Assembly: GCF_016901675.1 (NCBI RefSeq)
Contig: NZ_JACJKU010000004.1
Location: 1 to 41,582 of the forward strand
Direction: 5' to 3'
DNA from: Limosilactobacillus coleohominis
Lineage (GTDB): Bacteria > Bacillota > Bacilli > Lactobacillales > Lactobacillaceae
DNA length: 41,582 bases
The notes under the pieces are model-generated. The model was not told where the DNA came from, did not search any database, and saw only the letters and a program-made list of their open reading frames with translations. Shown here in pieces: positions 1 through 41,582 of the stretch. Within the stretch, counting starts at the first letter, position 1. The number at the start of each line of letters is the position of its first letter. A program made the position numbers and the translations under genes.

Positions 1-109
1 AATGTCGCATAAGGCACAAACTAAAAGGCAAGACGCCGATTGAATATCGGAATCTTGCCTTAGAAAAAGTTGCCTAAATTAAAGTGTCCAACTTATAGGG
101 TTCACTTCA
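1..109 (+). mobile_element. Right end of an IS3-family (IS150-like) insertion sequence
   Basis: The frame from position 3 to the TAA at 75-77 reads CRIRHKLKGKTPIEYRNLAL and ends EKVA. This is the usual C-terminal signature of IS3-family OrfB transposases (RI..KLKG.(S/T)P.EYR). It is followed by a putative terminal inverted repeat at 85-109, TGTCCAACTTATAGGG then TTCACTTCA, which ends in CA as IS150-group elements do. Only the 3' tip of the element lies in the window. The coding tip also holds a hairpin (25-33 paired with 53-61, inner stem 36-40 with 46-50). The family call comes from sequence memory; the exact IS name is unknown. Confidence 0.8.
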
Positions 110-149
110 CGTCCATTAAGTCCTTTTTAAATTTGGCAAAAATAAGTAC

Positions 150-177
150 AAAAAAAGGAACGCCATTGTGGCGTTCG
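150..177 (-). terminator. Rho-independent terminator of gnd
   Basis: A perfect 7-bp stem (158-164 with 170-176, GAACGCC/GGCGTTC) has a 5-nt loop. On the minus strand it is followed by a run of seven T (150-156 on plus). It lies 13 bp downstream of the gnd stop codon. Confidence 0.9.
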
Positions 178-189
178 CTTCTTTATTAA

Positions 190-1626
190 CTATTGTTCTT
201 CATACCAGCTGTAGTGGAAGTTACCAGGACGGTCAGTCCGTTCGTAAGTGTGAGCACCGAAGTAGTCACGTTGTGCTTGAAGCAAGTTAGCAGGAAGCAC
301 TTCTGCACGGAATGAGTCGTAGTAGCTAATAGCAGCACTTAATGCAGGAACTGGTACACCAGCCTTAACGGCAAGAGATACAACATCACGAATTGCACGT
401 TGATACTTCTTAGCAACATCTTTGAAGTAATCATCGAACAAGAGGTTCTTGAGATCTGGGTTCTTAGTGTAAGCATCAGTGATGTTTTGTAAGAATTGTG
501 CACGAATAATGCATCCTGCACGCCAGATTTGTGCTAATTCGCCATACTTCAAGTTCCAACCGTAACGTTCGGAGTCGATCCGCATTTGTTCGAATCCTTG
601 AGCATAACTCATAACCTTACCAAAGTAGAGGGCTTGACGAATCTTTTCAACTAATTCTTTCTTATCGTCAATGGAAATTGCATCAACGTCTTCAGGCAAT
701 TCCTTGCTTGCTTGAACACGTTCGTCCTTCATCATTGAGATGTAACGAGCGTAAACAGCTTCAGTGATAACTGATTGTGGAGCACCACCATCAAGAGCAG
801 TTTCAGAACTCCACTTACCAGTACCCTTGTTAGCACCACGGTCAAGAATCATATCAACGATTGGAGCATTCTTGTCATCACCGAGGTCATCCTTACGAGT
901 AAGAATGTCAGCTGTGATGTCAACAAGGTAGCTGCTTAATTCACCCTTGTTCCATTCAGCGAAGGTCTTGGCAATGTCATCAACTGGCATCTTCAAAACA
1001 TTCCGCATGATGTTGTAACTTTCGTCAATTAATTCTTCATCACCGTATTCGATACCGTTGTGAACCATCTTGACATAGTGACCAGCACCATTAGGGCCGA
1101 TGTAGGCAACACATGGCTTGCCATCTTCTTCAGCCTTAGCAGCAATTTTAGTTAGGATAGGGGCAACTAAGTCATAAGCTTCCTTTTGACCACCTGGCAT
1201 CAGGGAAGGACCGTGGAGAGCACCAAGTTCACCACCGGAAACACCCATACCGATAAAGTTGATACCAGACTTGTCTAACTTAGCGTTACGAGCCATGGTG
1301 TCATGGAAGTTGGTGTTACCACCGTCGATAAGGACATCACCCTTGTCAAGTAATGGTAATAATTCATCAATAACAGCATCAGTTGGTTTACCAGCCTTAA
1401 CCATCATCAGGATACGACGTGGCTTTTCAAGGGAGTCAACAAAGTCCTTAATTGTGTAACTAGGGACCAGATTCTTGTCACTGTGGTCACGGATCATTTC
1501 ATCAGTCCGGTTACGGTGACGGTTGTATACTCCAACGGTGAAACCGCGACTTTCGATGTTCAATGCAAGGTTCTTACCCATAACGGCAAGACCTACAACA
1601 CCAATTTGCGCTTTCTTATCTGACAT
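190..1626 (-). CDS. gnd: 6-phosphogluconate dehydrogenase, decarboxylating
   Basis: Converts 6-phosphogluconate plus NAD(P)+ to ribulose-5-phosphate, CO2 and NAD(P)H in the cytosol. This is the second oxidative step of the phosphoketolase pathway. The 478-residue product has the N-terminal Rossmann motif [14 protein letters not shown], the substrate-binding stretch [18 protein letters not shown], the catalytic segment [14 protein letters not shown], and the conserved C-terminal [10 protein letters not shown]. Length and motifs are full. The start chosen is the ATG at 1624-1626 (MSDKKAQ), which has AAGGAG ten bases upstream; an in-frame ATG ten codons earlier lacks a site. It is monocistronic, with its own promoter and terminator. 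zwf lies 2 kb upstream on the same strand, separated by a permease. Confidence 0.97.
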
Positions 1627-1668
1627 TGTGTTGTCACACTCCTTAATAAAATACATTTTACGGTTCCT

Positions 1669-1697
1669 ATTATACCAGAAAGAAAAGCGATATTAAA
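1669..1697 (-). promoter_or_regulatory. Predicted gnd promoter
   Basis: On the minus strand there is a perfect -10 TATAAT (1669-1674) with an extended TGG element. A weak -35 TTTAAT (1692-1697) sits 17 bp away. The rest of the 321-bp gnd/permease spacer (1627-1947) holds only this promoter and the permease terminator; I see no other element in it. Confidence 0.7.
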
Positions 1698-1870
1698 ACT
1701 ATTTGAGAAACTTTGCACAAACATTTCTTTTAACTGAAATGGGTCTAATTAAAGCGGGAAATGATTAGAGTTGACAAGTAGTGCAATCGGTTGCTAAACG
1801 TTTGCCAAATCCATGATTGGTATAGCTTTGCTAACCAGGAATGTTGGACTTTGTTCAATATGTGAACAAT

Positions 1871-1916
1871 AAAAAAGAGGAATTATAAAAGCCACAAATG
1901 ACTTTGACAATTCCTC
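1871..1916 (-). terminator. Terminator of the APC permease gene
   Basis: Stem GAGGAATT (1877-1884) pairs with AATTCCTC (1909-1916), followed on the minus strand by TTTTTT (1871-1876). The loop is long and can form a weaker inner pairing. Confidence 0.8.
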
Positions 1917-1947
1917 ATGAAATATTGTTTAAATACTTTTCACGTAT

Positions 1948-3267
1948 TTATTTACCACTGTTTTCTTTCAAGGCCTTATCACGCTTGTTTTGGCCAGTAA
2001 TGAAGTAGAATGGCAAGATAATTAACAAGGCACCGAAGCCTAAGATTAATTGCTTTGCAGTTGCGTGGGCTAATAGCCATACAGAAGCAACCACGGCGAG
2101 AACTGGAATGAACCAGCCACCAGGGATCTTGAAGGAACGTTTTTGATCCTTCTTGGTCTTTCTAAATACCAAGACTGCTAAGCAGGTTGGAATGTATTGA
2201 GCAAACCGTGAAACAACTGAAATGGCAACCAGAGTGGTGTATGAACCAGACCAAGCAACAGCCATTGCCAAGCAAGTGTGAATAATAATGGCGACGTAAG
2301 GAGCACCCTTACTGTTTTCAGCACCGAGCTTCTTTGGCATTTGGTGGTTGTCAGCTAATGAAGCAGCTAACCGTGGTGAAATGAACGAACTGTTTAGCGC
2401 AAGTCCTCCCATGGATAAAAAGGTACCAATAACAATAATGGATTCACCGGCCCGGCCAGCAACTGCTTGGGCTGCGTCTTGCAGAGGCACAGAACTGTGT
2501 GCTAATCCAGAACCAAGAATACCAACACATGATACAACAACTAGAATATAAATAGTTGCAACGATGAGAATTACTAGTAGCAATGCACGTGGTAAGTTCT
2601 TTGAAGCGTCTTTCATGTTTCCGGCTGTAATAACTAGGGATTCAATCCCAGTAAAGACCATGAAAAGAGTAATCGTAGCATTAGCAAAACCATTGGCAGT
2701 ACTTCCTGGTAAGAAGAACGGGTGGAAGTTAGCAGGGTGAAGGAAGAATAATCCAACAATTGCAACTAATAAAATTGGTACTAACTTAGCAACCGTTACG
2801 ACGTTGTTAAAGACTTCAGAAGTTTTAACACCAGTTAAGTTAATTAGAATCAGAATAATACCGATGATAGTTACGATGATGTTCTTGGCAGTAGTAGTGG
2901 CTAATGGTTTGTAGACACCACCAATTGCTGTTGCAATCGCAACATACAGGGTTCCTTCAGCGATGATTCGAATTGCCCAAGTAACAACCCCAACTTCATA
3001 ACCTACGAATGGTCCAAAGGCAGTTTTGGCATACAGATATGCACCACCAGTTTCGGTGAAAAGCCCCGCACATTCTGCGAAACACATTCCAATCATCAAA
3101 ACTAGTACAGCATCTGCACATAGAGCTAAGATACTAGCGGGACCAAACAAGTTATATCCTTGTCCAGGAAGTAAGAAGATTCCTGAACCGAGGATTCCGT
3201 TTACCCCGAATAGAATGATACTCCAAAAGCCCATTTGTCTTTCAACCGAGCTCTTATTTGTACTCAT
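1948..3267 (-). CDS. APC-superfamily amino-acid permease
   Basis: A 439-residue integral membrane protein with about 12 hydrophobic segments. The N-terminal signature GVNGILGSGIFLLPG is the TM1 substrate-binding loop of the amino acid/polyamine/organocation (APC) superfamily. TM6 carries FTGIESLV. The protein is expected to exchange or take up amino acids across the cytoplasmic membrane; the substrate cannot be read from sequence. The start ATG (3265-3267) has AGAGGTGA upstream. A promoter is visible on the minus strand: -35 TTGCGG (3334-3339), 17 bp, extended -10 TGTGATAAT (3311-3316). It sits between zwf and gnd but has its own promoter and terminator, so it need not share their regulation. 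Confidence 0.85.
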   Translation of the reverse strand: MSTNKSSVERQMGFWSIILFGVNGILGSGIFLLPGQGYNLFGPASILALCADAVLVLMIGMCFAECAGLFTETGGAYLYAKTAFGPFVGYEVGVVTWAIRIIAEGTLYVAIATAIGGVYKPLATTTAKNIIVTIIGIILILINLTGVKTSEVFNNVVTVAKLVPILLVAIVGLFFLHPANFHPFFLPGSTANGFANATITLFMVFTGIESLVITAGNMKDASKNLPRALLLVILIVATIYILVVVSCVGILGSGLAHSSVPLQDAAQAVAGRAGESIIVIGTFLSMGGLALNSSFISPRLAASLADNHQMPKKLGAENSKGAPYVAIIIHTCLAMAVAWSGSYTTLVAISVVSRFAQYIPTCLAVLVFRKTKKDQKRSFKIPGGWFIPVLAVVASVWLLAHATAKQLILGFGALLIILPFYFITGQNKRDKALKENSGK

Positions 3268-3433
3268 AATAATGTCACCTCTTAAACTTAGTGAAACTAG
3301 CTACAACTCTATTATCACATTTTCACGGGTCAACCGCAAATTACAGTTGGAATTTTATGCAATAATAAGTCATTTGTATTTAATTGGCTCATAAACACTT
3401 ACTTAATCAACAATCATTAGTAAGCCAGTTAAA

Positions 3434-3479
3434 TTAAAAAAATCCTGAAATTGCTAGATGTTCTAACAGTTTCAGGATT
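3434..3479 (-). terminator. zwf terminator
   Basis: Stem AATCCTGAAA (3441-3450) pairs with TTTCAGGATT (3470-3479). Seven T follow on the minus strand. Confidence 0.9.
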
Positions 3480-3493
3480 TTGAATTATATTAA

Positions 3494-4975
3494 TTACTTA
3501 TTGAGGCGGTAGACCCATTGACGACCATCGCGTTCAAGTAATTCTTCAGCGGCCACTGGACCCATTGATCCAGGGATGTAGTTAGGGAATTGTGGTTCTT
3601 CAATGTCCCATAGCTTCCGTGCAACATCGACAAATTTCCAAGCGTAGGCAATTTCTGACCAAGAAGCAAAATTAGTGTGGTTGCCTTCTAGGGCATCATG
3701 GAAGAGTCGTTCATAAGGTTCTGGAGATTCAGCCTTGGTGGAGTCATCTTGCATGAACTTCAAATCTACAGGTTCAGTGTTAAACCCTTGACCAGCACTC
3801 TTGGCGTTAACCCGTAATGAGAAACCAGCGTCCGGTTCAACAAAAATAGTTAACACATTGCTCTTTAGTGATTGATCAGACTTCATCCGTGGGTTAGCAA
3901 AAATATCAATCAATGGCTTTTTGAAGACCACATCAATACGGGTAAACTTATCTGCCAGCTTCTTACCAGTACGGACATAGAAAGGAACGCCAGACCAACG
4001 ATAGTTATCAAACAAAAGCTTAGCAGCGACAAAAGTTTCAGTGTTTGAATTTGGATCAACACCGTCTTCATCACGATAAGCGTTAGTGTTTTGCCCAGCA
4101 TCATATTGACCCCGTACGAAGTTGGAAGCAGCTTCAGATGGAGTATAAACACGTAGAGACCGTAAAGCCTTGATCTTTTCAACCCGAACATCACTATCAG
4201 TAAATGAGACCGGTTGTTCCATTGCTAATTGAGCAACCACTTGCATGATGTGATTTTGCATCATGTCACGTAAAGCACCGGAATTGTCGTAATATCCAGC
4301 CCGTTCTTCAACACCTAACTTTTCACTTAATGTGACTTGGATGTTGTCAATGTAACGGTTATTCCAAAGTGATTCAATAATAGTATTGCCAAACCGCAAT
4401 GCTTCGATGTTCTGAATCATTTCCTTGCCTAGATAGTGGTCAATCCGGAAAATTTGGTTTTCATCAAAAGTTTCTGATAATTCGTCATTTAATTTCTTTG
4501 CAGATGCAAAATCACGACCGAATGGCTTTTCAATAACCAAACGGTTGTAACCATCTTCAGAAAGTAAACCTTGTTTCTTTAGGTTTAATGCAATGGTACC
4601 AAAGAATTGAGGTGCCATTGACATGTAGAACAGACGGTTGCCATCGCATTCGAACTTATCGTTAAGATCTTTGATGCGGTCTTTTAAAGCCACGTAGTGT
4701 TCAGGCTTAGTGACGTCATGTGATTGAAAGAAGAAGTGTTTTACAAAGTCATGAGCCTGGCCCTTTTCAGTCTCTTTAATGCCACTGATGGACTTGGCAA
4801 CCATTTCTTGAAACTCTTCATCGCTCTTTTGACGACGGGAAGTACCAAGTAGTGCAAAATGGTCAGCAATGTAACCCTTTTGATATAACTTAAAAAGTGA
4901 TGGATAGAGCTTGCGTTGTGCTAGATCACCAGCAGCTCCAAACAACGTAATAACAGCTTTGTTTTCCTTAGCCAA
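3494..4975 (-). CDS. zwf: Glucose-6-phosphate 1-dehydrogenase
   Basis: Oxidises glucose-6-phosphate to 6-phosphogluconolactone with NAD(P)+, the entry step of the oxidative branch. The 493-residue protein shows the N-terminal nucleotide-binding GAAGDLAQRKLYPSL, the EKPFGRD motif near residue 150 and the active-site RIDHYLGKE near residues 177-185. The start needs care. An in-frame GTG at 4982-4984 overlaps the Shine-Dalgarno sequence itself (AAGAGGAG), so it is unlikely. A TTG at 4973-4975 lies 8 bases after AGGAG and gives MAKENKAVITLF, the expected N terminus. A perfect -10 TATAAT lies upstream on the minus strand (5024-5029), but its -35 is weak. Confidence 0.95.
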   Translation of the reverse strand: MAKENKAVITLFGAAGDLAQRKLYPSLFKLYQKGYIADHFALLGTSRRQKSDEEFQEMVAKSISGIKETEKGQAHDFVKHFFFQSHDVTKPEHYVALKDRIKDLNDKFECDGNRLFYMSMAPQFFGTIALNLKKQGLLSEDGYNRLVIEKPFGRDFASAKKLNDELSETFDENQIFRIDHYLGKEMIQNIEALRFGNTIIESLWNNRYIDNIQVTLSEKLGVEERAGYYDNSGALRDMMQNHIMQVVAQLAMEQPVSFTDSDVRVEKIKALRSLRVYTPSEAASNFVRGQYDAGQNTNAYRDEDGVDPNSNTETFVAAKLLFDNYRWSGVPFYVRTGKKLADKFTRIDVVFKKPLIDIFANPRMKSDQSLKSNVLTIFVEPDAGFSLRVNAKSAGQGFNTEPVDLKFMQDDSTKAESPEPYERLFHDALEGNHTNFASWSEIAYAWKFVDVARKLWDIEEPQFPNYIPGSMGPVAAEELLERDGRQWVYRLNK

Positions 4976-5176
4976 AATGTTCACTCCTCTTGAATGTGAT
5001 TAAATATTCACTCATCGGGTATGATTATATACTTTAAAACAACCGATTGCATTAAAAAGGGAGCGTTTTCTTTTCTTGTTAAATTATTAACAAAATGGCT
5101 CAAACTACCGACGGCTTGTGGCTTTGGCTTTTGATAAATGTTTAGCAAAAATTGGTCTAGTTCAAATTTTTTTAAA

Positions 5177-6355
5177 TTAATTTTCGATATATGGTTGCTT
5201 TTCTGCTAGCAATCCAAAAATTGTGCAAATTACAACTACTAAAAATGAAACTAAAAGACTCCAATCCCAAGTATTAGTGACCGACTTTAACCATCCTGTA
5301 GAGACTGGCCCTAGTGCCGCAATAATGTATCCTACTGATTGCACCATTCCAGAAAGATCTCGGGTAGTATTAGGATTCTTAGTTTTCAGGCCAAAGAGGG
5401 TCATGATAAGTGAGTAACTGGCGGCCGTGCCTAATCCAAGACAGAGCGTCATGATAGTATAGTAGGCAAAATTGTTGGTAGGTAGCATCAAGCCTAAAAA
5501 CCCAATTGCGGTTAGAATAGATGACCCCCAAATTAACGCATTACGTTTGGCCATTTTGCTAGCCCATAGTGGGATTACGAATGCCGCTGGCATCGAAAAT
5601 AGTTGCAAGAAACCTGCAATGATACTAGCTGCGTTACTTGACATTCCATGGTTTCTGGCGATGGTTGGTAACCAGGTGACAGTAATGTAAAAAGACATGG
5701 ATGAACCAGCCATGTAAAGCAGCAGACACCATGCACGCCAGTTATGCCAAACTGACTGATGTTTTGCTAATTTGATTTGTTTATTAACTGGGTGAACGGG
5801 ATGATGAACATTGGGTAACCATACCAAAAGCGTGATAATTACCAGTGTTGAGAGGATCATAACGGCGATTTGCCAGTTGAATAATAAGGTTAATGGTGTA
5901 ATAACGTACGCAAAAATAGCACTGAACATATCTAAGGCAACACCATATAGACTAGTCATCAATCCGACTTGGTTGGGAAGCTGTTCGGTAATAATCGCAG
6001 GCAAGAGAACATTAATAAATGTAATCGCAATGCCAATCAAGAGGGTACCAATTAACAAGGCGGAATATGAGATTACTCTGGTATAGGCTCCAATGATGAG
6101 CACGATTAGTGCACCGAGAATTGCCACATTATTACCAACACGGCGACAAATCAATGGAACAAATGATGATAAAATCCCAAAGCAAAGCAGGGGAATAGTC
6201 GTTAACATTCCTAAACTGGTGACGGGAACGTGAAAAGAACCAGCAATTTCGGTAATAACTGAAGGTAATGCTGTAAATGGTGATCGCATACATGCGCCTA
6301 ATAAAATAATGCCTGCAATTAAGAAGGCTTTTTTTAAAGATTTATTTTGCTGCAT
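5177..6355 (-). CDS. MFS transporter, CynX/NimT family
   Basis: A 392-residue membrane protein with about 12 transmembrane segments. The N-terminal region MRSPFTALPSVITEIAGSF followed by LGMLTTIPLLCFG is typical of the CynX/NimT (cyanate or nitroimidazole transport) branch of the major facilitator superfamily. Substrate and direction are unknown. I chose the ATG at 6353-6355 (MQQNKSL), which has GGGAGAA upstream; the upstream in-frame start (to 6382) has no site. It is divergent from the VOC gene at 6470, with about 115 bp between them. No clear terminator is seen in the 201-bp spacer to zwf. Confidence 0.85.
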   Translation of the reverse strand: MQQNKSLKKAFLIAGIILLGACMRSPFTALPSVITEIAGSFHVPVTSLGMLTTIPLLCFGILSSFVPLICRRVGNNVAILGALIVLIIGAYTRVISYSALLIGTLLIGIAITFINVLLPAIITEQLPNQVGLMTSLYGVALDMFSAIFAYVITPLTLLFNWQIAVMILSTLVIITLLVWLPNVHHPVHPVNKQIKLAKHQSVWHNWRAWCLLLYMAGSSMSFYITVTWLPTIARNHGMSSNAASIIAGFLQLFSMPAAFVIPLWASKMAKRNALIWGSSILTAIGFLGLMLPTNNFAYYTIMTLCLGLGTAASYSLIMTLFGLKTKNPNTTRDLSGMVQSVGYIIAALGPVSTGWLKSVTNTWDWSLLVSFLVVVICTIFGLLAEKQPYIEN

Positions 6356-6411
6356 AATTCTTCTCCCGTTCCGTATAATCACCCTTATCTTAGCATATTC
6401 AAGGCGTTAAT

Positions 6412-6440
6412 TTGACTATGTTTGTCTAAACAAATATACT
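6412..6440 (+). promoter_or_regulatory. Predicted promoter of the PhnB-like gene
   Basis: -35 TTGACT (6412-6417), 17-bp spacer, -10 TATACT (6435-6440), 30 bp upstream of the ATG. Confidence 0.75.
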
Positions 6441-6469
6441 ATAAGAAGATCTTTTTACGGAGGAATACA

Positions 6470-6892
6470 ATGGCGGCAGATATATACCCCTTTTTAACTT
6501 TCGAAAATTCGAAACAGGCAATGGACTACTATGTTCAAGAGTTCGGGGCTGAAATTATCACAAGAACTCCTTTCACCGAAGAACAGGTGCAGGGATTAGG
6601 ATTGAATGTTGAAGACCTTTCTGGAACAACGGCAGTCGGCGAGTTTGTCGTAGCAGGTCAGCGGATACTGTGTGGTGATGCAACAATGACCATGCCACAA
6701 GCATCATCATTAGTATCAATATTTTTAGATTTTGATGGAGACGCTGCTGCAGCAAAAGAACTGTTTGATCATTTAGCATCATCTGACCAACAACGGGTGA
6801 CGTTACCATTTGCGGATCACATGGTAGGTAAGCAGTTGGGACAGATTGTTGATAAGTATGGTGTAACTTGGTACATCAGTGCTGGGAGATAA
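6470..6892 (+). CDS. VOC-superfamily PhnB-like protein
   Basis: A 140-residue single-domain cytosolic protein of the glyoxalase/bleomycin-resistance fold. The N-terminal YPFLTFENSKQAMDYY followed by FGAEII is typical of the PhnB/3-demethylubiquinone-like branch. The C terminus VDKYGVTWYIS is the usual last strand. Its chemical role is unknown; PhnB-like proteins are often unassigned. The ATG at 6470 follows ACGGAGGA and a good promoter. The longer frame from 6422 starts inside the promoter, so I rejected it. It is convergent with the NrdI gene, with a shared terminator between them. Confidence 0.85.
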   Translation: MAADIYPFLTFENSKQAMDYYVQEFGAEIITRTPFTEEQVQGLGLNVEDLSGTTAVGEFVVAGQRILCGDATMTMPQASSLVSIFLDFDGDAAAAKELFDHLASSDQQRVTLPFADHMVGKQLGQIVDKYGVTWYISAGR

Positions 6893-6916
6893 ACATTTTT
6901 AATAATCTATAAATTA

Positions 6917-6956
6917 AAAGAGGATGACATTGGTAATTTCCAGTGTCATCCTCTTT
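6917..6956. terminator. Bidirectional terminator between PhnB-like gene and nrdI
   Basis: A 13-bp perfect stem (6917-6929 with 6944-6956, AAAGAGGATGACA and its complement). A/T runs on both sides let it serve both convergent genes. Confidence 0.85.
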
Positions 6957-6961
6957 ATCAT

Positions 6962-7432
6962 TTAATTATTTTGGGAATCCTTCCAACGTTTTTGAAGAAT
7001 ACTATAAATAGTATCGATGTCTTCATCAGTACCACGTAATTCATAGTCAGCTAAAAATGGGGTGTTAAATTTTTTAGAATACATCCGTGCTGTTAAACAA
7101 TATTGTTCATTGAAATTTTTATTACCACTACCAACAATACCAAGACACTTTTTATAGTTATCATGCGAATCAATATACTCGCCTAAAGCATTGGTCATTA
7201 ATTCAGTAAAGCCTGAATCAAATCCATTACCACCATCCAGATAAGTAGGAACGAACGCAAAAAAGTTCTTTTCTTCCGCTTCTGGGAGTGTTTGATCTGT
7301 AATTTCCTTTAAGTTGATTTCCAAGTCACGACTATTAATACTATGTTGCTGTTTAGCAAAAGCTTGTAGACGTTTTAAGAAAGAACGGGTATTACCCTCA
7401 ATTGAGATGTATAAGATGTTAATTTTATCCAT
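6962..7432 (-). CDS. nrdI: NrdI-like flavodoxin
   Basis: A 156-residue protein with the flavodoxin-like N terminus ILYISIEGNTRSFLKRL (phosphate-binding SxxGNT region) and the NrdI signature GIVGSGNKNFNEQYCLTA, plus the C-terminal ELRGTDEDI. NrdI keeps the manganese/tyrosyl cofactor of class Ib ribonucleotide reductase active. Here no nrdE, nrdF or nrdH is adjacent; it lies 25 bp downstream of the interrupted CNNM gene and is probably co-transcribed with it. I chose the ATG at 7430-7432 (MDKINIL), spaced properly after GGAGAAA. The upstream ATG at 7450 would place the ribosome site inside the gene. Confidence 0.85.
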   Translation of the reverse strand: MDKINILYISIEGNTRSFLKRLQAFAKQQHSINSRDLEINLKEITDQTLPEAEEKNFFAFVPTYLDGGNGFDSGFTELMTNALGEYIDSHDNYKKCLGIVGSGNKNFNEQYCLTARMYSKKFNTPFLADYELRGTDEDIDTIYSILQKRWKDSQNN

Positions 7433-7457
7433 AATGCATTTCTCCAACATTTAATTT

Positions 7458-8810
7458 TTACTTTGCAGTATTTGATGAACCTTGATTTTCGACTGGACTT
7501 ACTTCGAACCAGTCAATGTATGAATTTTCATAATCTCGAATTGTTAATTTGAGATCGCCAATCTTGATGGTGTCATTATTTTTGATATGAGGGAAGTTAT
7601 CAATCACATAACCAGACAAAGTAACGGCATCATCAGCTTCAAATGATTTGATATCCTCGTGGAAAAATCGCTCAAAATCATATGTAGTGGTTTTTCCATC
7701 GACCTTATAATGGCCATCAGGCATTTTACTGATCATGTTGTCAGCAACGTTATCAATCTCATCCCGAACGGTGCCAAACAATTCTTCATAGATGTCTTTA
7801 TCAGTAATGATTCCTGAAGTACCACCATATTCATCAACCACAACCACCATTGGAACACGAGTGTGAATCATTTATTCCAATACTTCGGTGATGGCTGTAT
7901 TCTCAGGTGTTGTTGGTAAATGACGAAGAACCTTAGAAACAGATAAATTACCATTAATCCGGGCCTGTTTAATTAGGTCATAATTAAACACATAACCCAC
8001 GATTTTATCCTTATCATTATCGGCAACGACTGGTAAACGACTGTACTTGGTTTTGATGTATTCGTTCAGTGCATCGTTAACAGTTTTAGTAATATCAATC
8101 ACTGTTAATTGCGTCCGGTCAATCATAATATCCTTTGCAACTTTATCATTAAATTTAAAGGCACGCTCCATATAAAGAAGGTCTCCACGTTCCAAGGCCC
8201 CACCCTTAACAGAATTTCGGGTTAAACTAATGATCTCTCCTTGCGAAAGGACTTCATCATTTTCATCTGCTGGTTTCATACCAAGCATTCTCACAATTCC
8301 ATTTGCGGATGAATTTAGCAGCCAAACAAATGGGTAAAAGATAATGTGAAAATAATGAAGTGGTGTCACAGTTAACATCATCATTTTGACAGGGATGTCA
8401 ATGGCAATGTTTTTAGGGACGATTTCAGTTAATACCACCTCTAAATAAGTTAACAGCAAAACGCCTAAGACAGCACTAATCACATGAACCATGCTCTGGT
8501 TTAACGACCATCCAGGCAAGTGGAGAGCATCTACCAGTAGTTCTTCCAGTGTTTCCTCACCAATCCAACCAAGAATAATTCCACACACAGAGGTACCAAC
8601 CTGTGTCGTAGAAAGGTATTCTGTTAAGTTGGATACCATTTTAATAGCACGTTTAATTTTAATCGATGGCTTGTCCAGCTGAGCTTGTTTTTCTTGTAAG
8701 GCAGTTATACGAACCTGTACTAAAGCAAATTCAGCAGCCACAAAAAACGCTGCAAAGATAAACGTGACGATGATGATCAAAATGTTGACCATTATCTGAC
8801 TCTTATCCAA
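7458..8810 (-). pseudogene. CNNM/HlyC-CorC family membrane protein, interrupted by in-frame TAA
   Basis: The frame encodes a 450-codon hemolysin-family (CNNM, cation efflux/magnesium-related) protein. The N-terminal DUF21 membrane domain covers about residues 5-190 (FAAFFVAAEFALVQVR, TTQVGTSVCGIILGWIGE). A CBS pair follows (SRLPVVADNDKDKIVGYV, then VPMVVVVDEYGGTSGIITDKD), and a C-terminal CorC/HlyC domain ends near residue 450. An in-frame TAA at 7872-7874 lies between ITEVLE and MIHTRVP. Both sides are well conserved and share one frame. The codon is one change from CAA (Gln) or GAA (Glu). The stop is directly followed by ATG, so re-initiation of a 137-residue C-terminal piece is possible. 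The start is TTG at 8808-8810 after GGGAG (10-base gap); ATG at 8790-8792 is an alternative. Confidence 0.85.
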
Positions 8811-8865
8811 AGTTCAAGACTCCCATTTCTGTATAATTACTACTACGTAACTGGCAATAATCAAG

Positions 8866-8892
8866 ATAATATCGCATAGCGATATTATTATA
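8866..8892. promoter_or_regulatory. 9-bp inverted repeat beside an extended -10
   Basis: ATAATATCG (8866-8874) and CGATATTAT (8880-8888) form a perfect 9-bp inverted repeat with a 5-bp spacer. It overlaps an extended -10 TGGTATAAT read on the minus strand (hexamer 8887-8892) towards the CNNM gene. It looks like an operator. The divergent gene at 8967 could share it. Confidence 0.5.
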
Positions 8893-8966
8893 CCATGGTA
8901 AACTAAATACGAAATGATATAAATGCTGAATTTAACAAAAGGGAGACGCTTTCAGGAGAATGATGA

Positions 8967-9485
8967 ATGAAAAGAATTGTAATTGTTAATCAAAAATCGG
9001 ATGATCTTTGTCATGCAGTTAAAGAACAACTGCCTAAAGCAATTGAATATCCAGATTTTAACTGGCAGCCACAGTCGCAAGATATTATTTGCTGGATACC
9101 GAATGATGAGATACGGGTTGACCTAGCGGTTAGCGATTTAGCAGCAAAGCTAGATCAAAGTGCTGTTCAGCCCGCTAAAATTATTATGAAGTCAATTGCC
9201 GGAACAGCGGATGACGCTACTGATGATCAGTTAACACGCTGGTATGGAGAAACTGGCCAAAATATGGTAATGGACCACTTATATGCTATTAAGATGATCG
9301 ACGAATTGGAATTTCCTTACACAATAGTACGGTCGCTACCGTTAACAAATGACGATGTTCAACGCTGCCTGATGACTGAAGGGCAACCATACCGGGGTAA
9401 TTATAGCAATATTCAGCAAGTGGCAACTATCATTGCTCAAGCAACAGATCCAGAAAAGTTTAAAAATCAATCTATTGGTATTTAG
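8967..9485 (+). CDS. Short NAD(P)-binding (atypical SDR-like) protein
   Basis: A 172-residue protein. The stretch DHLYAIKMIDELEFPYTIVRSLPL resembles the segment of atypical short-chain dehydrogenases (NmrA/YwnB-like) usually written as W(T)IVRPG. The N terminus KRIVIVNQKSD starts like a Rossmann beta-strand but lacks the GxxGxxG dinucleotide loop, so cofactor binding may be lost or altered. The start ATG follows AGGAGAATGATGA. Divergent from the CNNM gene and 61 bp before the DUF1836 gene on the same strand. Function unknown; the family call is tentative. Confidence 0.6.
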   Translation: MKRIVIVNQKSDDLCHAVKEQLPKAIEYPDFNWQPQSQDIICWIPNDEIRVDLAVSDLAAKLDQSAVQPAKIIMKSIAGTADDATDDQLTRWYGETGQNMVMDHLYAIKMIDELEFPYTIVRSLPLTNDDVQRCLMTEGQPYRGNYSNIQQVATIIAQATDPEKFKNQSIGI

Positions 9486-9546
9486 TATTAAATACTAAAT
9501 CATGGTATATTATTAACTAGATGAGCGTGATAAGGAGGGATAAACG

Positions 9547-10071
9547 GTGATTAAACAGGAATTCCACAATTGGCGAACGAAATTAAGTAAAATTCAACTT
9601 GATGCCTGGGATGAATTACCAGAAATGGATTTATATGTTGACCAGGTTGTATCATTTATTAATGATCATTTAGCAGGATTAAATGTTGACCCATTAACTA
9701 AATCAATGGTTAATAATTATGTAAAAAAAGGTGCCATTATGGCACCGATTAAAAAGAAATATTCTGCACCACAAATTGCAGCACTCTTTGGAATTGTCCT
9801 CTTAAAAAATATTTATTCGTTAGATGAAATTAAAAAGGGAATCGATCAATTGACGATTAATAATTATCCAAAGGTGGTTTATAACCGATTTGTAGAACTA
9901 TTTAATGCACGTTTGCGAAATGAAGATGCGCCTACCCCAAGTCCCCTTACTGACACAAATGAATATATGATGCATTTGGTAGTAGATACTGCATTCCAGA
10001 GAATTTTAACTGTTCAGCTATTAAAAGAGATGCAGAAAAAGGAGACACCAGTTAAACCTGCAAAAAAATAG
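9547..10071 (+). CDS. DUF1836 family protein
   Basis: A 174-residue protein. The stretch DPLTKSMVNNYVKKGAIMAP followed by KKKYSAPQIAALFGIVLLKNIYSLDEIK is the DUF1836 signature, which resembles a MerR-type winged helix where the recognition helix recurs as 'nYvkkg'. A DNA-binding regulatory role is inference. The start is GTG at 9547-9549, seven bases after AAGGAGGG. It ends directly against the stop codon of the convergent TIM-barrel gene (TAG at 10069-10071, opposing stop from 10072), with no spacer and no clear terminator between them. Confidence 0.8.
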   Translation: MIKQEFHNWRTKLSKIQLDAWDELPEMDLYVDQVVSFINDHLAGLNVDPLTKSMVNNYVKKGAIMAPIKKKYSAPQIAALFGIVLLKNIYSLDEIKKGIDQLTINNYPKVVYNRFVELFNARLRNEDAPTPSPLTDTNEYMMHLVVDTAFQRILTVQLLKEMQKKETPVKPAKK

Positions 10072-10884
10072 TTATTGAGCTAAATTCATAAGATAATGAT
10101 GACTTTGGAGTTGTTCTCTGCAGTCATCATTATTTTTTAGGTTAATTTCGTAAATACTAGTTGCAGTTTGATTTAAAACTGGTAAAACAGCTGACCAGTC
10201 GATTTTACCCGTTCCCAAAGGGAGACTGTCGTGTTGCTGCCCATAAGAATCGACTAAATGATAATGAACAATGGACGGTTTGAGGTGGTTAAGTGAGGCT
10301 ATTAATTTTTCATTGTTACCATGAACATAAATGAAACAGTGGGAAGTATCAAAGGCTAAGCGATAGTGGTGGTCAATGATTTCATCTTCTAAAGACGGTT
10401 CACCGTAGCTAAAAATTGGTGATATTGAATTTTCAAACATGATGTGATTGCCACCCATTTTTTTAAAGCGGTCAAGACGGTTAAAACATGCTTTTTGAGC
10501 GTCCTCTACGGAAGAATATTGATGAATAAAGAATTGCGTTTCATTCGCGTATGAGCCATGAACTAAACATTGGATATTTAAATCAGAGGATAAACGTACT
10601 AATTGCTCTGTTGATGTTTCAATAAAGCGATACAATTGCGGGAATTTATTCTCAGGGGCAATTAATTCAGTATGAAACTGACCATATGCCATTGGATGGT
10701 GGATAACGATGTTTTCCACTCCCTGACTTTGCACGTACTGAACAGCATCAAAGAGCTTTTTATAACCGTCTTGAGTGAAATCTGAAGTATCAGTATAAAA
10801 TTCATAGGTAGTGGGATGATATTGCAGACGGTCATTAATTTGCTCAATATCACGACTCCCTTTTAACCCTAATTGAGGTAGCAT
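10072..10884 (-). CDS. Sugar phosphate isomerase/epimerase-like TIM-barrel protein
   Basis: A 270-residue protein of the xylose-isomerase-like/AP-endonuclease-2 TIM-barrel superfamily. The barrel's metal-ligand pattern is visible: NIVIHHP, then HIMFEN (Glu), RLAFDTSHCFIY (Asp and His), VHYHLVDSYGQQHD and LPLGTGKIDW near the C terminus. These proteins bind a divalent metal and act on sugars or sugar phosphates, but some are endonuclease IV relatives. No DNA-repair-specific feature is visible, so an isomerase/epimerase-like role is favoured. The start ATG (10882-10884) follows GGGAGGAA. Last gene of the GntR-HAD-TIM barrel operon. Confidence 0.7.
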   Translation of the reverse strand: MLPQLGLKGSRDIEQINDRLQYHPTTYEFYTDTSDFTQDGYKKLFDAVQYVQSQGVENIVIHHPMAYGQFHTELIAPENKFPQLYRFIETSTEQLVRLSSDLNIQCLVHGSYANETQFFIHQYSSVEDAQKACFNRLDRFKKMGGNHIMFENSISPIFSYGEPSLEDEIIDHHYRLAFDTSHCFIYVHGNNEKLIASLNHLKPSIVHYHLVDSYGQQHDSLPLGTGKIDWSAVLPVLNQTATSIYEINLKNNDDCREQLQSHHYLMNLAQ

Positions 10885-10933
10885 CAGTTATTCCTCCCTT
10901 GTTTAGTCGGTTGGTTAGTCTTTGGTTCTAAAA

Positions 10934-11734
10934 TTATTCAATTGTTTTTAAATATTTATCGATTGTTTTAAGAACACCGTTTTCATCGTTTGCTGGTGCA
11001 GTGTGTTTGGCTATGTTAATTACTCGAGGATCACCGTTTTTCATTGCATAACTTTCACCGACTAATTGAAGCATTGTCATATCATTTTGACCATCACCAA
11101 ATGCCATTAATTCATCTGCTGACCAATGGTGGATCTCCATTAGTTTTTTGATTCCGGTGGCCTTATGCATTCCGGCAACGATGAGGTCCATATTGCCATA
11201 TCCACTGGAAACTGCAGTAAGTTTTCCAGCAAAGTCATGATTGATCTTAGCTTGCATTTGTTGGGTGATTTCTCCTGGAACATCCATTTGAAGCTTGACG
11301 ATTGGATCATCAATTTCATCTAATGAATTGATAGTTTTCATCCGTGGATAGTGCTTTTTAATGCGTTTGGCAAATTCAGGATTTTCACCCTTAATGACAA
11401 AAGCGTGGTCTAACCCTGAAGCTAAAAACGTACTGCCTGGGGTTGCTTGGTGCAGTTTGAAAATTCCTTGGACAGTAGCAGGCTTAATTTGTCCGCAATA
11501 GATCATTTTCCCATGATCAAAGCATTCAACACCGTTTTCAGCAACAAAGCATAGGTCATCGACATAGTCTGGAAAAGCCATATGTAACTGATAAATGGGA
11601 TTACCACTAGCAACGATAAATTGAATTTGCTTTTTCTGAAGACGTTGCATGATATGTGAAAAGTATTCATGGTCATAAGTACCCGCGGAATTCAAGAATG
11701 TTCCGTCCATATCTACAGCAATTGCCTTAATCAT
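10934..11734 (-). CDS. Cof-type HAD-IIB hydrolase
   Basis: A 266-residue haloacid-dehalogenase-like phosphatase. Motif I is AVDMDGTFLNS at the N terminus, motif II VASGNP, and motif IV MAFGDGQNDMTML. The cap is type IIB, as in Cof/YidA proteins, which dephosphorylate sugar phosphates and other small phosphates. The substrate cannot be assigned. It starts 2 bp after the GntR stop codon. Its ribosome site GGAAGGGA lies inside the end of the GntR gene, so translation is probably coupled. The neighbouring GntR regulator and TIM-barrel protein suggest a sugar or amino-sugar phosphate substrate. Confidence 0.88.
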   Translation of the reverse strand: MIKAIAVDMDGTFLNSAGTYDHEYFSHIMQRLQKKQIQFIVASGNPIYQLHMAFPDYVDDLCFVAENGVECFDHGKMIYCGQIKPATVQGIFKLHQATPGSTFLASGLDHAFVIKGENPEFAKRIKKHYPRMKTINSLDEIDDPIVKLQMDVPGEITQQMQAKINHDFAGKLTAVSSGYGNMDLIVAGMHKATGIKKLMEIHHWSADELMAFGDGQNDMTMLQLVGESYAMKNGDPRVINIAKHTAPANDENGVLKTIDKYLKTIE

Positions 11735-11736
11735 TT

Positions 11737-12465
11737 TTAATCCCTTCCTAAACTAACAAAGGTGTTAAAACGCATATATTGATAATGGATGCGCATATTT
11801 GAAACTTCGAATGGGGTTCCATCATCTAGGAAGAAAACCCCTTCCATAATTCCAACTGGTTCAGTTGGCTTCAGGCCCAATAGTTTTTGATCGGCCTGAC
11901 TGGATGGATCAACCGTTAAGGTCAGGTAGGAACGGGTGACAGTCCGTCCTTTTTTGTTCTCCAAATAATTGAAGATGGAGCTTTCCAAAATATCTGGGGA
12001 CAATGTTGGCAAAATTTTGATTGGAATATAGCCAGTCTCAATCATGAATGGTTGGTCATCAATGAGTCGCAATCGTTCAATTTTGTAAACATATTCGTTC
12101 TCATCTAAAAATAGGTCTTGACGAATTTCATCCGGGGCAGGTATTACACGGTAATTAAGCAACTTAATTCCCTGCTTTTTGCCATCTAATTTAAAACTGT
12201 CTGTAATTCCTAAGTTACTGCCTTCATAACGAAACATGGCCCGGTTTTTGAGATAAAGAGGGTTAATGAAAGTACCCGATCCACGTTTTTTGAAAATGAT
12301 CCCTTGTTGGACAAGAACATCCAAAGCCCGTTTAATGGAGCTTCGACTAACGTCGTACATACTACTAAGGCTCCGTTCATCAGGTAACTTCATTCCCGGA
12401 TATTGATTATCTAGTATTTTATGTTTTATATCTCTCATGACTGAGCGGTATACTAAATCTGACAT
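11737..12465 (-). CDS. GntR/HutC-family transcriptional regulator
   Basis: A 242-residue regulator. The N-terminal winged helix covers about residues 1-70 (LPDERSLSSMYDVSRSSIKRALDVL, then GIIFKKRGSGTFI). The C-terminal UTRA ligand-binding domain covers about residues 95-235 and ends FEVSNMRIHYQYMRF. UTRA domains sense sugars, amino-sugar phosphates or similar small molecules. It heads an operon with the HAD phosphatase and the TIM-barrel protein and is likely self-regulated through the palindrome at 12529-12540. The start ATG has GGAG 11 bases upstream. No transporter is present in the operon. Confidence 0.88.
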   Translation of the reverse strand: MSDLVYRSVMRDIKHKILDNQYPGMKLPDERSLSSMYDVSRSSIKRALDVLVQQGIIFKKRGSGTFINPLYLKNRAMFRYEGSNLGITDSFKLDGKKQGIKLLNYRVIPAPDEIRQDLFLDENEYVYKIERLRLIDDQPFMIETGYIPIKILPTLSPDILESSIFNYLENKKGRTVTRSYLTLTVDPSSQADQKLLGLKPTEPVGIMEGVFFLDDGTPFEVSNMRIHYQYMRFNTFVSLGRD

Positions 12466-12528
12466 AATTAATTTGCTCCAAATCTCCCAATCCTTGGGAA
12501 AGTTAATTGTGTTTGTTATGATCTATAA

Positions 12529-12540
12529 TTAGTATACCAA
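12529..12540. promoter_or_regulatory. Candidate GntR operator overlapping -10
   Basis: TTAGTATACCAA is palindromic except for one base pair and overlaps an extended -10 (TGGTATACT on the minus strand) of the GntR gene. GntR/HutC proteins bind GTxTAxAC-like palindromes, so autoregulation is a reasonable inference. Confidence 0.55.
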
Positions 12541-12622
12541 AATTTCTGTAAGTGGTAATCACTTTTGCAAAATTGGACCGTTCCATAAACGGTATTTTTT
12601 CATAAAAGGAGTTCAATGCATT

Positions 12623-13126
12623 ATGAGTAAAAAGAAGAAAAAAGGTTTAAAAAAGACCCAAGTTGAACAAATTCTTGATAAAAATAACATTACTTACAAA
12701 CAAATGGAATTTCCTACCCATCAAGATGGTGATGTAAGAACGATGTCAGTCGATCATCTTGGGATTGATGAGCACAGAATTTATAAAACCTTAGTACTAG
12801 AGGGACCTACTACTGGCCCACTAGTTGGGGTTGTTCCCGTTGATAGTCATTTAAATGAAAAAGCGTTAGCTCGGGTTTCTGGAAATAAAAAGGTTGAAAT
12901 GGTTCCATTAAAAAAGCTAGTTAAGACAACTGGCTACGTTCACGGGGCTAACACGCCAGTTGGTATATATGAAAAGAATCACTTTCCAATCTTTATAGAC
13001 CAAGATGCTGAAAAAGAGGATACAATTTTTGTTTCGTCAGGTCAGATTGGTAGATCGGTAGAAGTGAACGCAAAAGATTTAGCTACATTGGTTCATGCTG
13101 AATTTGCAGATTTACAACAGAAATAA
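12623..13126 (+). CDS. ybaK: YbaK/EbsC-type Cys-tRNA(Pro) deacylase
   Basis: A 167-residue single-domain editing protein that removes mischarged cysteine (or other small amino acids) from tRNA-Pro. A lysine-rich start is followed by TQVEQILDKNNITYKQMEF, the conserved RIYKTLVLEG, then GVVPVDSHLNEKALARV, and the C-terminal FVSSGQIGRSVEVNAKDL. These are the usual YbaK blocks. AAAGGAG lies 11 bases before the ATG. Its TAA overlaps the ATG of the next gene (TAATG), so the membrane protein downstream is translationally coupled. A 6-bp inverted repeat (12577-12582 with 12588-12593) followed by six T lies in its leader. Confidence 0.9.
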   Translation: MSKKKKKGLKKTQVEQILDKNNITYKQMEFPTHQDGDVRTMSVDHLGIDEHRIYKTLVLEGPTTGPLVGVVPVDSHLNEKALARVSGNKKVEMVPLKKLVKTTGYVHGANTPVGIYEKNHFPIFIDQDAEKEDTIFVSSGQIGRSVEVNAKDLATLVHAEFADLQQK

Positions 13127-13875
13127 TGGTTAATAATTTTCTCCATACTTTAGCTGTATTTGCAGGGTTAATAATAATTTTGCCTGTCATACTAGGAAGT
13201 ATTCTAGTGGCAATTAGTAGAGCTAACAAGAGTGCTTCAGTGTTGCTAAGTGGTTTTTATGGTCAAATTATTTTTGGCGGAATTGGCGTAATAATCCACG
13301 AAATGAGTCACTTGATTTTAGCTGTTATTTTTGGCCATCATATTCAAAGTGTGAGCCTATTGCATATTCCCGATTCTCACGATCCCCGTGATCGTGGATT
13401 GGGATATGTTGGTCATACTTGGAATGACAACAATCTATACCAGAAAATTGGCAACGTTTTTATTGGAATTGCGCCCGTTATCGGATGCTCATTAGCGATG
13501 ATTTGGAGCACTCGCTTATTGGTTCCATCATTTTATAATCAGTGGTTGGTTGCAATTGGCGGACGTCAAATTACAGAACACCCCATTGCTTGGTGGCAAT
13601 GGGGATTGTGGATAGTTTTAATGATTAACATCAGTATTGGTGGTTTTGATTTGAGCGCAGCAGATTTACAAAACTCTCGTCAGGGAATTGTGGCGCTAAT
13701 AATTGTGATTACATTAACAGCTTTTTTAAGCAGCTTAATAGTGAATTACCAAACCATTTATGCTAAATTGTCTCAAATAATCGGTCCATTAATGTGGATG
13801 TTAATCTTCGCAATTGCAATTAATGCTGGCTTGTGGTTGATAATGCGGATAGGTGTCCGTTTACGATCTCGTTAA
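13126..13875 (+). CDS. Membrane protein with HEXXH motif (M50-like)
   Basis: A 249-residue protein with five or six hydrophobic segments. Within the second is IIHEMSHLILAVIFGH, an HEXXH zinc-binding motif embedded in a membrane helix as in site-2-protease (M50) relatives. Later, KIGNVFIGIAPVIGC could supply the substrate-groove region. The classic NPDG/third ligand motif is not obvious, so catalytic activity is unproven. It overlaps the YbaK stop by 1 bp (TAATG), and both genes are probably made together. Alternative: a structural homologue that has lost proteolysis. Function unknown. Confidence 0.65.
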   Translation: MVNNFLHTLAVFAGLIIILPVILGSILVAISRANKSASVLLSGFYGQIIFGGIGVIIHEMSHLILAVIFGHHIQSVSLLHIPDSHDPRDRGLGYVGHTWNDNNLYQKIGNVFIGIAPVIGCSLAMIWSTRLLVPSFYNQWLVAIGGRQITEHPIAWWQWGLWIVLMINISIGGFDLSAADLQNSRQGIVALIIVITLTAFLSSLIVNYQTIYAKLSQIIGPLMWMLIFAIAINAGLWLIMRIGVRLRSR

Positions 13876-13882
13876 TGAATAA

Positions 13883-13911
13883 TTGACCGTTTTCTTGTTC
13901 AGGATTAGAAT
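13883..13911 (+). promoter_or_regulatory. Predicted dipeptidase promoter
   Basis: -35 TTGACC (13883-13888), 17 bp, -10 TAGAAT (13906-13911), followed by AAGAAGGGG before the ATG at 13960. Confidence 0.7.
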
Positions 13912-13959
13912 AAAATTGTAGAAGTTTTTTAGTTTTTTTAAAGAAGAAGGGGTATATCC

Positions 13960-15399
13960 ATGAGAAAAAAACTGACTGCATGTACAACCATTTTAGTTGG
14001 TAAAAACGCAACTGTTGATGGTTCAACGATGGCTGCTCGTAATGATGACACACCTGCTGCAATTACACCGCAACGGTTTGTTGTCTACCCTGCATACCAC
14101 AATAATCCAAACCAAGTTCATGCTTATTTAAATAAATTTGTTGGTGACCGTCCAGCTGATGGTTATCGTTACCAAGGTGTTCCTAATGTTAATTTAACAA
14201 AGGAAGGAACCTTTGACGAAAACGGTTTTAACGAAAAGAATATTGCGATGTCCGCTACAGAAAGTTTCTATGCTAATGAACGGGTATTAGCTGCGGACCC
14301 AATGAATACTGAATCAGGTATTAACGAAGATGCCATGATGGCAATGGTTTTGCCATTCATTAATAGTGCTAAAGAAGGGGTTGAATACCTCGGTAAATTA
14401 GTTGCCAAATATGGTTCTGCTGAAGGTAACGGTGTTATCTTCTCTGATAAGGATGACATTTGGTACATGGAAATCGCTACTGGTCATCACTGGGTTGCTG
14501 AACGGATTCCAGATGATTGCTATGCCGTTACTGGTAACCGTGCTGCCATCCAAGACGTTGACTTCAATGATCCGGATAACTTTATGTGGTCAGATGGTAT
14601 TCAAGATTTTGTTGAAAAGAACCACTTGAATCCAGATATTGACGAATGGAATTTCCGTCACATTTTTGGAACTGCGGATGTATTTGATCTTCACTACAAC
14701 ACACCACGTCAATGGTATGGACACTTCTTATTCAGTCCTGATGTTGAAATGGACCCAGAAGACTTTGACTTACCATTCATTATGAAGGCGCGTCACAAGT
14801 TCACTTTGGAAGATGTTGAAAAGTACCTGAGTTCGCACTACGAAAATACACCATTTGATCCACTGGGCCACATGGGAACTAAGCAACAAAAGCTATTGTA
14901 TCGGCCAATTTCTTTGAACCGAACACAAAACTCACACATTATGCAAGTACGTCCAAATGTGCCTGAATCTGCTTCTGCAATTATGTGGATGACCTTTGGT
15001 GGAATTCCTTCATTCTCACCATACATGCCATTCTTTGCTCAAGTTGACGATAATGATGAACGTCTCCGTAACACTGCCATGAAGATGGATCTCGATTCTG
15101 ACAGCATTTACTGGATGTTCCGTCAATTATCTATGATTGTCGAATCACACTTATCTGAATTTACTAAACCAGATTTGGATTACTTAAAGAGTGTTCGCCA
15201 ATACTTCTACAGCTGGGTTGCTGAAAATACTGCCAAACTTGATGGTATGTCAGACAAGGATGCAACAGATTACTTGAATGATCGTACTAAGGGTATGCTT
15301 GATGAAGTTTCTAAGCGGACCAAGGACCTAATGGCTGAATTAATGACTAAGGGTGTTGAAATGTCCAAGTTGACATTTGACATGGATCCAAACTTATAA
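13960..15399 (+). CDS. pepD: C69-family dipeptidase
   Basis: A 479-residue peptidase of family C69 (PepD/PepDA), which hydrolyses dipeptides in the cytosol during peptide utilisation. The N terminus MRKKLTACTTILVGKNATVD carries the Cys8 expected to become the N-terminal nucleophile after removal of the short propeptide (Ntn hydrolase). DGSTMAARNDD is the conserved block that follows. Length is normal for the family and the frame is intact. The gene is monocistronic, with its own promoter and a terminator at 15422-15456. Substrate range cannot be read from sequence. Confidence 0.92.
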   Translation: MRKKLTACTTILVGKNATVDGSTMAARNDDTPAAITPQRFVVYPAYHNNPNQVHAYLNKFVGDRPADGYRYQGVPNVNLTKEGTFDENGFNEKNIAMSATESFYANERVLAADPMNTESGINEDAMMAMVLPFINSAKEGVEYLGKLVAKYGSAEGNGVIFSDKDDIWYMEIATGHHWVAERIPDDCYAVTGNRAAIQDVDFNDPDNFMWSDGIQDFVEKNHLNPDIDEWNFRHIFGTADVFDLHYNTPRQWYGHFLFSPDVEMDPEDFDLPFIMKARHKFTLEDVEKYLSSHYENTPFDPLGHMGTKQQKLLYRPISLNRTQNSHIMQVRPNVPESASAIMWMTFGGIPSFSPYMPFFAQVDDNDERLRNTAMKMDLDSDSIYWMFRQLSMIVESHLSEFTKPDLDYLKSVRQYFYSWVAENTAKLDGMSDKDATDYLNDRTKGMLDEVSKRTKDLMAELMTKGVEMSKLTFDMDPNL

Positions 15400-15421
15400 T
15401 TTCAATCTAACGTTACTGAAA

Positions 15422-15456
15422 AATAGGACGAAGAATTAACTTCGGCCTATTTTTTT
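15422..15456 (+). terminator. pepD terminator
   Basis: Stem AATAGG-CGAAG (15422-15433) pairs with CTTCG-CCTATT (15440-15451), followed by a T run. Confidence 0.88.
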
Positions 15457-15465
15457 ATTGTCATA

Positions 15466-15548
15466 TGAAAACGATTTCCTAGAAACTATTGACAACGGTT
15501 TCAGCTAGTAATATTATACTGGTGTATCGATAAACTAAAGCGCTCACA
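15466..15548 (+). promoter_or_regulatory. Gluconate operon promoter with cre/LacI-like operators
   Basis: -35 TTGACA (15489-15494), 17 bp, -10 TATTAT (15512-15517). Two CG-centred operators fit the cre/LacI-family pattern: TGAAAACGATTTCC (15466-15479) and TGACAACGGTTTCA (15490-15503), the second overlapping the -35. A third, weaker match is CTAAAGCGCTCACA (15535-15548), between the start point and the ribosome site. They could bind CcpA, the operon's own LacI-type regulator (19364), or both. Confidence 0.7.
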
Positions 15549-15570
15549 AAAAGGACAAAGGTGATCGAAG

Positions 15571-17103
15571 ATGAACTATTTTATCGGAGTAGATGTTGGG
15601 ACAACCAGTACCAAAGCAGTGCTTTACAATGAACACGCTCAAGTATTGACCCAAACGAAACAAGGATATCCGCTTTATCGTGATGCCTCTGGCATGGCGG
15701 AACAAAATCCAGATGAACTAGTTAACGCAGTAGAAAAAGTTATTCACGATGCGGCACAATCTGCGGATTTGACTACTGGTAAGTTATTAGCAGTTTCTTT
15801 CTCCAGCGCTAACCAAAGTGTTATTTTGCTGGATGAAAATCATCAACCCATTACAAGGGCAATGACCTGGGCCGACACTCGGGCACGAAAGGTTGCATCT
15901 GATCTCAAAAGTTCTCCAGAAGGAAAACAAATATATATTAAGACGGGGACGCCCATTCACCCGATGTCTCCATTGACTAAATTAATGTGGTTAAATGCAG
16001 AGATGCCTGAAAAAATGACTAGTGCAAAATATGTGGCCGATATTAAATCATATCTATTCTATCGATTGTTCAATGTATTTCGCGTGGATATTTCCATAGC
16101 ATCATGTACTGGAATGTTAAACATTGAAACAGCCGATTGGGATTCGCAAGCACTTTCCCTTGCTCATGTAACACCAGAACAATTGCCGGAAATTGTTAGT
16201 GGTACGACTCAGCAAGTAGGGCTAACCAAAGAGGCACAAACAGCGATGGCAATTCCAGGAGATACGCCATTTATCTATGGTGCTTTTGACGGGGCCCTAT
16301 CTAACTTGGGTGTGGGAGCCTTATCAAAAGATACTGTGGCAATCACGATTGGAACTTCGGCTGCAGTTAGGGTGGTGACTGATCATCCAGTGATTGATCC
16401 ACAACAAAGATTATTCTGTTACGCAGTTGATAACGGATTATGGGTGATCGGCGGTCCGCTTAATAATGGTGGTGATGTTTTCCAATGGGCAGTAGAACAC
16501 TTAGTTGATGCAAGCGCTGTTCAAAACGAAAACATGGATGCTTATGCATTAGCAAACGAAGTGATTGCCGGAGTACCAGCTGGATCGAATGGCCTTATCT
16601 TCAACCCTTATTTGGGTGGAGAACGAGCACCAATTTGGAATGCTAATGCTCGCGGTAGTTTCTTTGGACTCTCTCAACTACATACTCGAGCAGATATGCT
16701 CAGGGCTGTGATGGAAGGAATTAATATGAATATCAACAGCGTATTCCAAGCAGTAAGAAATTTAGTTGGAGATCCAAAGAGTGTCACCGCAACTGGTGGG
16801 TTTGCACAATCCGCAGTTTGGAAACAGATGTTAGCAGACGTCTTGAATTGTCCGGTTGAAATTCCTAATTCTTTTGAATCAGGCTGTTTAGGAGCTATTG
16901 TAATGGCAATGAATAGTCTGGGGATTGTTGATAGTCTAGAAGCTGTTCAACAATTTATTGGAGAAAAAGAAGTATGTAAGCCAGATTCAGAAGCGGTTGC
17001 TGTATATCAAAAATATCAACCTGTCTTCGAACAGGTTCAGGAGCTTTTGTCACCAGCTTATGCAAGAATGGCGGATCTACAACAGAAAACGACGAATCAT
17101 TAA
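15571..17103 (+). CDS. gntK: FGGY-family gluconokinase
   Basis: A 510-residue sugar kinase. DVGTTSTKAVL (residues 8-18) is the ATP phosphate-binding loop. GTSAAVRVV and GGPLNNGGDVFQWA are FGGY signatures of the gluconate kinase branch. It phosphorylates gluconate to 6-phosphogluconate, the substrate of Gnd. The assignment over xylulokinase rests on the GntP permease 22 bp downstream and the gluconate-type regulator in the same operon. AAAGGTG precedes the ATG. Operon order: kinase, permease, then a terminator, dehydrogenase and regulator. Confidence 0.9.
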   Translation: MNYFIGVDVGTTSTKAVLYNEHAQVLTQTKQGYPLYRDASGMAEQNPDELVNAVEKVIHDAAQSADLTTGKLLAVSFSSANQSVILLDENHQPITRAMTWADTRARKVASDLKSSPEGKQIYIKTGTPIHPMSPLTKLMWLNAEMPEKMTSAKYVADIKSYLFYRLFNVFRVDISIASCTGMLNIETADWDSQALSLAHVTPEQLPEIVSGTTQQVGLTKEAQTAMAIPGDTPFIYGAFDGALSNLGVGALSKDTVAITIGTSAAVRVVTDHPVIDPQQRLFCYAVDNGLWVIGGPLNNGGDVFQWAVEHLVDASAVQNENMDAYALANEVIAGVPAGSNGLIFNPYLGGERAPIWNANARGSFFGLSQLHTRADMLRAVMEGINMNINSVFQAVRNLVGDPKSVTATGGFAQSAVWKQMLADVLNCPVEIPNSFESGCLGAIVMAMNSLGIVDSLEAVQQFIGEKEVCKPDSEAVAVYQKYQPVFEQVQELLSPAYARMADLQQKTTNH

Positions 17104-17124
17104 TTATAAAAAGGAGTTAAACAG

Positions 17125-18468
17125 ATGCCACTACTAATCGTATTAATTGGTGTTATTTTCTTAATCTTCTTAATTGTTAAGTTAAAATTAAACACCTTTG
17201 TTTCATTAATTATTACTTCATTCTTAATTGCCTTACTACTTCGGGTTCCAGTTGCTAAAATTCCAACTGCGATTGAAACTGGTATCGGCGGTCAACTTGG
17301 TCACTTAGCAATTATTTTTGGTTTTGGATCTATGCTAGGTGCCCTGGTTTCTGATGCTGGTGGTGGTTTTAGAATCGCTACAACGCTGATTGATAAGTTT
17401 GGACGGCGCTGGATTCAACTTGCTATTATTCTAGCCTCATTCATTATTGGATTAGCCCTGTTCTTTGAAGTTGGACTAGTTGTTGTCTTACCAATTGTCT
17501 TCATTATTGCTCGTGAATTGGATATGCCATTGATGTACCTTGGGATTCCAATGGCAGCAACTCTGAATGTCACTCACGCATTCTTACCACCACACCCAGC
17601 ACCAACTGCAATTGCTGACATGTTAAATGCCAACCTAGGACACGTTTTGCTGTTAGGAATTATTGCAGCAATTCCAACGATTATCGTTGCGGGGCCAATC
17701 TTTAATTGGTTCCTTCATAAGGTTTACCCACAAGTTTATCGAAAGAATATTGACATCTCAGTTCTTGGTGAATATAAGGAATTCGATTTAGATGAAACGC
17801 CAGGATTTGGAATTTCTGTTTTAACAGCGATGATGCCAGTTATTTTGATTGCTTTGGGAACAATTCTGGGCTTTGTACTACCAAAACACAGTGCAATTGG
17901 TGAATTTGTTCAATTTGTATGTGCTCCTGATGCCGCAATGTTAATTTCTCTTATTTTTGCGATTTTCACAATGGGATTACGGCGTAACAAGCAAATGAAA
18001 GAAATTGAAAACACCTTAGTAACTTCCGTAAAACAAATTGCACCAATGCTGTTGATCATTGGTGGTGGAGGTGCCTTTAAACAAGTGTTAGTTGAAGGTG
18101 GTATTTCCAAGTATGTTTCTCAACTATTCACCAACACCCACATGTCACCAATCCTTGCTGCATGGCTAATCACCGCCATTTTACGGGTGGCTCTTGGTTC
18201 ATCTACAGTTTCTGCATTGACTGCTGCTGGATTAATTGCACCAATGGCTCAACAATATGGTTCTCAATCTGCTATGGCTGCATTGATGGTTCTTGCTATC
18301 GGTGCAGGATCCGTGTTCTGTGATCACGTTAATGATGCTGGTTTCTGGATGATTAAGTCATACTTTGGTTTGTCACTGAAAGAAACATTATTATCATGGT
18401 CGACCTTGACGTCAGTCTTAGCAATCGCCGGATTAGGCAGTGTTTACTTAATTTCATTATTTGTTTAA
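17125..18468 (+). CDS. gntP: GntP-family gluconate permease
   Basis: A 447-residue integral membrane protein of the gluconate:H+ symporter family. Family marks include FGFGSMLGALVSDAGGGFRIA, then FFEVGLVVVLPIVF, THAFLPPHPAPTAIA and the late DHVNDAGFWMIKSYFGLS. About 12-14 membrane segments. It imports gluconate or a related sugar acid across the cytoplasmic membrane for GntK. It follows gntK by 21 bp with AAAAGGAG upstream and is followed by a strong terminator that may partly separate the dehydrogenase and regulator genes. Confidence 0.93.
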   Translation: MPLLIVLIGVIFLIFLIVKLKLNTFVSLIITSFLIALLLRVPVAKIPTAIETGIGGQLGHLAIIFGFGSMLGALVSDAGGGFRIATTLIDKFGRRWIQLAIILASFIIGLALFFEVGLVVVLPIVFIIARELDMPLMYLGIPMAATLNVTHAFLPPHPAPTAIADMLNANLGHVLLLGIIAAIPTIIVAGPIFNWFLHKVYPQVYRKNIDISVLGEYKEFDLDETPGFGISVLTAMMPVILIALGTILGFVLPKHSAIGEFVQFVCAPDAAMLISLIFAIFTMGLRRNKQMKEIENTLVTSVKQIAPMLLIIGGGGAFKQVLVEGGISKYVSQLFTNTHMSPILAAWLITAILRVALGSSTVSALTAAGLIAPMAQQYGSQSAMAALMVLAIGAGSVFCDHVNDAGFWMIKSYFGLSLKETLLSWSTLTSVLAIAGLGSVYLISLFV

Positions 18469-18475
18469 TTCATCT

Positions 18476-18514
18476 AAGGCGGGGTTGCATTACTGATGCA
18501 ATCGCCGCCTTTTT
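18476..18514 (+). terminator. Terminator after gntP
   Basis: A long stem, AAGGCGG (18476-18482) with CCGCCTT (18505-18511) and an inner GTTGCAT/ATGCAAT arm, ends in T4. It lies inside the gluconate cluster, before the SDR gene, and would reduce expression of the last two genes. Confidence 0.85.
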
Positions 18515-18550
18515 GAATCCATAGATCGTTAATTTAGGGAGGAAACAGTT

Positions 18551-19318
18551 ATGTTTGATTTAAGCAGTTTTTCTTTAAAGGGTAAGTCAGCAATCATCAC
18601 TGGAGGTGCCTCTGGACTGGGCGAATATTATACAAAAGCAATGCTAAAAGCAGGTGCTCAAGTAATGGTTGTGAGCCGCACTGATAAGAATTGGGACGTG
18701 ATGCAACAATTTGCTGATGAGTTAAACGCAAATATTTATTTCTTAAAGCAGGATATTACCGCTAAAGATGCTCCTCAAAAAATTGTTGAAGAAACTATCA
18801 AGCAATTAGGGAAAATTGATATTTTGGTTAATAATGCTGGAATGCAATTACGCAATAAATGGCAAGATTTTAAAGATCAGGATTGGGAAAAAGTGGTCAA
18901 CCTTAATCTGAATGCCGTTTACTTCTTATCACATGCTGTTGCTAAGGAGATGGCTAAGCAAAAGTCAGGTAAGATTATAAACATTGGTTCCATGCAGTCA
19001 TACCGTGCAGGAAAGTTTATTTTTCCTTACACCGCTAGTAAGCATAGCGTGGTTGGCCTGACTAAAGCCTACGCTGACGCATTGGCTCCTTATAATATTC
19101 AAGTGAATGCCATCGCTCCAGGTTATATCAACACACCAATGACAAAAGCACTCCAAGAAGACCCGGTACGGAGTAAAGAAATACTAGCTCACATTCCAGC
19201 AGGCCATTGGGGGGATCCTTCAGAATTAATGGGGGTTGTTGTATTCCTTGCCAGCTCTGCTTCAAACTATGTCACTGGGGTAACGTTACCAGTTGATGGT
19301 GGGTATTTGTTGCGATAA
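18551..19318 (+). CDS. SDR oxidoreductase, gluconate 5-dehydrogenase/KduD-like
   Basis: A 255-residue classical short-chain dehydrogenase. TGGASGLG (about residues 17-24) is the cofactor loop, NNAG follows, and the catalytic Ser is in IGSMQSY. Tyr-Lys are in YTASK (near residue 160). IAPGYINTPMT and PVDGGY close the protein. Its context with gntK/gntP and a LacI regulator suggests oxidoreduction of gluconate (5-keto-gluconate) or 2-deoxy/keto-gluconate as in KduD. The exact substrate is inference. GGGAGGAAA precedes the ATG. Confidence 0.85.
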   Translation: MFDLSSFSLKGKSAIITGGASGLGEYYTKAMLKAGAQVMVVSRTDKNWDVMQQFADELNANIYFLKQDITAKDAPQKIVEETIKQLGKIDILVNNAGMQLRNKWQDFKDQDWEKVVNLNLNAVYFLSHAVAKEMAKQKSGKIINIGSMQSYRAGKFIFPYTASKHSVVGLTKAYADALAPYNIQVNAIAPGYINTPMTKALQEDPVRSKEILAHIPAGHWGDPSELMGVVVFLASSASNYVTGVTLPVDGGYLLR

Positions 19319-19363
19319 CTGTTAAAATAATAGCCAGTATTCTTCAAGAGAGGTGGTAGCGTA

Positions 19364-20365
19364 GTGAAACGAGCAACGATTTCACAGGTCGCCAAAGAAG
19401 CTGGTGTTTCCGTTACAACGGTATCCCGCTATTTAAATGGCAAATACTCTAAGATGGGGTCAGAAACCAAGCAGAAAATTGCTGATACCATTAAACGGCT
19501 CAACTACATTCCAACGGCTTCGGCACGTCGATTACGTCAAGGTCAATCACACGTGATTGGGGTTTTAGTAGGTGATATTGGGAACACATTCTCGACACTG
19601 CTTGCAAAAGGAATTGATGATGTTCTACACCCTGCAGGGTACGATATCGTTTTAATGAATACTAACAACAGCACCATAATTGAGAAACGTGCACTACAAC
19701 GCTTATATGAATTACAAGCTGACGGAATTATTGTTCAACCTGATGCAATTCATTTCGAGCAATTTGCAGACTGTATTAATCGAGAAATCCCCCTTGTATT
19801 AGTTGACCGAGAGGTAATGGATCAACCAGCAACGGTCGGTCGAGTAACTAGTGCTAATCAAGATGCTTGTTATCGATTAGGTCAAGTATTGCATCAAAAA
19901 AACTATGACCACATTTTGACTGTTAGTGCCCACTTTGCAGAAGCATCAGGTCAAATCCCCCGTATTGCGGGATTAAAAGCCACTGCTGAAGATTATGGAT
20001 TGAGTTTCCACAATATTGAAACTCGTGGTCGCGATTATGAATGGTTGAAGAAAGAATTGCTACAAAAAATTAACCGGTTGCCAGGAAAAACGGTAGTTAT
20101 TTCTCTGATGGGGCCGATTTTATTTCAAATTCTTGATATTTTTAAAGAGTTACAGATTAGCTTTCCAAAAGACGTTGGGCTGGTTAGTTTTGATGATTGG
20201 AACTGGTCACGGTACGTTCAGGATGGCATTTACCTAATGCGACAAGATATGGAATTAATGGGTAATGTTGCGGCTCGAAAACTGCTTAATCAAATTAAGT
20301 ATCATACTGTCATTAGTGATACCACTATTTTGCCTGTCGCAATGGTTAATAAGCTATCGATTTAA
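19364..20365 (+). CDS. gntR: LacI-family regulator of the gluconate cluster
   Basis: A 333-residue repressor. The N-terminal HTH (ATISQVAKEAGVSVTTVSRYLNG) and hinge (IPTASARRLRQG) are followed by a periplasmic-binding-like sensor with IGVLVGDIGNTFSTLLAKGID and GLVSFDDWNWSRYV. Start is GTG at 19364-19366 after AGAGAGGTGG. It is the last gene of the gluconate cluster and is likely to bind the CG-centred operators at 15466-15503, with gluconate or 6-phosphogluconate as effector. That target assignment is inference from gene order. Confidence 0.88.
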   Translation: MKRATISQVAKEAGVSVTTVSRYLNGKYSKMGSETKQKIADTIKRLNYIPTASARRLRQGQSHVIGVLVGDIGNTFSTLLAKGIDDVLHPAGYDIVLMNTNNSTIIEKRALQRLYELQADGIIVQPDAIHFEQFADCINREIPLVLVDREVMDQPATVGRVTSANQDACYRLGQVLHQKNYDHILTVSAHFAEASGQIPRIAGLKATAEDYGLSFHNIETRGRDYEWLKKELLQKINRLPGKTVVISLMGPILFQILDIFKELQISFPKDVGLVSFDDWNWSRYVQDGIYLMRQDMELMGNVAARKLLNQIKYHTVISDTTILPVAMVNKLSI

Positions 20366-20432
20366 ATGCTTTAATCGTGCTAAAATATTAGATAAATTGA
20401 AGGCTACAATGTTTTAGAGGAAAGGAAATACC

Positions 20433-21083
20433 ATGTTACTTAATTACTTCTTTGATTTTGACAAGACACTTGCTAGTTCTGGAGATGCATCTGTTAAAGC
20501 TACTCAGCAAGCTTTTAAGGATAATGGATTAACAGTACCTGACACGGATGCCATTTTAGATGCAATGGGAATTCCTGCTGAAGTTTCATTTCCACAGATG
20601 GCAAAGGAAGACCTTTCAGCAGAATAAGCAAAAAAAGTAGTAGACCGTTTTCGGGAAGTGTACAGCAACTACGAATTGGCTTCTACAAAGTTATACCCTG
20701 GTATTCGTGAGATGTTGGACACATTAACCCAGCGTCATAAGAATCCATTTATTGTTTCTAGTAAAAAGACAGATGCGGTTGACCGGAATCTCAATAATTT
20801 AGATATTCGGCATTACTTTAAAGATGTAGTGGGATGTGATCAAGTTGATCATTATAAGCCAGCACCTGATGGCATCTTACTGTTATTGGATAAATATCAA
20901 TTACAAAAGGACGACAGTATGATGATTGGCGATGCCCGTTATGATTTACAAATGGGTAAAGCAGCTGGTGTTCACACGTGCGGTGTCACTTGGGATGCTT
21001 ATGACATTGATAGCTTGAAACGGGAACAGCCGACATATTTGATTGATGCGCCGTTAGAATTACCAGGATTAGGGCAGAAATAA
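20433..21083 (+). pseudogene. HAD-superfamily phosphatase, interrupted by in-frame TAA
   Basis: One frame encodes a 216-codon HAD phosphatase (phosphoglycolate phosphatase-like). Motif I is FDFDKTLASSG at residues 7-17. The cap follows, then motif II FIVSSKKTDAV, motif III region YKPAPDG and motif IV MIGDARYDLQMGKAAG. An in-frame TAA at 20625-20627 (after LSAE, before AKKVVDRF) interrupts it inside the cap, with both sides conserved and in frame. The codon is one step from CAA or GAA. No start codon with a ribosome site follows nearby, so the downstream part is probably not made alone. AGGAAAGG precedes the ATG. A terminator lies downstream. Confidence 0.85.
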
Positions 21084-21089
21084 ATTTTT

Positions 21090-21125
21090 GGATACGGAAA
21101 TATATTAAAATTCCGTATCCTTTTT
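21090..21125 (+). terminator. Terminator after the HAD gene
   Basis: GGATACGGAA (21090-21099) pairs with TTCCGTATCC (21111-21120), followed by TTTTT. Confidence 0.9.
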
Positions 21126-21224
21126 ATGTTATAAAGTTACTTTTCTAAAGTACGACCTCTTAAAATACTTATATATCAATGATTTAGAATGTTTAAAATT
21201 GGACCGTATCAATTTTATAAAAGG

Positions 21225-21280
21225 TTGACTTTTTGCCAAAATGCTTTATCATGGTAGTCGTAAATTGATAAGATTTACGA
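21225..21280 (+). promoter_or_regulatory. Phosphoketolase promoter and 5'-terminal hairpin
   Basis: -35 TTGACT (21225-21230), 16 bp, -10 TATCAT (21247-21252). The expected start point (about 21259) coincides with the 5' arm of a perfect 8-bp hairpin: TCGTAAAT (21258-21265), 7-nt loop, ATTTACGA (21273-21280). The mRNA would therefore begin with a stem-loop, a feature known to stabilise some Gram-positive glycolytic mRNAs. The leader is about 78 nt. Confidence 0.65.
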
Positions 21281-21336
21281 TGCGTTACATTAGTCAATTA
21301 CGTAGTTATTTCTTTATAGAAGGAGTGTATATTACA

Positions 21337-23736
21337 ATGACAGTAGATTACGATTCCAAGCAATACTTGGAAAATGTTGATGCTTACTGGCGTGCTGCTA
21401 ACTACCTTTCAGTTGGTACACTGTTCTTAATGCACAACCCACTGTTACGTCGTGAATTAGAGGCTAAGGATGTTAAGCCTAAGCCAATTGGTCACTGGGG
21501 TACTATCGTTCCTCAAAACTTCATTTATGCACACTTAAACCGTGTTATTAAGAAGTACGACCTGGACATGTTCTACATCGAAGGTTCCGGTCACGGTGGC
21601 CAAGTTATGGTTAACAACTCATACTTGGATGGTTCATACACTGAAATTTACCCTGACTTCACTCAAGATGTTAAGGGTATGGCTAAGCTATTCAAGCACT
21701 TCTCATTCCCAGGTGGTACTGCATCTCACGCTGCCCCTGAAACACCAGGTTCTATCCACGAAGGTGGGGAATTAGGTTACTCACTTTCACACGGTGTTGG
21801 TGCTATTTTAGATAACCCAGACGTTATCGCCGCTGTTGAAATTGGTGACGGGGAAGCTGAAACTGGCCCATTGGCTGCTTCATGGTTCTCAGACAAGTTC
21901 ATCAACCCAATCAAAGATGGTGCGGTATTACCAATCTTACAAATCAACGGTTTCAAGATTTCTAACCCAACTATCGTTTCCCGGATGACTAACGAAGAAC
22001 TTACTAAGTACTTCGAAGGTATGGGCTGGAAGCCATACTTCGTATCAGCTTACACTGATGGTGAATTTGATGGCTTAAAGCCACACATGGAAGTACATGA
22101 AGAAATGGCTAAGACTATGGACAAGGCCATTGAAGACATCAAGGCTATCCAAAAGAACGCTCGTGAAAACAACGATGATTCTCTACCACAATGGCCAATG
22201 ATCATCTTCCGTGTTCCTAAGGGTTGGACTGGTCCTAAGAAGGATCTTGATGGTAACCCAATTGAAAACTCATTCCGTGCTCACCAAATTCCTATTCCTG
22301 TATCACAAGATGATATGGAACACAAGGACATGCTTGTTGACTGGATGAAGTCATACAAGCCTGAAGAATTATTTGATGAAGATGGTCACCCAGTTGAAGC
22401 AGTTACTATGACTACTCCAAAGGGCGACAAGCGGATGGCTATGAACCCTATCACTAACGGTGGTATTGATCCTAAGCCATTGGTACTCCCAGACTACCGT
22501 GACTTTGCTGTTGACGTTAAGGAACCAGGTTCCGTTGTAAAGCAAGACATGATTGAATGGGGTAAGTACCTCAACAAGGTTGCTGAATTGAACCCAACTT
22601 CATTCCGTGGATTTGGCCCTGATGAATCCAAGTCTAACCGTCTTTACTCCATCTTAGATGGTCAAAAGCGTCAATGGATGGAAGACATTCACGAACCAAA
22701 CGATGAAAACATGAGCCACTCTGGTCGGATGATTGATTCTCAACTTTCCGAACACCAAGCTGAAGGTTGGCTTGAAGGTTACACTTTGACTGGTCGTCAT
22801 GGTTTCTTCGCAACTTACGAATCATTTGGTCGTGTTGTTGATTCAATGTTGACTCAACACATGAAGTGGTTACGGAAGGCTAAGGAAATGTACTGGCGTC
22901 ATGATTACCCAGCACTGAACTTTGTTGATACTTCTACTGTCTTCCAACAAGACCACAACGGTTACACTCACCAAGATCCAGGTCTGTTGACTCACATGTA
23001 CGAAAAGGAACGTCCTGACTTAGTTAAGGAATACTTACCAGCAGATACCAACGAATTGATGGCTATCTCTGATGTTGCTTTCCGTAACCGTGAATGCATC
23101 AACATTTTCGTAACTTCTAAGCACCCACGTGCTCAATGGTTCTCCATTGACGAAGCTACTGAAATTGCTAAGAACGGTCTTGGCTACGTTGATTGGGCTT
23201 CTACTGACCAAGGTGAAAACCCAGATGTTGTCTTTGCTTCTGCCGGAACTGAACCTACTGAAGAATCACTTGCTGCTATCAGCATTCTTCATGACAACTT
23301 CCCAGAATTGAAGATTCGTTACATCAACGTTGTTGACATTATGAAGTTAATGCCAATCGAAAAGAACCCTGAAGGTTTGACTGACGAAGAATTCGATCGT
23401 TACTTCACTACTGATGCTCCTGTAATCTTTGCATGGCACGGTTTTGAAGACATGATTCAATCACTCTTCTTCCCACGTCACAACCACAACCTTCATGTTC
23501 ACTGCTACCGTGAAAATGGTGACATCACTACACCATTTGACATGCGTGTATTGAACGAACTTGATCGTTACCACTTAGCTAAGGACGCTATCCTTAACGT
23601 TAAGGGTTACGAACAAAAGGGTGCTGCCTTCGCTCAAAAGATGGATGACATGGTTGCAAAGCACAACCAATACATTCGTGACGAAGGTAAGGATCTTCCA
23701 GAAGTTGAAAACTGGGTATGGAAGACCTTAAAGTAA
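21337..23736 (+). CDS. xpkA: Xylulose-5-phosphate/fructose-6-phosphate phosphoketolase
   Basis: A 799-residue thiamine-diphosphate enzyme that cleaves xylulose-5-phosphate (or fructose-6-phosphate) with phosphate to acetyl-phosphate plus glyceraldehyde-3-phosphate (or erythrose-4-phosphate). It is the defining step of heterofermentation. Visible marks: [27 protein letters not shown] near residue 83, [25 protein letters not shown], the ThDP motif [11 protein letters not shown] and the C-terminal [23 protein letters not shown]. The ATG at 21337 has AAGGAG 11 bases upstream; the longer frame from 21241 begins in the promoter. Codon use is strongly biased and repetitive in preferred codons, as expected for a very highly expressed gene. 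Confidence 0.97.
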
Positions 23737-23766
23737 TAACTACTAAAGGTTTCGCGTTTTAAATCG

Positions 23767-23801
23767 AAAAAGAGCTGAGATTTTATCTCAGCTCTTTTTT
23801 T
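23767..23801. terminator. Bidirectional terminator between xpkA and the surface protein gene
   Basis: AGAGCTGAGA (23771-23780) pairs with TCTCAGCTCT (23786-23795). A run of T follows on plus and of T on minus. Confidence 0.92.
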
Positions 23802-23837
23802 ATCTTCATCTAGTTGAACTTCTTTGTTCAAAACTAC

Positions 23838-25442
23838 TTATGATCTTTTTCTACTAAGTCGACTAATTCCTAATAAACTTGTAAGACTAGCGAACATCAA
23901 TCCCACAAGAGAAGTAATTACTGACGAATCATTACCCGTTTGTGGCAATTGTTGTGATTGTGGTTGCTTTTGTGAGTTAATGTCTAAGTGACTCAGACTA
24001 GTGTTACTTAATCTATTGTTGGCATTGTTAGTTGTAGTGTTGGTTTGGTTAACATTACCTGAGTTGGAAGATGAACCATTAGTTGGATGATTTTCACCTG
24101 GTTGATTAGTGCCAGGGTTGGTTTGATAGTAGATATCAATCGTGGCGTTAGAAGTTTCACTAGTAACATCAACTGCAGGAATTACATTAGGAGTGGCAAC
24201 GTAGCCGTCCACATTTGGTACTTGGGAATCAGGCCACTGTGCGGTACTCCAAGAACTAAACGTGATACCAGTACATTGGTCATTTAGTTTGTAAGTTCTA
24301 TTAATCGTGACTGCTTGTCGGTGCGTAACATCACGTCCATCAGGATAGTGGACAATAATGTCTCTGATGATGGTCATTGGTTCATTCATTACAGACGCGA
24401 CACCTTGATTTGCAATGTTTTCTGTTAATAACGAGAAGTTATTAGCATTATTGTTAAAGGCCTTGGCAAGTGCAGCTTGAACATTGGATAATCCTTGTTG
24501 AGATAAAATCACCCGATATTGATTGTTGTTTAAACTGTCAGGATCTAGCATCAGATCACCTTGTTGGAAGGTGTATGAGAAGTCAGGACTAATTTCATCA
24601 AAGGGGCGAGCATTAGGATCCATCCCGCTAAATGAAATTTGGTATTTACTTGGATCTAATATTGGGTTATCTGCTGTAAGAGTTTGGTTGCCGGTGATGG
24701 TTGCTTCCATGTTATACGGGTTAATGGTGTAAGTTCCATATCCAAACTGAAGTGGGTCATATTCACCAATGTCAATGTTTTGCATAATATCCCATACTGC
24801 AAAGAATTGGAAAGGACCACCATCTTTAGAAACCCAGAAGTTTTTACCAGCCACGATGTTGTCGTACCCTTGCTTACTAAGCCAAACCTTATATGTTCCG
24901 GCGTCGACAGGGGTTGAAATTGGGGTTCCATTATCGTCACCGAAGTAAAGGTCATCTGGCGATGTTGGCAGGTAGACCACATCGTAAGTGCCGGTAGCTA
25001 ATTGGATTTGAATTGACACATGGTAGTGGATATTGTTCAAGTTAATATCGCTATTTGCATTGGTAACCTTTGATGGGGATTTGACATCAACAAAAGATGA
25101 TGAATCTTGACTAATTTCTGTTGTATCTTGATCTGACATAGTCCCCGATTCTGGAACCATAGGTTGTTGATTAATCGTGGTTGCCGGCTGCGTCTTTTCA
25201 TCGGAATCATTTGATTGGCTATTGATGTCCGTTACAGACGACTGACTTTCCATATTAAATGGGGAAGATTGATCAGTCTTTAAGGTATTAGACGGCGCTA
25301 ATTGACTGGTAGTAGTTTCTGAACTAGTTACCGTGTCGGCATGGCCAGTGATATCTCCATAATAGCCGAGTGCAAACGCAGTGGTAGCACAGGCAATTAA
25401 CCAGTGCGCATTTTTACCATTAAGTTTAAAATGTGAAGACAT
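23838..25442 (-). CDS. LPQTG-anchored surface protein with Mub-like domain
   Basis: A 534-residue secreted, sortase-anchored protein. The N terminus MSSHFKLNGKNAHWLIACA resembles a KxYKxGKxW-type signal peptide and ends near GHADT (about residue 35). A Ser/Thr-rich spacer follows to residue about 140. Two MBG-like modules (PVDAGTYKVWLSKQGYDNIV and the QYRVILSQQGLSNV repeat) precede a Mub B2-like domain (RDIIVHYPDGRDVTHRQAVT and WPDSQVPNVDGYVATPNVIP). A Thr/Asn/Gln-rich stalk and an LPQTG sorting signal with membrane anchor and RKRS tail close it. It likely binds mucus or host polymers; that is inference from domains. AAGGAGGA precedes the ATG (25440-25442). Confidence 0.88.
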   Translation of the reverse strand: MSSHFKLNGKNAHWLIACATTAFALGYYGDITGHADTVTSSETTTSQLAPSNTLKTDQSSPFNMESQSSVTDINSQSNDSDEKTQPATTINQQPMVPESGTMSDQDTTEISQDSSSFVDVKSPSKVTNANSDINLNNIHYHVSIQIQLATGTYDVVYLPTSPDDLYFGDDNGTPISTPVDAGTYKVWLSKQGYDNIVAGKNFWVSKDGGPFQFFAVWDIMQNIDIGEYDPLQFGYGTYTINPYNMEATITGNQTLTADNPILDPSKYQISFSGMDPNARPFDEISPDFSYTFQQGDLMLDPDSLNNNQYRVILSQQGLSNVQAALAKAFNNNANNFSLLTENIANQGVASVMNEPMTIIRDIIVHYPDGRDVTHRQAVTINRTYKLNDQCTGITFSSWSTAQWPDSQVPNVDGYVATPNVIPAVDVTSETSNATIDIYYQTNPGTNQPGENHPTNGSSSNSGNVNQTNTTTNNANNRLSNTSLSHLDINSQKQPQSQQLPQTGNDSSVITSLVGLMFASLTSLLGISRLSRKRS

Positions 25443-25632
25443 AATTAATCCTCCTTTTCTGAAATAAGTTGCATAGTTTTGTAACATAATTGTAACATTT
25501 TTCGCAAGCAAAGTTAGGTTTTAGTAAAAATATAAAAAAATAATAAATAATTTCAACAAATTTTTTATTAAAAATAAATAATTTGCAGCATATGAAGTTA
25601 GCAAAAAAATTACAATAATAAATGCAAAACGT

Positions 25633-25661
25633 TTGACAATGAACATTCAGCAGAGTAAATT
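25633..25661 (+). promoter_or_regulatory. Predicted promoter of the YczE-like gene
   Basis: -35 TTGACA (25633-25638), 17 bp, -10 TAAATT (25656-25661). A perfect AAACGTTT palindrome overlaps the -35. The rest of the 260-bp divergent spacer is very A/T-rich and shows no other element. Confidence 0.7.
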
Positions 25662-25702
25662 ATTATCTTGTAATCACATTCACAAGAGAGAAGGAATGAT
25701 TT

Positions 25703-26443
25703 ATGGACGAGCAAGCGCCAGTCCAAGGTAAGATTGAAGCGCGGACAATTTCTCTAATGGCGAGTTGGGAATTCTTTGCGTTTTCTATTGTAATTAACTC
25801 GATGGGAAACGTTTTAACGCTAGTTACTAGTTCCCATGTTCATCCCCAATTTTTAGGTTCTGCATACTGGACCGCGGCAGAAAATAACTTAGGGATTGCT
25901 GTATTAGGCAACAATTCTTTAACGTTGTTCTGGGCGTTTATGATTTTGGGTATGTTAACGTCAGTTTTAAACGCCATTTTGATGCATAAATGGGACTGGA
26001 AACGAATTGCAGGTAATTTTGTTTTCATGCTACCATTTTCAATCTTTATTCAATGGTTCTCAGATATTTTTAACCGAATTATGCCTGACGCAACAACGTT
26101 ACCAATGGTGATTTTGTACGTTGGCATTAACTTCTTAGGGGTTGCCTTTATTGGTATTGCAATCTCAATCTATCAACGAGTAAATTTGGTTTTGCATCCT
26201 GCTGATGACTTATACCAAATCATTCGTTTTCGTTATTGTCACGGAAATGCATCAATCTCGATGTGGATGTCATATATTCCACCAACAATTATGGCGATCA
26301 TTGCTGCTGTAATGCAGGGAGGAATATACAACTTTGGTTTAGGAACCTTATTTGCTTTATTGTTCCAAGGAGCAATTACCGGATGGGCAGACCGTCATAT
26401 TTTCCCTAAGCTAAAGCATCAGGCACTAGATATTGGTAATTAA
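25703..26443 (+). CDS. Integral membrane protein, YczE/YitT-like
   Basis: A 246-residue protein with about six hydrophobic segments (for example LTLFWAFMILGMLTSVLNAIL, NFVFMLPFSIFIQWFSDIF and LYVGINFLGVAFIGIAISIYQ). Pattern and length resemble the YczE/YyaS/YitT group of unknown function. The family call is tentative. GAGAAGG precedes the ATG. It is followed 15 bp later by a glyoxalase-like gene, so the two are probably one transcription unit. Confidence 0.55.
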   Translation: MDEQAPVQGKIEARTISLMASWEFFAFSIVINSMGNVLTLVTSSHVHPQFLGSAYWTAAENNLGIAVLGNNSLTLFWAFMILGMLTSVLNAILMHKWDWKRIAGNFVFMLPFSIFIQWFSDIFNRIMPDATTLPMVILYVGINFLGVAFIGIAISIYQRVNLVLHPADDLYQIIRFRYCHGNASISMWMSYIPPTIMAIIAAVMQGGIYNFGLGTLFALLFQGAITGWADRHIFPKLKHQALDIGN

Positions 26444-26458
26444 AAAGGAGAGATAATT

Positions 26459-26866
26459 ATGGCATTTAACAAGAGTTTAGCTGGATACTTCGATGACCTT
26501 CAACATATTGGTATTCCTACTGATGATATGGAGAAGACCGTTGCTTTCTGGGAAAAACTAGGATTTAAAAAACTCGGCGAATTCGATACAGATGACAATG
26601 GTAATGAAGTAGTTTTCATGCACTATAATCATCTCACTTTAGAAATTTGGACAGGCGATGGCGCAGTACGTAAGACTGGTGCAATCAACCACATCTCTTT
26701 AAACACTAAAGATGCGGATGCTGCATTTAAGGCTGCCAAGGCTGAAGGGTTCAAGCTAAAGGATTCTGAAGTGCAACACTTAGACTTTTGGGATAAGGGA
26801 ATCAAATTCTTCAACATTGAAGGACCAAATGCAGAAACAATTGAATTTTGCGAAATTGTCAAGTAA
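26459..26866 (+). CDS. VOC-superfamily glyoxalase-like protein
   Basis: A 135-residue single VOC unit: DLQHIGIPTDDMEKTVAFWEKLGFKK at the start (metal-ligand His near residue 16), HYNHLTLEIW in the middle and IEGPNAETIEFCEI at the end (a C-terminal Glu ligand). It resembles lactoylglutathione lyase or related dioxygenase-fold proteins and may detoxify an aldehyde or act on a small substrate. The substrate is unknown. GGAGAGATAATT precedes the ATG. It is coupled in one operon with the membrane protein upstream and ends in a terminator. Confidence 0.85.
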   Translation: MAFNKSLAGYFDDLQHIGIPTDDMEKTVAFWEKLGFKKLGEFDTDDNGNEVVFMHYNHLTLEIWTGDGAVRKTGAINHISLNTKDADAAFKAAKAEGFKLKDSEVQHLDFWDKGIKFFNIEGPNAETIEFCEIVK

Positions 26867-26895
26867 AAGTGACGTTAAAAAAATTAGTATTAAAG

Positions 26896-26929
26896 GAATC
26901 GTAACCACTAAGGGAAACGATTCTTTTTT
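26896..26929 (+). terminator. Terminator after the glyoxalase-like gene
   Basis: GAATCGT (26896-26902) pairs with ACGATTC (26917-26923), followed by six T. Confidence 0.85.
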
Positions 26930-26989
26930 AATAATTTGAACAATTTGGGATAATTGTAAAAAACGGTTTTAAAAAGCTGAAGCGCACGA

Positions 26990-26995
26990 TATAAT
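26990..26995 (+). promoter_or_regulatory. -10 box of the small-peptide gene
   Basis: A perfect TATAAT lies 31 bp before the first ATG of the 36-residue peptide. The -35 at 17 bp is weak (TTTTAA, 26967-26972). Confidence 0.55.
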
Positions 26996-27025
26996 ACAGT
27001 TGGAATTTAATGAAAGGGGTTACAC

Positions 27026-27136
27026 ATGATGGCAAATGTTGTAGTTTCGTTCTTATATTTATTCGTATTTATCGTATTATTCTTAGGCATGGCGGTTTAT
27101 TATCGGCACCCGTTAATTCACCGTTATGAAAGGTAA
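27026..27136 (+). CDS. 36-residue membrane peptide
   Basis: A short frame that starts at ATG 27026 (a second ATG follows at 27029) with GAAAGGGG eight bases upstream. The product is MMANVVVSFLYLFVFIVLFL then GMAVYYRHPLIHRYER. It has one strong transmembrane helix (about residues 4-24) and a basic, aromatic tail expected to face the cytoplasm. A -10 box upstream and a strong terminator just downstream make it a complete stand-alone transcription unit. No homologue is recognised. It is not a toxin by any motif I know, though its size fits single-helix toxins or small regulators. Confidence 0.65.
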   Translation: MMANVVVSFLYLFVFIVLFLGMAVYYRHPLIHRYER

Positions 27137-27157
27137 CAAGTGCAATTATTTATTGAA

Positions 27158-27190
27158 GGGTAATGGAGATTTCCATTACCCATTTTTTTG
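27158..27190 (+). terminator. Terminator of the small-peptide gene
   Basis: GGGTAATGGA (27158-27167) pairs with TCCATTACCC (27172-27181), followed by T7. Confidence 0.9.
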
Positions 27191-27229
27191 TTAAAAATTT
27201 GGTTAGATCAAATAAAATTTCTAAAATCA

Positions 27230-27373
27230 ATTGCAATTGCTAATGAATTGGTATAGTATTTTAAACATTGATTGAAGTATACCATTTAATCAATTACAAA
27301 AACACAGTGCCTAATATAGGCATTAACTATATAAATACCAATTTATGTATATTTTGATAAAAATAACTATACC
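27230..27373 (+). promoter_or_regulatory. Transketolase upstream region with repeated palindromes
   Basis: A 297-bp spacer without a gene (27137-27433). It holds an extended -10 (TTGGTATAGT, hexamer 27252-27257) with ATTGCA 16 bp upstream. GGTATA (27250-27255) is matched by TATACC at 27278-27283 and CTATACC at 27367-27373. A palindrome TGCCTA-ATA-TAGGCA lies at 27308-27322. It looks like an operator region, but no regulator can be named. Confidence 0.5.
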
Positions 27374-27433
27374 TTTAAATTATCAATCCACACACAAATA
27401 ACACGACACTGTCGTAATGAGGTGAAATAGTTT

Positions 27434-29413
27434 ATGAGTAATCAAAATATGGAAGCAGTTACTGCTTTAAAAATGTTAAGTTCAGATATGATCAATCGTG
27501 CGCAAAGCGGCCACCCAGGGATCGCTTTAGATGCTGCGCCAATGGCTTATACATTGTATGAAAAGGTCATGAATTTTAATCCGGAAGATCCACAATGGAT
27601 GAATCGTGATCGCTTTGTACTATCTTCAGGGCATGCGTCAGCATTGCTATACAGTCTTTTATACTTTAACCATTTTGATTTGAGCATTGATGATTTGAAA
27701 GAATTTCGTCAACTAGGCTCCAAAACACCTGGTCACCCAGAATATGGAGTGACTGCAGGCGTGGATGCAACAACTGGGCCACTTTCTCAAGGGATTGCAA
27801 TGGCAGTTGGAATTGCAATGGCAGAAAAACATTTAGCTGCTGTTTACAATAAGCCTGGATATCCTGTTATTGATCACTATACCTACACTTTGCTTGGTGA
27901 CGGTGATTTAATGGAAGGGTTAAGCGAAGAAGCAATCAACATCGCAGGACAACATCACTTAGGCAAGTTAATTGCCCTATATGATTCCAACGACGTTTCT
28001 TTAGATGGACCACTAAGCTTTAGTACTAGTGAGGATGTTAAGCAACGTTTGGAAGCTGCCGGATGGGATTATCAAATTGTTAAAGATGGAAATAACGACT
28101 TGGCTGGAATTCAAGCAGCACTTGAAAATGCTAAGGCTTCTGATAAGCCATCTATCATTGAAGTTAAAACGACAATTGGAATAGGAACTAAGGAAGCCGG
28201 GACTAACAAAATCCATGGTGCAGCGTTGACAGACGATCAAGTTGCTCAATTGCGTGACTATTATCAATGGAATTACGCACCATTTGTATTTCCTGAATCT
28301 GTATATGAAACATTTGATAAAGCCGTTGACCAGAAGATTAGCAATTATGATCAATGGCAATCTATGATGAAAAATTATCAGACCAATTATCCAGTTGAGT
28401 ATCGTCAACTTTACAGTGATCATTTAGATACAGAAGGGGTTTCTACTCATTACCAACCAGGTGATGAAGTTGCGACAAGAAATGTCTGTGCTGAAGTATT
28501 AGCAGAATTAGCTAAAAAGAATCCACAATTATGGACAGGAGCAGCAGATTTATTTGCCTCAACTAAAACCAATTTAAAAGATACTGATCGTTTCTCAGCT
28601 ACTAATCCTGCTGGACGAAATGTCTACTTTGGAGTTCGTGAATTCGGAATGGCTGCCGCAACTAACGGTATGAATTTACATAAGGGCAATCGAGCTTTGT
28701 GTAGCACTTTCCTGACGTTCACTGACTATATGCGCTCAGCAATTCGTTCTGCAGCGTTAATGCACTTACCTTCAATTTTTGTTGGTTCACACGACTCAAT
28801 TGCAGTTGGTGAAGATGGTCCAACGCATGAACCAATTGAACATGTTGCTAGTTACCGTGCAATGCCAAATGTTAATGTTATTCGCCCTGCGGATGCTAAT
28901 GAAATGTTGGCCAGTTGGCAGGTCATTGCCCATACTACAGATCGTCCAACAGTATTAGTTACTAGTCGACAAAAACTTCCAGTATTAGACGAAACCGTTG
29001 GCGCATTAGTCAACCGTGGTGGCTATATTTTGAAAGATGCTGCTGATGGTGACTTAGATATGATTATTATGGCTTCTGGTTCTGAGGTTCATTTGGCACT
29101 AGAAGTACAAGATCAATTAGCTCAAAAGGGGTTAAACGTACGAGTGGTTTCAATGCCATGTATGGACTTGTTCAAGGAGCAACCAAAAGGTTACCGTGAT
29201 AGCGTACTACCACCAGAAGTAACAAACCGGGTTGCCATTGAAATGGGTGCTAGTCAAAGCTGGTACGAATTTACGGGATTAGATGGGCATGTTTTTGGTA
29301 TTGATACATTTGGAGCTAGTGGAAATGGTGATGAAGTGATTAAACACTTTGGTTTTACAGCTGACCAAATCGTTGATGCGCTTAATTCTGAAACTAAACA
29401 AGTAACAATGTAA
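27434..29413 (+). CDS. tkt: Transketolase
   Basis: A 659-residue ThDP enzyme that moves two-carbon units among sugar phosphates in the non-oxidative pentose phosphate pathway. Marks: NRAQSGHPGIALDAAPMAY at the start, the ThDP motif GDGDLMEGLSEEAINIAG, GATGPLSQG-type stretch (ATTGPLSQGIAMAVG), and the pyrimidine-domain FVGSHDSIAVGEDGPTHEPIEH. Length is typical. GAGGTGA lies 10 bases before the ATG. Its nearness to phosphoketolase and the PTS locus suggests it feeds pentose phosphates into the phosphoketolase step. Confidence 0.97.
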   Translation: MSNQNMEAVTALKMLSSDMINRAQSGHPGIALDAAPMAYTLYEKVMNFNPEDPQWMNRDRFVLSSGHASALLYSLLYFNHFDLSIDDLKEFRQLGSKTPGHPEYGVTAGVDATTGPLSQGIAMAVGIAMAEKHLAAVYNKPGYPVIDHYTYTLLGDGDLMEGLSEEAINIAGQHHLGKLIALYDSNDVSLDGPLSFSTSEDVKQRLEAAGWDYQIVKDGNNDLAGIQAALENAKASDKPSIIEVKTTIGIGTKEAGTNKIHGAALTDDQVAQLRDYYQWNYAPFVFPESVYETFDKAVDQKISNYDQWQSMMKNYQTNYPVEYRQLYSDHLDTEGVSTHYQPGDEVATRNVCAEVLAELAKKNPQLWTGAADLFASTKTNLKDTDRFSATNPAGRNVYFGVREFGMAAATNGMNLHKGNRALCSTFLTFTDYMRSAIRSAALMHLPSIFVGSHDSIAVGEDGPTHEPIEHVASYRAMPNVNVIRPADANEMLASWQVIAHTTDRPTVLVTSRQKLPVLDETVGALVNRGGYILKDAADGDLDMIIMASGSEVHLALEVQDQLAQKGLNVRVVSMPCMDLFKEQPKGYRDSVLPPEVTNRVAIEMGASQSWYEFTGLDGHVFGIDTFGASGNGDEVIKHFGFTADQIVDALNSETKQVTM

Positions 29414-29449
29414 TTGAAAATTTAAATATTTAACGCAACTAATTATAAG

Positions 29450-29489
29450 AAGCAAGACACTGATATAGAAAAGGTGCCTTGCTTTTTTT
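29450..29489 (+). terminator. tkt terminator
   Basis: AAGCAAG-CAC arm (29450-29460) pairs with GTG-CTTGCTT (29474-29484), followed by a T run. Confidence 0.85.
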
Positions 29490-29549
29490 GTATATTTAGT
29501 AACTGTTATGACGAGTTTCCGGTATGGGGTTAATTATCGTTAACAGGGA

Positions 29550-29642
29550 TTGACTAATAACTTGAATCTAAGTAGATGATAATGGAATTATTGTGTATAT
29601 TTGAACAATAATGTCCGTAGCAATGGACACTTATTTATCATC
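29550..29642 (+). promoter_or_regulatory. Structured leader/operator region of the PTS regulator
   Basis: A -35 TTGACT (29550-29555) lies 17 bp before TAGATG (29573-29578). Just downstream three stems nest into a three-way junction. P1 is GATGATAA (29575-29582) with TTATCATC (29635-29642). P2 is ATTATTGT (29587-29594) with ACAATAAT (29605-29612). P3 is GTCC (29613-29616) with GGAC (29625-29628). P1 and P2 are perfect 8-bp stems. It may act as RNA, or as paired operator DNA. It lies 42 bp before the ATG. Confidence 0.5.
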
Positions 29643-29683
29643 AGTTTGTCACTTAATTGATAAAATTAAAATAAGGAGGGAGG

Positions 29684-31183
29684 ATGATGACAAAAAGTAG
29701 TGACAAAATTATAAATACCTTAGCGAAATATGATCGTTTTGTCACGTCGCAAGAGTTGGCACAGATTATTGGCGTCTCCACTAAAACCATCTATCGTTCT
29801 GTGAATGAAATTAACCAAGAGTATGGATCCCCGATTATCAAGTCAGAGCGGGGAAAGGGTTATGTTTTAGATTATGGTAAATACTTAAAGTTGAGTGGTC
29901 AGACACACGAAGAAGCAAATTTGATGGTTAAATCTCCGTTAGAACGGCGCAATGAAGTTTTAACAACATTGCTATTTAATGCTCCTCTAGCAGTAAATAT
30001 TAACGATATTTATGAGAAGTACTATGTTAGTGCTGAATTAATCCGACAGGACCTAGTGGCGATTAGCAAAATTCTTAATAAAAATAAGCTAACGCTGAAA
30101 AGAAACGGTAATTATGTTGCAGTAAAAGGTAAAGAGCAATTAATTCGGAGAGCTATTAATAATGCTTTAGTGCAAAGCAAAGCCATGAATACCGAAAGTA
30201 TCAATGACTTTGCAAGTGAATTTGAAGATTTGAGCAATTACGATAATCAATTTCTGACAACCCAAATTGCTTGGATTCAAAAATCGTTGAACACCACTAT
30301 TCCTTATCCGTATAATGTTAATATTTTTTCACATTTGTATGTATTAATTAAACGGTTTAGAAACGGCAAGGTGGTTAGTGACAATAATCAAATAGTTCGA
30401 GACGAAAAATATCGTCAATTGCGAGAAGATAACGCTAAATTTTGGAAAATTAGCAATGATGTCATTCAAAATACTGCCGATTATATTCATCGGAATATTC
30501 CTGAAATCGAAAGCTATTATTTATTAGAATATTTAATTTCAATGCGTTATAACCATGATTTCGAAATGGATGACAGTATTTCTTCAGAAGCAAGTCGATT
30601 AGCAGATTACTATATTAATGGTTTTGGTCTTAATAGTAATGATCCAAAGGTAAAGGCCTTAAAAAGTGACTTAATTAGTCATATTCGCCCCATGTATAAC
30701 CGTCTGAACAACCAAATTGTGATTGCTAATAAGTTATTAGATGATATTAAATCTGAATACTATGAATTATTTAGCCATTTAAAAAAGCTCAGCGCGGAAG
30801 CCTACAATAATAAATTACTTCCATGGAACATTAGTGATGATGAAATTGGCTTTTTAACATTGTATTTTGCTAAGTACTTTGAAGAAACTAGCTTAAGGAA
30901 AAAAGTGTTGGTAATGTGTGCTAGCGGTGTTGGAACTTCGAAATTGTTATACGCAAAAATCCACCGAAATTTTCCTGATTTAGACTTAGTTGGTATGACC
31001 TCTAAAAATGATTATGAACGTCATTATGGTATGTATGCCAATGTTGATTTAATAGTATCAACGATTCCGGTGGTTCCAAAGAATAACGAGCAGGTCATTT
31101 TATCCAGTGCAATGTTCAACACTCAAGATAAGAACAGACTGAGCAGGTATCTTAATGAAAATAACATTAATGAAGTTAAATAA
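29684..31183 (+). CDS. PRD-containing transcriptional regulator with EIIB-like domain
   Basis: A 499-residue BglG/MtlR-type activator. The N-terminal HTH covers residues about 10-60 (RFVTSQELAQIIGVSTKTIYRSV). A second winged-helix region follows. PRD1 has His in FSHLYVLIKRFRNG and PRD2 has LISHIRPMYNRLNNQI. A C-terminal EIIB-Gat-like domain carries Cys in VMCASGVGTSKLLYAK (near residue 412). The second PRD2 histidine position reads LTLYFAKYF, with Tyr where LTLHFG is usual. MtlR-type proteins normally end with an EIIA domain; here the EIIA-like piece is a separate, overlapping gene. RBS AAGGAGGGAGG. It likely controls the downstream galactitol-type PTS. Confidence 0.88.
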   Translation: MMTKSSDKIINTLAKYDRFVTSQELAQIIGVSTKTIYRSVNEINQEYGSPIIKSERGKGYVLDYGKYLKLSGQTHEEANLMVKSPLERRNEVLTTLLFNAPLAVNINDIYEKYYVSAELIRQDLVAISKILNKNKLTLKRNGNYVAVKGKEQLIRRAINNALVQSKAMNTESINDFASEFEDLSNYDNQFLTTQIAWIQKSLNTTIPYPYNVNIFSHLYVLIKRFRNGKVVSDNNQIVRDEKYRQLREDNAKFWKISNDVIQNTADYIHRNIPEIESYYLLEYLISMRYNHDFEMDDSISSEASRLADYYINGFGLNSNDPKVKALKSDLISHIRPMYNRLNNQIVIANKLLDDIKSEYYELFSHLKKLSAEAYNNKLLPWNISDDEIGFLTLYFAKYFEETSLRKKVLVMCASGVGTSKLLYAKIHRNFPDLDLVGMTSKNDYERHYGMYANVDLIVSTIPVVPKNNEQVILSSAMFNTQDKNRLSRYLNENNINEVK

Positions 31184-31553
31184 TATTGCTAACTATGATG
31201 AATGGTTAAAAGTAACAATTGATAGTTTAAGTCTATCTCGGGAACTAAGTGCAAATGTATTATTGCTACTTCAACAAAGAGATCAGTTGGGAAGTGTTCA
31301 AATTGATGAACATGTAATCATGCCGCATGTTGTTTATGATCGTCTTCCCAATAGTCGGCTTATTGTTAGTCAGTTAAGTGAACCTATTCATTACCGAGCC
31401 ACTAAAGATATTACAACAGGTATTTATATTTTTTCTCGCCCTGATGATTCATCAATTTCTAAGGCAGTTGATTGCTTAACCGATGAATCAGTTATCCAAG
31501 CCCTTCAGAATTCAGAATTGTCGAATCAACAATTACTGAAATTATTTTCTTAG
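31170..31553 (+). CDS. Detached EIIA-like (PTS type 2) domain protein
   Basis: A 127-residue protein that reads like the EIIA domain usually fused to the end of MtlR/BglG-type regulators. HVIMPHVVYDR holds the expected phosphorylatable His (IMPH in place of the usual AIPH), then LIVSQLSEPIHY. It overlaps the regulator gene by 14 bp in another frame; an alternative ATG at 31155 overlaps by 29 bp. It may be a natural split or an old frameshift. Translation would be coupled to the regulator. It probably relays PTS phosphorylation state to the regulator. Confidence 0.65.
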   Translation: MKLNNIANYDEWLKVTIDSLSLSRELSANVLLLLQQRDQLGSVQIDEHVIMPHVVYDRLPNSRLIVSQLSEPIHYRATKDITTGIYIFSRPDDSSISKAVDCLTDESVIQALQNSELSNQQLLKLFS

Positions 31554-31569
31554 AATAGGAGAGAACGAG

Positions 31570-32025
31570 ATGCTTTTTGATAAAAAAGTGATTCTTTTTG
31601 ATCAGGATGCTTCAAGCAATACGGATGCATTGACTCAATTGGCCAATCATCTGCATGATGCAGGAGTGGTTACTTCTGAATACAAAGATGCTATTTTGAA
31701 GCGAGAGGCAAGCTTTTCAACCGGTTTAATGACACAAACCATCGGTGTTGCAATTCCCCATTGTGATCCCGATAAAGTGGTTGAACCACAAATTGGATTT
31801 ATGCGTTTGAAAGAACCTGTGACATTCCATCAAATGGGTGATAACGCAGAAATTCAAGTGAAAGTATTGTTCATGCTGGCGTTAAAGAAGTCAGATGACC
31901 AACTGACGATGTTACAAAAATTAATGGCACTGTTCCAAAACCAGGAAGCAATGGATGCAGTTCAAAAAGTAACGTCAGTTGATGAATTTATTGATTTAAT
32001 GAAACAAAACGAGATTGTTAAGTAA
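31570..32025 (+). CDS. PTS EIIA, galactitol/fructose type
   Basis: A 151-residue cytosolic phosphocarrier. His64 lies in IGVAIPHCDPDKV, the phosphorylation site of PTS EIIA type 2 proteins. ALKKSDDQLTMLQKLMALFQ is the conserved helix that follows. It passes phosphate from HPr to EIIB (33416). AGGAGAG precedes the ATG. It lies in one operon with the detached EIIA-like protein, EIIC and EIIB. Confidence 0.9.
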   Translation: MLFDKKVILFDQDASSNTDALTQLANHLHDAGVVTSEYKDAILKREASFSTGLMTQTIGVAIPHCDPDKVVEPQIGFMRLKEPVTFHQMGDNAEIQVKVLFMLALKKSDDQLTMLQKLMALFQNQEAMDAVQKVTSVDEFIDLMKQNEIVK

Positions 32026-32043
32026 TATATAGGAGGAATTATA

Positions 32044-33396
32044 ATGAGCGCGATAAGTGCAGGATTGCAATGGTTTGTTAACCTTGGGGCTAGTGTTATG
32101 CTCCCAATCCTTTTATTCATCTTTGCTTTAATTTTACGAATTAAACCAGGAAAGGCCTTTAAAGCAGGTTTAACTGTTGGGATCGGTTTTATTGGTTTGA
32201 ACTTGATTATTACGTTATTAACTAAAAACCTTGGACCAGCTTCCCATGCCATGGTTAAGAACTTCGGGTTACACCTATCTACTTTGGATATTGGATGGCC
32301 TGCTGGATCTGCCGTTGCTTATGGAACTGTGTTAGGAAGTTTGGCTATTCCAGTTGGTGTTATTACCAACGTTATTTTGTTGCTAGTTGGTTTAACTAAG
32401 ACATTAGACGTTGACGTTTGGAATTACTGGCACATTGCATTTACTGGGTCAATTGTTTATGCAATTACTCATAACTTTGCACTAGGGATTTTCACGATGG
32501 TTGTTCACATCATGATTATTTACCTATTGGCAGATATGTCAGCACCATACATTCAAAAACAATATGGATTGCCAGGCATTTCATTCCCACAAGGGGCATC
32601 TGCACCGGGCTATTTACTTGCTCTACCACTAAACTGGTTAATGGACCGGATCCCTGGTATCAATAAGATTAAGATCACCCCAAAGACTGTTCAAAAACGT
32701 TTGGGTGTTTTCGGTGATGCTTCTGTAATGGGATTAATTATCGGGATTGTAATTGGTTTGCTTGCTAAGTACTCATTTGCCAAGACTTTACGTTTAGGTG
32801 TAACTACAGCGGCCGTTTTAGTATTAATGCCACGAATGGTTTCACTTTTGATGGAAGGATTGACACCAATTTCTGAAGGTGCTAATGACTTTGTTAAGAA
32901 GCACTTCCCTGGTCGGAACCTCTATATTGGTATGGACAGTGCATTAGCCGCTGGTAACGAAACTGTGCTTTCGTCAGCATTGATCTTAGTACCAATTACT
33001 TTGCTGATTGCCGTTATCCTTCCAGGTAACAGCACGTTACCATTCGGTGACCTTGCCACAATTCCATATATGATTGCGATTATGGCTGCCGTATTCCGTG
33101 GTGACATTTTCAGAACATTAGTTGGTGGAATTGTTGATATTATTATCACCTTGTACATTGCTTCATGGGTTGCTCCATTTGTTACTGCTTCTGCTAAAGC
33201 AGCACACTTTGGTCTTCAAGGTTCTAGTTCCATTACCGTTTTAAGTGATGGTGGTGTTTGGACTACCTGGTTGATCATTGGCCTTGGGAAGTTAATGACC
33301 TGGGGTGGTATCGGTTTGATTGGTGTTGTAACATTAGCTTTGATGATTTGGTTCAATAAATTTCACAAGGCTAAGGATGCAACTGCAGAAAAATAG
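32044..33396 (+). CDS. PTS EIIC, galactitol family (GatC/SgcC-like)
   Basis: A 450-residue membrane translocator. The N-terminal FVNLGASVMLPILLFIFALI, GLTVGIGFIGLNLI and the later MDSALAAGNETVLSSALILVP are typical of GatC-type EIIC. About 10-12 membrane segments. It imports and phosphorylates a polyol or pentitol with EIIA and EIIB. The substrate (galactitol or a pentitol such as arabitol or ribitol) is not determinable. It is 18 bp from EIIA and 19 bp from EIIB; RBS TAGGAGGAATT. Confidence 0.92.
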   Translation: MSAISAGLQWFVNLGASVMLPILLFIFALILRIKPGKAFKAGLTVGIGFIGLNLIITLLTKNLGPASHAMVKNFGLHLSTLDIGWPAGSAVAYGTVLGSLAIPVGVITNVILLLVGLTKTLDVDVWNYWHIAFTGSIVYAITHNFALGIFTMVVHIMIIYLLADMSAPYIQKQYGLPGISFPQGASAPGYLLALPLNWLMDRIPGINKIKITPKTVQKRLGVFGDASVMGLIIGIVIGLLAKYSFAKTLRLGVTTAAVLVLMPRMVSLLMEGLTPISEGANDFVKKHFPGRNLYIGMDSALAAGNETVLSSALILVPITLLIAVILPGNSTLPFGDLATIPYMIAIMAAVFRGDIFRTLVGGIVDIIITLYIASWVAPFVTASAKAAHFGLQGSSSITVLSDGGVWTTWLIIGLGKLMTWGGIGLIGVVTLALMIWFNKFHKAKDATAEK

Positions 33397-33415
33397 AAAA
33401 GGAGACTACTAAATT

Positions 33416-33703
33416 ATGAAGACTTTAATGGTTGTTTGTGGTAGTGGAATTGCTACTTCTACTGTTGTTGAGGGTAAAATTCGTGATTTCTTAGATTCAA
33501 AGGGAGTACTCGACAAGGTTAAGATGTATAAAGGCAATATTGCTGAACAAATTAACCACATCGATGAATATGATGCATTTGTAAGTACCACGGTTGTTCC
33601 TGACGATGTTAAAGATAAAGTGATTAGTGGTTTGCCAGTTCTAACTGGTGTTGGTGCTGATAAAGTTTATGACGAAATCTTAAACAAGTTAGGCTTAAAC
33701 TAA
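33416..33703 (+). CDS. PTS EIIB, galactitol type
   Basis: A 95-residue protein with Cys8 in VVCGSGIATSTVVEGKI, the phosphocysteine P-loop of galactitol-type EIIB. It accepts phosphate from EIIA and donates it to the sugar on EIIC. The last gene of the operon, with AAAGGAG upstream and a strong terminator 10 bp downstream. Confidence 0.92.
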   Translation: MKTLMVVCGSGIATSTVVEGKIRDFLDSKGVLDKVKMYKGNIAEQINHIDEYDAFVSTTVVPDDVKDKVISGLPVLTGVGADKVYDEILNKLGLN

Positions 33704-33713
33704 TTATTACGTC

Positions 33714-33750
33714 AAAAGGGACCTTTACAGTCATGTAAAGATCCCTTTTT
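33714..33750 (+). terminator. Terminator of the PTS operon
   Basis: AAGGGA-CTTTACA pairs with TGTAAAG-TCCCTT across the span 33714-33748, ending in T5. Confidence 0.9.
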
Positions 33751-33796
33751 GATTAATTAATCTTCAGGAGTTGACAGATTTACTTATCACAGAGAA

Positions 33797-33950
33797 TTAT
33801 GAGATTGAAATTACCTCATACCCTTTTAAAACTGGAAGCTCAATGTCAATGTAGTTGTCATGTTGATTAAATGTTAGCTCTTGGCCGCTTCTCAATGCTT
33901 TAACGTGATTAATTGGTTGAGAATCGACTTTAACTGAAATTAAAAGATCA
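33797..33950 (-). pseudogene. 3' remnant of a glycoside hydrolase-like gene
   Basis: The last 51 or so codons of a minus-strand gene remain: DLLISVKVDSQPINHVKALR, then SGQELTFNQHDNYIDIELPV and LKGYEVISIS, ending in TAA (33797-33799). The amphipathic strands and VKALRSGQELTF resemble the C-terminal beta-sandwich of GH29-like fucosidases, though other glycosidases share this domain. The 5' part is missing: upstream the frame runs into the antisense of the epimerase gene at about 33950. It is a remnant in a deletion scar. The family call is tentative. Confidence 0.45.
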
Positions 33951-33953
33951 TGC

Positions 33954-34616
33954 ACCTGGGGAAATGTTTCAGGAATTGACCGTGAAAAGGGTTTGTACGT
34001 TATTAAGCCATCTGGTGTTCCATATGAAGATATGAAGCCAGAAGACATGGTTGTTGTGAACTTAAAGGGTGAAGTTGTTGAAGGAAACTACAATCCTTCT
34101 TCTGACACTCCTACTCACACTTACCTTTACAACCACTTCCCTAAGATTGGTGGGATTGTTCATACTCACTCACCTTGGGCCGTTTCATTTGCTGCCGCAC
34201 ACATGGACATTCCAGCATTAAACACTACCCATGCTGATACTTTCTACAATGATATTCCAGCAGCTGACGCCTTAACTAAACAAGAAATTGAAGAAGATTA
34301 TGAAGGCAACACTGGTAAGGTGATTGTTCGGACATTCAAAGAGCGGGGCTTAGATTATGAAGCAACTCCTGCCGCCCTTGTAATGCAACACGGACCATTT
34401 GCATGGGGCCCAACACCTGATAAAGCTGTTTACAATGCCAAGGTATTGGAAGTTGTTGCTGAAGAAGACTACCACTCAATGCAATTAACTCGTGCTAACC
34501 TTGAATTACCACAATACTTATTGGATAAGCACTACTACAGAAAACATGGTGCTAATGCTTACTATGGTCAAAATAATGCCCATTCTAAGGACCATGCAAA
34601 ACACGCCGAAGACTAA
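33954..34616 (+). pseudogene. araD: L-ribulose-5-phosphate 4-epimerase, 5'-truncated
   Basis: From TWGNVSGIDREKGLYVIKPSG onward this is a clear L-ribulose-5-phosphate 4-epimerase (AraD/UlaF/SgaE class II aldolase fold): SSDTPTHTYLYNHFP, HTHSPWAVSFA with zinc His pair, PAALVMQHGPFAWG and EEDYHSMQLTR. The N-terminal 25 or so residues with the start codon are missing. Upstream of the Thr-Trp codons (33954-33959) the frame reads unrelated sequence after a TGA. There is no ribosome site. An internal TTG (33993) is in frame but lacks the N-terminal strand. The intact enzyme would convert L-ribulose-5-phosphate to xylulose-5-phosphate for the phosphoketolase. Confidence 0.85.
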
Positions 34617-34624
34617 TAGAATAT

Positions 34625-34654
34625 GAAAAGAAGTGTGAAACTTCTTTTCTTTTT
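34625..34654 (+). terminator. Terminator after the epimerase fragment
   Basis: GAAAAGAAG (34625-34633) pairs with CTTCTTTTC (34641-34649), followed by TTTTT. Confidence 0.85.
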
Positions 34655-34663
34655 ATCAAATTT

Positions 34664-34714
34664 TGAAAGCGTTTATCATTTGCTCTAGTATTAGTCTTAC
34701 GAACGATCTATAAT
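34664..34714 (+). promoter_or_regulatory. ptsI promoter with cre-like site
   Basis: A cre-like TGAAAGCGTTTATC (34664-34677) precedes a perfect -10 TATAAT (34709-34714). The -35 at 17 bp (TAGTAT) is weak. CcpA control is inference. Confidence 0.55.
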
Positions 34715-34753
34715 CTTTATATGTTAACTTTATAAATGAAAAGGGGAAACATC

Positions 34754-36481
34754 ATGTCAAAAGACGTAAAAGGAATTGCTGCTAGTGATGGAATTGGAAT
34801 TGCACCAGCGTACCTATTAATCGATCCTGATCTTTCTTATGACAAGGATAAAAAAGTTGAAGATACAGATGCTGAATACGCACGTGTTGAAAAAGCATTT
34901 AATGACTCAATTGATGAATTACAAAAGATCAAGGAAAATGCTAAGGGACGTTTAGGCGATGAAGAACTTGAAGTCTTTGATGCTCACATTGCAATCCTTT
35001 CTGACCCAGAAATGCTTGGTCAAATCAAGGATGACATCAACAATAACAAGACTAGCGCTGAAGCTGCCGTTGACAAAGTAACTACTAACTTCGCCGACAT
35101 GTTAGCTGCAATGACAGACAACAAATACATGCAAGAACGTGCAGCGGACGTTAAGGATGTTGCTAAGCGTGCAATGAGTCACTTATTAGGAAAGCAATTG
35201 CCAAACATTGCTGGTATTGATAAGCCAGTGGTAATTGTTGCAAAGGAAATCACACCTTCTGATACTTCACAGATGGATGCCAAGTTTGTTAAGGGAATTG
35301 TCACTGACTTAGGTGGTCGGACTAGCCATGCTGCCATTATGTCCCGGACTTTACGGATTCCAGCAGTTGTTGGTTCAGAAAACATTACTGAAAATGCTCA
35401 AAATGGTCAAAACGTGATTGTTGACGGTTTGCACGGTGATATTATTGTGGATCCATCTGATGACCAAATTAAGGACTACCAAGCTAAGGCCGATGCTTTT
35501 GAAAAAGAACGTGCTGAATGGGCTAAATTGGTTGATGCACCTTCAGTATCCAAGGATGGTAAGCACTTTGAAATTGCTGCTAACATTGGTACTCCAGATG
35601 ACGTTGATGATGCCATGAAGCAAGGTGCCGATGGTGTTGGATTATTCCGTTCAGAATTCTTATACATGGGTTCTGACCACATGCCAACTGAAGACGAACA
35701 ATTTGAAGCCTACAAGAAGGCTATCGTTGGCATGAAAGGTAAGCCAGTGGTTGTGCGGACCCTTGATATTGGTGGTGACAAGCCATTAGATTACATGCCA
35801 TTACCAGATGAAATGAACCCATTCTTAGGTTACCGGGCAATTCGGATTTGCTTAGATCGCCCAGAAATTTTCAAGACTCAATTACGAGCTTTGATTCGTG
35901 CTTCTGAATTTGGCCCACTGTCAATTATGTTCCCAATGATCGGAACATTGGCAGAATTACGTCAAGCTAAGAAAATCTTTGCTGAATGCAAGGATGAATT
36001 GCAAAAGGATCACCCTGGCTTAGGTGATGACATTAAGCTTGGAATGATGATCGAAGTTCCTTTGGCCGCAATTAATGCTGATAAGATGGCAGCTGAAGTT
36101 GACTTCTTTAGTATTGGTACGAACGACTTGATCCAATACAACTTTGCTGCTGACCGTGGTAATGATGCTGTGTCATACCTTTACCAACCACTGAACCCAG
36201 CGTTCTTGGGCCTAATTAACCACGTTATTGCTGCTGCTCACCGTCACGGTACTAAAGCTGCAATGTGTGGTGAAATGGCTGGTGATGAATTAGCATTACC
36301 ATTATTGATGGGAATGGGATTGGATGAATACTCAATGTCTGCTTCTTCAATTTTGCGTTCTCGTTCAATGATGAAGGATCTAGACACTAAGGATTGTGCT
36401 AAATTATCTGAAAAGGCAATGGAACTTGATACCAATGAAGAAGTTGCAGATTTGGTAAAGAAAGAATTGAATTTAGATTAA
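34754..36481 (+). CDS. ptsI: PTS enzyme I
   Basis: A 575-residue phosphoenolpyruvate-protein phosphotransferase, which transfers phosphate from PEP to HPr. The N terminus MSKDVKGIAASDGIGIAPAY is typical. The phosphorylated His is near residue 192 in GGRTSHAAIMSRT. The PEP-binding barrel has the FRSEFLYM block, then EVPLAAINAD and the catalytic Cys in AAMCGEMAGD. The start is ATG 34754 after AAAGGGGAAA; the ATG at 34736 lies before the ribosome site. HPr (ptsH), usually just upstream, is absent here. It is monocistronic, with its own promoter and terminator. Confidence 0.96.
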   Translation: MSKDVKGIAASDGIGIAPAYLLIDPDLSYDKDKKVEDTDAEYARVEKAFNDSIDELQKIKENAKGRLGDEELEVFDAHIAILSDPEMLGQIKDDINNNKTSAEAAVDKVTTNFADMLAAMTDNKYMQERAADVKDVAKRAMSHLLGKQLPNIAGIDKPVVIVAKEITPSDTSQMDAKFVKGIVTDLGGRTSHAAIMSRTLRIPAVVGSENITENAQNGQNVIVDGLHGDIIVDPSDDQIKDYQAKADAFEKERAEWAKLVDAPSVSKDGKHFEIAANIGTPDDVDDAMKQGADGVGLFRSEFLYMGSDHMPTEDEQFEAYKKAIVGMKGKPVVVRTLDIGGDKPLDYMPLPDEMNPFLGYRAIRICLDRPEIFKTQLRALIRASEFGPLSIMFPMIGTLAELRQAKKIFAECKDELQKDHPGLGDDIKLGMMIEVPLAAINADKMAAEVDFFSIGTNDLIQYNFAADRGNDAVSYLYQPLNPAFLGLINHVIAAAHRHGTKAAMCGEMAGDELALPLLMGMGLDEYSMSASSILRSRSMMKDLDTKDCAKLSEKAMELDTNEEVADLVKKELNLD

Positions 36482-36518
36482 TTGAGTCATTGATCTATCA
36501 CAACTCTTGATAAATATT

Positions 36519-36565
36519 AATAGCCGCTAGCATTCTAATTAGTGAAAGCTAGCGGCTATTATTTA
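36519..36565. terminator. Bidirectional terminator between ptsI and usp
   Basis: AATAGCCGCTAGC (36519-36531) pairs with GCTAGCGGCTATT (36548-36560), a 13-bp perfect stem. A/T-rich tracts lie on both sides. Confidence 0.85.
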
Positions 36566-36592
36566 TTATTGACTACATTTAGGAAATTTGAT

Positions 36593-37051
36593 TTAGTGTT
36601 TAACTCGTGCAACGATCACATCACATTTGGCCATCCGGACAACATACCCAGTGGTAGAGCCTAACAACATTCGTTCAATACGTGAAGATCCGGTACTGCC
36701 AATGATAATGAGATCATTGTGATGATCCTTGATAAAATCACGAGAAATAACTAGTTTCGGGTTACCAAATCGAATGTGAATGTCAACTGATTCGACACCA
36801 GCATCTTTTGCTTGCTTTTCCAAATCTCGGAGACGTTTTTCGATAATTTGAACAAGCTCATGAGTTTTACCATCACTCATATCAGTCAAGGTGGCAAATC
36901 CTTCAGTTACTTGATTGATTTGCACAACGTTTAAAATGTCTAAGTGAGCATGATTATGAATGGCGGTTTGAATGGCGCGTTCCATCACGATAGGTGTTTG
37001 TTTTGAACCATCAATAGGCACTAAAATATTTTGGTATGTTCCATTTGCCAT
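36593..37051 (-). CDS. Universal stress protein (UspA family)
   Basis: A 152-residue protein with the Usp fold: ILVPIDGSKQTPIVMERAI at the start and the ATP-binding Gx2Gx9GS motif as IIGSTGSSRIERMLLGST near residue 120. YQ at the start and CDVIVARV at the end are normal. It probably binds ATP and helps survival under stress; a specific role is unknown. Divergent from the four-helix membrane protein at 37165 and 1 kb from the candidate small RNA. Confidence 0.92.
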   Translation of the reverse strand: MANGTYQNILVPIDGSKQTPIVMERAIQTAIHNHAHLDILNVVQINQVTEGFATLTDMSDGKTHELVQIIEKRLRDLEKQAKDAGVESVDIHIRFGNPKLVISRDFIKDHHNDLIIIGSTGSSRIERMLLGSTTGYVVRMAKCDVIVARVKH

Positions 37052-37164
37052 GATATAAAATTCCCTTTCTGTCTTTTCATCTATAATACCATGTAACGCC
37101 GTAAAAATTGAGCTTTTTGCTCCCAGATAGTAAAATGGAAAGGATTAAGTGAAGGGAATCAATT

Positions 37165-37578
37165 ATGAAAAAACAAAACCATATTATTAAAATTATTGCT
37201 GTGACAGTAGTTACGTTATTGATCGCATTAGTGATTGAACTAACAATGTTTTCACAACACGGGATTGCCGTTATTAGTCAAGAATCAATAACCACTTTGG
37301 TATTGATGATTATAGTGGCAATCATTGTTACATTATTAGCAGTAGCTGATTGGCACTTTTCAAACTATGCGACTATTGCTGCAATGATGTATTATGGCAT
37401 TATAAGCTTAGGTGGCTTACTGCAGGTTAAAGCAAAATCATCAGTAAGCGGATTATTGATTCAACTACTAGCGATCATCGGCATCGTACTATGTGTGTAT
37501 GGAATTGTGCTAGGAGTTAAACAACGAGAATTATTTATGCAAAAAAAATATCGTGAAAAACGGCGGGGGATTAAATAA
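37165..37578 (+). CDS. Four-helix membrane protein, unknown function
   Basis: A 137-residue protein with four hydrophobic segments (IIKIIAVTVVTLLIALVIEL, ITTLVLMIIVAIIVTLLAVA, TIAAMMYYGIISLGGLL and LLIQLLAIIGIVLCVYGIVLG) and a strongly basic C-terminal tail (KQRELFMQKKYREKRRGIK). Not recognised. It overlaps the next gene by one base (TAATG), so the two are translationally coupled. AAGTGAAGGG precedes the ATG. Confidence 0.75.
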   Translation: MKKQNHIIKIIAVTVVTLLIALVIELTMFSQHGIAVISQESITTLVLMIIVAIIVTLLAVADWHFSNYATIAAMMYYGIISLGGLLQVKAKSSVSGLLIQLLAIIGIVLCVYGIVLGVKQRELFMQKKYREKRRGIK

Positions 37579-38042
37579 TGCAGTTAACTTACGAAGAATA
37601 TTTAGCTCAGTTAGAGAGTGATCATGTTCAAGTTACAACAACTAATACTACAACAGCAAAAATCCAAGAAGATGCAACCATCACTCAAGCCTTGAATTTT
37701 ATGGCTGATCAGCTAGCTAGTGGTTATTTATGTCGGTATGAGTGGCAAGTTACGATGCCAGTAGGCGAAGCGTTAAGTGTCCGCTTAGAAACAAATCTTA
37801 TTAATGTGCCGATGGCGGAAGCACCACGGTTAGATCCAAAGTTATTAACTCGTGATTCAAAATATCAGGTAAAAATTTACATGGTTGCAGAAGGTGATGA
37901 CCTGAATAAATCGTCACTACGGATTGATGAGTTAGTTGCTGATACTGAAGCAGTCGATACTGCAGAAGCGGTTAACCATTTTAAAGAATGGGTAGCTGAT
38001 CAACTTGCCATGACAGTTGAAAACCGGAAAGAAGCAGAATAA
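37578..38042 (+). CDS. Conserved-looking soluble protein, unknown function
   Basis: A 154-residue acidic protein without signal or membrane segment. It has a mixed helix/strand pattern, with an amphipathic N-terminal helix (LTYEEYLAQLESDHV) and a central sheet (YEWQVTMPVGEALSVRLETN). Not recognised. The start ATG overlaps the previous stop (TAATG). The strong promoter of the candidate RNA begins three bases after its stop codon. Confidence 0.75.
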   Translation: MQLTYEEYLAQLESDHVQVTTTNTTTAKIQEDATITQALNFMADQLASGYLCRYEWQVTMPVGEALSVRLETNLINVPMAEAPRLDPKLLTRDSKYQVKIYMVAEGDDLNKSSLRIDELVADTEAVDTAEAVNHFKEWVADQLAMTVENRKEAE

Positions 38043-38044
38043 GT

Positions 38045-38256
38045 TTGAGTTTTATAATTAATAATGTTAAGATAAACATTGCGATGAGTCGAGAGGTCTG
38101 GTAGCAACCCAAATGGCTACCATATGACATTTCGAGTGGGACACGTTAACCTGCCGGATTGCAGGGTGTCCGGTTTAAATAGCAGTGGACAGCTAGTTAA
38201 ACCTGAGATAGTATCAATACACAAAATCCGTTACCTTAGTGGTAACGGATTTTTTT
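38045..38256 (+). ncRNA. Candidate structured small RNA, possibly 6S-like
   Basis: A complete independent transcription unit without a reading frame. -35 TTGAGT (38045-38050), 17 bp, -10 TAAGAT (38068-38073); predicted RNA about 38080-38256 (about 177 nt). A strong terminator closes it: AATCCGTTACC (38225-38235) with GGTAACGGATT (38241-38251) and T7. Inside are a 7-bp hairpin (38099-38105 with 38116-38122) and a long hairpin with GGACAC/GTGTCC outer and CCTGC/GCAGG inner stems (38139-38171). A weak end-to-end pairing (38078-38081 with 38215-38218, and 38094-38097 with 38201-38204) resembles the closing stem of 6S RNA. The Lacto-usp RNA motif, reported near usp genes in lactic acid bacteria and proposed as 6S, is a candidate. 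Family call unproven. Confidence 0.6.
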
Positions 38257-39112
38257 ATTTTACTAGATAAATTTGTTCATCAATTAAATCAAATGTTTTA
38301 AGGTATTGGTTAACCTTTTGGAGATCTTCAGGCTGAGACAGTTGAGCATTATTCCAGAAATCCTTTGAATCAGTAGCTCCATTCTGCTCACCAACTACCA
38401 AAAATTTAATATCTGGATAGTTTTTACGTAAATACTGTAAAACTTGCCAATCTTGGTCACCTTTATCAGGAGCCCATGACATAATTACATAATGCACTTC
38501 ATTTCCATATTTATCAATTGCTGCGATAGCGTCTAGCTTTTCGATTGACGTTACCGGGTGTTTCCCAGTTTCGTTTTCAGTTACCCATTCCTGACTGTCC
38601 GTTGTATAGATAGTTTGATGGGGGTTATAGTTACGTAACCCTTTGGAAATATAACCATTGCCGGCCATAATTTCTAAAACGGGTGCACCATTGAGGTACT
38701 TACTTAATGCATTCGTGAATGAGGAGTTTGTGTATGACCACATTCCATAAGTATCTTCGAGATAATCGCGGAAATTACGTAACAATTCGTCTAATTTTGG
38801 CAGTGCAGCTGTATATTTATTCCATAGTTGATCACCTGTAGGGTCACCTTGCGGATATTTACTATTAATTTGTTTAAAAATGATATCTTGAGTATCATCT
38901 GGTAATAACATTTTAGGTAAAGGTTGCGGAAGCAATCCCGAACGTAATAATCGATCATTTAAAAGAGCATTATTGATAAGAAATTTAATCTTGGAAAAAT
39001 CACTAAACAGTTCTCCATACTGTTCTAACTGTTGAATGTAAGATGATTTATGAACAACGGTGTGTTCTTTATGAAATTGCTTTTTGATTTTTTTAAGTTT
39101 TCTTGGATTCAT
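38255..39112 (-). CDS. SAM-dependent methyltransferase-like protein
   Basis: A 285-residue protein. The C-terminal half has a class I methyltransferase-like motif I, PVLEIMAGNGYISKGL (near residue 140), an acidic post-I region (IYTTDSQEWV), and a motif IV-like VHYVIMSWAPDKGDQ. The N-terminal 130 residues are basic and helix-rich and not recognised. The target (nucleic acid, protein or small molecule) is unknown. AAAGGG precedes the ATG. It follows an XRE regulator by 11 bp on the same strand, likely one operon. Confidence 0.65.
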   Translation of the reverse strand: MNPRKLKKIKKQFHKEHTVVHKSSYIQQLEQYGELFSDFSKIKFLINNALLNDRLLRSGLLPQPLPKMLLPDDTQDIIFKQINSKYPQGDPTGDQLWNKYTAALPKLDELLRNFRDYLEDTYGMWSYTNSSFTNALSKYLNGAPVLEIMAGNGYISKGLRNYNPHQTIYTTDSQEWVTENETGKHPVTSIEKLDAIAAIDKYGNEVHYVIMSWAPDKGDQDWQVLQYLRKNYPDIKFLVVGEQNGATDSKDFWNNAQLSQPEDLQKVNQYLKTFDLIDEQIYLVK

Positions 39113-39123
39113 AAAAGTACCCT

Positions 39124-39537
39124 TTAGTTAAAATGTAAATTCAATTCTTCTTGTTTTCCATAGAATTTGTCAGTATCCTTGCGGTGGTTCCGACCAGTTA
39201 AATAACCATCAATTAATTGAAAGATTTCGTAACGGTCTTCACTGGATAACCTGGTATGATTGAACGTTAAACTTTTACTGGAGAAGAAAAGTTTAGCAAG
39301 ATCATAGTCATCGTGATCTTCTTTACCTGTCAGATAATCCAAACTCACATCAAAAAACTCTGCTAATTTTTTGGCTTCAATGTATGATGGGGTGCGAATT
39401 CCGCGTTCCCAATTACCAATTTGTGAAGCAGTATTGGGCCGTTCATTAGGACCAAGATGGCGATTTAATTCAGTTGCTAATTGTTTTAAAGTGATTTTTT
39501 GACCACGACGTAATGCCCGGAGACGTTCAGGAAACAT
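39124..39537 (-). CDS. XRE-family transcriptional regulator
   Basis: A 137-residue protein with an N-terminal HTH_3 domain (residues about 4-62: LRALRRGQKITLKQLATEL, QIGNWERGIRTPS, KKLAEFFDVSLDYLTG). The C-terminal 75 residues have no known domain. It likely regulates itself and the methyltransferase-like gene 11 bp downstream. GGGGGAG precedes the ATG (39535-39537). Confidence 0.88.
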   Translation of the reverse strand: MFPERLRALRRGQKITLKQLATELNRHLGPNERPNTASQIGNWERGIRTPSYIEAKKLAEFFDVSLDYLTGKEDHDDYDLAKLFFSSKSLTFNHTRLSSEDRYEIFQLIDGYLTGRNHRKDTDKFYGKQEELNLHFN

Positions 39538-39664
39538 ACATACTCCCCCTTTAGATAACTAACTTCTATTTTACCATTGAACCACGGAACGTGGAAAAGG
39601 GCTGGTGCAATTTTTTGCAAAATGCGCTAAAATGAACGCTATTATTGGGACAAGGGAGAAAATT

Positions 39665-40630
39665 ATGAGACAAGGAAACAGCCATCGACGTAACATTTGG
39701 AAATGGTTTGCTTGGATATGTGCAATTCTATTAATATTATGGGTAGCTGCCGGGTTATACTTTTTTAAGGTGGGGATGGTTCCCGGTCATAAATCGTTTA
39801 TCCGCAGTAATACTCAAACGTTAAAGAAGTCTGATCCTTTATACCATCAAAAGAAATGGTTTAAGAATACGCCTAAGCAGACTTGGAAAATAACGTCAGC
39901 TAGCAAGAATTATCGTTTAGTAGCCGATTATATTCCTGCTAGTCATCCATCAAATAAAAGTGTCTTAATTTGCCATGGCTTCATGAACAATAAGGAGACC
40001 ATGGGAGCTTATGCAGGAATGTTTCACCAAATGGGATATAACGTATTGTTACCAGACGCACGGGCGCATGGTCAAAGCCAGGGACGATATATCGGTTATG
40101 GCTGGCCAGAACGTTATGATGCCCGAAAATGGATTGAACAGCTGATTAAGAAAAACGGTCAGGATAGTCAAATTGTAATGTTCGGGGTCAGCATGGGCGG
40201 TGCGACGACGATGATGACTAGTGGGATTCAATTACCGCACCAAGTGAAGGCGTTTGTAGAGGATTGTGGCTATACTAGTTTAGCGGATGAACTTGATCAT
40301 GAAGCTCGTTATATGTATCATATGCCACCTATTATTGCCAAGCCTGCGGAAGCATCATTAAGCATTGTTAACCGGATTGCAAATGGTTTCTTTACGACGC
40401 AGGCAAGCTCGGTGGCTTCACTGCATCGTAATCACCGACCAATGCTCTTCATTCATGGAGCAGAGGATGATTTTGTGCCAACTCAAATGGTATATACAAA
40501 CTACCATGCCACCAGGGGACCACGTCAATTGTGGATAGTACCAAAAGCTGCACATGCGAAATCATATCAAACGTCACCGCGACAATATCAACGCCATGTT
40601 CAAAAGTTTTTACAAAAGTATGTTCACTAA
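39665..40630 (+). CDS. Membrane-anchored alpha/beta hydrolase
   Basis: A 321-residue protein. One N-terminal transmembrane segment (about residues 13-32: FAWICAILLILWVAAGLYFF) anchors an extracellular hydrolase fold. Visible: HGFMNNKETM (oxyanion region), DARAHGQSQGR, nucleophile GVSMGGAT, acid EDDFVP and His in AAHAKSY. Resembles the YqkD/BAAT-like alpha/beta hydrolases of lactobacilli. Substrate unknown. I chose the ATG 39665 (MRQGNSH) after AAGGGAG; the frame from 39605 has no site. Confidence 0.88.
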   Translation: MRQGNSHRRNIWKWFAWICAILLILWVAAGLYFFKVGMVPGHKSFIRSNTQTLKKSDPLYHQKKWFKNTPKQTWKITSASKNYRLVADYIPASHPSNKSVLICHGFMNNKETMGAYAGMFHQMGYNVLLPDARAHGQSQGRYIGYGWPERYDARKWIEQLIKKNGQDSQIVMFGVSMGGATTMMTSGIQLPHQVKAFVEDCGYTSLADELDHEARYMYHMPPIIAKPAEASLSIVNRIANGFFTTQASSVASLHRNHRPMLFIHGAEDDFVPTQMVYTNYHATRGPRQLWIVPKAAHAKSYQTSPRQYQRHVQKFLQKYVH

Positions 40631-40648
40631 TGAAATGAGGAGATAGAT

Positions 40649-41542
40649 TTGGTAACAGTCAAGGAAATTGCTCAACGGGCTGGTTATTCTTCTGCTACTG
40701 TTTCACGGTTACTAAATGGTGATCCCACGTTATCTATCACTGACCAGACAAGAGATAAAATACTGGCAGTAGCGGATGTATTAGGTTACTGGGAAGATCA
40801 TGAACGTCCATTAGGTGGTAAGGAGATTGCACTACTTTTTCGCGTAACAGAGCAGGAGCAACAAAATGATGTCTACTTTGCAACTTTAAATAAGGCAATT
40901 CGTAAAGTATTAAAGCAACGCCAATTGCACGTGAAAACTTATTCTGATACTGAAGAACTAATTGATAACGCAGACCATCATGAAGGTTTCATCTGTGTTG
41001 GAGCTAATCACCTTACAATGTCAGAATTATCACGGTTACATAAGGTCCTACCAGCGGGAGTGATTATTGATACCAATCCAGCTCCGCAATATTTCGACTC
41101 TGTTCAGCCAAACTTGTCACTGACAGTTCGCAATGCCTTCGTCCAATTGATTGAAAACGGATTTGAGAGAATCGGTTTCATTGGTGGACAAGGATTACAA
41201 ATTGCCGATCGACCAATAATGGCAGATTCACGAACTGCCACTTTCAAAATTGTAGCAGAAGAGTATGGAATGAAATATGCACCAATATTTTCAAGCGGAG
41301 CGTTTACAGTCGAAAATGGACGACGGATTGGTCAACAAATTATTGAACGTTTTGGTAAAATCGGACTGCCTGATGCATTTATTTGTGCATCAGATACGAT
41401 TACCGTGGGTGTATTGCAGGCGTTTAATGAGGGCGGGGTATTGGTCCCACGAGACACCTCCATTATCAGTATTAGGCAGATTGCAATAAATAAATTGAAC
41501 ACTTCATCGAAACATTTTTCGCATAAAGACTTCAATGGGTGA
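40649..41542 (+). pseudogene. LacI-family regulator truncated by an IS30-family element
   Basis: The reading frame gives a LacI/GalR regulator: N-terminal HTH (TVKEIAQRAGYSSATVSRLL), sensor domain with GFERIGFIGGQG and PDAFICASDTITVGVLQAF. Start TTG 40649 follows GAGGAG by 6 bases. The native sequence stops near 41474 (after PRDTSIIS); the last 22 or so codons, to the stop at 41542, lie within the IS30 end and are not part of the LacI fold. The final effector-domain strands and about 50 residues are missing, so it is probably non-functional. It follows the hydrolase by 18 bp. Confidence 0.8.
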
Positions 41543-41582
41543 TCGCCAGTTGAGACATTTAAGTGGCCGTGAGTTTAAGTCC
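41475..41582 (-). mobile_element. Right end of an IS30-family insertion sequence
   Basis: The minus frame from the window edge to TGA at 41504-41506 reads DLNSRPLKCLNWRSPIEVFM then RKMFR. LN.RPRK.L.W.(S/T)P.EVF is the conserved C terminus of IS30-family transposases. The likely end of the element (inverted repeat starting GGCAGATTGCAATAAATA) is near 41475, about 30 bp after the stop, as usual for the family. The exact boundary is inferred. The rest of the element lies beyond the window. Confidence 0.82.

Follow-up and report, generated by a model that had tools for sequence, protein, structure and literature searches.

The window analysed here is a 41,582-nucleotide stretch of Limosilactobacillus coleohominis DNA (contig NZ_JACJKU010000004.1), and the feature under study is a small RNA gene of the Ref68/Lacto-3 type that lies among protein-coding genes (Table 1). 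Two genes encoding proteins of 137 and 154 aa, which overlap by one base, and a usp gene (Pfam Usp, E 6e-29) lie upstream of the RNA, as the first-pass annotation of this DNA had described; the usp gene stands at a distance of about 1 kb, on the opposite strand. A 285-aa gene and an XRE-type repressor gene converge on the RNA from the other side.

Table 1. Features of the RNA locus and its flanking genes, numbered as in the window
Feature	Position	Strand	Remarks
154-aa protein	37578-38042		upstream of the RNA; no Pfam/NCBIfam match above cut-off
Predicted promoter	TTGAGT 38045-38050, 17 nt, TAAGAT 38068-38073; TG 38065-38066	+	read from the sequence
Small RNA, Ref68/Lacto-3 type, about 177 nt	38080-38256	+	RF02840 match, fold z
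5' box UGCGAUGAGUCGA	38080-38092	+	first 9 nt unpaired; last 3-4 nt in the base of P1
Helix P1	38090-38098 with 38126-38134; inner part 38100-38105 with 38116-38121	+	96.5% and 100% of cells paired
Four-way junction, closed by P0	38136-38222; P0 38136-38138 with 38220-38222	+	98.0% of cells paired (genus set), 98.2% (58 matches, compensatory changes numerous)
Arm P2, carrying P3	38139-38171; P2 38139-38144 with 38166-38171	+	100% of cells paired
Helix P3, loop CGGAUU	38150-38154 with 38161-38165	+	100% of cells paired
Arm P4, loop AGUGGACA	38172-38203	+	family motif UGUGGA/UGUGAAC, by eye
Short arm P5	38204-38216; 38204-38206 with 38214-38216	+	94.4% of cells paired
Intrinsic terminator	38223-38256; 13-pair stem and T tract 38223-38253	+	terminator scan
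285-aa gene of unassigned family, facing the RNA	38258-39112	-	similar genes on 26/258 loci
XRE-type repressor (HTH_3; RstR-like below cut-off)	39127-39537	-	similar genes on 21/258 loci

We place the putative start of the RNA at 38080 from the promoter and the register of the family. By our own count, the promoter agrees with 8/12 consensus positions and has an extended -10 element, and a scan set at 9 of 12 consensus positions did not include it among the sites listed, so that the earlier description of it as near-consensus was too generous. However, 141 of 143 family loci, which were found without regard to the promoter and include the window's own locus, carry TAnnnT 5-8 nt before the 5' box, with the TG added in 116. 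Because of this family-wide -10 element, the predicted promoter is still credible. The strong terminator that had been seen to close the region was recovered by the terminator scan, and the region holds no convincing reading frame, again as first described; the sole sense ORF of at least 30 aa inside the RNA (48 aa, 38124-38270) crosses the terminator. The RNA folds at -66.5 kcal/mol, compared with -42.8 +/- 4.6 kcal/mol for 200 dinucleotide shuffles (z -5.1), none of which folds as low. Fold energy, together with covariation and order-wide conservation, bears out the reading of a stand-alone gene for a structured RNA, equipped with a promoter and a terminator of its own. Taken as a whole, the earlier observation is partly confirmed and the interpretation built on it is partly supported.

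RF02840 (Ref68, Enterococcus sRNA 68 or Lacto-3) matches positions 38080-38195 with 66.3 bits (E 5e-12, gathering score 44). The 5' box and the P1, P2 and P3 helices of the RF02840 alignment are all present in the RNA, and P2, P3 and inner P1 are backed by compensatory changes. Independent expression as an sRNA, a trait of Ref68, is predicted here from the promoter and terminator. The first-pass annotation had instead put forward 6S or Lacto-usp RNA and had asked for an Rfam covariance scan. At E <= 10, the 9 matches in the 501 bases around the RNA include no 6S (RF00013) and no Lacto-usp (RF01710); both candidates were rejected. The length of about 177 nt and the stand-alone gene are shared with 6S RNA, but the same genome has its own 6S elsewhere (G000:C173:154-341, 64.2 bits). 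In addition, 6S RNA is a long rod with a bubble, in place of which the window RNA has a free 5' end and a four-way junction. The 6S-like end-to-end pairing noted earlier was not seen, the first 9 nt being unpaired in the minimum free energy fold, and the two clear hairpins gave way to six named helices plus the terminator. The probability that the RNA is 6S is practically nil.

The closeness of usp, which had suggested Lacto-usp, was compared across homologous loci. The usp gene is found on 14 of 18 Limosilactobacillus-type loci, two of which look like one genome, and on only 25/258 loci overall, both counts being lower bounds because loci span 3-8 kb; to judge from these loci, usp nearness is a lineage feature. 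RF01710 has no match in the whole genome either, a weak absence in that control genomes are silent too. We therefore regard the Lacto-usp identity as having next to no chance of being correct. The 154-aa gene accompanies the RNA on 52/258 homologous loci, and a neighbourhood that varies in this way, for this gene as for usp, is as expected for a trans-acting gene.

Two full-length models of the RNA were built, R1 from 18 Limosilactobacillus-type sequences and R2 from 58 sequences. Our data support a structure, predicted from sequence comparison, in which P1 and a four-way junction (P0 around P2/P3, P4 and P5) stand behind a free 5' box. RNAalifold, run on the 18-sequence alignment with no structure given, recovers P1, P0, P2, P3, P4 and P5. 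In this genus set 98.0% of cells are paired and 16/37 pairs show changes on both sides, including compensatory changes in 4/6 pairs of P2 and 3/5 pairs of P3. P5 has no compensatory change in the genus set and some in the wider set, where 84.7% of its cells are paired. The covariation among relatives, a check proposed at the outset, scores 0.352 versus 0.174 for shuffled alignments (0/500 as high) and at most 0.082 when the structure is slid. By a weaker measure, further pair types number 38 versus 34.6 in shuffled alignments, 35/500 of which reach the observed 38. R1 gave 58 matches at E <= 1 in 100 searched sources, six of them in its own seed members, and these 58 sequences, in an alignment fitted to the R1 structure, show compensatory changes in 35/37 pairs.

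P0, the short helix that closes the junction, was assessed separately. In a junction-anchored permutation test, which does not control for relatedness, at least 4 pairs form in 40/73 sequences versus 12.1 expected, with a maximum of 22 in 2000 permutations. These 73 come from 167 nonredundant sequences, 94 of which were dropped as automatic annotation misses (no P4 in 53, no P2 in 22 and no P5 in 19). A chimera test of this helix that relied on energy was negative (z -0.9), probably because its 3' window takes in terminator bases.

This type of RNA is already known, and Rfam catalogues it as two separate families. The window RNA scores 23.2 bits with RF01732 (asd/MarS), far under the gathering score of 84, and thus does not belong to that family; the sub-threshold match at the locus has its 5' sequence in common with the RF02840 match. 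More importantly, RF02840 and RF01732 hit one place in one register, with 5' ends 1 nt apart, in 32/32 doubly matched genomes, which brings asd/MarS, srf-17 of Streptococcus pneumoniae and Srn046 of Streptococcus agalactiae to the same position as Ref68. Both families also match in the control genome of Lactococcus lactis. R1, with its exclusively Limosilactobacillus-type seed, picks up RNAs of streptococcal type in the same register as well, though weakly (E 1.6e-4 for L044, 0.098 for L033 and 0.83 for L038), and the R1 and R2 models bridge the two groups. The RF02840 model (124 positions) shares the 5' box, P1, P2, P3 and the tip of P4 with the window RNA, and it has no counterpart of P0, of P5 or of the P4 base. 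The RF01732 model, which has the same box as the window RNA, already contains P0 and P2-P5. The Ref68 model is therefore truncated, since the parts that it lacks are present in the asd model. Judged by these models, Ref68/Lacto-3 and asd/MarS are one order-wide sRNA superfamily of common descent, filed as two Rfam families, and the window RNA would be kin within the superfamily while standing outside RF01732. Its identity as a Limosilactobacillus-type member, together with its fold, is secure. Both Rfam families carry "-" as clan in the search output, though they match the same loci.

Several relatives have been described in streptococci. Srn046/asd of S. agalactiae is about 200 nt long and was confirmed by Northern blot. 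Its level falls in acid and also late in stationary phase (PMC4448216), which runs contrary to the stationary-phase rise that the first-pass annotation had expected. In S. pneumoniae, srf-17 carries the annotation asd RNA motif (PMC6212727), and its TIGR4 counterpart F38 is tabulated with zero fitness in the nasopharynx in another report (PMC9426450). A search of open-access titles and abstract openings for Ref68/Lacto-3 by name returned the Rfam entry only. By eye, GGAGGU stands in the P0/P2 strand of many streptococcal-type copies and is missing from the window RNA. A Shine-Dalgarno-like AAGGAGGU stands in the P0/P2 5' strand of L033 and other streptococcal-type loci, at the position where a Ribo-RET signal has been reported for srf-17.

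The RNA is widespread in the order and was found only there by model searches of the class. The union of searches matched 192/295 genomes of the order, no search giving more than a single match in any genome: RF02840 matched 147 (75 above cut-off), RF01732 matched 66 (44 above cut-off) and R2 matched 132, including 11 missed by both Rfam models, all 11 of which have the box. The remaining 103/295 sampled genomes gave no match, which makes it unlikely that the RNA has a universal and essential role. Two class-wide samples, with members of the order among their 299 and 398 genomes, gave 8 and 15 matches, all within the order and none outside it, with stricter filters that lose some weak matches at that size. 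A DNA pattern scan (box plus -10) of 84,980 species found at least 117 stretches, and among the 80 matches listed by name, 79 are Lactobacillales, with taxonomy assigned from general knowledge. The box-promoter pattern also occurs outside the order on a Rhodobacteraceae MAG contig (L208:1673), where the family architecture is missing by eye; this match is probably due to chance. A protein-based scan of genome contigs found no relative.

The 5' box (consensus UGCGAYGAGYCGA) is present in register in all but one of 154 genomes. The exception (G180, locus L141) has an RF01732 match in which the promoter and box are replaced and the remainder of the RNA is kept. In the window's genome, the box pairs over 13/13 positions, with one U.G wobble, with the 23S rRNA strand UCGGCUCAUCGCA, which we take to be E. 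coli U2506-A2518 in H90, beside the peptidyl-transferase centre. The site was noticed on scanning one genome for complements of the box, with no pre-set hypothesis. Among shuffled boxes, 5/6000 pair as well (13/13 with at most one wobble) and 37/3000 reach 13/13 with any number of wobbles. The predicted box-23S duplex has an energy of -22.5 kcal/mol, which none of 1500 shuffled boxes attains against 16S plus 23S. Complementarity to rRNA would arise by chance about once in 1000, and these comparisons suggest that the match is beyond chance.

We also looked for complements of the box in other DNA. In 3.47 Mb of strand-counted flanking DNA, full 13/13 matches that use no more than one wobble fall on the antisense strands of family members, including one with a variant box (L035), and on two 23S genes in the flanks of L064 and L093; of 234 flanking sites of the own-locus form, 2 lie inside 23S genes. 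At these two loci, from different genera (G222 and G142), the RNA gene stands beside an rRNA operon, about 2.5 kb from the box-complementary 23S site, which is not the case in most complete genomes read. The sequence CTCATCGCA, complementary to nt 1-9 of the box, occurs at 7 sites in the window's genome versus 3 for a reversed control pattern. These sites include the RNA's own gene and, among the remaining six, a single one in 23S rRNA. The sites L284, L285, L287 and L290 are possible mRNA targets. A search of open-access titles and abstract openings on sRNA-23S pairing returned no report of box-23S pairing, and the description line of RF02840 is silent on 23S. The GGAU of the P3 loop could face AUCC just 3' of the 23S site, a second contact that is too short to judge.

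Some observations count against pairing with 23S. The last nucleotides of the box also serve P1, boxes ending in GGCGA (four genera of family f5) form a G.G mismatch with 23S, and a genome with an insertion in the box (G280) pairs at 9/13 positions. Two other uses of the box were rejected. Self-pairing through its near-palindrome is at odds with position 10, which by eye varies among U, C and G uncompensated. Mimicry of the H90 3' strand would not predict a C at position 6, because that strand (GTGAG, opposite the target in H90) is constant in the six genomes read, whereas box position 6 varies.

Box position 6 lies opposite the one position of the 23S target that varies (A or G) among the genomes read, and in the first six genomes C6 occurred only opposite 23S G. 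The 23S alleles were sought in 138 distinct genomes and found in 96 (58 + 38); the 42 without a match are probably draft assemblies without the gene. In these 96 genomes C6 faces G in 22 and A in 1, and U6 faces A in 52 and G in 21, the latter as a U.G wobble, with a genome-level significance that is inflated by relatedness. Pairing with the genome's own partner is 13/13 in 83 genomes, 12 in 11, 11 in 1 and 9 in 1, and full pairing drops from 83 to 64 genomes when the 23S allele is swapped. Across 40 genera, 6 C and 8 U stand on G and 1 C and 25 U on A (p = 0.0044, unstratified). The genus of G280, with its box insertion, was left out of this count. Genus g50 contains both box types and was scored as C, the type of its two members for which the 23S allele was found. 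Shuffling alleles within families only gives p = 0.016, a value that depends on genus g2 of family f1 and genus g64 of family f5. Few independent events lie behind the co-change (genus g2, genus g64 and family f3), and there is one exception, genus g17 (G286), with C6 opposite 23S A.

We propose that the RNA acts in trans and that its unpaired, nearly invariant 5' box base-pairs with the 23S strand beside the peptidyl-transferase centre, a reading to which we assign somewhat less than an even chance. From the sequence comparisons, this pairing appears to be the best single explanation for a free 5' end that is nearly invariant. The U2506-A2518 strand is buried in mature 50S subunits, so that the target is expected to be hidden in mature ribosomes, which counts against the pairing; for the same reason, a role on immature or unfolded 23S is favoured. 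By a further step, pairing would take place on newly made, immature or damaged 23S, and the paired RNA might act in 50S assembly, either as an RNA chaperone or as a checkpoint, or else might sense rRNA that is unassembled. The P4 loop would stay free for pairing with mRNA, as reported for MarS. In its most specific form, the 5' end would be an antisense guide to the peptidyl-transferase strand acting in 50S assembly or quality control, that is, a dedicated bacterial rRNA-pairing RNA, similar in principle to snoRNA chaperones. We hold this form to be rather unlikely. Archaeal and eukaryotic C/D and H/ACA guide RNAs likewise pair about a dozen nucleotides with rRNA; no such model matched at the locus, save a sub-threshold snoRNA on the opposite strand in the terminator region.

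The main rival to 23S pairing is an ordinary trans-acting regulator of mRNA, in which mRNA leaders are the partners of both the P4 loop and the 5' box, and the 23S match is coincidental. This reading has direct support in one streptococcus and is a serious, though on balance doubtful, candidate for the window RNA. MarS of Streptococcus pyogenes is a stable RNA, transcribed independently, whose binding to the mga 5' UTR has been reported in vitro: it shifts an mga 5' UTR probe, a change of 88-CC-89 abolishes the shift, and deletion of MarS lowers mga expression (PMC5613026). By our own count, positions 88-89 of the streptococcal-type RNA at L033 fall within the P4 loop GAACC, and we infer that the P4 loop of the window RNA corresponds by position to this site. 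A 5'-terminal seed is also usual in enterobacterial sRNAs. However, the box is conserved far beyond what mRNA leaders usually allow, none of the six non-self CTCATCGCA sites lies clearly at a sense start codon (by crude ORF calls in this genome), and rRNA complementarity of this quality is rare by chance, as shown above. Regulation of mRNA through the P4 loop and pairing of the box with 23S may both be true at once.

The compact junction with its conserved loops and box would also suit a protein-binding RNA, in which the box and the P3 and P4 loops bind an order-wide protein (KhpA/KhpB, RNA polymerase or a ribosomal protein) and base pairing plays a lesser part. In Enterococcus faecalis, sRNA binding by KhpB has been reported, but the available part of that report (PMC10117718) does not equate the three sRNAs named as most enriched (sRNA070, sRNA010 and sRNA156) with Ref68, and protein binding would not predict the co-change of box and 23S; we consider this explanation improbable. 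That the region is instead a leader or short ORF of flanking genes, or a by-product of a terminator, would fit rio56, a 6-aa sORF tabulated from a Ribo-RET signal inside the pneumococcal homologue srf-17 (PMC9426450). Against it stand the RNA's own promoter and terminator, a downstream gene on the opposite strand and the compensatory changes in the helices. In addition, 30/154 genomes have C in place of the U of the box AUG, on which ground a peptide starting in the box was rejected. This last explanation is very improbable.

Taken together, Ref68 and asd/MarS as one four-way-junction RNA would allow streptococcal, lactococcal and enterococcal results to be pooled, in a group for which we found function studied only for streptococcal MarS. 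If the pairing of the box with 23S is true, it would explain a 13-nt sequence that has barely changed across the order, and it would become testable whether bacteria guide or check the assembly of the ribosome's catalytic centre by RNA. Were the pairing confirmed, this would be a surprising ribosome-directed RNA; otherwise, it is a fresh example of a known RNA type.
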